Assembly: GCA_947176375.1 (NCBI GenBank)
Contig: CAMWQM010000013.1
Span: 1-51,318, forward strand
Length of the DNA: 51,318 nt
Direction of reading: 5' to 3'
Source: an uncultured Helicobacteraceae bacterium
GTDB lineage: Bacteria; Campylobacterota; Campylobacteria; Campylobacterales; Helicobacteraceae
The position numbers and the translations under genes are program-made. Under the pieces are notes generated by a model, which saw only the letters and a list, made by a program, of their open reading frames with translations, was not told the DNA's origin and searched no databases. Within the stretch, counting starts at the first letter, position 1; each line of letters begins with the position of its first letter. Positions 1 through 51,318 of the stretch are shown piece by piece.

Positions 1-27
1 GAGCTGTTAAGTTTTAAGATAGAAAAT

Positions 28-55
28 GAGCTTAAAGTTTAAAAACTTTAAGCTT
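28..55. terminator. Long stem-loop, terminator-like
   Basis: A 10-bp perfect stem (GCTTAAAGTT at 30-39 with AACTTTAAGC at 44-53) closes a TAAA loop, and an A-T pair plus a G-T pair extend it at the base. T-rich sequence flanks it on both strands, so it could terminate transcription from either side. It most likely serves a gene lying left of the window or the end of the hef operon. This was seen by eye; no folding energy was calculated. Confidence 0.5.
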
Positions 56-430
56 GCTCTTATCTTTTATCCCAAAATATCAAATTAGTTTTTAACACTT
101 CATATAAACATTAATCTTAAATCTATTATTTATTAGCAACACTCTAATCTTAAAAAAATAAATTTTTAGTTAAAACTCTATCGATCTTTACACACATAAA
201 AAAAGAATTTTAATTTTCAAAGTCCTAAAAAAGCTAATTTCTATGCCAAAATAGCTTAAATCAAGCCAAAACTCTAATAATTTATCTTTTAAAAATTATC
301 CAATAGCTCTAAATATAATCAATAAATAACTCTAACTTCATTTATTACAATCCAAAACTAAATATAAATTTATAAGTTTTAGTATTAAAGATACTTTTAG
401 ATTTAAATAAAAATAATTAATATCCAATTC
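56..430. other. AT-rich intergenic stretch, nothing recognised
   Basis: About 375 bases between the stem-loop at the left edge and the 3' end of the MnmC-like gene. Both strands are full of stops, and no RNA gene, clear promoter or protein remnant was recognised. Confidence 0.5.
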
Positions 431-1771
431 TTAAAAATAATATGGATACTTAAAAAAGAAGCTTCCATTTTTTAAAGTAGGAAATTTTGCATTCTTCACA
501 TAAAAGCCACTTATAGCTGCATTTTGCCTAATTTGACTTGCACTTGAATATGTGCTAATAATTCCTTTGATTTTTAAGATTCTAAACAAAGATTTAAAAT
601 ACTCTACGCTCCAAAGCTCTTTATTTTTCGTAGGAGAAAAAGCATCTTGATAAATAATATCAAAAAAATTATCACTAAAATTAGAGATAAAATCTATTGC
701 ATTTCCTTTAAAAACTACTAATTTTGCATCTTCATTTTGATAATCAACTCCATTAGAAATAGAATCTAAAATATCCCTCAAATCCAAATAATTTGATAAA
801 ATCTTTGGATATTTTAAGGAATTTAATTTTTTAAGCAAATCTAAATCAGATTCTGGTGCATAAATCTCTACTCTCAAACCTAATCTTTTTGCATATGCTA
901 TGGTAAAAAATGAGTTATATCCAAGCCCAAAACAAATATCAAGGATTCTAAATGGTGCCATATTAGCATTATACAAATTATTTATATCCATACTATTTAA
1001 ATTTAACTTATCGAAATCCTTATTATTTGAAGCTAAAGTAGAATCTTTAGAATCTAAATCTTGTGGATTTTTAGTATTATTTATTTTGATATTTAAAATT
1101 GATGATAGATTTTTAGAATCTAAATTTATTAGTTCTTTTGCAACTTTAATAGTTTTATTCATATCTAGCAAATCTTTGGAATTTAAAATAGTATCTAATA
1201 TTTTAGAGATTAAATTAGAATCTAAAGGATTAGTTTCTCCTGCATTAGCTAGAAATACTATATTTTCTTTTAAGATTGAAAAAATAGGATTTGCATTGCA
1301 AATTTGTTTTATCTGAGATTGTGGTAGCATTTGGCTCTGTGATAGAAACAAATTGTTTTCATTTTGTATATTTAAATGTTGTTTTGTTATTCTCTTAAAA
1401 ACTCCATCAGTTCTAGTAATTTTTAAAGCATCATTAATCTTTTTATTTTGGCTTGTATTTGTAAAATCATTAGAATTTTTTATAATATTAGATTCTGTGG
1501 GACTTGATTTCGCCATCAAATTAAAATCTGAAATATTTTGAAAAATTTTGTGATTATTTAAATGAGATATATTTGCATATTTTAATAAAGTAAATTTGCT
1601 AGATTCTATAACATTATTTAGAACACTAACAGAAAGCGTATAGTTAAAACAAGGAATAACATATTTATACAGAGTTTCTAAAATTGCTCCATCTCTTAAA
1701 CTATGATAGTAATCTTTATATTCTCTATTATAGAGACTAAAACTACCATCATTAGTTTTATAATAATCCAA
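431..1771 (-). CDS. MnmC-like tRNA-modification methyltransferase with large low-complexity insertion
   Basis: The C-terminal third (about residues 274-440) looks like the methyltransferase half of MnmC (DUF752), which methylates the aminomethyl group on wobble uridine of tRNA. A SAM-binding motif LDICFGLGYN lies near residues 277-286 and the family motif YQDAFSPTKN near 374-383. The oxidoreductase half of E. coli MnmC is absent. The N-terminus (MDYYKTNDGSFSLYNREYKD) also fits the family's opening. Roughly residues 45-272 are a Ser/Asn/Lys/Asp-rich stretch dense in the GAATCT word, making the protein much longer than expected for the domain alone. It starts 5 bases after hefC, so it is probably cotranscribed with the efflux pump. 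The methyltransferase class is fairly sure; the exact tRNA step is inferred. Confidence 0.75.
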   Translation of the reverse strand: MDYYKTNDGSFSLYNREYKDYYHSLRDGAILETLYKYVIPCFNYTLSVSVLNNVIESSKFTLLKYANISHLNNHKIFQNISDFNLMAKSSPTESNIIKNSNDFTNTSQNKKINDALKITRTDGVFKRITKQHLNIQNENNLFLSQSQMLPQSQIKQICNANPIFSILKENIVFLANAGETNPLDSNLISKILDTILNSKDLLDMNKTIKVAKELINLDSKNLSSILNIKINNTKNPQDLDSKDSTLASNNKDFDKLNLNSMDINNLYNANMAPFRILDICFGLGYNSFFTIAYAKRLGLRVEIYAPESDLDLLKKLNSLKYPKILSNYLDLRDILDSISNGVDYQNEDAKLVVFKGNAIDFISNFSDNFFDIIYQDAFSPTKNKELWSVEYFKSLFRILKIKGIISTYSSASQIRQNAAISGFYVKNAKFPTLKNGSFFFKYPYYF

Positions 1772-1776
1772 AATTA

Positions 1777-4700
1777 TTATTTAAATTTTAGATTTTTAGC
1801 ATAAATTTTTCTAACTACATCATCAATAGGAGCCATAATTTTATAAAATGCAGGAACAGCAAGTAAGCTTAAAAACATAGATACAATTAATCCCCCTATC
1901 ATTGAAATCCCTATGGGAGCCTTCATAGCAGAACCAGCGCCACTAGATATAGCCAAAGGAATCATACCAAACACCATAGCAAAAACAGTCATAAGTATAG
2001 GTCTAAGTCTAGATTCTCCAGCTAGTATAATAGCTTCATCAAGACTATTTCCTTTTGCCCTAAATTCATTTGCCATATCTACTATAAGTGTTGCATTCTT
2101 ACCAACAACTCCCATCAATACCATAAGTCCAATTAAACCAAACATAGAAAGACTATTACCAGTTACCCAAAGACCTATAAATGCTCCTGAAAAAGATAAT
2201 GGAAGAGTTATCATAATAATCAATGGTTGCACTAAAGACTCATATAATGCTGCTAAAATTAAATATATCAATATAAATGCTGTAGCTATTGCTATACCAA
2301 CTTGCAACAATGTATCTGTAGCATATTTTGCTTGTCCATCAAGAGTATAATTTATGCCATCTACCAACCATTCATTCTTTTTAAGCTTAATCTCTTCCAA
2401 AATTTTATTTAGATTGCTTTGCTTTTGATCTATATTTCCATAAATTGTTATACTTCTCTCTCTATCATATCTTTTAATTGAATCAGGTAGAGAAGTTTCT
2501 TTTATATCAACCAATCCATCTATAAAAACCATTTTCCCATCTGCATTTGGAATCTGCAAATATTTTAAATCTTCTAAAGTTTTTCTATCTTTATCTGGAA
2601 CCCTCAAAACTATATCATATTCCTTAGCATTCTCTCTATAATAAGAGATTTTACTCTCACCTGAAAATGCAGCACCAATAGCCGCACCAATTGCTTGAGC
2701 ACTTATATTATTTTTATTGGCATTTTGTCTTAATATGCTAATTCTATATTCTGGTGCATAATCTGGAGTGTCTGTTCTAATATCTGTAATTCCTTTTGTT
2801 TCCCTTAACAATTTGATTAAATTGTCAGCTGACTTTGTAACATTATCTTGATTATCTCCTTTTATTATAACTTGCAATGGAGAATTATTACCACCACCAA
2901 GAGTTGAAATTTCAGAAATTGCAATATTAAAATCTTTAAATTTCCTTAGCTTTTCTCTTAAATCTGCCATAATTGCAAACTGACTTCTACCCTTTCTTTC
3001 TTTTTGATCAACTAAATGGACATAAATCTTAGAACGAAATGCATTTTGAAGTGAGTTATAACCAATCTGCATACTTGATATATCAATAGCTTTATCTTGA
3101 ATTACTATATTATAAACTTCAGATAATTTCTCTTGCATATAATCTAGTGTAATTCCAGGATTCGTCTCTACAAATATATTAAATTCTCCTGTATCTTCTG
3201 GTGTCATAAAGTTAAATCCAACTCTTGACACTAATAATAAAGATAGCATAAAGAATAAAAATACCAAAAGCAATGTGATAAACTTAAATCTAATAACCAA
3301 TTTAACCATTTTTACATATATACTATCTAGTGCTTTAAAAAATGGTTCTGTTGCAGTATAAAATCTACTAACCTTTGTGCTAACAACAAGAGAGCTTACC
3401 ATAGGGATAATAGTAATAACAACAAAATATGAAATAATAATTGCTGCAGTAACGGTTAGTGCAAATGATTGTAGAATCCTACCTATTATTTCACCCATTT
3501 GTGCAATAGGTACAAAAACTGATAAAAGCATAGCAGAAATTGCAATAATAGCAAACCCAATCTCTTTTACACCCTCATATGCTGCCTCTAATCGTGACAT
3601 ACCCTTTTCTAACTTTTTATGTATATTTTCAATAACAACAATAGCATCATCTATAATAATACCAATGGCAAGTGTTAAAGCTAACATAACTAGCATATTT
3701 AAACTCTGCCCCATAGCCTGAACAAATGCAAATGTTCCAATGATAGAAACAGGAAGACTTATAGCTGCAACAATAGTCATAGTAAAACTTCTTAAAAATA
3801 AAAATACTATTGAAGTTGCAAGTATTGCTCCAAGCAATAAGTCAAACTTTACTTCATCAATTGAATGCTGTATATAAGTGGTAGTATCACTCAAAATCTC
3901 AATATCATAATCTTTTAACTGCTCTCTTAGCTCTGGCAATATACTACGAACAGCTTGTGCTATCTCAACATCATTTCTACCAGCTATTTTTTGCACCTCA
4001 TAAATAACTCCCCTCTTGCCATTAACAGATGCATAAGTAGTATCTTCACTAATATAATCTACTATTTCTGCTATATCACCAAGCTTGACATTATTAATAA
4101 TTCTAATTTGCTTTAAATCATCTACACTCTTTGCAATTGCATCAGTTGTAACAACCCATTCTTTTTTATCTGTTTTTATTTTACCACCGCTAACCTCAAC
4201 ATTCTCTTCTCCTATTATAGAAGCTAACTGGGAATAAGTTATATTGTATTTATTCATCAAAGAAATATCTGGGTAGATTCTAATAGTCCTACTTCTATAG
4301 CCTATTTTATTTGTTCCTGCAACGCCAGAAATTCTCTCTAATTTTGGTTCAATAATTTGTTTAGCAACCTTCATAAGAGTTGCATCAGAAACCTTATCAC
4401 TGCTAACAAATACGCTAATTATAGGTGAAGAAGAACTATCAAACTTTTGAATTGTAGGATTTCTAATAATTGGATCATCAAAATTAACAGAACTAACCTT
4501 ATCTCTTAAATCACTCATAGCTTCTTCTTTTGGCTTCTCTAGCTTAAATGTTGCAATAACTAGTGAAACACCTCTAGAAGTAATTGATGTAATTTTATCC
4601 ATTCCATCAATACCACCTAATGCCTCCTCTATTTTATCAGTTACTTCAGTTTCTACAATCTCAGCATTTGCTCCAGGATAAGTAGTCATAACCATAGCCA

Positions 4701-4827
4701 CTGGAAAGTCTATATCTGGCCAAAGAGCCACAGGGAATCTAAAGAGTGCTAATATCCCAAAAAATATCAACGTTAATCCAAAAACAAGTGTTAATATTGG
4801 TTTTGATATTGCTATTTTATACATCAT
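1777..4827 (-). CDS. hefC: RND efflux pump inner-membrane transporter HefC
   Basis: This is a proton-driven RND (AcrB/HAE1) drug exporter, the inner-membrane part of a tripartite pump. At 1016 residues it is normal length. It opens with a first transmembrane segment (about residues 8-30), followed by the family's porter-domain start PDIDFPVAMV and TYPGA. The paired proton-relay aspartates of TM4 are visible in IGIIIDDAIVVIENI (D393/D394), and repeated hydrophobic blocks near 330-480 and 860-1000 match twelve membrane segments. It sits 17 bases after the periplasmic adaptor gene in the order outer-membrane channel, adaptor, pump, as in H. pylori hefABC and unlike Campylobacter cmeABC. Substrates cannot be read from sequence; H. 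pylori HefABC exports several antibiotics and bile salts. Confidence 0.93.
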   Translation of the reverse strand: MMYKIAISKPILTLVFGLTLIFFGILALFRFPVALWPDIDFPVAMVMTTYPGANAEIVETEVTDKIEEALGGIDGMDKITSITSRGVSLVIATFKLEKPKEEAMSDLRDKVSSVNFDDPIIRNPTIQKFDSSSSPIISVFVSSDKVSDATLMKVAKQIIEPKLERISGVAGTNKIGYRSRTIRIYPDISLMNKYNITYSQLASIIGEENVEVSGGKIKTDKKEWVVTTDAIAKSVDDLKQIRIINNVKLGDIAEIVDYISEDTTYASVNGKRGVIYEVQKIAGRNDVEIAQAVRSILPELREQLKDYDIEILSDTTTYIQHSIDEVKFDLLLGAILATSIVFLFLRSFTMTIVAAISLPVSIIGTFAFVQAMGQSLNMLVMLALTLAIGIIIDDAIVVIENIHKKLEKGMSRLEAAYEGVKEIGFAIIAISAMLLSVFVPIAQMGEIIGRILQSFALTVTAAIIISYFVVITIIPMVSSLVVSTKVSRFYTATEPFFKALDSIYVKMVKLVIRFKFITLLLVFLFFMLSLLLVSRVGFNFMTPEDTGEFNIFVETNPGITLDYMQEKLSEVYNIVIQDKAIDISSMQIGYNSLQNAFRSKIYVHLVDQKERKGRSQFAIMADLREKLRKFKDFNIAISEISTLGGGNNSPLQVIIKGDNQDNVTKSADNLIKLLRETKGITDIRTDTPDYAPEYRISILRQNANKNNISAQAIGAAIGAAFSGESKISYYRENAKEYDIVLRVPDKDRKTLEDLKYLQIPNADGKMVFIDGLVDIKETSLPDSIKRYDRERSITIYGNIDQKQSNLNKILEEIKLKKNEWLVDGINYTLDGQAKYATDTLLQVGIAIATAFILIYLILAALYESLVQPLIIMITLPLSFSGAFIGLWVTGNSLSMFGLIGLMVLMGVVGKNATLIVDMANEFRAKGNSLDEAIILAGESRLRPILMTVFAMVFGMIPLAISSGAGSAMKAPIGISMIGGLIVSMFLSLLAVPAFYKIMAPIDDVVRKIYAKNLKFK

Positions 4828-4844
4828 TAATCCTTACTCAAGTT

Positions 4845-5579
4845 CTACTTAGTAGTTATATAACCATCGCCAAAAACACCTGATACCATATTTTTCACTA
4901 AAGCTTCAGCTTTTAATTTTCTATTTATGGGATCTATACTTGGATAAACTTTTGTGATAGTTACACTTTGTTTTTTTTCTGAACCATCTATTGAAAAAGT
5001 ATAATTATCACCAACTTTTACTTTATCAATATATTTAGAATCAAATTCGATTATTAATTTAATATCATTGCTAATTAACTTAAACAAATCTGTGCCATTT
5101 TGACTAACACCATCTCCTATTTCTATCATCCTTTCTGCAATTACACCATCAAATGGTGCTTTTAGATAAGTATTATTTAGTAATTCTTTTTGAAGTTGAA
5201 GCGAGGCTAGTGACATTTTATAATTATTTTCTGCATTTTTAAAATTAAAATAAATCTGTTCATATGTATTTTTATCTACAACAGATTTACTTTGCTCATA
5301 TCTTTCAAATTGATTTTTTTGAAATAAATATGTTTGCTCATTTGCATCAGATTGAGCTTGCTGTATCTTAACATCTTCTACTTGAGTATTATTTTGTAGC
5401 TTTAATAATAAATCACCAGTTTTAACTTTAGAACCGACATCAACTTTCAATAAATCTACTATTCCAGAAGCGTTTATTCTTAATGATGCTTCTTTTACGC
5501 CTCTAGAAATAAATGTAGCATAAACTTCTTCAGCACATAAGCTAGCACTAAATAAAACTAAAAATATAAAATTTTTCAT
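4845..5579 (-). CDS. hefB: RND efflux periplasmic adaptor HefB
   Basis: This membrane-fusion (adaptor) protein bridges the inner-membrane pump and the outer-membrane channel in the periplasm. It has a signal peptide (MKNFIFLVLFSASLCAEE). A split lipoyl half-motif follows (GIVDLLKVDVGSKVKTGDLL, about residues 39-58), then a helical hairpin (about 65-130), and the second lipoyl half (APFDGVIAERMIEIGDGV, about 141-158). At 244 residues it is short for the family but similar to HefB of H. pylori. It begins 12 bases after hefA and is followed closely by hefC. The Cys near the signal cleavage site (SLCAEE) raises the option of lipidation, but the flanking residues are a poor lipobox. Confidence 0.9.
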   Translation of the reverse strand: MKNFIFLVLFSASLCAEEVYATFISRGVKEASLRINASGIVDLLKVDVGSKVKTGDLLLKLQNNTQVEDVKIQQAQSDANEQTYLFQKNQFERYEQSKSVVDKNTYEQIYFNFKNAENNYKMSLASLQLQKELLNNTYLKAPFDGVIAERMIEIGDGVSQNGTDLFKLISNDIKLIIEFDSKYIDKVKVGDNYTFSIDGSEKKQSVTITKVYPSIDPINRKLKAEALVKNMVSGVFGDGYITTK

Positions 5580-5591
5580 TTCCTATCCTTT

Positions 5592-6983
5592 TTAATTAAT
5601 ATAATCTAATAACATTTGACCACTATAAAAAATATAGTTTGCCTTTTGTAATTCATAATTATTTAAACTTTGAATATAAGTAGATTCAGCATTATATTTC
5701 ATAATTAAAGCATCTAAGTAAGTATTATAATTAACTAATTGTGAAAGATATTTTTGAGCAACAGTATCAAATGCTATGCTTGCTGACTTTAATGATGCTT
5801 TAGCACTTTCTATTTGAGAGAGTGCAGCCATAATTGAACGTTTATAAAATTTAATATTGTTCTTTTGCTCTTCTTTTGCATAAGCAATATTTTTTTGCAT
5901 TCTTAAATTAGCTAGTTGAAAAGCCTCTTTTTGTCTGTTTGTAGTAAATCCACTAAATATATTCCAAGTTATACTAAGACCAAACACATTTTGATGTTTC
6001 GGATTCTGCATATAAGCAAAACTACCTGCTCCTAAAATAAGAGATTCTGATTGATTATTTTTAAAATTAAAATAATATGTATCAAATAATGAAATAGTTG
6101 GCCAATAAGTAATAGTTCCTACTTGATACTCAACACTTAAAGCTTGCTCTTCTTGCATAGTGATATTTAAGCTTTGTATTTCTTTTTCTTCTGGCTTTTT
6201 AATTTGATTTAATTTTAATTTATCAATATCAGTATTAGTAAATAATGATAATTGTAGTTTTGTTTGATCAAAATCTAATTTTAAAGTTTCTAGTTGATAT
6301 TCTGTTGAACTTAACTCTGCTTTTAGAGCTTCTAGTGAATCTAATGGCTCTAATCCTGCATCATATAGCACCTGTATTCTAGCTACATTTGCAGCAATAT
6401 TCACCCTCTTTTGCTCCATTGCAATAATCTGCCCTTTTATAGAAAAATATTGATAATAGTAGCTAATAACTTGCAAAAATACAGATTCTTCACTATAACC
6501 TTTATCAGCTATAGCTGCACGCACTAAAGCGTTATTTGATAATAAGCTAAACTCTCTTGAAGCACCATCAAAAAGCACCCAATTAGCAGTAGCTGAAGTT
6601 TGATGAGCATTAGATGCTCTCTCCCAAGAACTATTTATATATGATTTTGTGCTATTAAAGCTATAACCTACATCAAGGCTAGGGACATACCTTCCAATCA
6701 CAGAATCTCTAGTAGCTTCTGCCTCTTTGATAGCAATATTTTTCGCTTGAAGAGTGTAATTATTCTTTGCCATCTCTAATAATTCTTTTAGACTTAAGAT
6801 TCCATCTGTATTCTCATATTTATCTAGCAGATCTTTAATCTGTGTATTTGGAGAGATAGTTGGAATAAATACTTCATTTAGTGGTGCAGTATCATCTGGC
6901 ATTTTCTCTATAAAAATATCTGTATTATCAGTGCCAAATAGGCTAACAATAAAAATACCAAATATTACTAAATATTTCATCAT
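5592..6983 (-). CDS. hefA: TolC-family outer-membrane efflux channel HefA
   Basis: This is the outer-membrane exit duct of the tripartite efflux pump. It has a signal peptide (MMKYLVIFGIFIVSLFG), and then two TolC repeats rich in helical segments with Ala, Gln and Tyr. LKELLEMAKNNYTLQAKNIAI near residue 65 is the typical start of the first repeat, and strand-forming stretches such as SLFDTYYFNF and LSITWNIFSGFTTNRQ match the family. At 463 residues it is normal length. It is the first gene of the hefABC operon, with 164 bases upstream that hold candidate control signals. A second TolC homologue is encoded at 22.5 kb for a different exporter. Confidence 0.9.
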   Translation of the reverse strand: MMKYLVIFGIFIVSLFGTDNTDIFIEKMPDDTAPLNEVFIPTISPNTQIKDLLDKYENTDGILSLKELLEMAKNNYTLQAKNIAIKEAEATRDSVIGRYVPSLDVGYSFNSTKSYINSSWERASNAHQTSATANWVLFDGASREFSLLSNNALVRAAIADKGYSEESVFLQVISYYYQYFSIKGQIIAMEQKRVNIAANVARIQVLYDAGLEPLDSLEALKAELSSTEYQLETLKLDFDQTKLQLSLFTNTDIDKLKLNQIKKPEEKEIQSLNITMQEEQALSVEYQVGTITYWPTISLFDTYYFNFKNNQSESLILGAGSFAYMQNPKHQNVFGLSITWNIFSGFTTNRQKEAFQLANLRMQKNIAYAKEEQKNNIKFYKRSIMAALSQIESAKASLKSASIAFDTVAQKYLSQLVNYNTYLDALIMKYNAESTYIQSLNNYELQKANYIFYSGQMLLDYIN

Positions 6984-7028
6984 AATTAATCATCTCCATT
7001 AATATTTTTTAGGTTGGAATGTTAGAAT

Positions 7029-7042
7029 ATTTAATATTAAAT
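7029..7042. promoter_or_regulatory. Palindrome upstream of hefA, possible operator
   Basis: ATTTAATATTAAAT is a perfect 14-base palindrome 46 bases before the hefA start codon. A TATAAA-like box on the minus strand lies just upstream of it (around 7054-7060), which would place the palindrome between promoter and gene. TetR-type repressors such as CmeR control related pumps through inverted repeats. A palindrome of only A and T arises easily in this DNA, so this is a weak candidate. Confidence 0.25.
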
Positions 7043-7147
7043 AAAACTTAATTTATACTATAAAAAATAAAAACTCATATTAAGTAAAGTAGCTTATCTA
7101 GTTAGTTAAATGCTTTTAATTTATTTTAAACCTATGGTATAATAAAT

Positions 7148-7618
7148 TTATCGAGTGTAATCACTGCTCCTACCACCACTTTTACTAAGTAAAGTTATAT
7201 TTGTTATAAGCATACTTTTATCTATTGCTTTTAACATATCATAGATTGTAAGCAAACCTATACTAACCCCACTTAATGCCTCCATTTCTACACCTGTTTT
7301 TCCCTCGCATTTAACTATTACTTCAATATCCACTCTAAATTCAGAATCTACAAAGTTAATATTGCAATCCACTTTACTAAGCATTAATGGATGGCACATA
7401 GGGATCAACTCGCTTGTTTTTTTAGCCCCCATAATCGCAGCAATAATCGCAGTATGAACAACAGGACCTTTTTTCACCTCATTATTTTTCATTGCTTTGA
7501 AAGCACTCTCACTCATACTTATACTGCCCTCTGCCCTAGCCTCTCTAAAGCTAGGATTCTTATTTGAAACATCTACCATTGTTGGATTATTATTTGAATT
7601 GATATGTGTTAAATCCAT
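7148..7618 (-). CDS. moaC: Cyclic pyranopterin monophosphate synthase MoaC
   Basis: MoaC converts the 3',8-cyclo-dihydro-GTP made by MoaA into cyclic pyranopterin monophosphate, the first stable intermediate of molybdenum cofactor. The 156-residue length is standard. Family landmarks are MVDVSNKNPSFREARAEGSI near residues 14-33, KKGPVVHTAIIAAIMGAKKT with the catalytic-loop Lys/His region at about 49-68, and IPMCHPL near 72-78. KTGVEMEALSGVSIGLLTIYDM with its conserved Asp lies at about 110-131. It follows purL by 4 bases with a good Shine-Dalgarno sequence (AAGGAT), so it is translated with the purine gene, although its pathway partners lie on the opposite strand at 9.9-12.9 kb. Confidence 0.95.
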   Translation of the reverse strand: MDLTHINSNNNPTMVDVSNKNPSFREARAEGSISMSESAFKAMKNNEVKKGPVVHTAIIAAIMGAKKTSELIPMCHPLMLSKVDCNINFVDSEFRVDIEVIVKCEGKTGVEMEALSGVSIGLLTIYDMLKAIDKSMLITNITLLSKSGGRSSDYTR

Positions 7619-7622
7619 AGCC

Positions 7623-9830
7623 CTATCCTTTTATAAAATTAGCCAAAGTATCAAAATACAATTCCCTAGCAATGTTTTGCTTAATTGAAATAGAATCTAT
7701 ATTTATATCACCATTTTTATCCTCAACCTGTCCTAGAATCTTATAACTCACATTATATTTTTTTGCAATATTTTCTAAAGTTTTTAGGCTTTCTTCCTTT
7801 ATTTCTATGCAAGAGCAGCTTTGAGATTCGGCAAATAGTAAAGATTCTGCATTTGTAACTATATTTATGCCATATCCACCGAGCAAAGCCATTTTGGCTA
7901 GAGTGATAGCGATTCCACCATCTTTTATGCTTTTTGCTGATTTTACAAAGCTTGAGCTATCCTGTAAAACCTTCCAAAGATTTAGCTCTTTATCTAGATT
8001 AATGTGTGGAATCTCCCCTGATATTGAATTATAAACTAGCTTAAATAGCAAGCTTCCGCCAAAATCCTCTCCCAAATCACCTAATAAAATTATTAAATTG
8101 CCCTTATTTTTAAAAGCAGAATCTAGCACTTTATTTTCTTTACCAATAATTCCAACCATTCCTATGCTAGGCGTAGGATAAATATCAATATCATTAGTTT
8201 GATTATATAGCGAGACATTTCCACTAACTACCGGCGTAGATAGAATCTCACAAGCTTCTTTTATCCCCTCACAAGTCTCTTTAAACTGCCACATAACTTC
8301 CTTATTCTGCGGACTACCGAAATTTAAACAATCAGTTATTGCAAGCGGAATCGCACCTCTTGTAGCACAATTTCGCCCAGAAATGGCTACTGCAATCTTT
8401 GCTCCTTCTTTTGGATTTAAATAACAATATCTAGGATTGCAATACAAACTCATAGCAAGTTTTGCACCATTTTCTTTAATCCTAATAACACTAGCATCGC
8501 CATTTCCAGCACCAACAATGGTATTTGCCAAAATCGTGCTATCATACTGATTATAAATAAAGCTCTTATCACATATCTCAAGGCTACCTAAAAGCTCTCT
8601 AAAAATCTCATTATTATTTTTTGTTTTATTTATATTAATGGCTGGGAGGCTTTTTAATTCATCTAAATATTTTGGATATTGAATTTCACGATTTAACACA
8701 GGAGCAGAATCACTAAGCGGAGCAATAGGAATCTCTGCACATAATTCATTATCAAAAAATAGCTCCATATTCCCATTATCTGTAACCTCTCCAATGATTG
8801 CTACATCGACTTCCCATTTATTAAAAATATCTATAATTTCTTGCTCCTTGCCACTTTTAGCACAAAGTAGCATTCGCTCTTGAGATTCGCTAAGCATTAA
8901 TTCATAAGGAGTCATATTTGGCTCACGCATAGGCACTTTATCAAGGTATAGCCTCATTCCACTTCCCGCTCTACTTGCCATTTCAAAAGATGAGCTAGTA
9001 AGCCCTGCTGCTCCCATATCCTGAATCCCTACTATCAAATCCTTACTAAAAAGTTCCAAACACGCTTCTAAAAGTAATTTTTCACTAAATGGGTCGCCAA
9101 CTTGCACTGTGGGCTTTAAAGATGCGCTATCTTCGTTAAAGCTATCACTACTCATCACAGCTCCACCAAGCCCATCTCGCCCTGTTTTTGAACCTACATA
9201 AATAATGCTATTTTTAACACCTTTTGCTCTACCATAAAAAATATTTTCCTTTTTTACAATCCCTAAACTAAAGGCATTTACAAGAATATTCCCATTATAA
9301 CAAGATTCAAAACTAGTCTCTCCGCCAATAGTTGGAATCCCCATACAATTACCATAATCACCAATCCCAGCTACCACTCGCTTTAACAGATATTTATGTC
9401 TATCTTTCTCCTTACCATCCTTTATATTTCCAAATCGCAAGGAATTTAAATTAGCAATCGGTCTAGCACCCATTGTAAAAATATCCCTCAATATCCCACC
9501 AACACCAGTTGCAGCACCTGCATAAGGCTCGATAAAGCTCGGGTGATTATGAGATTCCATTTTAAAAACAGCACAATAACCCTCTCCTATATCGATAACT
9601 CCTGCATTTTCTCCAGGACCTTGCACTACATAAGGAGCTTTTGTAGGAAAATTTTTAAGATAAATTTTACTTGATTTGTAACTACAATGCTCACTCCACA
9701 TTGCTGAAAAAATCCCAATCTCCACTAAATTTGGTTCTCTATTTAGAATCTTTTTGATGTTTTCATAATCCTGTGTGCTCAATTTATGATTTTTTAAGAC
9801 TTCGTTTATATTTTGTATTTGATTTTGCAT
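7623..9830 (-). CDS. purL: Phosphoribosylformylglycinamidine synthase subunit PurL
   Basis: This is the ATP-dependent synthetase subunit that converts FGAR plus ammonia to FGAM in purine synthesis. At 735 residues it is the small (Bacillus-type) PurL, which needs separate PurS and PurQ; both are in this window at 32.8-33.6 kb on the other strand. Landmarks are [20 protein letters not shown] with the catalytic His (about residues 42-61), the ATP/metal segment [20 protein letters not shown] (about 91-110), and [10 protein letters not shown] with [16 protein letters not shown] further on. It diverges from moeA, with 57 bases between the two start codons. Confidence 0.96.
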
Positions 9831-9868
9831 ATTTTTACTCTTAATTTAAAGTTTTGCAAATGTGATTT

Positions 9869-9878
9869 TATATAAAAT
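9869..9878 (+). promoter_or_regulatory. Candidate -10 element for the moeA operon
   Basis: TATATAAAAT, preceded by TGTGATTT as an extended -10-like context, lies 9 bases before the moeA ATG at 9888. If it is the true -10, transcription would begin only a few bases before the start codon, leaving no room for a Shine-Dalgarno sequence, and the message would be nearly leaderless. This is a visual match to the Campylobacterota sigma-70 pattern only. Confidence 0.35.
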
Positions 9879-9887
9879 GCTTACTTT

Positions 9888-11129
9888 ATGTCAAAAAAAA
9901 TTATAGGAAAAAATGTGAAAAATATTAGTTTTCAACAAGCCCTGGACTTGATTAAATCACTAGAAATTGAAAGTGTGGGTAAAGAAAAAGTATTCATCAA
10001 TAAAAGTGTAGGCAGAATCCTTTCAAATGATATTCATTCAAAAGAATCCTCGCCAAAATTTGATACCTCAAATATGGACGGATATGCGCTAAATTACGAT
10101 GATTTGGAGATTTTAAAAAAAGATGGGTTAATTATAGATTCTATAAATAAGGCTGGAAATACATATAATTGCACTATTAAAAAAGGATTCTGTATTAAAA
10201 CCTTCACAGGCTCTAAAATGCCACAAAATGCTGATAGCCTAGCTATTGTCGAGCAAGTAGAAGTAAAAGAAAATAGAATCTTTTTAAAAAAAAATGAAAA
10301 TATAGAAAAAAATCAACATATAAGAAAAAAGGGTGAAAATTATACTAAAGATTTGCCTCTATTTAAAAAAGGAAAACTTATCACTCCGCTTGATATAGGG
10401 CTATTAGCACAAAATAGTAATGTAATGATTGAAGTTTTTAGAAAGATTCGAGTTAGGATTCTAAGTAGTGGGGATGAGATTATCGAGCTAGGTGAGAGAA
10501 GTGAGAGTGAAAATTTTATTTATAGTTCAAATAATCATATTTTAAGTGCGATTGCAAAGTCGCTAGGTTGTGAGGTTTCACTCTATGGAATCTTAAAAGA
10601 TGATAAAGAAGTCATTAAAAATGAAATACAAAATGCCCTAAATGACAATGATATAGTAATTACCACGGGCGGAATGAGCAAGGGAGACTTTGATTTTACA
10701 AAAGAAATCGTCGGGAATCTTGGGGAAAGTATCTTTAGTGGAGTAAAAATCAAACCCGGAAAAGTAATATCCTATATAAAATGCAAAAACAATAAGCATA
10801 TATTTGCGCTTCCAGGTAATCCGCTCTCAAGCGTTATATCATTTATGCTATTTGGTAGATTAATTATTCAAAAGCTGCTCTCTTTAGAGCCAAATATCAC
10901 TTTTTACAAAGCTAAACTACTAAATCCTATTGTTAAAAAAGATATAAGAACTGAATTTATAACATCTAAAGTATTTTTAGAAAATGGAATCTTTGCTATA
11001 GAGCCACAAAGCAAGTCATCTTATATGATAGATAATTTAAATGGTGCTTTAGCAGTAGTGGATAGAGATTTTGAAATCAATGAATTAATAGATATAATTT
11101 TATTTGATGATTTACTTAAAATTAATTAA
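9888..11129 (+). CDS. moeA: Molybdopterin molybdenumtransferase MoeA
   Basis: MoeA inserts molybdate into adenylylated molybdopterin (made by Mog), releasing AMP and giving active cofactor. At 413 residues it is standard. The N-terminal domain shows SPKFDTSNMDGYAL (about residues 48-61) and KTFTGSKMPQNADSLAIVEQ (about 103-122). The MoCF-like domain has ILSSGDEIIELGE and the pterin-binding loop VITTGGMSKGDFDF (about 258-271), then ALPGNPLSSVISFM (about 306-319) and a C-terminal beta domain. It heads a run of five cofactor genes on the plus strand. No Shine-Dalgarno sequence precedes the ATG. Confidence 0.95.
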   Translation: MSKKIIGKNVKNISFQQALDLIKSLEIESVGKEKVFINKSVGRILSNDIHSKESSPKFDTSNMDGYALNYDDLEILKKDGLIIDSINKAGNTYNCTIKKGFCIKTFTGSKMPQNADSLAIVEQVEVKENRIFLKKNENIEKNQHIRKKGENYTKDLPLFKKGKLITPLDIGLLAQNSNVMIEVFRKIRVRILSSGDEIIELGERSESENFIYSSNNHILSAIAKSLGCEVSLYGILKDDKEVIKNEIQNALNDNDIVITTGGMSKGDFDFTKEIVGNLGESIFSGVKIKPGKVISYIKCKNNKHIFALPGNPLSSVISFMLFGRLIIQKLLSLEPNITFYKAKLLNPIVKKDIRTEFITSKVFLENGIFAIEPQSKSSYMIDNLNGALAVVDRDFEINELIDIILFDDLLKIN

Positions 11130-11161
11130 ACTATTAAAAATATACTAAAAAAGGAATAAAA

Positions 11162-11386
11162 ATGATAAAAGTTAATTTTTTGGGACCAATAGGACTAGAT
11201 TCAATTGAATTAGAATCTAAAAATTTTGCTGAATTGAGAAAAAAACTACAAAACATAGAATCTCTAAAAAATTGGCTACCACTTTGTGCTGTGGCATTAA
11301 ATGATGAGATTATCAAAGACACTTCAAATATCACATTTAAAGATAATGATGTTATTTCGCTTCTACCTCCTGTTTGTGGTGGATAA
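11162..11386 (+). CDS. moaD: Molybdopterin synthase small (sulfur carrier) subunit MoaD
   Basis: This is a ubiquitin-like sulfur carrier. Its C-terminal Gly thiocarboxylate donates sulfur to the pterin within the MoaD-MoaE synthase. It has 74 residues, with the typical ending DVISLLPPVCGG and its terminal Gly-Gly. ELESKNFAELRKKLQ and NDEIIKDTSNITFKDND match the fold's helix and strands. The start has a clear AGGA at a suitable distance, and the gene lies 32 bases after moeA and just before moaE. Confidence 0.92.
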   Translation: MIKVNFLGPIGLDSIELESKNFAELRKKLQNIESLKNWLPLCAVALNDEIIKDTSNITFKDNDVISLLPPVCGG

Positions 11387-11445
11387 ATGACTAGAAATCA
11401 CTAAAATTATGATAAATGATGGGCAACAGGCAATAATTAAAAAAT

Positions 11446-11916
11446 ATGGTAGTAAAATTAAAATATATGGAATCTAAAATGTTAGAAATATCGCAAGGTA
11501 GCATTGATACGAATAAATATTACTCTCTTTGGGAAAAGTATGCTAGGGAAAATAATTGTGGAGCTTATAGCATATTTGTAGGTGTTGTGCGAGATGAAAG
11601 TAATATTAGTGCTCTTAGCTTTGATATTTATTTGCCAATCCTACAAAACTGGTTTGATAAATGGCAAAGCAAAGCAAAAAATAATAATGCAAAAATATAT
11701 ATGGTGCATTCTAGTGGTGATGTGGAAGTTGGCAAAGTGTCTTTTATGTGTGCAATTATTTCACCAAATAGAAATGTTGCGCTAGATTTATATGATAAAT
11801 TTATAGAGGATTTTAAGCAAAATGCTCCAATATGGAAATATGATATTAAAAATGGGGCTAGAATCTACGCAAGAGAACGTAGCAAATTAATACAAGGGGC
11901 TGGAATCTTACAATGA
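11446..11916 (+). CDS. moaE: Molybdopterin synthase catalytic subunit MoaE
   Basis: This is the large subunit of molybdopterin synthase, which makes the dithiolene from cyclic pyranopterin using MoaD thiocarboxylate. The family pattern is seen in YSIFVGVVRDES (about residues 41-52), SFDIYLPILQNWFDKW, and the core VHSSGDVEVGKVSFMCAIIS (about 87-106). WKYDIKNGARIY near the C-terminus holds the conserved Lys region. Most relatives start at the in-frame ATG at 11479 (MLEISQGSID), which has a weak GGA upstream; the longer start at 11446 lacks a good ribosome site, so the first 11 residues are doubtful. The last bases overlap mobB as ATGA. Confidence 0.9.
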   Translation: MVVKLKYMESKMLEISQGSIDTNKYYSLWEKYARENNCGAYSIFVGVVRDESNISALSFDIYLPILQNWFDKWQSKAKNNNAKIYMVHSSGDVEVGKVSFMCAIISPNRNVALDLYDKFIEDFKQNAPIWKYDIKNGARIYARERSKLIQGAGILQ

Positions 11917-12386
11917 CAAAAATAATTAGTTTTAGTGGTGTATCAAATAGCGGGAAAACAACGCTAATAGATGGGCTTTGCAAGATTCTAATTCCTAGAT
12001 TTAAAGTTGGTGTAATCAAACACGACCCAAAAAACAAAGCTTTATTCGATACAAAAGGCAAAGATAGCTACAAATTTTTTGAAAGTGGCGCAAATGTAGC
12101 ATTAGTATCACCTTCACAAACCACAATTAGATTCCAAAAAAACATAGAAAATTCAAAAATTTTAGAACTTTTTAATATGAATGAGCCGCTAGATTATCTC
12201 TTTATTGAGGGCTTTAAAACTATGCCATTTAAAAAAATTTGCGTTATAAGAGATAATTTTAACCAAGAAGAAGTGGATAATGCAACTGCTATCGCCACTT
12301 TAATGGAAAATAAAATAAAATTTAGAAATAAAATTGTGCTTGATTTAAACAATCATAATGAAATTTTAAAATGGATAGATAAGTGA
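11913..12386 (+). CDS. mobB: Molybdopterin-guanine dinucleotide biosynthesis protein MobB
   Basis: MobB is a GTP-binding protein that assists MobA in attaching GMP to molybdopterin for bis-MGD enzymes. It has 157 residues, with a P-loop GVSNSGKTTLID at about residues 7-18, the family's KVGVIKHDPK segment (about 31-40) and a DTKGKDSYKFFESGA switch-like region (about 46-60). DYLFIEGFKTMPFKKICVIR (about 93-112) is the Walker B-like strand. Its start overlaps the stop of moaE by four bases and its own stop overlaps the mog start, which indicates translational coupling. MobA is not in the window. Confidence 0.92.
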   Translation: MTKIISFSGVSNSGKTTLIDGLCKILIPRFKVGVIKHDPKNKALFDTKGKDSYKFFESGANVALVSPSQTTIRFQKNIENSKILELFNMNEPLDYLFIEGFKTMPFKKICVIRDNFNQEEVDNATAIATLMENKIKFRNKIVLDLNNHNEILKWIDK

Positions 12387-12901
12387 TAAAAATAGGCATT
12401 CTAACGGCATCAGATAGGGCATCAAGCGGAATTTATGAAGATTTAAGTGGGAAGGCGATAATAGAGGTTTTAAATTCATATTTACTAACAGAGTGGCAAA
12501 GTGAATATAGGCTAGTTAGCGATGAATTTGAAATTATCAAAGAAACTTTGCTAAATTTAAGCAAAGTTTGCTCTCTTATCTTAACCACAGGCGGGACAGG
12601 ACCAGCGACAAGAGATGTAACACCAGAGGCTACGATTAGCGTATGTCAAAAAATACTTCCAGGTTTTGGTGAATTAATGCGAAATGTGAGTTTGAAATAT
12701 GTCCCAACTGCCATTCTCTCAAGACAGACTGCAGGAATCTGCAATCAAAGCTTAATCATAAACTTACCAGGCAAACCAAAAAGCATAAAAGAATGTCTTG
12801 ATGCAGTCTTTCCAGCTGTGCCTTATTGCCTTGATTTAATTGGTGGAGATTATTTAGAAACTAACGAGAAAGTGATTAAAGCATTTCGACCAAAATCTTA
12901 A
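12383..12901 (+). CDS. mog: Molybdopterin adenylyltransferase Mog
   Basis: Mog adenylylates molybdopterin so that MoeA can insert molybdate. The 172 residues fit MogA. The N-terminus IKIGILTASDRASSGIYED (residues 2-20) and the substrate loop LILTTGGTGPATRDVTPEAT (about 65-84) are diagnostic, and LINLPGKPKSIKECLDAVFP matches the C-terminal half. It starts with GTG, overlapping the mobB stop as GTGA, and ends the molybdenum cofactor run. MoaB-like proteins share the motif, but the length and C-terminus favour Mog. Confidence 0.92.
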   Translation: MIKIGILTASDRASSGIYEDLSGKAIIEVLNSYLLTEWQSEYRLVSDEFEIIKETLLNLSKVCSLILTTGGTGPATRDVTPEATISVCQKILPGFGELMRNVSLKYVPTAILSRQTAGICNQSLIINLPGKPKSIKECLDAVFPAVPYCLDLIGGDYLETNEKVIKAFRPKS

Positions 12902-13083
12902 AATTTTATATATAAATCATTTTTAAATTAATTTTAATCTTTTATCATCATAGCCATATTTATTCTAAATAAACAAGCTATAATATAATTTTATTTTTCA
13001 CAATGAGGGCAGAAGTTTTGTAGCAATATTTTTATAAAATTCTAAAATATAATTAGAAATAAATGCTTAAAGAAGGGATTAAA

Positions 13084-13619
13084 ATGAAAAATATGCAATT
13101 ATAATAATTTTTATGGCATTTATTTTAGTGCTTTAATAGAAATAAATAACTATAAGATGAGTGAAGAGCAAAATGAGATAAATAAAAGCACAATAAAATA
13201 ATTCAATCCATCATAAACTGCAATAGAAACAATAAATGCTCTAATATGGTGGAGCTATCTAGGACTTGTAATAATGAGGCTTTTTGGATATTTTACTCTT
13301 GGACTAGAATATTAATCAAAAGATAAAAATAAGCCCTGCAAATTTTTAAAAAATTATGATGTAGAAAATAATAGTGCTTGTTTAATAGTAGCATATTTAC
13401 AAAAAGATTTTGACAAAATAAATTCATTATTAAAAGAATTATGTGATAAATATGATACCTATTATTGTGCAACACTTAGTGGAATGAAACTTAGAGAAAT
13501 AAATGGGAAAATACCCTACAACGACATCAAAAAATCCAAAAAAAGAATCAAAAATATTTTCAAAAGCCTATGATTTGGGAATAGAAAGTGCCTGTGAATA
13601 TATAAAAGATATTTGTTAA
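13084..13619 (+). pseudogene. Decayed small membrane/Cys-containing protein gene
   Basis: A plus-strand reading frame can be followed through stops and a shift. Residues IETINALIWWSYLGLVIM are coded at 13223-13276, giving a hydrophobic segment. An in-frame TAA follows at 13313-13315, then a long open stretch with PCKFLKNYDVENNSACL, CDKYDTYYCATLSGM and YNDIKKSKKRIKNIF. After a one-base shift near 13563 the frame continues as KAYDLGIESACEYIKDIC and stops at 13617-13619. The regularly placed Cys residues loosely recall Helicobacter Cys-rich (Sel1-like) proteins, but I cannot assign a family. Upstream pieces starting at 13084 are also broken. Confidence 0.4.
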
Positions 13620-14047
13620 CTTAATCATAAGTGGGCTTTTTATAACTTAACAAATCTAATCTATTTCATAAACTCTAAGAATCCACTGCGAATAATATGA
13701 ACTTTAATTAGCCTAAAGTTTAATTAACCAAAAAAAGATTCTAAATAATTTAAAAAATCTTAATTTTGCGTGATTTTGCTATCTTAAGAAATATTGATAT
13801 TTGTAAAAAATCTAAAAATATATCTTGGAGTTAGAATCTAAAAAGTCTATTTTTTAAATCTTAAAAATTGAATATTCGCTAAATTCCACCAAATATAGCA
13901 ACTTTTAAAGATTTTACTTAGATTCTAGAATCTAGAAAAAGTATTTTTTAGATTCTGTTAAATTATGGGACTTTATGAAATATTTTAAAATTTTATGCAA
14001 ATAAGATAAATTACAAAACATTATAAAGCCATAACCAAATAAAATCT
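13620..14047. other. Intergenic stretch rich in the TAGATTCTA word
   Basis: About 430 bases between the decayed gene and the WD40-type gene. No open frame of note was seen. Several copies of GAATCT/AGATTC occur in 13735-13960, including a head-to-head pair forming a 16-base palindrome. Confidence 0.5.
13919..13934. repeat. 16-base perfect palindrome made of two TAGATTCTA words
   Basis: TAGATTCTAGAATCTA reads the same on both strands. It consists of two inverted copies of the word that is over-represented throughout the window, and another AGATTC follows about 15 bases later. It lies downstream of both neighbouring genes, so a terminator, a protein-binding site or a repeat remnant are all possible. 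No T-tract directly follows the palindrome. Confidence 0.5.
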
Positions 14048-15724
14048 TTAATCTATTGTATTAATTTTTTGAATTAGATTATCCACTTCATCGACTTTAA
14101 TCTCTAAATTTGTCGCAAAATATTTATATTCCTTAAAATTCTTTAAAATAGTAATGTTTTCTCTGCATTCCGCTAGATTTATAGAATAGAGCGAATCTAA
14201 ACACTTAAAATAATACATTTGAGCATCATCTTCAATCTCTTTGCTATCTTGCAAATATGTTATAAATTTATACTCCTGTTTTAGCTTAAAATATACTTTG
14301 TAGTTTTTTTCCTCTATTGCCTTTATTGCTTCATCTACTTTGTGTGGATATAAAAATATCTCTTGGATAACTTGCATATTAGTTGGAATCTTTTTATAAA
14401 TCATCATAAGCGTATTTGCATCATCTTTCTTGCCTTTTTTGATTAATTCTTTTGCAAGTATTATTACTTTTGAAAATCTATTATTAAAATCAATATAGCT
14501 TTTAAGATTTTTAAGCAGTGGATTCTTCTGCACCAAAGGAATGGCGCGGGCTTCCATATTCATAGACATTAGACTTTCAAATTCCTCAATACCTTTGATG
14601 TTACTAATGATATTTGAAATAATTGAGCTTTTGGTGGCAATGGATAAGTATTTTTGTAAATTTTCTATTGCTTTTGCTTGATTGTTACTACAAGCAAGTG
14701 CTTTTGCTTCTAGCAAATCAACCTCAAATCTTGCTTCTAATTGCAGATAAAAATTCTCACTTTGTAAAAATTTATTTTCATCTATGAATTGATAAGCATT
14801 TGCAATCTCATTACTATCTATCAAACTAACACAATAATTCATAAAATCATCAAAATTATACGCTCTAATAGTATTTTCAACGCTAGATAGAATAATCATA
14901 TTGTTATTAATTATAAAGCTTTTATATTTATTTTGTGGTAAAAAATTATCTAAAATTTTTTCCTTTTGGTTAAAGTCTATTACCCCTAACACTCCATTTG
15001 AATTTAAGAAAAATAAATAGCTATCTTTGTAATGATGAATATCCAATATCTGCACATAAGCAGCTTGAAACTTGCATAATATTATCCTTGTATTTGTATC
15101 TATTACATAAATATAGCCAGATATATCACCAAGTGCCAAAAACTTGGAATCATTAAAAAATCTAACACATTTTATCGCACTAGTTGATGCAAATACAAAA
15201 CTTCCTATCCTATCTTTATTTTTATCAAATAACATTACTCTTCTATCATAACCAACCGAGATGATAAATCGCTTGTTTGGGCTTTCTTTTGATAAAAGTA
15301 CGAAATCTTTATGCCTTGTGATAATTCCTAAAATCTTTCCACTATAAATATCCCAATTACTCAAAACTCCATTCTTACCACCAATTAAAATGCTACTACC
15401 ATCATCACTTATACTAATGCTTTCAATTTTAGAATCTTGAATTTTTAGCATTCTAATTATCTTTGATTGCTGTGTATCTACTATCAAAACGCTATTTTCT
15501 GTTCTATCAATATAAGCAAATAGTGGCATGGATCTACAAAGTGAAATTTTATGTGTGCTTTGAGATTTTATTATATCAATATTAATTTTTTTGCTGCTAT
15601 TATTTAGTGTATCGCTAATCCAGTATATAGATTCCATAAAATCAAATGCAAAAATAGTATTTTGGAAAAGATTAAAAATATCTGCATTATATTCACAATC
15701 TATTTGAAATGTCGGCTCTATCAT
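14048..15724 (-). CDS. WD40/beta-propeller-type protein with helical C-terminus
   Basis: There is no signal peptide, so the protein is probably cytoplasmic. About residues 25-285 contain repeated blocks of the WD40 kind: ISISDDGSSILIGGKNGVLS NWD, RFIISVGYDRRVMLFDKNKD and IKCVRFFNDSKFLALGDISG, each a four-strand blade with a G-x-D or D-x-R turn. Residues from about 290 to 558 are mostly helical and may form an alpha-solenoid (TPR-like) scaffold. The start has a strong AGGAG sequence and lies 4 bases after the DUF342 gene, so the two proteins are likely made together. Its role is unknown; a scaffold at the membrane or cell pole would fit the architecture, but this is speculation. Confidence 0.6.
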   Translation of the reverse strand: MIEPTFQIDCEYNADIFNLFQNTIFAFDFMESIYWISDTLNNSSKKINIDIIKSQSTHKISLCRSMPLFAYIDRTENSVLIVDTQQSKIIRMLKIQDSKIESISISDDGSSILIGGKNGVLSNWDIYSGKILGIITRHKDFVLLSKESPNKRFIISVGYDRRVMLFDKNKDRIGSFVFASTSAIKCVRFFNDSKFLALGDISGYIYVIDTNTRIILCKFQAAYVQILDIHHYKDSYLFFLNSNGVLGVIDFNQKEKILDNFLPQNKYKSFIINNNMIILSSVENTIRAYNFDDFMNYCVSLIDSNEIANAYQFIDENKFLQSENFYLQLEARFEVDLLEAKALACSNNQAKAIENLQKYLSIATKSSIISNIISNIKGIEEFESLMSMNMEARAIPLVQKNPLLKNLKSYIDFNNRFSKVIILAKELIKKGKKDDANTLMMIYKKIPTNMQVIQEIFLYPHKVDEAIKAIEEKNYKVYFKLKQEYKFITYLQDSKEIEDDAQMYYFKCLDSLYSINLAECRENITILKNFKEYKYFATNLEIKVDEVDNLIQKINTID

Positions 15725-15728
15725 TACT

Positions 15729-17525
15729 CTACTCCTTATAACAAACTATTTTTATTGCATTAGAAGTATTATTTAGCATAACTCTTTTAATAGGATTTAA
15801 ATTACTTGCACTTACATTATACCTACTCTCCACTCCATAGAAATTTATAAATCTAATATAAAAATTAATAGTGCATTTATTCTCAAATATAATTTCTATA
15901 TCAAACATTTCTTCTAATTTTTTATTAATTTCATTTCTAACTTCATTTTCTTGCTCACTAATATTTGCTATCAAATTATTATATTTTTCTAAAACTTGTG
16001 TGGAATTATTTTTTTTCATCATATATTTATTCATCAAATTTTCCCAATCATAGAGGGTGAAATCTACATTTTTAGATTCTAAAGATTCATAAATCAAAGT
16101 ATTATTTATACAATCACTATTTAGCCTATTTTCATCAGCCAAAAAAATGCTTTTAAGCTTATTTAGATTTAGCAGTCTTTCATTTAATCTATCAAGATAT
16201 TTTTTATGCTCTCCATAAGAACAGGGATATAAAATAAATTCATTATTTTGTCCCTCCATCACACCTATATTTAGAGATTTTTGAACGAATAAAATATTAT
16301 TTGATTTAATTTTTGAGATTCTAGCGTTGTTAAAATAAATTCTAGAACCATTTATATAGTTTATTAATAATTCATCACATTCAATATTTGCATTTTCACA
16401 ATACCTTATCTCAGCTTCCTTTGCCTCTAGTTTTCCTTTAAAATGCAAAATGGAAGCTCTAGTCGTTTTAATATGACTTTTGATATGAACTTGCCCTTTG
16501 ATAAACAAATCTTTTGAAATGATATTTGCTGCACCTACATTTCCTACAATCTTTAAAGTATCTATGTTTAGTGAAATTCCAGAACTTATAACATCTTTTG
16601 TTAGATTATCATTTTTAACTACTAGAGATTCTATTCCTTGCTCTTGAATATTTAGCAAATTTTGAGGATTAATATAGTTTAGCATAATAATATCAGAAAT
16701 TAACATAGTATTATTTACTATTGAAACAAAGCCATCTTTTATGGCAGTATATAGAATCTTATCATTTTCTTGTGTAATTTCTACTCCCTCTCCTGCTAAG
16801 ATTCCTATTGGATATGAAGTGCCTATACCATAAATATTTCCATAAATATTTCGCCAAGTCGAGCTATAAGTAGGTTTTTGATAGCTTAATAAAATCTCAC
16901 CTTTCGTAACCTTTAAAAATCCGCCACTTAAAAGTAAGCTATTGTGAGATAAAACAGATATTGTCTTACTTTTTGAGATAATCAATATCATTGCGACACT
17001 ATTAATACTAGACTCTTTTAGTTTGGCTATATTAATAGTGTAATATTTTGGGTGGGAATCGTTACTTCGCAATTTCTGTGCAATATCTAAAATATCTCTT
17101 TTTATATTACTCCATCCAAGCCCAATAATTATCCCTCTATATGCACAAATATTTAGTATAGTGCTTTGAATAATACTTTCTAAATTACTATTTTGTGGGA
17201 TTCTCTCTGTGTATATTAGGGCTTTTAGCTCTGTGTTATTATCATTTGTTTGAAGCTGAATTAAAATAGGATAAAACGAATTTTTACGCTTGAAAATCTC
17301 TATTGTGTAATCTTGAGTTATTTTATAGTTAGTATCTAAATAATTATTTAGCTCTTTATTTTCTATAAGAGTTTTACTATTTATATCATTAAAATCTTTT
17401 AGGATATAAGTTTTATAAGACACAAGTGTATAATCAAGTAATAAATCATTAATTTTATACTCTTGTGCAAATTGCTTTAATATTGATTTTATATCACTAC
17501 CACTACGCAAATTCTTGCCATTCAT
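15729..17525 (-). CDS. FapA/DUF342 family polymer-forming protein
   Basis: The central part (about residues 195-440) looks like the DUF342/FapA right-handed beta-helix. Short strands with regularly spaced Ile, Val and Asn follow one another (VISSGISLNIDTLKIVGNVG, AANIISKDLFIKGQVHIKSH, ASILHFKGKLEAKEAEIRYC). A coiled-coil-like helical region follows near 455-545 (NEVRNEINKKLEEMF) and a beta C-terminus. The family includes flagellar and cell-envelope assembly proteins in Campylobacterota and Vibrio. At 598 residues it is normal for the family. It is first of a two-gene unit with the WD40-type protein downstream. The family is likely; the cellular task is not visible. Confidence 0.7.
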   Translation of the reverse strand: MNGKNLRSGSDIKSILKQFAQEYKINDLLLDYTLVSYKTYILKDFNDINSKTLIENKELNNYLDTNYKITQDYTIEIFKRKNSFYPILIQLQTNDNNTELKALIYTERIPQNSNLESIIQSTILNICAYRGIIIGLGWSNIKRDILDIAQKLRSNDSHPKYYTINIAKLKESSINSVAMILIISKSKTISVLSHNSLLLSGGFLKVTKGEILLSYQKPTYSSTWRNIYGNIYGIGTSYPIGILAGEGVEITQENDKILYTAIKDGFVSIVNNTMLISDIIMLNYINPQNLLNIQEQGIESLVVKNDNLTKDVISSGISLNIDTLKIVGNVGAANIISKDLFIKGQVHIKSHIKTTRASILHFKGKLEAKEAEIRYCENANIECDELLINYINGSRIYFNNARISKIKSNNILFVQKSLNIGVMEGQNNEFILYPCSYGEHKKYLDRLNERLLNLNKLKSIFLADENRLNSDCINNTLIYESLESKNVDFTLYDWENLMNKYMMKKNNSTQVLEKYNNLIANISEQENEVRNEINKKLEEMFDIEIIFENKCTINFYIRFINFYGVESRYNVSASNLNPIKRVMLNNTSNAIKIVCYKE

Positions 17526-17644
17526 ATATATACCTAGAAATTAATTAAACAAAATTATACAAAATTTTTGCATATATTAAATAGCAATAAATAAATCTAG
17601 CGCCAACACTTACCAAACATCAAAATATAAATTAAAGTGCGAGA

Positions 17645-18478
17645 TTAAAACGCAGGAATAATCTCACCTTTAAATTTATCTTCTAAAAATTGCTTTGTTT
17701 TTTGACTATTTAATGCCTCTTTTAGCTTTAAAAGATTCGCATTATCCACTTCATTTTCTCTTACAACTAAGACATTTGCATAAGGTGACCGCTCATCTTC
17801 TAAAAATATTGCCTCTTTTACACTAAATCCTGCTTGAAGTGCGAAATTCCCATTTATCACAGCTGCATCAACATCATCTATAATTTTTGGAAGCATTGCA
17901 GCATCTAGTGATTTTAGCTTAAGATTCTTTTTATTCTCTATAATATCAATTTCTGTTGCATATAAATTATTTGAATCCTTTAGTTTTATAAGCCCATTAT
18001 TATGTAGCAAAATCAATGCTCTACCGCCATTGCTCGGGTCATTTGGAAGTGCTATTGTAGAGCCATCTTTTAAATCTTTAATATCTTTTATTTTTTTAGA
18101 ATAGAAACCTAGCGGCTCAATATGGGCTTTAGCAATAGATTTAATTTTTAGCTTTTTATCTTCTACCATTTTGTCTAAATAAGGCTGATGCTGATAGAAA
18201 TTCGCATCAATAGAGCCATCATTTAACGCCATATTTGGCAAAATATAATCACTAAATTCAACGATTTGCAAATCAATTCCCTCATTTTTTAAATCATCTT
18301 TTAGATTCTCCAAAATAATTGCGTGTGGATTTGGAGTAGCACCAACTTTTAAAGTAGTTACTTGATTTGAGCTAGATTCCACTTTTGCACTAGATTCTGT
18401 AGAATCTTTAGTATCTCCACAGCCAACAAACATCACTAAACCTAAAGCTAATAATAACAATTTAATTTTATTTAACAT
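17645..18478 (-). CDS. metQ: Methionine ABC transporter substrate-binding lipoprotein MetQ (copy 1)
   Basis: This is an NlpA/MetQ-type binding protein that delivers methionine to MetNI. The N-terminus ends in a lipobox (LGLVMFVGC, Cys20), so it is tethered to the inner membrane facing the periplasm. Family motifs are LKVGATPNPHAIILE, IVEFSDYILPNMALNDGSID with the NFYQHQPYL segment, and STIALPNDPSNGGRALILLH (about residues 143-162). At 277 residues it is normal. It lies 10 bases after a second, non-lipidated copy that is clearly similar, so this is a tandem duplication with divergence. The D-x-S-N-x-x-R region is conserved in both, so both probably bind an amino acid such as methionine. Confidence 0.88.
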   Translation of the reverse strand: MLNKIKLLLLALGLVMFVGCGDTKDSTESSAKVESSSNQVTTLKVGATPNPHAIILENLKDDLKNEGIDLQIVEFSDYILPNMALNDGSIDANFYQHQPYLDKMVEDKKLKIKSIAKAHIEPLGFYSKKIKDIKDLKDGSTIALPNDPSNGGRALILLHNNGLIKLKDSNNLYATEIDIIENKKNLKLKSLDAAMLPKIIDDVDAAVINGNFALQAGFSVKEAIFLEDERSPYANVLVVRENEVDNANLLKLKEALNSQKTKQFLEDKFKGEIIPAF

Positions 18479-18488
18479 ATTTTCTCCT

Positions 18489-19268
18489 TTATTTGTCTGT
18501 TACAGGCACAATCTCACCCTTATATTTTTTAAGTATGAAATCTTTAACTTCTTTGCTTAATAAAATTTCTTGTAGTTTTAAAATGCTTTCATCATTCTCA
18601 CTGCCTTTTTTTGTAGCAAGAACATTCACAAACGCACTTTTATTATTCTCATAAAAAAACGCTTCTTTTATACTCATACCAGCTTGAAGCGCATAATTTG
18701 CATTAATCACCGCACTATCTACACCCTCTAAAATCTTTGGAAGCATAGCAGCCTCAACAGGATAGAATTTAAATTTCTTTGGATTTTCTATAATATCAAA
18801 TTCTCCAGAATTTAAATTACTAGGATCTTTTAGCTTAATAAGCCCATTATCGTGTAGTAAAATCAAAGCCCTAGAATAATTTGTCGGATCATTTGGAAGC
18901 GCTATCGTAGAGCCGTCTTTAATAGAATCTAAACTCTTAAATTTTTTAGAATAATAGCCTAGTGGCACTATATAAATTGGCTTTAGGGCAACTAAATTCA
19001 TCCCTCTATCTTTATTCATTTTTTCTAAAAATGGCTTATGTTGATACATATTTGCATCTGTTGAGCCTTCATTTAGCGAAATATCTGGGGTGATATAGTC
19101 TGTGAAACTCTGCACGATTAAGTTTATCCCCTCTTTTGCCAAAAGTGGCTTTGCAAATTCTAAAATCTCAGCTGCTGGCACAGGTGTCGCTCCTACTTTT
19201 AAATTAATTTGCTTTGCATTCACATTCACAAACAAAGCAAATAAAACTAGAATGGCTATTTTTTTCAT
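18489..19268 (-). CDS. MetQ-family substrate-binding protein, soluble copy
   Basis: This protein is homologous to the adjacent lipoprotein along its full length: KVGATPVPAAEILEFAKPLL, FTDYITPDISLNEGSTDANM, STIALPNDPTNYSRALILLH and the VDSAVINANYALQAG segment. It has an ordinary signal peptide (MKKIAILVLFALFVNVNAKQ) with no lipobox Cys, so it should be free in the periplasm. At 259 residues it is complete. It belongs to the metN-metI-metQ set but is separated from metI by about 980 bases of relic sequence, so it may have its own promoter there. It could have a different amino-acid preference from copy 1. Confidence 0.85.
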   Translation of the reverse strand: MKKIAILVLFALFVNVNAKQINLKVGATPVPAAEILEFAKPLLAKEGINLIVQSFTDYITPDISLNEGSTDANMYQHKPFLEKMNKDRGMNLVALKPIYIVPLGYYSKKFKSLDSIKDGSTIALPNDPTNYSRALILLHDNGLIKLKDPSNLNSGEFDIIENPKKFKFYPVEAAMLPKILEGVDSAVINANYALQAGMSIKEAFFYENNKSAFVNVLATKKGSENDESILKLQEILLSKEVKDFILKKYKGEIVPVTDK

Positions 19269-19304
19269 TTGATTGCTCCTTAAAAATTAAAAAGCAATTT
19301 TACT

Positions 19305-19544
19305 TTAAAAATTCCAAATTTTTTTACAATTTTGCCTTCTATTCATTAGAATCATCACATTGTGCTTCATTAAGTAAAAAGTTTTTAAATTAACTCTATC
19401 AAACCCATTTGCTAAAAGAAAATTTAATATATCACTACTACTTGATAAAATTGCCCCATAACTATGGAACTCTATTGCACCCATTTCTAAAATACTAAAT
19501 AAATCTAGATTTTTATCTTGTAGTTTTGGTTTCGCCCTATCCAT
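19305..19544 (-). pseudogene. Unrecognised C-terminal gene fragment behind a homopolymer tract
   Basis: A 79-codon open frame whose composition looks like real protein (KNLDLFSILEMGAIEFHSYG, LLANGFDRVNLKTFYLMKHN). No family was recognised. On the minus strand it is preceded by A9 then G7. In the read sequence a TAA at the A tract closes this frame. One extra G would join it to an upstream open stretch (RILHQKEIVILGDKKKGG), but that stretch has no start codon before the next stop, so it is not a simple on/off gene. It is probably the tail of a lost gene. Confidence 0.35.
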
Positions 19545-19599
19545 ACTTTTTTTAAAAGCAATTAATCCCCCCCTTTTTTTTTATCTCCTAAAATTACTA

Positions 19600-19840
19600 T
19601 CTCTTTTTGATGTAATATACGCTATTGGGATTGCCTTTGATAAAAATTTTAATATTTTTATCAACTCTTGCTTGTATGCGACATCTAGTGCTACACATTT
19701 TACAAATACTAGAGATAATGCTGCTCTAAGCCCTTAACTTCACCATCAAATACACATAAAGTCCTAGGGCAATCCCAGATATTCCAAAAACCAGACCTTG
19801 CTCCTACGCCTTTTAGAAAGTCTCTATAATAAATACTCAT
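19600..19840 (-). pseudogene. Remnant of a molybdopterin (PsrA/PhsA-like) oxidoreductase N-terminus
   Basis: An ATG at 19838-19840 with an AAGGAA ribosome site begins MSIYYRDFLKGVGA, which resembles a Tat signal (RRDFLKGVG) with one Arg changed. After a frameshift the hydrophobic part continues as LVFGISGIALGLYVYLMVKL. After another shift comes CKMCSTRCRIQARVDKN followed by IKIFIKGNPNSVYY. This is the C-x2-C-x3-C iron-sulfur motif and the I-x-G-N-P element of bis-MGD oxidoreductases. Stops follow at once and the catalytic domain is missing. The order Tat signal, [4Fe-4S] motif, GNP is strong evidence for the family; the exact enzyme is not determinable. Confidence 0.6.
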
Positions 19841-20249
19841 TGTTATTTCCTTTATAATTTAAGATTAGGATAAACTATATAGCAAATGATTTTAAAAAAT
19901 TATGTTTCAAAATATAAAAATATTTATAGTATAGTTAGAAATAAACTATAAATTAGGATAAAAATACACTCAGAGAAAAATTATAAAAATTTGTTAATTA
20001 AAATCTAAAAAAGAATAAAAACATAGACATTAATTGACTTTTAAGAAATAGACTAAGATTTTGAAATGCTAAATTAAGAGGCAAATCTTACATTTTAAGC
20101 AAAGCTAATGCGAATTTTATAAAGCTTTTATAAGCAAAGGTGAAATCTAAAAAATAATAAAGTAGTTTCTATACAATTTTAATCCTAGATTCCATATATA
20201 ATTATTTAATCTCACATTTTAAACTAAAGGCTCTAAAGGTGACTTTAAA

Positions 20250-20954
20250 TTATCTATATTTTCTTAAAATCTTTACGATAATATCACCACTTGATTGCAC
20301 TATTTGCACTAAAATTATTATCGTAACCACAGAATAAGCAAGCATATCAGGATTATAAGTATGATAGCCTATTCTCAAAGCCAAATCCCCAAGCCCACCA
20401 GCACCAACAGCACCAGCCATAGCAGAATATCCTATGAGTCCTATAATTGTAATAATAATAGCATTGATAAGCGAAGGTAAGGATTCTAAAATCATCATTT
20501 TAATAATCGTAAAATTGCCTCCGCCCATACTTTTTGTCGCTTCTATTAAGCCATTATCCACTTCATCAAAAGCACCTTCAAAAAGCCTTGCAATGAATGG
20601 AATAGCAGCTATTGCAAGCGGGATAATCGCAGCAGTTGAACCGATACTAACTCCGACAATTAACTTTGAGAGCGGAAGTAAAACGATTATCAAAATAATA
20701 AATGGAAATGAGCGAACGATATTTACAATACCTCCTAAAATCACATTTAAAATCGGCATAGGTGTTAGATTTTTCTTTTTTGTCATCGTTAAGAAGATTC
20801 CAAGTGGTAGCCCAAAAATTACAGCTAACAGACAAGATATTGAAACCATATGTAATGTTTGAAGTAAAGATTCTAAAATTTTAGAAAATATCACTTCAAA
20901 TGGAGTTTGTGGATGTATAAAAAGATTTATAAAATTTAGTATTTCTTCAAACAT
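20250..20954 (-). CDS. metI: Methionine ABC transporter permease MetI
   Basis: This is the inner-membrane channel subunit of the MetNIQ importer. The 234 residues contain about five hydrophobic segments, and the permease-ATPase coupling motif is seen in AIPFIARLFEGAFDEVDNGL and IEATKSMGGGNFTIIKMMI (about residues 119-157). SAMAGAVGAGGLGDLALRIG (about 178-197) is highly typical of MetI. It follows metN by 41 bases in the same direction. The substrate-binding proteins are further downstream after the relic gap. Confidence 0.92.
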   Translation of the reverse strand: MFEEILNFINLFIHPQTPFEVIFSKILESLLQTLHMVSISCLLAVIFGLPLGIFLTMTKKKNLTPMPILNVILGGIVNIVRSFPFIILIIVLLPLSKLIVGVSIGSTAAIIPLAIAAIPFIARLFEGAFDEVDNGLIEATKSMGGGNFTIIKMMILESLPSLINAIIITIIGLIGYSAMAGAVGAGGLGDLALRIGYHTYNPDMLAYSVVTIIILVQIVQSSGDIIVKILRKYR

Positions 20955-20995
20955 TTTTATTCCTTAAGTTTATTTTATTTTCTAAAAATAGCAAA

Positions 20996-21994
20996 TTAAT
21001 GCAAAAACTGCGTTGTTATGCCTTTTGTTTCTAACCATTTAATGCAATCATTTATAACAGCATTATTTCCTAAAAATTTTATCACCAAATGCCCGATTTC
21101 TGTATCTTGCACTTCATCAATGCTTCCGCTTAAAATATTTACATCAATATTAAATTTCTTAATCATTTGACTAATGAGCGGTTTAGAGGCATTTGGACCT
21201 GTGAAAATAACCTTATAAACATTATTCTTATCTTCTAATTTATCAATTATATTATCATCTCTAGTTGGAGGAAGAAATGAGATTAGCTCTTTTGTAACTT
21301 CTTCTTTCGGATTTATAAAAATCTCCTCTACGCTGCCCTCCTCTACTATCTCACCATTGCTAATCACACACATTTTATTGCAAATTTCTCTAACCACATC
21401 AATTTGATGAGTGATTAAAATCACACTTAAATTAAGCTTATGCTGAATGTCTTTTAGTAATTTCAAAATTGACTTTGTAGTTTTTGTATCAAGTGCAGAA
21501 GTCGCCTCATCACATAAAAGCAAATGTGGGTGATTTGCCAAAGCCCTAGCAATTGCTACTCTCTGCTTTTGTCCGCCAGAGAGCTGACTTGGATAATAAT
21601 CTTTTTTATCACTTAAGCCAACTAGCTCAAGCAACTCCTCCACTCTGCTTTTAATCTTACTTTTTTCCCATTTTGCAATCTCCAAGGCAAAAGCAATATT
21701 TCCAAATACATTTCTTGAACTAAGTAAGTTAAAATGCTGAAAAATCATTCCTATTTTTTGTCGCTCAAATAATAAATCTTTTTTACTTAATTTACTTAAA
21801 TCCTTATTATTTACTATCACTTCTCCACTTGTAGGAGGTTCCAAAAGATTGATAATGCGAATTAATGTGCTTTTCCCAGCACCACTAAATCCGATAATTC
21901 CATAGATTTCACCACTTTCTACTTCTAAATTGATATTTTTTAGTGCGTGGAATCCATTTGGATAAATCTTTTGTATATTTTTTAGTTTAACCAT
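20996..21994 (-). CDS. metN: Methionine ABC transporter ATP-binding protein MetN
   Basis: This is the ATPase that powers methionine import with MetI and MetQ. The Walker A motif GFSGAGKSTLIRI lies at about residues 35-47, the signature LSGGQKQRVAIARAL at about 138-152, and Walker B LLLCDEATSALD at about 158-169. The switch histidine is in ILITHQIDV (about 192-200). Residues about 250-332 match the C-terminal NIL domain, through which cytoplasmic methionine inhibits transport. At 332 residues it is normal. It is the first gene of the transport operon and diverges from the rhodanese gene across 168 bases. Confidence 0.94.
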   Translation of the reverse strand: MVKLKNIQKIYPNGFHALKNINLEVESGEIYGIIGFSGAGKSTLIRIINLLEPPTSGEVIVNNKDLSKLSKKDLLFERQKIGMIFQHFNLLSSRNVFGNIAFALEIAKWEKSKIKSRVEELLELVGLSDKKDYYPSQLSGGQKQRVAIARALANHPHLLLCDEATSALDTKTTKSILKLLKDIQHKLNLSVILITHQIDVVREICNKMCVISNGEIVEEGSVEEIFINPKEEVTKELISFLPPTRDDNIIDKLEDKNNVYKVIFTGPNASKPLISQMIKKFNIDVNILSGSIDEVQDTEIGHLVIKFLGNNAVINDCIKWLETKGITTQFLH

Positions 21995-22162
21995 ATTGTA
22001 TAAACCCTATTTTGTTGATTTGTAAAAGCCGAATTATAACAGAATTTTTAAAAATTTAATATGTATTTTAAAAAATTTGTAATTTTATATTGCAAAAATA
22101 TTTATATACTTTTAAATTTTATTAAATTAGAATCCGAAAAAATTAAATTTTTAGGATAAAAA

Positions 22163-22495
22163 ATGGCTACAAAACATACAAATGAGCTAAGTTTGAAAGA
22201 ATTTAAGGAAAAAATTAATGACTTAATTGTTATAGATGTTAGAGGAAAAGGCTACTTCCTAATAGACCATATAAAAGATGCAATAAATATAGAATCTACC
22301 AAAAGAATAGAATATATTGCAAAGGAAAATAAAGATAAACAAATTGCACTTCATTGTCATCACGGAAATACCGCAAGAAATATAGTGGAAGAATTATTAG
22401 CAAAGGGCATAAAAAATGTATTTTTTGTAAATACTAATTTTAGTGATATTGCGAAGTCTGGGCTAGAAATTATTTACTATAACAAACAAAAATGA
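22163..22495 (+). CDS. Rhodanese-like domain protein
   Basis: This is a single-domain rhodanese of 110 residues that may carry sulfane sulfur on a Cys or act as a redox/sulfur sensor. The N-terminal half has LNEFKEKI-like packing and DLIVIDVRGKGYF (about residues 20-32), then the active-site loop LHCHHGNTARNIVEELLAKG (about 65-84). The presumed catalytic Cys is followed by H-H-G-N-T, close to the C-x5-R loop of rhodaneses. It has no signal peptide and should be cytoplasmic. It overlaps the following TolC gene by four bases (ATGA), though the functional link to export is unclear. Confidence 0.8.
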   Translation: MATKHTNELSLKEFKEKINDLIVIDVRGKGYFLIDHIKDAINIESTKRIEYIAKENKDKQIALHCHHGNTARNIVEELLAKGIKNVFFVNTNFSDIAKSGLEIIYYNKQK

Positions 22496-24168
22496 AAAAA
22501 ATAATATTTTTATGTGGAGCGATAATTGCTCTTAATGCAGAAACTTTAAGTATGGATTCCAATTTAGAATCTATAAATTTAGCAAAAATTGCAGAATCCA
22601 CAAAATCTGTAGAATCTATGAAAACAGAATCACAATATACGGAATTTGCAATACCATCTATAGCATCTAGCAATTTTAGTAGTAATGTAAATGATTCTAA
22701 CAAAAAATATTTGGAAACTAATTTAAAATCCAAACAAACACAATATAATCTATACATCTCAAATGCGGAATCTAAAGCAGATTCTTCATCACAAAATTTA
22801 AAGAATCTAACTTCACAGAATCTAGAACCCCAAAATTTAGAATGGAATCCAAATTCACAAAATTTAAATATACAAGAAGCATTTGATTTGGTTTTATTAA
22901 ATAATGAAAGTTTAAAAGCCTCTTTTAAAAATATAGAAAAATCACAGAAAATTAAAGATTCCACTTATATGCTTTTTGCTCCTAACATTGATATTATAGG
23001 TAGTTATAATTATATTGATGAAAAAATGAAGCTAAATTTGGAAATTCCAAATGTTCCATTGCCTATAGGCAACCTCGCAATAAATTTAAGCACGAATCGC
23101 CTAGCTTATGGTTTGATAAATATTATCTATCCATTATATACAGGTGGGAAGCGACTAGCAGCTCTAGATATAGCAAATCTAAACATAGATGATGCAAATT
23201 TCTTAATGCAAATTAATAAAATCAACTTATTTGAAAAGCTAATAAAAGCTTACTATGGACTAAAGCTAAATATCGAAGTTTATAAAAGCCTAAAAGATGT
23301 AGAAAATGGTGCAAAAGAGCATTTAGAAAATGCACTTAAACTAGAAGAAAATGCCCAGATTGCAAAAATAGAACGATTAAGCGCACAAGTTGAATATGAT
23401 AAAGCTAAAAATAAAGCACTTCAAGCAAAAGATACAGCAGAAATTGCACTACTTGGGCTAAAGACGATAATACAAGATGAAAATATCGCACAAAATGTGC
23501 TTTTAGACGAAAATGGAAAGATTATCAATCTAAACTTAACTTCAGAATTATTAATTAGCACAAAAGAGCTAGAATCTCTGCAAAATTATCAAAGCAAAAC
23601 TCTTGCTTCCTATCCTGCTCTAAAAACTATTGAAACAAAAAAAGAGCAGGTAAAAAAGCTAGGTGATATAGAGTTTGCAAATTTCTTACCAACCATAGGT
23701 TTGCAAGGTGGATATGTTTTTAAGGATAATTCTATTTTGCTAAACAAAATTATGCCAAATTGGTATATTGGAGTTACTGCAAAACTCACTCTAATAAGCC
23801 CAAGCGGAAGAATATTCAAATATCAAGCAAATAAAATTGCCCAAAGCGAAATAGAACACACCCTATCTCAAGCCAAAAAAGATATTTTATTATTAGTTGA
23901 AAGCGCTTATAAAGAGGCGCTTTCTGCAAGGGAATCTTATAAAAATTTTAGCTCTACAATTCTTCTAGCAAAGGAGAATCTAAAGCTACAAGAGGAAGCT
24001 TTCATCAATGGTATGGCAAACAACACTCAAGTAAGCGATGCTAGAAATCAGCTATCATTTGCCACAATTGAGCTTAAAAATAGTCAATACAAGTATATTC
24101 TAGCTCTTGCAAAATTATATGCACTTAGCAATGATATAGAATCTTTTTATTTATTTACTCAAAATTAG
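22492..24168 (+). CDS. TolC-family outer-membrane channel of an ABC-2 type exporter
   Basis: This is an outer-membrane efflux channel with a signal peptide (MKKIIFLCGAIIALNAETLS). Residues about 18-120 are low complexity, rich in Ser, Asn, Glu and Lys and coded by repeated GAATCT words, before the TolC core begins at LNIQEAFDLVLLNNESLKAS. The core shows the two helical repeats with LYTGGKRLAALDIANLNIDD and LQEEAFINGMANNTQVSDAR. The family core is about 430 residues, so the extra length is the N-terminal insertion. It opens an exporter operon (TolC, HlyD, two ABC-2 permeases) in the same order as HP1489-HP1486 of H. pylori. Confidence 0.88.
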   Translation: MKKIIFLCGAIIALNAETLSMDSNLESINLAKIAESTKSVESMKTESQYTEFAIPSIASSNFSSNVNDSNKKYLETNLKSKQTQYNLYISNAESKADSSSQNLKNLTSQNLEPQNLEWNPNSQNLNIQEAFDLVLLNNESLKASFKNIEKSQKIKDSTYMLFAPNIDIIGSYNYIDEKMKLNLEIPNVPLPIGNLAINLSTNRLAYGLINIIYPLYTGGKRLAALDIANLNIDDANFLMQINKINLFEKLIKAYYGLKLNIEVYKSLKDVENGAKEHLENALKLEENAQIAKIERLSAQVEYDKAKNKALQAKDTAEIALLGLKTIIQDENIAQNVLLDENGKIINLNLTSELLISTKELESLQNYQSKTLASYPALKTIETKKEQVKKLGDIEFANFLPTIGLQGGYVFKDNSILLNKIMPNWYIGVTAKLTLISPSGRIFKYQANKIAQSEIEHTLSQAKKDILLLVESAYKEALSARESYKNFSSTILLAKENLKLQEEAFINGMANNTQVSDARNQLSFATIELKNSQYKYILALAKLYALSNDIESFYLFTQN

Positions 24169-24176
24169 GAGATTGA

Positions 24177-25148
24177 ATGAAATTATTAAAAATTATTAGT
24201 ATAGCGGTTATAGTCATAGCTCTGCTTATTTGGCTCTCCATTAGCTTTTATTTAGCTCACAAGCCAAAAGAAAGCTTTATTCAAGGACAAATTGAAGCTA
24301 CACAATATAGTATAAGCTCTAAAGTTGCAGGGAGGATTGAAGAGATATTCGTCAAAAAAGGCGATAAAATCAAAGCTGGGGATTTAGCCTACACAATAAA
24401 TAGCCCCGAATTACAAGCAAAAATAGAACAAGCAAAAGCAGGATATGAGGGAGCAAAAGCCTTAAGTGAAGAAACAAACAAAGGCACGAGAGTTGAGACA
24501 ATTCAGAGCGCAAAAGATGTATATCTAGCAGCAAAATCTATGGCAGAACTTGCAGAAAAAACCTACAATCGAGTGCAAAATCTCTATGATAGTGGAGTGG
24601 TGAGTTTGCAAAAAAAAGATGAAGCAGAGACAAATTTTAAGAGTGCAAAATTTAATGAAAACACAGCTTATCAGCAATATAAACTAGCTCTTGATGGTGC
24701 GACAAATGAGACAAAACAAGCACTAAAGCAAAAAGAAATTGCAGCATTTGGCGCATTAAGCGAAGTGGAATCTTATGCAAAAGATACACAGGCATTCTCG
24801 CCTATAAGTGGCGAGGTTAGCAATGTTTTACTTCATAAAGATGAATTAGCGCCTAGCGGATTCCCAGTTGTGCTAGTGCTTGATAGTGATAATGCTTATT
24901 TGAGATTTAGTGCTAGGGAGAGTGAATTAGAGAAATTTAAGCTTGGAAATGAGTTTGAAGCCTTTATCCCCGCAATAAATAAAAATTTGACTTTCAAGGT
25001 TAGATATATATCGCCTCTAGGAGAATTTGCGACTTGGAAAGCAAGCAGCAGGAAAGATAGCTATGATATGAAATCTTTTGAGATAGAAGCCGAGATTCTA
25101 AACAAGATAGATGATATTAGAGTTGGTATGAGTGTTTTGATAAAATAG
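24177..25148 (+). CDS. HlyD/YbhG-type periplasmic adaptor
   Basis: This is a membrane-fusion protein linking inner-membrane permeases to the TolC channel. It has an uncleaved N-terminal membrane anchor (about residues 4-26), then the lipoyl half-motif QYSISSKVAGRIEEIFVKKG (about 42-61). A long helical hairpin follows (about 75-185), and then the second lipoyl half FSPISGEVSNVLLHKDELAP (about 203-222) and beta-barrel. It has 323 residues. It lies 8 bases after tolC and before a 13-codon remnant of an ATPase gene. Confidence 0.88.
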   Translation: MKLLKIISIAVIVIALLIWLSISFYLAHKPKESFIQGQIEATQYSISSKVAGRIEEIFVKKGDKIKAGDLAYTINSPELQAKIEQAKAGYEGAKALSEETNKGTRVETIQSAKDVYLAAKSMAELAEKTYNRVQNLYDSGVVSLQKKDEAETNFKSAKFNENTAYQQYKLALDGATNETKQALKQKEIAAFGALSEVESYAKDTQAFSPISGEVSNVLLHKDELAPSGFPVVLVLDSDNAYLRFSARESELEKFKLGNEFEAFIPAINKNLTFKVRYISPLGEFATWKASSRKDSYDMKSFEIEAEILNKIDDIRVGMSVLIK

Positions 25149-25162
25149 AGGCACTTTAGTAA

Positions 25163-25204
25163 ATGGCAATAATTATAGAAAATGCAAAAATAGTTTATGG
25201 CTAA
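25163..25204 (+). pseudogene. 13-codon stub resembling the start of an ABC ATPase
   Basis: ATG at 25163 reads MAIIIENAKIVYG and then TAA at 25202-25204. This matches the usual opening of ABC nucleotide-binding domains (I-x-I-E-N-hydrophobic-K-x-Y-G) just before the Walker A strand. It sits exactly where the ATPase gene lies in E. coli ybhGFSR-type operons, between the adaptor and the two permeases. No other part of an ATPase is present in the 77-base gap. It may be a deletion scar or a chance peptide. Confidence 0.45.
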
Positions 25205-25225
25205 TACAACTAAAATGGTAAAAAT

Positions 25226-26359
25226 ATGATTGAAATAATAAAATTAGAATTGAAACATTTATTGCAAAATAGATTCTTGTTAGCAATGTATTTTGTAATG
25301 CCTCTATTTTGCGCTGTTTTCATTTATATTACGCTTCAAAATGAAGTGGTGCGAAAGCTTCCTATCGGTTTATTAGATTTAGATAATACACAAACTACAA
25401 GGGATATTATTTTTGATATAAATGCTTCTCCTGTGCTAGAATCTAGATTCTACACAGATTTAGTGCAAGCACAAGATGCCTTAAGCACAAAAGAAATATA
25501 TGCTTTGGTTGTATTTCAAAAAGATTTAGAAAAAGATATTATTTTAAATAAAGTTCCAAAAATCGTGGTTTATTACAATGCGCAGCTGGTTTTTATTGGT
25601 AAAAATATTTATAGCGCATTGCTGCAAATTTTTAGCACTGTAAATATCAAGCTAAAATTTAAAAAGCATTTGGTAGAGAGCAAGAATACAACTTTAGCAC
25701 TTAGCTCTAGTATTAATATAGCACCAAAATTTACAGCCCTCTACAATAAAAATAGTAATTTTACACAATTTATGCTACCCACGCTTTTACCCTGTCTTTG
25801 GCAGCTTTTTATTATCCTTTGTATGATTGGGATAATTGCAAGTGATGAGAGCGATGTTGGATTTATTAAAAATAAACAAAATAGAATAAAAGATTTTCAT
25901 TTACATTTAAGCATAAAGATTATAATTAATTCAGTGATATTTTTCATCTGGTGGGCTGTGATGTATCTAGCTTTTTACCACCTTGGCTACATTCACAATG
26001 GGAATATAAATATACTAGCGCTAAATGCTGTTGTTACCATATTTGCCTATAATAGCATTGGAATCTTTATCTATGCTTTGATTGGCTCACATACAAGGGC
26101 AATAAGCATAGCAGCTGTATATGCTGCTCCCAGCCTTGCATTTGTAGGAATAACCTATCCTATAAATAATATGGAAGTTTTTGCTACATTTTGGGGTGAA
26201 ATTCTGCCCATAACAAAATATCTATTAGTTTATATACAACAGGCAAGTTATGGAGTAGATTCGCTCGCTAGCCTAAAATTAATATCTTATAATTTAATAT
26301 TTCTTTTATTTGGAATTTTAGGAATCTTAATTTATAAGAAAAAAGTAGCCCTATTATGA
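25226..26359 (+). CDS. ABC-2 type exporter permease (first)
   Basis: This is an inner-membrane permease of the ABC-2/YhhJ type. It has an N-terminal transmembrane segment (about residues 16-37), then a large periplasmic domain (about 38-180) with the family pattern IGLLDLDNTQTTRDIIFDIN. Five or so hydrophobic segments follow in residues 185-375 (LLPCLWQLFIILCMIGIIAS near the first). LAFVGITYPINNMEVFATFW with the ILPITKYL element is the conserved C-terminal signature. It has 377 residues. It overlaps the next permease by four bases, which suggests a heterodimer. No ATPase gene accompanies the pair. Confidence 0.85.
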   Translation: MIEIIKLELKHLLQNRFLLAMYFVMPLFCAVFIYITLQNEVVRKLPIGLLDLDNTQTTRDIIFDINASPVLESRFYTDLVQAQDALSTKEIYALVVFQKDLEKDIILNKVPKIVVYYNAQLVFIGKNIYSALLQIFSTVNIKLKFKKHLVESKNTTLALSSSINIAPKFTALYNKNSNFTQFMLPTLLPCLWQLFIILCMIGIIASDESDVGFIKNKQNRIKDFHLHLSIKIIINSVIFFIWWAVMYLAFYHLGYIHNGNINILALNAVVTIFAYNSIGIFIYALIGSHTRAISIAAVYAAPSLAFVGITYPINNMEVFATFWGEILPITKYLLVYIQQASYGVDSLASLKLISYNLIFLLFGILGILIYKKKVALL

Positions 26360-27519
26360 CTAAATTATTTGATTTAATTTTTAATGATATTAAGACTATA
26401 TTTACTAGTTTCTCGATTCTTGCGGTGATTATTGGTGGAAATATTTTATATGCTTTTTTCTATCCTAGTCCATATTTAAACGATATTTTAATAAAGCAAA
26501 AAATAGCACTTGTAGATGATGATAATAGCACATTGAGCAGAGAATTTATCTTTAGAGCAAACGCAACTTCTAAAGTAGAGATAATTGTAGATACAACTAT
26601 GCAGGAAGCTAGAAATTTGCTAGAGCAAAACAAAATCTATGGAATCTTATATATCCCAAAAGATTTTGAACAAAATAGTATAAAATCCTCTGTGCCACAA
26701 ATCTACTACATTGCTAATAATTCCTACTTTTTAATTTATAGCACGATAATTGAAGGGCTAAATAATGTAGCAAATTCTATGAGTTTTGATATAAAAATCA
26801 AACAATCTTTATACAATAAAAATGCTTTTAATGGCAATATATTTGATGATAGAAATGCACTCGATTTTGAATTTAATGCTTTGTATAATCCTAGTGTGGG
26901 GTATTTAAACTATATTTTGGCAGTGATTTTAATCTTTGTGCTTCATCAAACAATTCTAATTTCTTGTGGAATCCTATGTGGCACACAAACTCAGCAATTC
27001 ACTCAAGGCAAGAGCGGATATTACTCTAGTGCAAATACAAGTCTATTAATCACTGCGAGACTTATTGCATTTATTTTTATTTATTTTCCTATATTTTTAT
27101 TTTATTTTGGATTTATCTATGATTTTTACAATATCACTACATTTGCAAGTGTTTTGTATTTAGTAGTTTTTGGGATAGCTTTTATACTATGTGCGACTTC
27201 ATTTGCAATATTTCTAGGAGTTAGCTTTAAAAGGAGAGAGTATGTCCCACAAATCACTTTAGTAATGAGTATGCCATTATTATTTGCTTTAGGAATAATT
27301 TTTCCTAACGAAAACATTCCTTTTATAATCAAATTTTTTATGGATTTTATTCCTATTACTCCTAGTGTAAATGGATTCATCAAAATCAATCAACTAGGAG
27401 CAGACTTTGGGCTGATTACAAAAGATTTTTATCATTTATTAGCACTTATTATTTTATACACTCTATCTTCTAGCTTAATCCTAAAAAAGAGATATAAAAA
27501 TTCTATCAAATGCTATTAG
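26356..27519 (+). CDS. ABC-2 type exporter permease (second)
   Basis: This is the partner of the preceding permease, with the same layout: an N-terminal membrane helix, a periplasmic domain beginning KIALVDDDNSTLSREFIFRA, and C-terminal membrane helices from about residue 180. The conserved late element is MSMPLLFALGIIFPNENIPF followed by FIPITPSVNGFIKINQLGA (about 315-354). It has 387 residues. It starts within the stop of the first permease (ATGA), so production is coupled. An ATPase from elsewhere in the genome would be needed for an ABC mechanism. Confidence 0.85.
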   Translation: MTKLFDLIFNDIKTIFTSFSILAVIIGGNILYAFFYPSPYLNDILIKQKIALVDDDNSTLSREFIFRANATSKVEIIVDTTMQEARNLLEQNKIYGILYIPKDFEQNSIKSSVPQIYYIANNSYFLIYSTIIEGLNNVANSMSFDIKIKQSLYNKNAFNGNIFDDRNALDFEFNALYNPSVGYLNYILAVILIFVLHQTILISCGILCGTQTQQFTQGKSGYYSSANTSLLITARLIAFIFIYFPIFLFYFGFIYDFYNITTFASVLYLVVFGIAFILCATSFAIFLGVSFKRREYVPQITLVMSMPLLFALGIIFPNENIPFIIKFFMDFIPITPSVNGFIKINQLGADFGLITKDFYHLLALIILYTLSSSLILKKRYKNSIKCY

Positions 27520-27572
27520 AAAAACATTTTAATAAAATAATGGAAATCTAAAGGTGGAGAGAATAAAGTGCA

Positions 27573-28265
27573 ATGAATAAAACACTATTCACACTAAAAG
27601 ACGCATTTTTAAAAGATATAGAAATACTTTTTGGATATATTTCTATGGGCTTTATATTTGGAATCTTACTTAAGACAAGTGGTTTTAGTGCAATATATGC
27701 TTTGATTATGAGTGTATTTGTGTATTCTGGTGTTATGCAGTTTTTAGCAATTAGCTTTTTTAGCAACAATCTTGGGCTACTAAATATTTTCTTAATAACG
27801 CTCATATTAAATAGTAGGCAGAGTTTTTATACATTAATTATGCTTGAAACTTATCGCAAAATGGATTGGAAGCGATTTTTTAACATCTTTTGGCTAACTG
27901 ATGAAACCTTTGCTTTACTTAAAACAAAAAAGCCAAATGAAAAATCCTCTAAAGATTTATTTGTATTTTTTGTCTCTTTGCTAAATCATTTATATTGGAT
28001 TATTGGCTGCGTTAGCGGAGCATTAATAGGAATCCTAATAAAATTTGATACAAGAGGATTGGATTTTATAATGACTGCGATTTTTGTAGTAATTTTTATC
28101 GACCAGCTAAAAAATGCAAAGAGCTATATTCCAGCAAGTGTTGGAATCCTAACTAGCATTTTTTGGCTAGTTTTAATAGGAGAGCAATATTTTATCCTAG
28201 CCTCAATTCTAACTAGCATAGTTTTATTAGCCATTTTTAGAAAAAATTTGGAATCTAAACTTTAA
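27573..28265 (+). CDS. azlC: AzlC-family branched-chain amino acid exporter subunit
   Basis: This is an integral membrane protein of the AzlC family, which with AzlD exports branched-chain amino acids and analogues. It has 230 residues with about six hydrophobic segments. The family pattern is seen in YISMGFIFGILLKTSGFSAI (about residues 22-41), YSGVMQFLAISFF (about 50-62) and LILNSRQSFYTLIMLETYRK (about 75-94). The start has a GGTGGAG sequence upstream. azlD follows after 10 bases. The same pair occurs in H. pylori. Confidence 0.9.
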   Translation: MNKTLFTLKDAFLKDIEILFGYISMGFIFGILLKTSGFSAIYALIMSVFVYSGVMQFLAISFFSNNLGLLNIFLITLILNSRQSFYTLIMLETYRKMDWKRFFNIFWLTDETFALLKTKKPNEKSSKDLFVFFVSLLNHLYWIIGCVSGALIGILIKFDTRGLDFIMTAIFVVIFIDQLKNAKSYIPASVGILTSIFWLVLIGEQYFILASILTSIVLLAIFRKNLESKL

Positions 28266-28275
28266 AAAGATAAAA

Positions 28276-28599
28276 ATGGAAATAAATATACTTTTAATCA
28301 TTTTAGTAATTGCAGTGGCAAATTTTATCACTAGATTCATCATTTATTTTATTATGCCAAAGGAGATTCCATCATTTTTGGATTATATTTCAAAAGCATT
28401 ACCTAGCGTAATAATGGCAATGCTTGTAGTCTATTGCCTCAAATCTAGCGAAATTAGCGCCCCACAACACTATGCACTAAAAGAAATTATTGGTATAAGC
28501 GTGATAATAATACTGCATTTAAGCATTAAGATTCCTATCATTAGCATACTAGGCGGAGTTATAACCTATATGTTTTTAATACAAAAAGTAGGATTATGA
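28276..28599 (+). CDS. azlD: AzlD-family small membrane subunit
   Basis: This is the small partner of AzlC, with 107 residues and four hydrophobic segments. The conserved N-terminal element FITRFIIYFIMPKEIPSFLD (about residues 17-36) followed by YISKALPSVIMAMLVVYCLK (about 37-56) is characteristic. It is placed directly behind azlC on the same strand. Confidence 0.88.
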   Translation: MEINILLIILVIAVANFITRFIIYFIMPKEIPSFLDYISKALPSVIMAMLVVYCLKSSEISAPQHYALKEIIGISVIIILHLSIKIPIISILGGVITYMFLIQKVGL

Positions 28600-28660
28600 A
28601 AATGTATTATAAAATCAAAAAAAATAATTTTGCAAAAAATATAAATTTTAGGAAAGAAAT

Positions 28661-29548
28661 GTGAATTTAGCGATTTTTGGAGGCTCATTTGACCCACCAC
28701 ACAAAGGGCATTTAGAAATTATTCAAAAAATCACAAAACTAGATTTTATAGATTTATTAATAGTTTTGCCGACATTTTTAAGCCCGCTTAAAGAAAAAAG
28801 CTTATTTTCTGCTAAGATTAGATTTAAATTAGTAGAATCTATGCTAACAAATATACCAAAAGTAGTTCTCTCAAACTACGAAATAAGCCAAAATAAGCCA
28901 AATTACACCATAGATTCCATTTTTTATTTTAAAAATCTATACAAACCAAATAAAATTTATTTTGTAATTGGAGCGGATAAAATAGATGAACTTCCCAAAT
29001 GGCATAGAAGTAATGAATTGCAAAATGAAGTGGAGTTCATAGTTGCCTCAAGAGATAAAATAAATATCCCAAAGCATTTTATTAATTTGCAAATTGATTC
29101 TCCTTGCAAATCTAGTGAAATAAGAAAATACATTTTAAATAATAATTTTAGCGATTATAAGATAGAATCCTGCCTTTTAGATTCTACTAAAATAGAGGTG
29201 AAAACATTGAATATTAAAGAGAGGTTGGATTTTATAATAAATTTGCTAGATTCTAAAAAGGCACAAGATATTGAACTTTTTGATTTGAGTAAAACTAGCT
29301 ATATCACGCAATATGTAATAATAACCACAAGTCTAGCAGATAAACATAGCTTTGCCCTGTTAGATACACTAAAAACAGAGTTAAAGCCAAAAGGCGAGGA
29401 ATTCTACGCAACTGATGAGGAGAGTGGAGATTGGATTATTGCTGATTTGGGTGAGATTATGATTCATATTTTCACAGAAAATCATAGAAAAAAGTTTAAT
29501 TTAGAAGAATTTTTAAGCAATTATCAAAAGGAAAATAATATTGAATAA
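28661..29548 (+). CDS. Fused NadD (nicotinate-nucleotide adenylyltransferase) and RsfS (ribosome silencing factor)
   Basis: Two normally separate proteins lie in one frame of 295 residues. Residues 1-160 are NadD, which makes deamido-NAD from NaMN and ATP: GGSFDPPHKGHLEII (about 7-21) holds the H-x-G-H nucleotidyltransferase motif, VIGADKIDELPKWHR (about 103-117) the substrate region, and SPCKSSEIRKYI (about 147-158) the S-S-x-x-I-R motif. After a short linker, residues about 182-290 are RsfS (YbeB/Iojap), which binds ribosomal protein L14 and blocks subunit joining: KAQDIELFDLSKTS, YVIITTSLADKHS and DWIIADLGEIMIHIFTENHR. It starts with GTG after a good AGGAAAG. The genes are neighbours in many bacteria, so the fusion could arise by losing one stop. 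Confidence 0.9.
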   Translation: MNLAIFGGSFDPPHKGHLEIIQKITKLDFIDLLIVLPTFLSPLKEKSLFSAKIRFKLVESMLTNIPKVVLSNYEISQNKPNYTIDSIFYFKNLYKPNKIYFVIGADKIDELPKWHRSNELQNEVEFIVASRDKINIPKHFINLQIDSPCKSSEIRKYILNNNFSDYKIESCLLDSTKIEVKTLNIKERLDFIINLLDSKKAQDIELFDLSKTSYITQYVIITTSLADKHSFALLDTLKTELKPKGEEFYATDEESGDWIIADLGEIMIHIFTENHRKKFNLEEFLSNYQKENNIE

Positions 29549-30566
29549 AAAAATAACACAATTCGTAAGCTGTGCTGGGTGAGCTGCTAAAGTAGGTCTG
29601 GAAGACTTAAAACAAATAACTAGCAACCTAAACCAACCAAATTACAAAAATCTCCTAGTAGATTTTAAAGATAATGATGATAGCGGAATCTACAAGGTTG
29701 ATGAGTCTAATATTATTGTCCAAAGCCTAGATTTCATCACTCCTATTGTAGATGATTTGTATATTTATGGAGGAATTGCCGCGGCAAACTCACTTAGCGA
29801 TGTATTTGCAAAAGGCTCAGACGCACACACTGCAATGAGTATTTTAATGTGGGATAAAGAACATTTAAATACAAATGAGGCAAATGAGATTTTACAAGGT
29901 GCGTTAAACAAGCTAATAGAATCTAGCACTGCCCTGCTTGGTGGGCATAGCATAGTAGATAGTGAACAGAAATTCGGGTTAAGCGTTACAGGGATAATTA
30001 AAGATTCTATCTTTTGGAGGAATAATACTGCAAAAATAGGAGATTTAATAATCCTAACTAAACCTATTGGAAGTGGAATTCTCTCTAGTGCGCTAAAAGC
30101 TGGCGAAATGGAATTTAGTAAAGATTTAGACTTTGTCAAATCTATGCTAGAACTAAATTTATATGCTAAAAATGAGGCTAAAAAATTTAGTATAAGTGCT
30201 TGTAGTGATGTAACAGGATTCGGGTTGATAGGGCATTTAAATGAAATGATAAATCAAAGTATTTCAATCAATCTCTATGCAAATGAAGTAGCAATGTTTG
30301 ATAGAGTGAGAGAATTTGCGAATATAGGGATTATTCCAGGTGGCAGCCATAAAAATAAAGCTACTTTAGAATCTAGTGTGTTAAATGAAAATAGTATTGA
30401 TGATATATTTTTTTATGATGCACAGACTTCTGGAGGATTATTAATAGCACTAGATTCCAGCAATACAAATGAACTAAATAAGATTCTAAATGATAAAGGA
30501 ATACAATCAAAAATAATTGCTGAATGTGTCCCAAAAAGCGAATATAAAATCTATCTTAAAAAATAA
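29541..30566 (+). CDS. selD: Selenide, water dikinase SelD, itself a selenoprotein (in-frame UGA)
   Basis: SelD makes selenophosphate from selenide and ATP, the selenium donor for selenocysteine and selenouridine. Automatic reading from the TTG at 29757 misses the N-terminus. The frame extends back to TTG at 29541 (AGGA about 8 bases upstream) and reads LNKKITQFVSCAG, TGA, AAKVGLEDLKQ. The TGA at 29580-29582 stands exactly at the active-site Cys/Sec of SelD and is followed by the conserved Lys. Past it there are no stops for 328 codons. Later motifs include VQSLDFITPIVDD, GIAAANSLSDVFAKGSDAHT and ACSDVTGFGLIGHLNEM. The full length of 341 residues fits the family. It overlaps the nadD-rsfS stop by 8 bases. 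Confidence 0.93.
29580..29609 (+). promoter_or_regulatory. Selenocysteine UGA codon with adjacent candidate bacterial SECIS
   Basis: The TGA at 29580-29582 is the recoded codon. Just downstream AAGT (29590-29593) can pair with ACTT (29605-29608), enclosing AGGTCTGGAAG. The GGTCTG in the loop matches the apical loop sequence of the E. coli fdhF SECIS, which binds SelB. An alternative pairing GTCT/AGAC (29596-29599 with 29603-29606) also exists. The position, starting within about 10 bases of the UGA, is right for a bacterial SECIS; the fold was judged by eye. Confidence 0.55.
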
Positions 30567-30680
30567 TTTAAAATTTAGATAAATTTAAACTTTAAATAAT
30601 CTATTTTTGTATAGAATCTACGCCTTTAAAGAGTTAGGCTTAAAAATAAACTCTTAATCTTTCATAAATATGGGTATAAA

Positions 30681-32021
30681 ATGAGGTATTATAAATTTTT
30701 AATAGCTGGTTTTGCTACTACTTTTGCTATTAGTGCTTTAATCTTTAGTAATCTCTTTGGGGAAGATAATCACAATCAAACTAGGCTAGATGCTTATAAT
30801 AAACTAAGAGTTGTTATAGGAAATATAGAGCAATATTATGTAGATGATATAAATATTAATGAGATTGTAGATAAAGCTATAAGTGGATTACTAACTAATC
30901 TTGACGCACATTCGGCATATCTAACACCAAAAGATTATAGTGATTTAAAAGTGCAAATAAATGGAGAATTTAGTGGTATAGGAATCCAAATAGCCCTAAA
31001 AGATGGAGCTTTAACAATAATCTCTCCAATAGAAGGCACACCAGGCGATAAAGCTGGATTAAAAAGCGGAGATATTATATTAAAAATCAATAATCAAAGC
31101 ACACTAAATATGACGATAGATGAGGCTGTAAATCTTATGCGTGGTAAGAAAAATACAAAAGTTAAACTTACAATTATTAGAAAAGGTGAACCAAAACCTT
31201 TGGTTATCGAAGTCAAAAGGGATACCATAAATGTAACTTCTACTTACGCACGAAAGATAGAAAATACAAATTATTTATATTTAAGAGTAAATAGCTTTGA
31301 TAAAAATGTTACTAAAAAAACGCAAGATTTGATAAGAAAAAATAATCCAAGCGGAATAATCCTAGATTTGAGAAATAATCCTGGTGGCTCACTAGACCAA
31401 GCAGTGGGATTAGTAAATACATTTATAAAAGATGGATTAATAGTTTCACAAAAAGGAAAAATTAAAAGCAATAATGAGGAGTTTAAGGCGGATGGCAAAG
31501 CGCCATTCCCAAATATACCTTTAGTAGTATTGGTAAATGGAGGGAGTGCAAGTGCAAGTGAGATAGTCGCAGGAAGCCTACAAGACCATAAAAGAGCTGT
31601 GATTGTTGGAGAAAATACATTTGGCAAAGGTAGTGTGCAAGTCGTTCTAGAAGTTGAGGGTGGCGAAAACACCGATGCTTTAAGACTTACTACTGCAAGA
31701 TATTATTTGCCTAGTGGAAGAACTATACAAGCAGTTGGAATCACACCTGATATTGTTGTATATCCGGGAGCTGTGCCAAAAAATTCTAATGATTTTGAGA
31801 TAAAAGAATCTGAGTTAAAAAAACATTTACAAAATGAGCTAGATAAAATCAATCAAGGTGAAGGTGTTGTCAAAGTAGAGCAGAAAGATGATACTAATAA
31901 AAATGAAACGATAACGACCAAAGATATTTACAATGATATACAACTAAAAAGTGCGATTGATGCCCTAAAAATACTTATGGTAATAAATAATACTTCTAAA
32001 ATAAATTTGGCAAATAAATAA
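30681..32021 (+). CDS. C-terminal processing peptidase, S41 family (Ctp)
   Basis: This is a periplasmic or membrane-anchored serine protease with a Ser-Lys dyad. It has an N-terminal hydrophobic segment (about residues 8-27), then a PDZ domain (about 95-170: GEFSGIGIQIALKDGALTII, AGLKSGDIILKINNQS). The protease core follows with ILDLRNNPGGSLDQAVGLV (about 227-245), the nucleophile region VNGGSASASEIVAGSLQDH (Ser near 291) and the catalytic Lys in GENTFGKGSVQ (about 311-321). At 446 residues it is normal for bacterial CtpA. Its substrates are unknown. purC follows after 9 bases, so it may share a transcript with purine genes. Confidence 0.92.
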   Translation: MRYYKFLIAGFATTFAISALIFSNLFGEDNHNQTRLDAYNKLRVVIGNIEQYYVDDININEIVDKAISGLLTNLDAHSAYLTPKDYSDLKVQINGEFSGIGIQIALKDGALTIISPIEGTPGDKAGLKSGDIILKINNQSTLNMTIDEAVNLMRGKKNTKVKLTIIRKGEPKPLVIEVKRDTINVTSTYARKIENTNYLYLRVNSFDKNVTKKTQDLIRKNNPSGIILDLRNNPGGSLDQAVGLVNTFIKDGLIVSQKGKIKSNNEEFKADGKAPFPNIPLVVLVNGGSASASEIVAGSLQDHKRAVIVGENTFGKGSVQVVLEVEGGENTDALRLTTARYYLPSGRTIQAVGITPDIVVYPGAVPKNSNDFEIKESELKKHLQNELDKINQGEGVVKVEQKDDTNKNETITTKDIYNDIQLKSAIDALKILMVINNTSKINLANK

Positions 32022-32030
32022 TAAGGAAAA

Positions 32031-32744
32031 ATGATGGATAAATTAGAATTATTATATGAAGGCAAAGGAAAAAAACTTTACAGCACAAATAAACAAGATG
32101 AAGTTATAGCAGAGTTTAAAGATGATTTGACAGCATTTAACGCACAAAAAAAAGGAAGCGAAAGCGGCAAAGGAAGCTTAAATTGTCAAATTAGCTCACT
32201 TCTATTTAAATTACTTGCAAAAAATAATATTAAAAGCCATTTTATAGAAATGCTAGATGAAAGAAATATGCTTTGCAAAAAAGTAAAAATCATTCCTCTT
32301 GAAGTAGTGGTTAGAAATATTGCTACTGGTTCTCTTACAAAGCGTCTAGGAATACAAGATGGCAAAATGCTAGACTTTCCATTGGTGGAATTTTATTATA
32401 AAAATGATGATTTAGATGATCCGATAATCAATGATGAGCACTGCAAAATTATGGGAATCTTAGACAATGATAAAGATATAGAATTCCTAAAAAACACAGC
32501 TAGAGAGATTAATAAGATTCTACTTGCATTTTTTGATGAGCGGAATCTAAAATTAGTAGATTTTAAAATTGAATTTGGAAAAAATGAAAATAATAAGATT
32601 TTGCTTGCAGACGAGATTAGCCCAGATAGTTGCAGACTTTGGGATAAAGATACAAATAGAAAAATGGATAAAGATATTTTTAGACAAAATCTTGGTAGCG
32701 TAGTTAAATCTTACAAAGAAATTTTAAATAGAATAAATGGTTAG
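32031..32744 (+). CDS. purC: Phosphoribosylaminoimidazole-succinocarboxamide synthase PurC
   Basis: PurC joins aspartate to CAIR to give SAICAR in purine synthesis. The 237 residues fit the bacterial enzyme. Landmarks are [13 protein letters not shown] (about residues 6-18), [14 protein letters not shown] (about 29-42), [20 protein letters not shown] (about 85-104), and [20 protein letters not shown] (about 191-210). Two ATGs lie side by side at the start; the second gives the more usual N-terminus. It is followed after 8 bases by purS. Confidence 0.96.
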
Positions 32745-32752
32745 GGAGTTGT

Positions 32753-32992
32753 ATGAAAGCAAGAATTGAAATATCACTTAAAAATGGTGTTTTAGACCCA
32801 CAAGCAAAGACTATTTTTAATGCCCTAGATTCTCTTGGATTTGATTGTGTCAGAGATGTAAAAATGACTAAAAATATAATTTTAGATTTAAACACTGATG
32901 ATAAAAAATTAGCATTAGAAAAATCGAAAGAAATGAGTGAAATGCTTCTTGCAAACACAGTTATTGAAAATTATAAAATAGAGTTAGAATAG
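32753..32992 (+). CDS. purS: Phosphoribosylformylglycinamidine synthase subunit PurS
   Basis: PurS is a small bridging subunit that channels ammonia between PurQ and PurL. It has 79 residues, with ISLKNGVLDPQAKTIFNALD (about residues 7-26) and SLGFDCVRDVKMTKNIILDL (about 27-46) as clear family features. Its stop overlaps the GTG start of purQ by one base, fitting the need for equal amounts. Its large partner purL is 23 kb away on the opposite strand. Confidence 0.95.
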   Translation: MKARIEISLKNGVLDPQAKTIFNALDSLGFDCVRDVKMTKNIILDLNTDDKKLALEKSKEMSEMLLANTVIENYKIELE

Positions 32993-33642
32993 TGGTTGCT
33001 ATACTTAGATTTCTAGGGACAAACTGCGAATATGATATAGAATATACTTGCAAAATTCTAAATAAAGAATGTGCAATTATTTGGCATAAAGATAATACCC
33101 TACCCTCAAATACTTCGCTTGTTGTTATACCTGGTGGCTTTAGTTATGGAGATTATTTGCGATGTGGTGCAATTGCAAGATTTTCCCCAATTATGAAAGA
33201 TGTTATTAAATATGCCTCAAATGGTGGGCTTGTATTTGGTATTTGCAATGGATTCCAAATATTATGTGAAGCAGGATTATTGCCTGGAATCTTAATGAGA
33301 AACAAAGATATTAATTTTAAATCAAAAATGAGTGAGTTAGAAATTACCTCAAACGATAATAAGCTTTTAAAAGGCTATACAATAGGAGAAAAAATTAATA
33401 TCCCAATAGCCCACGCCGATGGTAATTACTATATCGATTCTAAATCTTTAGAAAAACTAAAAGAAAATAATCAAATTTTACTTAAATATAGCAGTGATGA
33501 AAATGGCTCAATTGAAAAAATCGCTGGAATCTGTAATGAAAATAAAAATATCTTTGGTATGATGCCACATCCAGAGAGAGCTATAGATAAGGCTTTGGGT
33601 AGCGATGATGGAATTCGGATTCTATCTAATGTTTATAGTTAG
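32992..33642 (+). CDS. purQ: Phosphoribosylformylglycinamidine synthase glutaminase subunit PurQ
   Basis: PurQ is a class I glutamine amidotransferase that supplies ammonia to PurL. The catalytic Cys lies in GLVFGICNGFQILCEAGLLP (about residues 80-99). The His-Glu pair is in MMPHPERAIDKALGSDDG (about 189-206), and VIPGGFSYGDYLRCGAIARF near 45-64 is family-specific. The 216 residues are normal. It starts with GTG, overlapping the purS stop codon. Confidence 0.95.
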   Translation: MVAILRFLGTNCEYDIEYTCKILNKECAIIWHKDNTLPSNTSLVVIPGGFSYGDYLRCGAIARFSPIMKDVIKYASNGGLVFGICNGFQILCEAGLLPGILMRNKDINFKSKMSELEITSNDNKLLKGYTIGEKINIPIAHADGNYYIDSKSLEKLKENNQILLKYSSDENGSIEKIAGICNENKNIFGMMPHPERAIDKALGSDDGIRILSNVYS

Positions 33643-33651
33643 GATTTAAAA

Positions 33652-34818
33652 ATGAATAATATTGCAATAAAATTATTTGGAATCTCAATTTTATTCGCAA
33701 ACATTGCTTTTGGTGAGGTTAAGCCAAATATTCAAATAGAGCCTAATTTTCAAGCAGAATCTAGCCCCCAAATAGAATCTCAAAATTTAGAATCCCAAAA
33801 TAATGCAAAACTAATTTATATAAAACAAGAATTAATTAAAGAAAACGATACTTCCAATCTAAACTATGTGGGAGAAATTATTGCTATAAAATATAATGTC
33901 CTTGTGCTAGATAATGCAGAAATTCGCTCAATTGGATTTTTAGAATCTAAAAATGTCTCTATTAAAAATCAAAATTCACCTTGGAATGAGCTAGAAGATG
34001 GCTCTTTGGAAAATATATTTTATTTTAAAATAAATTCCACTGCATTTTCTATTCCTAAGCTTGAAGTTATAGCACAAAAAGGTGAATTAGAAGAAAGGGA
34101 ATTGAGCCAAAATATAGCAAACTCTGCTATCAATCTTAATGCTCCAAATTATGTGGGAGTCGTGGCAAAAAAACTTGAGATAAAAAATTATAGTATCAAA
34201 ACTTATGATGAAAATAATAATATTATTGTGCTAGATTTAGTTGCGGAATTTGGAAATTTAGAAAACTTTAAAATCCAGCATATAAAAAAGCAAGGCTTTG
34301 AAGCTTCAAACTTTGGCATTAATAAATCTAGTGGAATCTACTATGCAATCCTTCCAAATAATATTTTAAATATTAATTTGGAATATTTTGACATAAATAC
34401 GCAGAGCTACAAAACTCTAAAAATAAAAAATATAGTCAATAAAGAGCAAATAAATATTAATCAAGAAATCAATCCCATAAACAAAGCATTGATATTTAAA
34501 AACATAGTAATTTTGGTAATTTCATTTGCATTTTTAATAATGTTTTTTATAAGGAAGCTTCCATTTAAATTGCGATTATCTTTATTTATTGTAGCAATTC
34601 TCTTAATAGGCTATCTAATTTTTACACTTAATAGCAAAGAAGGTGCCACAATTAAGGCAAATAGTAATATCACTATACTACCCACGGCAAATTCTACAAT
34701 CATCACAAAAACCACAAGCCAAATGCAAGTGCAAATCTTAAGCGAATATAGAAATTATTACAAAGTGCTTATAAGCGACAATAAAACAGGTTGGGTAACA
34801 AAAGATAATGTTGAATAA
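33652..34818 (+). CDS. Envelope protein with two membrane segments and C-terminal SH3b domain
   Basis: It has a signal peptide or N-terminal anchor (MNNIAIKLFGISILFANIAFGE), then a short Gln/Ser/Glu-rich segment coded by GAATCT words (about residues 24-46) and a beta-rich region to about 275. Two close hydrophobic segments follow (about 281-302 and 308-326), and then a bacterial SH3-type domain of about 55 residues (SNITILPTANSTIITKTTSQ, YKVLISDNKTGWVTKDNVE). The layout resembles BatD-like or SH3b cell-wall proteins, but I do not recognise a named family. It overlaps the start of plsC by 11 bases. The SH3b domain, on the same side as the C-terminus, could bind peptidoglycan. Confidence 0.6.
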   Translation: MNNIAIKLFGISILFANIAFGEVKPNIQIEPNFQAESSPQIESQNLESQNNAKLIYIKQELIKENDTSNLNYVGEIIAIKYNVLVLDNAEIRSIGFLESKNVSIKNQNSPWNELEDGSLENIFYFKINSTAFSIPKLEVIAQKGELEERELSQNIANSAINLNAPNYVGVVAKKLEIKNYSIKTYDENNNIIVLDLVAEFGNLENFKIQHIKKQGFEASNFGINKSSGIYYAILPNNILNINLEYFDINTQSYKTLKIKNIVNKEQININQEINPINKALIFKNIVILVISFAFLIMFFIRKLPFKLRLSLFIVAILLIGYLIFTLNSKEGATIKANSNITILPTANSTIITKTTSQMQVQILSEYRNYYKVLISDNKTGWVTKDNVE

Positions 34819-35503
34819 ATTAAAATTCTTTTGGGCAGCTACTAGCATAGCAATAGTTATGCCTATTATTATAGTTTTTATCTATGTTTTTAGACCAATA
34901 AATAGATGTGTTAGAAAAACTAGCAGATTATTTTTTTGGGTGAATTTTTGCAAGGTTGAAAAAATTGGGGAGTTTGACAAAAGTGCAAAAATTTTAGTGC
35001 TAAATCATCAAGGAATTATGGATATTTGCTACCTTGAAGCTTATTATCCTTGGGATATCTGCTGGATTGCAAAAAAAGAGCTTGGTGATATTTTTCTCTA
35101 TGGACACGCACTCAAAGCCCCCAGAATGATTTTAATTGATAGAGAAAGTAAAAAATCTCTAATATATTTATTAAAAGAATCTAAAAAAAAGATAGAGGAA
35201 GGGAGAATTCTAGCTATATTCCCAGAAGGCACAAGAAGCAAAGGTGGGAGAGAGTTTCTACCATTTAAAGATGGTGCTAAAGTATTGATTGAAAAATATA
35301 ATCTAAAAATCCAACCAATAGTTTTAATAAATACTAGACAACTCTTTGATACTTCAAAACTTGAAGTGCGTTCAAACAAAGCTAAAGTCGTATGTATGGA
35401 ATCTTTTACTCCTGATTTTAGCAACCCAAATTGGTATAGTGATTTAAAAGATTCAATGCACCAAATCTACACAAAGCATTATGATGAAATGAATAAAAAA
35501 TAA
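34808..35503 (+). CDS. plsC: 1-acyl-sn-glycerol-3-phosphate acyltransferase PlsC
   Basis: PlsC acylates lysophosphatidic acid to phosphatidic acid in phospholipid synthesis at the inner membrane. The N-terminal hydrophobic segment (about residues 9-30) is followed by the catalytic block VLNHQGIMDICYLEAY (H-x4-D, about 64-79). The glycerophosphate-binding block IFPEGTRSKGG lies at about 138-148, and IQPIVLIN at about 169-176. At 231 residues it is complete. Its start lies within the end of the SH3b gene. Confidence 0.92.
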   Translation: MLNKLKFFWAATSIAIVMPIIIVFIYVFRPINRCVRKTSRLFFWVNFCKVEKIGEFDKSAKILVLNHQGIMDICYLEAYYPWDICWIAKKELGDIFLYGHALKAPRMILIDRESKKSLIYLLKESKKKIEEGRILAIFPEGTRSKGGREFLPFKDGAKVLIEKYNLKIQPIVLINTRQLFDTSKLEVRSNKAKVVCMESFTPDFSNPNWYSDLKDSMHQIYTKHYDEMNKK

Positions 35504-35537
35504 ATATGCTATCATTCCATAAAATAAAAGGTTTATT

Positions 35538-36314
35538 ATGAGATTGATTTTAATATTTTTATTAATGGTGGGCATTTATGCAACAGAATCTAACACACAA
35601 AATACAGAATCTACTCGAACACTAAATAAAAACTCTAATTTAAATACAATCAATCATAATAACTCAACAGATTCTACATCACAAGAGGAAATAGATTCTA
35701 AAAATTCAAAAGGAGATTCCATTGTAAAAGATTTAGAAAATGAAGCTAAAAATAGCGAATCTAGTGAAGTAACAAATGAGGCAAAAGTAGAATCTAAAAA
35801 AGATTCCAAATCGCTAAAAGAACTTTTTATCCCTGCTGTTGTAGTGGAAGATAGTTTTGGCTCATTTGTAGTGGGTTATCAAATGCTTTTTAAAAACAGG
35901 ACAGAGCATAAACACGGAATCTTTTTTGCGCTTGATAGAGGTTGGCTTGTATGGAGTGATATTTTGTTTGTAGGAATGTCGCTTGATGGGACAGCAGGAA
36001 GCTTTTATAGCATTAATCTTAATGTCAAAACAGGCGCTAGATTGATGGAAGGTAGGCTTAGTCCTAGCATTTCATTTGGATATGGGCTATTTAATCACAA
36101 TCAAATAGATTTACAAACCAACAAAGAGATACAATATAACTTACACGGAGCAAATGCCACTTTATCACTATTTGTGGATATCTTTAGAGGTATTGGGATA
36201 GAGTTTAGTTATAGAGTTGGACTACACCCATTTCACACGATAAAAAAGACAGATATTACAAGGAATATTCAAAGTTTTATGATAAATCTTAAGTTTATAG
36301 ATTTTAGTATATGA
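35538..36314 (+). CDS. Putative outer-membrane beta-barrel protein with low-complexity N-terminus
   Basis: It has a signal peptide (MRLILIFLLMVGIYATES). Residues about 18-92 are a Ser/Thr/Asn/Glu/Lys-rich tract coded by repeated GAATCT/GATTCT words, with no predicted fold. Residues about 95-258 alternate polar and aromatic/hydrophobic residues as in a small beta-barrel (SFGSFVVGYQMLFKNRTEHK, RLSPSISFGYGLFNHNQIDL, GIGIEFSYRVGLHPFH), ending in a strand. No named family was recognised. The stop overlaps the start of the tetraheme cytochrome gene (ATGA), so the two envelope proteins are likely made together. Confidence 0.6.
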   Translation: MRLILIFLLMVGIYATESNTQNTESTRTLNKNSNLNTINHNNSTDSTSQEEIDSKNSKGDSIVKDLENEAKNSESSEVTNEAKVESKKDSKSLKELFIPAVVVEDSFGSFVVGYQMLFKNRTEHKHGIFFALDRGWLVWSDILFVGMSLDGTAGSFYSINLNVKTGARLMEGRLSPSISFGYGLFNHNQIDLQTNKEIQYNLHGANATLSLFVDIFRGIGIEFSYRVGLHPFHTIKKTDITRNIQSFMINLKFIDFSI

Positions 36315-36661
36315 AAAAGATATTTTTTATTTTAACTTTATTTTACAGCATTATTTTAGCGTGTAGTGGAGATTGCACCTCCTGTCACTCTAATGTTAAT
36401 TACAAAGACAACGACCATAAAATTATGCTAAATTGCAAAACCTGCCACACTGATGAAAAACTTGCTAGAGTGCAGATGCAAAGCTCTTGCGGACAAGACT
36501 GCTTTGCTTGCCATAATATCGAAAACATCAATAAGATAAAAAATAAAGAGCATTTAGCGCTAAATTCCTGCATAAACTGCCACAATTATATCACACTAAA
36601 AAATAGGCTAAATACAAATATCAATCCATTATTTGATAGTAATTTTTTAAGAAAAAAATAA
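36311..36661 (+). CDS. Small tetraheme cytochrome c
   Basis: This is an exported electron carrier of 116 residues with four C-x2-C-H heme-binding motifs: CTSCH, CKTCH, CFACH and CINCH, at about residues 22, 44, 65 and 87. The N-terminus MKKIFFILTLFYSIILAC is a signal sequence. The Cys after LA could be a lipid anchor, although the preceding residues are not an ideal lipobox. Separate His residues (HKIML, HLALN) may be distal ligands. It resembles NrfH/NapC-like or Shewanella small tetraheme proteins only in motif content, and a partner enzyme is not evident. It is translationally coupled to the upstream barrel protein. Confidence 0.8.
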   Translation: MKKIFFILTLFYSIILACSGDCTSCHSNVNYKDNDHKIMLNCKTCHTDEKLARVQMQSSCGQDCFACHNIENINKIKNKEHLALNSCINCHNYITLKNRLNTNINPLFDSNFLRKK

Positions 36662-36731
36662 TATTTAGTTAAATTTAAAACATACATTGCATAAAAAATT
36701 ACATAGAATAATTTAAAAAGCATTCCAACTT

Positions 36732-36759
36732 AAAGCAGTTAGACTTGCTTTTTATTTTT
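36732..36759 (+). terminator. Rho-independent-like terminator
   Basis: AAAGCA at 36732-36737 pairs with TGCTTT at 36746-36751, with extra pairing possible in the 8-base interior, and is followed by TTTATTTTT. It lies 70 bases after the tetraheme cytochrome stop and is a reasonable end for the plus-strand transcript. Confidence 0.5.
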
Positions 36760-36869
36760 AGCTTATTTGCTATTTTGCCTCTTAGTTTTATTTCATCTCT
36801 AAAATAACATAGAAAAATAGCTTTAGATTCTAGCTATAAAAGATTTATCTATACTTTCAAATTTGAGAA

Positions 36870-37809
36870 TTAATCTCTTAAAATTTCACCTAGATTATGC
36901 TCTATAATAGCCCATTCCTTTGGTCTTATATCCCAAGTATAATCTACTAAAAACTTATCTGGAGAGATAACCAACTTTTTAGGATTATCATTGAAATAGG
37001 CTGCAAAACAAGAGAGAGTGGAATTTGCAAGTATTTGATGAGCACAAGATTTCATCAATACTAATTCAAAGGCTGCATTATGCGCACCATTTATATCTAC
37101 AATGCTAAAATTTTCTAGCAAATTGCCAAATTCGCTTACAAATTCACTTTTAACAAAATCTAAATCATTGCTAAAGATGAAAAAGTGGCACTGCCCCCCC
37201 CCTATTGGCTATTTTTTCTTTCATCAAATTAATTGCACTTTTATAATACTTACTTCCTAAATTAATAAACAAATTAGACAAATTAAGATAATCACCTCTT
37301 CTAATATGCAGACAGACAGAGTTTTTGATAGATTTGATTTTCTCTAGCATAGCTTTATTTTTAGAATCTAGTGGGATCTTTATAAATAAAGTAGATTTTG
37401 TGCTATCAAAATATCTATAATCGCCAAAATACCCCTCAATATAAGAATTATCTAGCACTTCAAAATCTTTTTTAAAGTCTCCAGATTCAAATTTTAGATG
37501 AGAGACTTTAAATAAATTTGGTTTAACCTTTCGTGCAAGATGATTGATTTTTAACTTTAATCTCTCGTTAGAGGGCAAAATCTTAAGTTTATCTTTCTTG
37601 CTAAAAAACTTAACTTGCAATTTTATATCAAATTTTAATAATTCCAGATTCCTTGCCTCTTTCATATCGCAGTCAAGTCCAAGCCCATTTTCCCCATACC
37701 AGCTACTATCTAGCACTACATCATAGTTATATTTATATTTCAAAGCAAGAGCATAAAAATAAATATAAAGCTGATTTCCTAGCCCACCTACAAGCTTCAC
37801 TACTATCAA
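36870..37809 (-). CDS. Alpha-1,2-fucosyltransferase (GT11, FutC-like), phase-variable, out of frame here
   Basis: This enzyme transfers fucose from GDP-fucose, as in H-type/Lewis-like surface glycans. The N-terminus MIVVKLVGGLGNQLYIYFYA and CLHIRRGDYL (about residues 166-175) are GT11 hallmarks. A run of nine G on the coding strand (37194-37202 on plus) puts the read sequence out of frame, so the first part ends as NRGGAVPLFHL. With eight G the frame joins CHFFIFSNDLDFVKSEF and HNAAFELVLMKSCAHQILAN to give 312 residues, the normal size. The fucosyltransferase is therefore recorded in the OFF phase. It is last in the wecB-led minus-strand run, 29 bases after its neighbour. Confidence 0.88.
37194..37202 (-). 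repeat. G9 slippage tract in the fucosyltransferase gene
   Basis: Nine C on the plus strand, G9 in the coding direction. Loss of one G (or gain of two) restores the full fucosyltransferase frame; H. pylori futC varies by comparable tracts. Confidence 0.85.
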
Positions 37810-37838
37810 AATTTCTCCTTAATTTTAATTTTTTAAAA

Positions 37839-39767
37839 TCATTTTTTAGCACCAAATCTAGCTTTTAGCTTATCTAATTTGGATTCACTAAATATTTTTT
37901 TAGCGATATTTCGCCCCAAAACCAAAACCCACCATTTAAGACTAAAGCTAACCTCTTTCATTCCGTCTTTTTTCATAGCTTTTAGAGCATTATTCATTTT
38001 GATTAGATTGGAATCTTGCTTTGAAATAGCCTCTTCTTCCTTACCATATTCCAACCCCTTAGTCGAGCTTAAAAACTCATCTTTATCCTGCGGTGGGACA
38101 AAAGTGTTAATATTTAGATATTTCTTTAGTGCAAAAGATAGGTATGCGTCCTCTGCAACATTACCTAAAGCATAAAACTTGCTTGAATTAATCCACATAG
38201 CCCCTAAATAGTCTTTTTTTAAAAACCAGCTATGCCCCACAAAATCAACTCTCAATGTTTTAGCATTACGCAGGGCAAAAGGAGGATTATCATTCCAGCC
38301 AATAGTCCTATGGGCAAAATCAAATGGATATTTAGCTAAATTATTTGACAAAATTCCAATCCCACCATAAAGTCCATCTTTTTTTAAGCTCTCATTATGG
38401 CAGTTTTCAAGCCAACGATGAGATGGGAGCGTATCATCATCAAAAAAACAAATATATTTACTCTTAGCTAGTAACCCTCCTGCAAATCGCCCCCAAACGC
38501 CGACATTAAACTTCACTTGAATAATATTATCAAAATATTGCTGCAATTCTCTATCTAATATTTGATATAAACCCTGCTTTTCACCTTCTTGCTTATCATC
38601 ATTTTGCTTTAAATTTATATTTTGGCTTTCTTTTTGAAAATCTGTAAGATTTATGATGTATGGAGTTGTATTTTGGGAATCTAGCAAGGCAGCAGATTCC
38701 ACATTTATAATAGAAGATTGTAAATTAGAAGATTCTACATTTTTAGAATCTATAAAATTTGTGGAATCTATATTATTTACAAAGTCATTTTGTCCATCTA
38801 CTACTTCTTTTTTCACACTAGAATCTATAAACAAAATTAGCTCTTTTGGTTTTAAACTTTGATTTAGAATTGACTGAATTTGGGCGCTCAAATGCTCTTT
38901 TCTTTTGTAAAGAGTTAAAACCACGCTAACATCACATTCAAAGTCCTCATACATATAGCAATTTCTATCACCAAAAAGGCTATATTTATCCTGATATGGA
39001 CGAGTTTTTGTATCTAAGTAATAACTATCAATGCTACTTCCAAAATCCACATAAATATTATTTGGATTATGTAAAAATAGTCTCTCTATTATCACGCAGC
39101 TCATAGGACCAGCACTCACAACATAAAGCAAATTATTTATTTTTCCAAAGTCCTTTTTAATAGAATCTATCATATTAGGAGCGTGTTTTTCCCAAAAACT
39201 AATGCAGTCATCATCGATTTCATAATGTTTTAGTATATTTAGACTTCCTATCTTTGCGCCTTTGGCTCGATAATTTGCTATGAGAATTGCATCTTTTTTA
39301 ATGCTTTCAAATTTCGTCCTAAAATGCCTAAAATTTGCATTTATCCAAAGATTTGCAAAAGTCTTATTTTTATTCTCTATCCTACTACTATACCAATAAT
39401 AAGCCTCTCTATCGCAACATGGGCAAGAGATGGCATAATAAAATCGCTTATCTTTAATATTGAGCGAATTTAGCAAATCAATTCCCAACTTTGAGACAAA
39501 ATTTGGCGAAGTCCATTTTTTCTCCTGCGACTCTACACTAATACCAAGCATTATAGCCCGCTCACCATCAGCATTTCTAGCAAATGCGAAATTCTCTCCT
39601 TTTTTTATCTTATCAATAAAAAAGTCGATTTCCTTATCCAATCTCTTTAGCTTATGCCCTCTAATATAGGGATTTATAAGCTTTGAAGTCAGAGTGAAAT
39701 TATAGATTTTGTTAATTAGAATAAAAAAGATTCTAAATTTATAAAGTTCTTTAATTAAAGATTTCAA
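37839..39767 (-). CDS. Two-domain glycosyltransferase: GT-D-like plus GT2
   Basis: Residues about 40-265 resemble GT-D fold transferases: FAFARNADGERAIML with D-G-E (67-69), a Cys-pair region CPCCDREAYYW, and YVVSAGPMSC followed by YVDFGSSIDSYY. Residues from 279 on are GT2/GT-A-like, with CDVSVVLTLYKRKEHLSAQI, GRFAGGLLAKSKYICFFDDD (catalytic D-D-D at 443-445), and GHSWFLKK. Between them, about residues 317-400 are a Ser/Asn/Asp-rich insertion coded by GAATCT/GATTCC words, splitting the GT2 core after ILFIDSS. At 642 residues it may add two sugars in sequence. It lies in the glycan run between the DUF6492-like and fucosyltransferase genes. Sugar specificity is unknown. Confidence 0.7.
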   Translation of the reverse strand: MKSLIKELYKFRIFFILINKIYNFTLTSKLINPYIRGHKLKRLDKEIDFFIDKIKKGENFAFARNADGERAIMLGISVESQEKKWTSPNFVSKLGIDLLNSLNIKDKRFYYAISCPCCDREAYYWYSSRIENKNKTFANLWINANFRHFRTKFESIKKDAILIANYRAKGAKIGSLNILKHYEIDDDCISFWEKHAPNMIDSIKKDFGKINNLLYVVSAGPMSCVIIERLFLHNPNNIYVDFGSSIDSYYLDTKTRPYQDKYSLFGDRNCYMYEDFECDVSVVLTLYKRKEHLSAQIQSILNQSLKPKELILFIDSSVKKEVVDGQNDFVNNIDSTNFIDSKNVESSNLQSSIINVESAALLDSQNTTPYIINLTDFQKESQNINLKQNDDKQEGEKQGLYQILDRELQQYFDNIIQVKFNVGVWGRFAGGLLAKSKYICFFDDDTLPSHRWLENCHNESLKKDGLYGGIGILSNNLAKYPFDFAHRTIGWNDNPPFALRNAKTLRVDFVGHSWFLKKDYLGAMWINSSKFYALGNVAEDAYLSFALKKYLNINTFVPPQDKDEFLSSTKGLEYGKEEEAISKQDSNLIKMNNALKAMKKDGMKEVSFSLKWWVLVLGRNIAKKIFSESKLDKLKARFGAKK

Positions 39768-39868
39768 TGAAAATTCTCACTTTTTGATTTTTATTTATCT
39801 CTTTTTTTGCTTTTAAATTTATGATTTAACTTTTTTATATTTAAAAAATACTAGCCTTAAAGTAGCTT

Positions 39869-41260
39869 CTAGTAAATTTTTTTCAAAATATAAAAAAGGA
39901 TTCTACCTAAAATCCCTCTTTTTTTAAAACTATTTTTAGCTCCTTTTATTCCACCTTTTGCCCAATTACTATTTAAAATAATCCCGATGTATTGACTTTT
40001 TAGATTCTGCATACTCTGCCCTGCTAATTTATCAAGGACAAACTCAGCTTTAGTATGATAAATTTTAAAAAATGGCTCAATCTGCTTCTCCTTTATAACT
40101 TCACATTTTTGAAAATACGCACTATACCAGCTAAATTCAAATGGAGCAATTTCAAGCAAATCAATATAACTAAAATTATTTTTATTCATAAAATGCTCTT
40201 TAAAATGCCTCATCACAACGCTAGAGATAATTTGGCTATTATGGCAAGTTCTAAAGCGCTTATCATTACCCAAAATTAAACTAAAAATCTTTTTTATTTG
40301 CCTTTGTCGCTCTTTACCAAAGCCTATATAGTAAGGCTTGCTTAATAAATCTTTGTCTTGCACTAGACAAATATAGGGCGTAAATTTATCATAGAAAAAA
40401 TCATCTTTCCTAAAATCTCTAATAAAAATACTATCACTATCGATACAAAGATAATGCTCTACCCTCCTACTCTCCCAAAATGCAAGCTTCGCAATCTGCT
40501 GATTAATATAACCTATGCTAAAATCTAGCTTCTTATTTCTTTCTTTTATCAAATAAGGCTTGCTAAAAGAAGTATCACTAATAATCTCCACACACTCACA
40601 CTCAAAGACTTTAAACTTCTCTAAAATATTTGAAGATTCTGCTTTATTTGAATTTAAATTGCTTAGTTTTAAATTTTGCGCGCTAGGGCTTGTTTTCTTT
40701 GATCTTTGATTAAGGAAGTCGATAGATTCTATTACTAGATTTTGTGTATTAGTTTCCTGCGTGCTAGATTCCACATATTTGGCACTATATTCATTTTCTT
40801 TAGAATCTATTTTATTGTTAATAATATCGCTTCTACCCCCCCCCACCATTTGGCAAGATTCCACATAATTTTTAGAATCTAAATTATAAATATTGTCTGA
40901 ACAGGATTGTGTTGTATTAGTGGAATCTTTTTTAACAAAAGCATAACTTTTAGATTCTACTTTATTTGCGATAGATTCTGCTGTGTTTGCAAAATTAGCA
41001 GAATCTAAATTTTGATTTTTTATATAAGCGGAGTTTGTATAAGATTTCTCATTTAATACAGAATCTAAATTTTTGGCTTCAAATTGAGTAGTTAGATTTG
41101 GGATAGATTTTTTAAAATCTTGCTGGGTTTCTTCTATTCCTTGAAGGGCAACTATAAGCTTAATTTTATCAATATTGTGTTTTTTAAAGCTCTCCACCAT
41201 TGCACAAAATTCTTCATAATCCCCCTCATAAGTAACACAAAAGAAACAAAAATGCTCCAT
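39869..41260 (-). CDS. DUF6492-like glycosyltransferase with phase-variable tract, in frame here
   Basis: The N-terminal block MEHFCFFCVTYEGDYEEFCA and the C-terminal half (about residues 240-463) look like a GT-A type transferase of the DUF6492 kind: AKLAFWESRRVEHYLCIDSD with the D-S-D metal motif near 274-276, then RTCHNSQIISSVVMRHFKEH and FEFSWYSAYFQKC. Residues about 48-215 are a low-complexity insertion of Ser, Asn, Lys and Glu coded by GAATCT-type words. A G9 tract (40836-40844 on plus) lies inside this insertion and codes GGG at residues 140-142. Here it is in frame (ON). Losing or gaining one G would truncate the protein at about 140 residues. It starts 3 bases after the upstream gene. 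Confidence 0.65.
   Translation of the reverse strand: MEHFCFFCVTYEGDYEEFCAMVESFKKHNIDKIKLIVALQGIEETQQDFKKSIPNLTTQFEAKNLDSVLNEKSYTNSAYIKNQNLDSANFANTAESIANKVESKSYAFVKKDSTNTTQSCSDNIYNLDSKNYVESCQMVGGGRSDIINNKIDSKENEYSAKYVESSTQETNTQNLVIESIDFLNQRSKKTSPSAQNLKLSNLNSNKAESSNILEKFKVFECECVEIISDTSFSKPYLIKERNKKLDFSIGYINQQIAKLAFWESRRVEHYLCIDSDSIFIRDFRKDDFFYDKFTPYICLVQDKDLLSKPYYIGFGKERQRQIKKIFSLILGNDKRFRTCHNSQIISSVVMRHFKEHFMNKNNFSYIDLLEIAPFEFSWYSAYFQKCEVIKEKQIEPFFKIYHTKAEFVLDKLAGQSMQNLKSQYIGIILNSNWAKGGIKGAKNSFKKRGILGRILFYILKKIY
40836..40844 (-). repeat. G9 slippage tract inside the DUF6492-like gene
   Basis: Nine C on plus, reading GTG GGG GGG GGT in the coding direction and keeping the frame open in the read sequence. 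It sits within the disordered insertion, where length changes of three would be harmless. Confidence 0.8.
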
Positions 41261-41263
41261 ACT

Positions 41264-42949
41264 CTAACTCCTTAATCTGCTATTTTGTCTTGCATTTTCA
41301 TAACATTTTTCATAATAACGATTATCCAACGCCTTAAAATCACAATTTGATTTAATTTTTTCAATACTACTTGATAGATTTTGCACCGAAGCAAGAGTTA
41401 AATCAAAATCTAGTTTCGCTAGATTATTTTTTAGCTCTAAATAGTCCTTTGCTGACATTTTTATGCAAGATTCCACACTTTTACTATTTTTAAAAATCAC
41501 TGCATTATTTGGGGTAAAATTAAATGCACTTGCAAAAGGCTCATTGATTAAAAGTGGAATGTTAAACTCTAGGCTCAAAGCCCTCTGTCCGCTTGTAGAA
41601 GTCCTTAAATAATGCCTATGTGCGAAGCTATCATAAAATGCAAAAATAAAATGACTTGTTGATAAAACTTCCTCCATTTCACTTTTACTAGGATTTTTGT
41701 AAATAGTTATAAAATCGCTCTGCAAGGCAATCTCATCCCTTGAAATTAGATTAAATCTAAAATTTTTAATCCCATTTTTCTCCAAATCTCTAATAATTTT
41801 TAACAAAATAACTTTAAAATTTTTATGATGGAGTGCAAATCCTACGCTAGTAAAATGGATTGTAGAGCTTTTTTTATTTTTAGTTTCTAAATTAATATTT
41901 ATCGATTCTAAAGGTGATTTTTTACTTATATTACTTTTAAGATTTAGCCCTTTTAGCACCACCACCCCACCTTGATACTTATATTCAATATCACGCAGTG
42001 CAAAATATCGCCCCTCGCTATAATTTTTAAAATCGCCAAATTTGACAATATCACTTATTGTATGATAGATTCCAAGAATCCCATATTTTGACCTCACTTT
42101 CACTAAATCTAGCACAAAAACATTAGAAGCACCCACAACCATAGTATTAAAAAAGATAAAATCAAATTTTTTTGTGCAATCATCATTTAGAATATAAAAC
42201 ATATCATTTAAAGAGGCAAAGATATTTTTAAAACCATTAGAGCTAGAATTAATCACTTTGTCTTGCATATTTTTCGTATCTTGCATATCTTGCAAACTCT
42301 GCGTATTTTGAATTCTAGAGGAATCTTGTAAAGTTTGCATTGTTGCTTTTTGAGTTAGTTTGCTATTTTCTTGCACCTTGTTATTAAAATTTGCCTCATT
42401 CACACTAAAATCTAGCTCTTTTTCCTCCGCCTCTAAAGTGCTTTTAACTTCCTCTCTTAATAAAATCACTACATCAAAGCCTAGCTTTTTTAAATAAAAT
42501 TCCACCCCAAAAATTGTCTCAATATGAAATGTATTTAGTTCTACTAGCAATACTTTAGGCAAAGTTTGTGAGGTTTTTAAACTTCTAAAAGGTATTATAT
42601 TAGTAGGATTGTGGGAGCTGGCGAAGTCAGATTTTAAATTAGATTCCATATTAAACCTAGAATCCAAATTGATGGAATCCATCTTGTAAAATTGAAAACT
42701 AATAGAATCTAGCCCTTTAGATTCTACTTTATTGAAACAATCTTTTAAATCTAAATTACTCAAACTAGCAGAATTTAAACTAGAATCTAAAATAGAATCT
42801 AGCTTTTTAATAATCTCTAAAGCTCTCTTGCTTGGCAACTCTCTATCTTGTTTTAATGAAAAGTTAGAATCTTTAGAATCTCTAAAAACCCTAAAAACAA
42901 CACTCTTGCAATAATAAAATATATCAACAAGCCTAATTAAAAATTTCAT
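41264..42949 (-). CDS. Probable GT-B type glycosyltransferase with low-complexity insertions
   Basis: The second half (about residues 360-545) has the feel of a GT-B C-terminal domain: STIHFTSVGFALHHKNFKVI, FNLISRDEIALQSDFITIYK, LSTSHFIFAFYDSF and STSGQRALSLEFNIPLLINE. The first half contains an alpha/beta segment VLLVELNTFHIETIFGVEFY from about 132. Residues about 22-125 and 180-235 are Ser/Asn/Asp/Lys/Gln-rich, and the first is packed with GAATCT words. The 3' end of wecB overlaps its start by four bases and it precedes the DUF6492-like gene by 3 bases. Placement in a wecB-led operon supports a glycan role. The family is not firmly recognised. Confidence 0.5.
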   Translation of the reverse strand: MKFLIRLVDIFYYCKSVVFRVFRDSKDSNFSLKQDRELPSKRALEIIKKLDSILDSSLNSASLSNLDLKDCFNKVESKGLDSISFQFYKMDSINLDSRFNMESNLKSDFASSHNPTNIIPFRSLKTSQTLPKVLLVELNTFHIETIFGVEFYLKKLGFDVVILLREEVKSTLEAEEKELDFSVNEANFNNKVQENSKLTQKATMQTLQDSSRIQNTQSLQDMQDTKNMQDKVINSSSNGFKNIFASLNDMFYILNDDCTKKFDFIFFNTMVVGASNVFVLDLVKVRSKYGILGIYHTISDIVKFGDFKNYSEGRYFALRDIEYKYQGGVVVLKGLNLKSNISKKSPLESININLETKNKKSSTIHFTSVGFALHHKNFKVILLKIIRDLEKNGIKNFRFNLISRDEIALQSDFITIYKNPSKSEMEEVLSTSHFIFAFYDSFAHRHYLRTSTSGQRALSLEFNIPLLINEPFASAFNFTPNNAVIFKNSKSVESCIKMSAKDYLELKNNLAKLDFDLTLASVQNLSSSIEKIKSNCDFKALDNRYYEKCYENARQNSRLRS

Positions 42950-44070
42950 ATTTTCTTAATAAAATTTATTATTTTTTTAGCTGTATTGCCATCCCCATAG
43001 GGAAGTGGATTTTTCGGATTTGACATAATTTGATAAGCTTTTTTACTATTTAGTAATTTTAGGCTTTCTTTTACTATTTTCTCTTTAGAAGTGCCTACTA
43101 GCTTCAAAGTTTTGCATTCTAACGCCTCTTTTCGCTCTGTTTTATTCCGCATAATTAATGTAGGCTTAAAAAGCGCAGTAGCCTCCTCTTGAATACCGCC
43201 ACTATCTGTAAGTATCAAATAAGACTCACTCATCAAATATACAAAACATTCATAATCAAGCGGACTAATTAAAAAAATATTCTCAATCTCGCCTAAAATC
43301 GCTTTCATTGGCTTTTGAATATTTGGATTTAAATGAAGTGGATAAAAAATATTTATATCACTAGATTTTAGAGCTATTGCTTTTAGTGCAAGGGCTATAT
43401 TTTTGATATCCTTTCCAAAGCTCTCTCGCCTATGCGCTGTAACTAGAATGAATTTCTTATCCATTGGTAAAGAGAGTTTAGATAGAATCTTTTTCTTAAT
43501 GGCTTTGTCTTTTTTGATTGTTTCTTGCATTAGCTTTAGGCTGTCAATCACGCTGTTTCCAACGATTTTAATATATTTTTTACTAATGCCATCTTTTAGT
43601 AAATTTTCATAAGCTAACTGCGTTGGGGCAAAGTGATAGGTTGAGAGTTTGGTAGTTAGCTGGCGGTTAATTTCTTCTGGAAATGGACTATATTTATCAT
43701 TTGTCCTTAGTCCCGCCTCGATATGTGCTACTGCAATTTTATTATAAAAGCCACTCAAAGCCCCAATAAATGTTGTGCTAGTATCGCCATGCACTAAAAT
43801 CAAATTAGGCTTATAGCTTTCTATCACACTTTTAAGCCCCAAAAGTGCATTTGTGCTAATGCTAAATAAATCTTGCGAATCTTTCATAATATCCAAATCA
43901 AAATCAGCTTTTATCTTAAAAATCTCTAATACAGAATCTAACATACTCCTATGTTGTGCGGTTATGCAAACCTTACTAGAAATATTTTTCTCTTTTTTAA
44001 GTGCCAAAATTATTGGAGCCATTTTGATAGCCTCTGGGCGAGTGCCAAAGATTATTAGGATTTTTTTCAT
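42946..44070 (-). CDS. wecB: UDP-N-acetylglucosamine 2-epimerase (non-hydrolysing) WecB
   Basis: WecB interconverts UDP-GlcNAc and UDP-ManNAc, supplying ManNAc for surface polysaccharide. Landmarks are ILIIFGTRPEAIKMAPIILA (residues 4-23), LVHGDTSTTFIGALSGFY (about 92-109), VAHIEAGLRTNDKYSPFPEE (about 113-132), VTAHRRESFGKDI (about 211-223), and ILTDSGGIQEEAT (about 286-298). The 374 residues are normal. It opens the minus-strand glycan run and overlaps the next gene by four bases. The enzymes that use ManNAc (such as WecC or a ManNAc transferase) are not recognisable here. Confidence 0.94.
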   Translation of the reverse strand: MKKILIIFGTRPEAIKMAPIILALKKEKNISSKVCITAQHRSMLDSVLEIFKIKADFDLDIMKDSQDLFSISTNALLGLKSVIESYKPNLILVHGDTSTTFIGALSGFYNKIAVAHIEAGLRTNDKYSPFPEEINRQLTTKLSTYHFAPTQLAYENLLKDGISKKYIKIVGNSVIDSLKLMQETIKKDKAIKKKILSKLSLPMDKKFILVTAHRRESFGKDIKNIALALKAIALKSSDINIFYPLHLNPNIQKPMKAILGEIENIFLISPLDYECFVYLMSESYLILTDSGGIQEEATALFKPTLIMRNKTERKEALECKTLKLVGTSKEKIVKESLKLLNSKKAYQIMSNPKNPLPYGDGNTAKKIINFIKKI

Positions 44071-44157
44071 AGGTTCTGATTATCTCTTTTAATTACTAAA
44101 TTTTAAGCAAGATTCTAGCATAATGTTGGTTTATTCCATTTTAATAGGATTTTATTT

Positions 44158-44514
44158 TTGAATAAATTAAGCAAAGAAGAAGAATTTATAATCATTCACA
44201 AAGGCACTGAAGCACCTTTTAGCGGGGAATACACAGATTTTTTTGAAAAGGGAATCTATCTTTGTAGGCAATGCAACGCCCCGCTTTACAAATCTAGTGA
44301 TAAGTTTAAGTCTCATTGTGGCTGGGCTAGCTTTGATGGTGGGATAAAAGATGCCATAAAAGAGCAACTTGATAGCGATGGAGCTAGGGTTGAGATACTC
44401 TGCTCTAAATGTGGAGGGCATTTAGGACATAAATTTAATGGTGAGGGATTCACACCCAAAAATACTAGGCATTGCGTGAATTCACTATCTATAAATTTTA
44501 AAAAAGATGTTTAA
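44158..44514 (+). CDS. msrB: Peptide methionine-R-sulfoxide reductase MsrB
   Basis: MsrB reduces the R isomer of methionine sulfoxide in proteins. It has 118 residues. Two zinc-site pairs are visible (CRQC at about 38-41 and CSKC at about 82-85), with FKSHCGWASFDGG between them and GHLGHKFNGEGF, then the catalytic Cys in RHCVNSLSINF (about 103-113). It starts with TTG after an AGGA. There is no signal peptide, so it is cytoplasmic. It diverges from wecB and precedes the phase-variable GT2 gene by 89 bases. In some relatives MsrA is fused to it; here it is alone. Confidence 0.93.
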   Translation: MNKLSKEEEFIIIHKGTEAPFSGEYTDFFEKGIYLCRQCNAPLYKSSDKFKSHCGWASFDGGIKDAIKEQLDSDGARVEILCSKCGGHLGHKFNGEGFTPKNTRHCVNSLSINFKKDV

Positions 44515-44603
44515 AAAATGAATATTAGCTTTATAGTTTCTAAAAATAGACTTAAAAAAATTCAAAATATTCCTAATTAAAATCATAATTTTTAAAGAAA
44601 TAA

Positions 44604-45699
44604 ATGAAAAAACTAAATATCATAATCCCTATTTATAATGTGGAAAATTATCTTAAAGATTGTCTAGATTCTATTCAAAGGCAAAGCTACACAAATTTTA
44701 GAGCAATATTAATAAATGATGGTAGCACAGATAAAAGCAAAGAAATCGCAGAATCTTACTTGAAAGATGAGCGATTTGTCTTAATCAATCAAGAAAATAT
44801 GGGTGTGGCGTATGCTAGAAATGCAGGATTAGAAATGATTAAATCAATAATGTTTAATCAAAATATTGGGGGGGGGCAACGATTTAGTGGATTCCAATGT
44901 GGTTTCTAATGAAGATTCTGGTATAGAATCCAGCTATGTTGGTTTTGTAGATTCTGATGATGTAATTGCAAAAGATTACTTTAGAAACCTCATATACACA
45001 CTAGAAATAAATAAAGTCCAAATATCAAAAAGCTCTGATATAGAGATTTTTGATACAAATAATTACAACAGCAAAGCCTTTTATTTAGAGCAAAAGAAAA
45101 CGAAAGGAAAAATCCACATAATTAAGAAAAATAATATCACAAAGCTAGAAGTATGGAGATGTGTATTTGAATACAACTTAATTAAAAATCTAAAATTCCA
45201 TAAATTGTTAGCAGAGGATATAGTCTTTAATTTTTGCGCTCACGCCCTTGCAAGAAAAATAGCCATTAATAAAAATGCTAGATATTTCTATCGCCAAAGG
45301 AATGGTTCAATTATGAAAGCAGGCAGCAATGGAAATACAAAAGGAAGCACAATGGAATCTTTTAGAGAAATATTCTATTTTTTAAGAGACAATAATTTAC
45401 TTCAAACTTTTGACCTCCCGACAGCTTTTATTCGCCCTAAATTAGAATATACATCTAAAAAAGATGAGGATTTTTTGGAAATGAAAAAAAATCTAAAAGA
45501 TTTAAATATTCCAAAATATATTGTGCAAAATAATAAGATTCTAAATGCTGCATTTAGTGCTAATAGCGCAAAAGAATTCATCGCTAAAACCTCATCACTC
45601 AAAGAAAAGTTTAAACAATATTTTCAATTTAGAATCTCAAAAAAACAAAATATCGTAAAATTTTTTGGCAAGGTGATTTATTCTAATAAAAGATTATAA
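44604..45699 (+). CDS. GT2 glycosyltransferase, phase-variable, out of frame here
   Basis: This is a family 2 (GT-A) transferase for surface glycan. The first frame reads KLNIIIPIYNVENYLKDCLD, ILINDGSTDKSKEIAESYL and NMGVAYARNAGLEMIK, then meets G9 at 44868-44876 and ends soon after. The second frame begins in the tract and continues SYVGFVDSDDVIAKDYFRNL with the D-S-D metal motif, then ITKLEVWRCVFEYNLIKNLK and YRQRNGSIMKAGS. With eight G the two join into 364 residues. The tract lies in an inserted segment of about 30 residues (about 82-113) that separates the normally adjacent A-R-N-A-G-L and Y-V-G-F-V-D-S-D-D elements. It is recorded in the OFF phase. Confidence 0.85.
44868..44876 (+). repeat. 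G9 slippage tract in the GT2 gene
   Basis: Nine G after AATATT. Removing one G joins the two halves of the transferase. It is the same length and the same off-by-one state as the fucosyltransferase tract. Confidence 0.85.
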
Positions 45700-46132
45700 A
45701 TTTTATTTATTAATTCCTTCAAAAAAAATCTAAAAAACTAAATACAAAAATCAATATAGAAGCACTTATTAACTTTTATACTTTTTATATTTTAAAATAA
45801 ATAAGATTCTAAAATCAACTTGTATTTAAATTAAAAATATTTTATTAATTTATTTTGTTCTTGTTGTGATTATGCTATGACTTAGATTCCAATTTAAAAA
45901 TAAAGCTAAATCTATATTACAAAATAATAAGTGGAATTTAAAAACTATGCTTTTTAGAGATGGTTTTGCTAATAAATACAATCCGACTCTAAAATAACAT
46001 AACTATTTTAGATTTTGTCTTTAAAAGCTTTAGGCAACTATATACAAAGGCGATTTTTTATCTTTATCACCATACTTAAAAACTAACAAAACCCCTCTCT
46101 AGATATGCTAAAAATCTTTACATATTTAATAA
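45700..46132. other. AT-rich intergenic stretch, nothing recognised
   Basis: About 430 bases between two convergent genes (the GT2 gene and metF). Stops occur in all frames. No clear terminator with a T-tract was found and no RNA gene was recognised. Confidence 0.5.
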
Positions 46133-47047
46133 TTATGAAATATTTAAATTGAAAAAATCTCTAACCAAATTCATTTTTGTCGCACTCATAAAGTGAAATT
46201 TATTATGCAATTTTTTTAGATTATTTAGATTTTGCATTGATAGCTCGATTCCTTTTTCTATCTCATATTCTCTACCCTTGCTGGAAGCTATTTCTAGCCC
46301 ATCTATGTAGCAATCTGGAATATATACATCTTTTAGTCTATTTTTTATAAAAATAGCAGTCTTATAGCTTGTAACAGGAAAGAATCCAAAAACAAGCTTC
46401 ACATCTCTACCATATATTTTATTCGCCATCTCTACATTCTCTAACAAAAATTCTGCACTTTCACTTGTATAAATTGGCTGTGAAAAAAGAGCATAAATAT
46501 CGTTGTTTGCGATCTTTTTATGGATTCTATCAGCTAAGTTAAAAAGATTATTTGAATAAGAATTAATCACATTGAAATTATAAATTTTATTTATTTTACT
46601 TTTTAGCTCCTTACCATTAATTGCCCTATTTTTATTTAACTCACTTATGATATAGGATAATTTAGCGGAATTTCCCTCAAAAACTCCCTTGCTCTCTATA
46701 CTATCGCCAAATTTTATAGGATCGCCTGTGAGGGTTAGAAAAAGTCTAATATCAAATTCATTCACCCCTAAAATATCTCCACAAAGTGCAATAGAATTCC
46801 TATCTCGCATCGAAAGTGTGCAAATCACAGGTTTAGACAAAGCATTTTGCAATTTCAAAGAGCTAATAATACTTGAGGGTTTGAATCTAGCCAAAGGGCT
46901 ATCAGTGCAAACAAACGCATCTATAAAATCATAGCTTTTTAGCTCATTTATCAAAGATTGATTAATATCTGCACTCAAACTCGGCGTAACTTCTAAACTA
47001 AGAAAAGAATTATTAGAACAAATCTTTGTGATTAATTTTTCTATCAT
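46133..47047 (-). CDS. metF: Methylenetetrahydrofolate reductase family protein MetF
   Basis: This flavoenzyme reduces 5,10-methylene- to 5-methyl-tetrahydrofolate, the methyl donor used by MetE. The protein (304 residues) shows FLSLEVTPSLSADINQSLIN (about residues 15-34, the S-x-E-x-x-P start of the barrel) and DAFVCTDSPLARFKPSSI. RDRNSIALCGDILGVNEFDI (about 81-100) and FLTLTGDPIKFGDS (about 103-116) are the folate/FAD-binding strand and loop. YALFSQPIYTSESAEFLLEN and LVFGFFPVTSYKTAIFIKNR match the second half. Sequence similarity to classic MetF is moderate, but its position 5 bases after metE supports the call. Confidence 0.85.
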   Translation of the reverse strand: MIEKLITKICSNNSFLSLEVTPSLSADINQSLINELKSYDFIDAFVCTDSPLARFKPSSIISSLKLQNALSKPVICTLSMRDRNSIALCGDILGVNEFDIRLFLTLTGDPIKFGDSIESKGVFEGNSAKLSYIISELNKNRAINGKELKSKINKIYNFNVINSYSNNLFNLADRIHKKIANNDIYALFSQPIYTSESAEFLLENVEMANKIYGRDVKLVFGFFPVTSYKTAIFIKNRLKDVYIPDCYIDGLEIASSKGREYEIEKGIELSMQNLNNLKKLHNKFHFMSATKMNLVRDFFNLNIS

Positions 47048-47052
47048 TTATT

Positions 47053-49323
47053 CTAAATTTCCTTTCTTATCTCTTTTACAGCATCTACTAGGTTTTTTAA
47101 GCTAGGTTTTACTTCATCATATTTTCTAGTTTTTAGCCCACAATCTGGGTTTATCCATAATTGCTCTTTTGGTAAAACTTCTAAAAGTGCCTTGATTTGC
47201 TTTTTTATTTCACTCACACTTGGAATCCTAGGGCTATGTATATCATAAACACCAGGACCAACTTCCTTTACATAGCCAATTTCTTTGAATACTTTTAGCA
47301 GTGCATTTCCACTTCTTGCAGTCTCAATACTTATAACATCAGCATCAAGAGCTTCTATACTCTTTATAATATCATTAAACTCGCTATAACACATATGCGT
47401 GTGAATCTGCACTTCACTCTTTGCTATCGCAGTAGCGATTTTAAAGCATTTTATTGCCCACAATTCATAATCTTCAATATTCTCTTTTCTTAATGGATAG
47501 CCCTCTTTGAATGCCGCTTCATCTACTTGAATAATTTTAATTCCCGCATTTTGCAAATCATTAATTTCACTAGCAATACTTAATGCAATCTGCTCACACA
47601 CAGCAGAACGCGCTAAATCATCCCTAACAAAACTCCAATTAAGTATCGTAACTGGTCCTGTTAGCATTCCTTTCATAATCTTTTTTGTTAGACTTTGTGC
47701 AAAATTTATCCATTCTAGTGTCATAGGCTTTAATCGCTCCACATCTCCATAAATGATAGGTGGCTTAACACATCTACTTCCATAGCTTTGCACCCAACCA
47801 TTAGATGAAAATGCAAATCCCATAAGCTGCTCACCAAAATATTCCACCATATCATTTCGCTCTGGTTCTCCGTGCACCAATACATCAAGTCCAATTTCTT
47901 CTTGAAACCTTACACAATCCCTTATATAATCCTTAATAGACTCATTATAAGATTCTGTATTAATTTCTCCTTTTTTATGATTTAGGCGCAATGCTCTTAT
48001 TTCAGGTGTTTGCGGAAATGAGCCAATCGTAGTAGTTGCCAAAATCGGATAGTCTAAAAGACTTTTTTGAAGCTTGATTCGCTCTTCATAAGGCGTACTC
48101 CTTGCAAAAAGCTTATTATTCGCAACCCTATCTCTAATCTCTTTATTATTTGTTTTATTTGAATTTGCCCTTTTTTGATTTAGCTCTATATTTTTCTCCC
48201 AAGATTCCTTAATTTCACTTGTGACACCATTTTTAAAAGCACTTTCTAACAATAGAATCTCACCAATCTTTTCTTTTGCAAAACTCAAATAAGATAGAAT
48301 CTCGCTATCAATTTTGCTCTCATTCTCCTTGCTAAAAGGCACATGTAAAAGCGAACAAGATGAGCTTACGGAGATTCTATCTTTTGGAATAATTTTGCTA
48401 ATCTCCTCTAAAAATTCTAGCTTTTGTGCTAAATTTGCAATCCAAATATTTCTCCCATCAATCACCCCAGCATACAGAATCTTATCGCTATTTGCGATAT
48501 TTTCTAAAGATTGTTTGTTTTTCTCTCCATAGATAAAATCAAGTCCAATTCCACAAATATCTGTCTTTAGCAAAATCTCGCTAAACTCGCTACTATGCTC
48601 AAAAAATGTGCTAACAATAGCCTTGATACCCTTTTTTGCAATGTTATTATAAACACATTCAATAATATTTCTATCATAGATGCATTTTAGATCGCCAGAC
48701 TGACTATCATTTAGCCCACGCACAAAAATAGGCTCACTAAACTCCACCAACACATTAGAATCTAACTTACTAATCTCATCAAGTAAATCAAAATAAGCAC
48801 TTTTTACTTTTTGAAAAATCTTCTGTGGCTTGCCATCAACAACCTTACTTAAGCCAAAAAATGTAAAAAGCCCAATTAAGCTAATTTTAGGCTTATAGCC
48901 ATTATCTTTAGCCTCCTTGTATTGCGATTTTAGAGATTCTATATTGATTTTATAATCATCATCAATGCTTAATTCAGGCACAACATAGTGATAATTTGTA
49001 TTAAACCATTTTGTCATCTCGCACGCTACACCACTTTTATGCCCTCTAGCCATAGCAAAATAGCACTCCAATCCATCCAAATGTCTAAATCGCTTTGGTT
49101 TTGCACCCAAATAGAAAGCTAAATCAATCAAATTATCATAAAAACTAAAATCATTTACACACACATTATCAAGCCTAGATTGAATCTTCCAATGCTCTAA
49201 TCGCAAACTTTTTGCGACATTTTCTAACTCATTTTCGCTTCCCCTTCCACTCCAAAAAGATTCCAAAGCCTTTTTTAATTCTCTATTTTTTCCAATTCGT
49301 GGGAATCCCAAAATACTACCCAT
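47053..49323 (-). CDS. metE: Cobalamin-independent methionine synthase MetE
   Basis: MetE transfers a methyl group from 5-methyltetrahydropteroyl-tri-glutamate to homocysteine, using zinc. The 756 residues fit the two-barrel enzyme. The N-terminus GFPRIGKNRELKKALESFWS and the C-terminal barrel start TTTIGSFPQTPEIR (about 430-443) are typical. VLVHGEPERNDMVEYFGEQL, QVDEAAFKEGYPLRKEN, and the zinc ligands in IHTHMCYSEFND (His/Cys) and WINPDCGLKTRKYDEV (Cys) are all present, so it should be active. It starts after a strong AAGGAG. metF is next in the operon. Confidence 0.96.
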   Translation of the reverse strand: MGSILGFPRIGKNRELKKALESFWSGRGSENELENVAKSLRLEHWKIQSRLDNVCVNDFSFYDNLIDLAFYLGAKPKRFRHLDGLECYFAMARGHKSGVACEMTKWFNTNYHYVVPELSIDDDYKINIESLKSQYKEAKDNGYKPKISLIGLFTFFGLSKVVDGKPQKIFQKVKSAYFDLLDEISKLDSNVLVEFSEPIFVRGLNDSQSGDLKCIYDRNIIECVYNNIAKKGIKAIVSTFFEHSSEFSEILLKTDICGIGLDFIYGEKNKQSLENIANSDKILYAGVIDGRNIWIANLAQKLEFLEEISKIIPKDRISVSSSCSLLHVPFSKENESKIDSEILSYLSFAKEKIGEILLLESAFKNGVTSEIKESWEKNIELNQKRANSNKTNNKEIRDRVANNKLFARSTPYEERIKLQKSLLDYPILATTTIGSFPQTPEIRALRLNHKKGEINTESYNESIKDYIRDCVRFQEEIGLDVLVHGEPERNDMVEYFGEQLMGFAFSSNGWVQSYGSRCVKPPIIYGDVERLKPMTLEWINFAQSLTKKIMKGMLTGPVTILNWSFVRDDLARSAVCEQIALSIASEINDLQNAGIKIIQVDEAAFKEGYPLRKENIEDYELWAIKCFKIATAIAKSEVQIHTHMCYSEFNDIIKSIEALDADVISIETARSGNALLKVFKEIGYVKEVGPGVYDIHSPRIPSVSEIKKQIKALLEVLPKEQLWINPDCGLKTRKYDEVKPSLKNLVDAVKEIRKEI

Positions 49324-49358
49324 ATTCTCTCCTTAAATTCTATTTTATACGAAGTAAA

Positions 49359-49391
49359 ATTATATGATTATTTTAATGAATACAATATATA
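49359..49391 (-). promoter_or_regulatory. Candidate metE promoter with overlapping repeat
   Basis: On the minus strand TATAAT (plus 49359-49364) lies about 36 bases upstream of the metE ATG. Directly upstream of it is the first copy of an 18-base direct repeat (plus 49374-49391), placed around the -35 position where an activator or repressor could act. Assignment is by eye. Confidence 0.35.
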
Positions 49392-49514
49392 TTTATTAAT
49401 TTTTGCATACTTTATTAGAAATTAATTTTATCTTTAAAACTTTTTTATGTGAAATTTTCCATAGATAGCGATATATTTTTACAATGATACAAAAAGTAAT
49501 GAATACAATATATA
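49374..49514. repeat. 18-base direct repeat, two copies 123 bases apart
   Basis: TAATGAATACAATATATA occurs at 49374-49391 and again at 49497-49514, in the same orientation, in the divergent region between metE and the outer-membrane protein gene. Exact conservation over this distance in a control region suggests binding sites or a small duplication. Confidence 0.55.
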
Positions 49515-49552
49515 ATTTTATTTTTTAGCAAAATTGATACAAATAAAAGAAC

Positions 49553-49558
49553 TATAAT
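49553..49558 (+). promoter_or_regulatory. Candidate -10 element for the outer-membrane protein gene
   Basis: TATAAT stands about 140 bases before the ATG at 49701. It is a perfect consensus -10. No good -35 is seen, as is common in Campylobacterota. The leader would be long. Confidence 0.3.
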
Positions 49559-49700
49559 CCATAAAACTACAAATTTTATACACAAATATATATTTAATCG
49601 CATAAAATTTAAAAAACATAGCAATTAAAAATTAAATTTGCTACACTTATATTCTATCACTCGCCTATGTGTGAAAAATTTAAAATCATAAGGCAAAACA

Positions 49701-50498
49701 ATGAAAGATTTGATAAAAATATTGTGTGTTTGTTTGATATGTGGGTTTATATATGCAAATGAGAACGAAAACAGCAACTCTACTAGTAACAATATGGATA
49801 ATAAAGTTGATTCTAATGAATCTAGTAATTTAGAAATATATAATTTGCAAAATATAGATGAAAATATCATCAATGTAGCTAAAATGGAGCCTCCCAAAGT
49901 AGAGTTTATAACAAATAGATTCTATTATAGTGTAGGACTAGGAGCTGGATGGAGTGGCTTTGAGCCAAATACTAATAGAAATGCTGGACTAATACCACTT
50001 ACTATGAGCTTTGGCTGGGCTTTTATGTTTAATGATTGGATAGGACTTCGCCCTTATGTGAGCTTTGATATTCGTGCAGGTGGTGATTTAAGAGATATGT
50101 TTAACTTGGAAAATCTAGCAAATGGAAGTAAAATCTCTGCTGGAGGTGCCGCAAATGGTGCGATAAATTTAGATTTATTAATAAATTTTTACAATACAGA
50201 AGATTACTACTTTAGAATAGGTGGGGTGCTAGGACTTGGCTGGGCTGGAGTACTTGGCTTTGGGATAGATGCTAGTATAGCTGATGGTGTGGATAGTAAA
50301 ATCGATTTAAGCACCTATGGAAGCTTGAGGATAAATACTGGATTAAAAATGGTATGGGAACAGAAGCATGCACTTGAACTATTAGTTAGAATCCCTGTCT
50401 ATAATAGCAAAAATACAATCAATATACTAGATTTAGTTAATAAAAATACTTATAGAGAGGGTATTGGCTTTATAGTGGCATATTCAATCACTTTATAG
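49701..50498 (+). CDS. Helicobacter-type outer-membrane beta-barrel protein
   Basis: It has 265 residues, with a signal peptide (MKDLIKILCVCLICGFIYAN). Residues about 21-50 are a short Asn/Ser/Glu-rich linker, and from about 72 there are repeated beta strands with Gly and aromatic girdle residues: RFYYSVGLGAGWSGFEPNTN, SFGWAFMFNDWIGLRPYVSF, YYFRIGGVLGLGWAGVLGFG, and a terminal strand IGFIVAYSITL. This is typical of small monomeric barrels in Helicobacter. No ligand or named family was recognised. The barrel design resembles the protein at 35.5 kb in general only. Confidence 0.7.
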   Translation: MKDLIKILCVCLICGFIYANENENSNSTSNNMDNKVDSNESSNLEIYNLQNIDENIINVAKMEPPKVEFITNRFYYSVGLGAGWSGFEPNTNRNAGLIPLTMSFGWAFMFNDWIGLRPYVSFDIRAGGDLRDMFNLENLANGSKISAGGAANGAINLDLLINFYNTEDYYFRIGGVLGLGWAGVLGFGIDASIADGVDSKIDLSTYGSLRINTGLKMVWEQKHALELLVRIPVYNSKNTINILDLVNKNTYREGIGFIVAYSITL

Positions 50499-50949
50499 AG
50501 ATTTAATGATAGTCTTATTTATGACCATATTAATATACAATGTTTATGCATAAAAATCTGCATAGAGACAAGCTGGAGATATAATAAGTTCTATATAGAT
50601 TTTATTATATAAACTACATTTAGAGTGTAAGGATTGAATTTATTGCTACTATATTACTTTGAAATTTGTATCAATAATTTTATGAAAAATTATGCTTTTA
50701 TGGTAAAAATGCTAGAAGGTGCAAAAATAGAATCTCTAAAAGTTTAAAGGAAAGTATGGCTATTAAAATTTATAAGTAACTATACTTTATATTTATTTAT
50801 CAGGATAAAGTGGGAATCCATAGATTCTAGGAATAGGTTTTAAAATATTTTAAATATTTAAAAGCTAGAACTAGTTAATTTGTTTGAATTGGATTAATTA
50901 TTTTTAGGGCGGACTAGGCTAGATAATTGATATTTTATATCTTAAATAT
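50499..50949. other. Intergenic stretch with broken pieces
   Basis: This stretch contains an orphan signal-like peptide frame (50506-50553: MIVLFMTILIYNVYA, then stop) with no downstream reading frame. Near 50810-50845 on the minus strand is the tail PIPRIYGFPLYPDK ending in TAA, which duplicates part of the adjacent glycosyltransferase C-terminus. No intact gene was seen. Confidence 0.45.
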
Positions 50950-51020
50950 CTATTTTTCTCTCTTAAATAATGAAGTGATAAAGAGCCTCACTCTTTTTGG
51001 GAATCCATAGATTCTAGGAA
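50812..51020. repeat. 22-base direct repeat, two copies
   Basis: The same 22 bases (beginning GGGAATCCATAG and ending ATTCTAGGAA) occur at 50812-50833 and 50999-51020. On the minus strand both read PRIYGFP in frame with C-terminal coding tails, so they look like the duplicated end of a glycosyltransferase gene rather than an independent element. Confidence 0.65.
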
Positions 51021-51318
51021 AGTGGAAGCAGAATTTATACTTACCTTTCATATAAGGATAAAATCTTTTTAAATCACTTTTAGTGAAGTTTAAGTCTTTT
51101 GAATAGCCTGTAAGTTGGAGGGATCTTAAAATTTCTCTTATGCTTAATTTTATATTATACAAAAGATGTTTTTCTAATATTTTGTCCTTGCATTTATCTC
51201 TTTTATTTTCAAACCACGAGGCAATAGTAAGCCAACTATATATTGACATATTTAGTTTAGATATAGTTATTTTACTATGCATTGTGGAATTAGGATTTAT
51301 TCGATAGTTATAAATTGG
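50950..51318 (-). CDS. C-terminal part of a GT2-type glycosyltransferase, cut by the window edge
   Basis: The frame is open beyond the ATG at 51280-51282 to the edge of the window, reading YNYRINPNSTMHSKITISKL. The Y-x-Y-R-x-N-x-x-S-T-M-H pattern is typical for the C-terminal region of family 2 transferases that act on lipooligosaccharide. The rest is basic (FENKRDKCKDKILEKHLLYN, FPRIYGFPKRVRLFITSLFK) and probably lies at the membrane surface. The start and catalytic domain are outside the window. A PRIYGFP tail is repeated about 190 bases further downstream. Confidence 0.6.
   Translation of the reverse strand, partial: PIYNYRINPNSTMHSKITISKLNMSIYSWLTIASWFENKRDKCKDKILEKHLLYNIKLSIREILRSLQLTGYSKDLNFTKSDLKRFYPYMKGKYKFCFHFPRIYGFPKRVRLFITSLFKREK

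Follow-up and report, generated by a model that had tools for sequence, protein, structure and literature searches.

SelD and Fdh that contain selenocysteine (Sec) have been described across the Epsilonproteobacteria, together with DUF466 proteins that carry a C-terminal Sec, and the corresponding genes, most of which are truncated in GenBank, share a short 5/6-bp hairpin with an invariant G in its loop (Cravedi et al., 2015; PMC4607533). As early as 2005, SelD and FdhA of Helicobacter hepaticus had been listed among predicted selenoproteins (PMC1242214), and Sec-decoding organisms without FdhA were all found to have Sec-SelD (Zhang et al., 2006; PMC1794560).

The selD gene discussed here lies in a 51,318-nt stretch of DNA from an uncultured Helicobacteraceae bacterium, hereafter the window. 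It resembles the Sec-SelD genes of Epsilonproteobacteria (H. hepaticus, H. mustelae and C. jejuni) in its active-site Sec codon, in the short hairpin a few nucleotides downstream and in the complete selABC set that accompanies it; the species differs, and there is no functional difference as far as tested (PMC4607533). With Cys-SelD of the E. coli type it shares fold, family and pathway position, but the latter has an active-site Cys and involves no recoding, and within our family sample it occurs only in genome G007 (locus L057). We estimate at roughly 96% the probability that this gene encodes a selenophosphate synthetase with a catalytic Sec, the UGA at 29580 being decoded via SelB and the short downstream hairpin. 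This reading draws on an intact frame, a conserved UGA, a complete sel gene set and a hairpin with compensated pairs, all of which are observed here.

The selD frame and its conserved UGA

The selD gene (selenide, water dikinase) occupies 29541..30566 on the forward strand and starts with a TTG that falls within an 8-nt overlap with the upstream gene (28661..29548, forward strand), a single ORF of 295 aa in which a domain search identified NadD and RsfS. This upstream gene stops inside the selD start, so that the two may be translationally coupled. When the TGA at 29580..29582 is read as Sec, the frame yields 341 aa, LNKKITQFVSCAG-U-AAKVGLEDLKQ..., with Sec as residue 14 in the motif CAG-U-AAK and no other in-frame TGA. 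The protein thus translated scores 305 bits against TIGR00476 (cut-off 125), its residues 5-307 covering positions 2-309 of the 311 in the profile, and matches the solved structures 2yye/2zod in the PDB with an E value of 3.5e-55. As the earlier note had claimed, the TGA sits at the catalytic Cys site (G-U-A-A-K here): it aligns with the Cys of the GCAAK motif in 2yye, and solved SelD structures have Cys there. The motif G-[CU]-x-x-K is common to the 57 SelD genes compared. There is one SelD gene in the window, and no second one was found in the genome.

How widely the TGA is conserved was assessed in a sample of 100 genomes from Helicobacteraceae. At an E value of 0.001 there were 70 SelD matches, two of which (G060 and G076) were weak and were set apart, leaving a real SelD in 68 genomes, with a TGA in 67 and a Cys codon in one. 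Among the 57 genes read directly and aligned, 56 have TGA and a single one, that of G007, has TGT. This genome retains selB and selC, and its Cys-SelD gene keeps a SECIS-like hairpin (GGTC CGGGG GACC) after the Cys codon, a pattern that would fit a Sec-to-Cys replacement. Close SelDs were found in the named relatives Helicobacter sp. 16-1353 and Helicobacter sp. 13S00482-2 and in an uncultured Helicobacteraceae MAG, while a search of plasmids returned distant SelDs only.

These data bear on the possibility that selD is a pseudogene, or that position 29580 is a sequencing error. A standard gene caller would indeed give a truncated selD, but independent genomes share the TGA, the rest of the frame is intact and the hairpin is maintained, so that this explanation is refuted and keeps a probability close to nil. 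Equally improbable is that a shorter SelD begins after the TGA and that the upstream frame is unused. Under the standard code, the sole selD ORF listed is one of 269 aa from a TTG at 29757 (29757..30566, forward strand), which hides the first 72 codons, and the earlier note was right both about these codons and in expecting annotation to call a truncated gene with a false TTG start. This TTG is present in this gene only among the 57 aligned, the column being mostly a Pro codon elsewhere. A start after the TGA is thus not the conserved one; most relatives have a start codon 12-16 codons 5' of the TGA. Moreover, the residues ITQFVSCAG upstream of the TGA are kept across the aligned genes, and the shorter product would be devoid of the catalytic N-terminal segment. 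At three loci (L041, L042 and L043) the selD frame has no ATG, GTG or TTG before the TGA, and translation may begin there at a non-standard codon, for instance ATC after GGAGA; a rare CUG start has been reported for C. jejuni SelD (PMC4607533).

Selenocysteine machinery of the genome

The host genome (1.8 Mb, 99.99% complete) has selA, selB and selC, the genes whose presence the earlier note had singled out for checking, and all three are grouped on a contig other than that of selD. selB (contig C8, 68779-70590) is directly adjoined by selA, which scores 421 bits against the Pfam SelA family, and selC passes the Rfam cut-off and is called by ARAGORN as tRNA-SeC with anticodon TCA. A 339-aa protein with no Pfam match (L014, 7758-8777, reverse strand) overlaps the end of selB. 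Least credible of all is a genome-wide reassignment of UGA, for example to Trp, in favour of which nothing was found and which is refuted by ordinary TGA stops in 8 of the 41 window genes; the alignment of the site with Cys or Sec rather than Trp and the existence of this tRNA-Sec also speak against it.

A second clear selenoprotein is the formate dehydrogenase FdhA, encoded on another contig, with an in-frame TGA in ARI-U-HSP that is followed by a similarly placed hairpin. The genome also has mnmH, and a search for SelW (PF10262) in it found none. Separately, a DUF466/Sel_put gene (L052, contig C4, 39996-40172, reverse strand) ends in Cys-TGA-TAA, as described for proteins with a C-terminal Sec (PMC4607533), and the same Cys-TGA-TAA/TAG ending is seen in three other members of the genus (L101, L103 and L108). 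In these three a paired hairpin lies 3' of the Cys-TGA, with arms that differ but match; the hairpin of L052 in the present genome is weak (-0.6 kcal/mol).

With recoding as the preferred reading of the selD UGA, SelB carrying Sec-tRNA(Sec) would bind the short hairpin just 3' of position 29580 and decode the UGA as Sec. Both Sec insertion and the enzyme activity of SelD are predicted from homology. Selenophosphate made by SelD would then pass to SelA for Sec-tRNA synthesis, and so serve SelD's own synthesis and that of FdhA, and to MnmH for selenouridine in tRNA. Because SelD synthesis would require SelD's own product, the UGA and its hairpin could also be viewed as a candidate selenium-responsive switch, selected for regulation and not for catalysis alone, although we regard this idea as rather doubtful.

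The hairpin downstream of the UGA

The SECIS element of E. coli fdhF is a hairpin that follows the UGA; its apical loop contains a G, and GGUC is part of that loop. The element in selD (29594..29608, forward strand) is likewise a hairpin that follows the UGA and has a loop G, but here GGUC belongs to the 5' arm: AGGUCU (29594-29599) pairs over 6 bp with AGACUU (29603-29608) around a GGA loop, and in this gene the stem may be lengthened by a U29593-A29609 pair. The earlier note had described a GGTCTG-containing loop about 13 bases after the UGA; the motif is there, starting at 29595, 12 nt past the TGA, but as an arm of the stem and not as the loop.

The case for this hairpin is a comparative one. 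In 32 distinct sequences aligned on the TGA, their kinship being ignored, the stem is paired in 97.9% of cells compared with 94.6% in shuffles, none of 500 shuffles reaching that value, and sliding the partner by 1-3 columns as a control lowers pairing to at most 58%. Three stem pairs show compensatory change on both sides in the same 32 sequences. The loop-closing pair swaps between U-A and C-G (Fisher p 6e-8 in 51 distinct rows, kinship again ignored), and this swap tracks a Leu/Pro codon change. Codons +5 and +6 in the 5' arm lack synonymous variation: each of the 55 genes with Gly at +5 uses GGT, and codon +6 (Leu/Pro) is CTG or CCG in 57 of 57; where Gly is replaced by Asp (L066) or Ser (L075), stem pairing is kept. 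Codons outside this arm mostly vary, except that +10 and +11 are likewise free of synonymous changes, for which the hairpin offers no explanation. Measured over a sliding window of four codons, synonymous constraint at +5 to +8 ranks only 7th of 148, because +8 is free to be either GAC or GAT without loss of pairing; constraint codon by codon is the informative measure. A comparable downstream hairpin occurs at only 8 of the 1531 TGA triplets in the window, that of selD included, which, together with the conservation of the TGA in the family, speaks against a chance arrangement. When the selD hairpin is folded alone, its stability does not exceed that of shuffled sequences (z from -1.05 to 0), and an Rfam search, whether at the gathering threshold or at relaxed ones, matched no SECIS family. 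The hairpin thus has comparative support and is invisible to a single-sequence fold and to Rfam alone.

Sec-SelD in Helicobacter and its relatives

The central claim of the earlier note, that SelD is a selenoprotein with a recoded UGA, is borne out by a full-length SelD across the TGA, a complete set of sel genes and conservation in 67 of 68 SelD-bearing genomes. The novelty that it implied finds no support, since Sec-SelD is standard in the group (PMC4607533); here it is the normal, already published state of the gene among Helicobacter relatives. What changes is the annotation of one gene, corrected to 341 aa with Sec at residue 14 and a true start 5' of the UGA. This is an annotation fix rather than a discovery, which leaves our knowledge of selenium use in Helicobacter as it was, and with it one more species with a complete selenocysteine system joins the published pattern.
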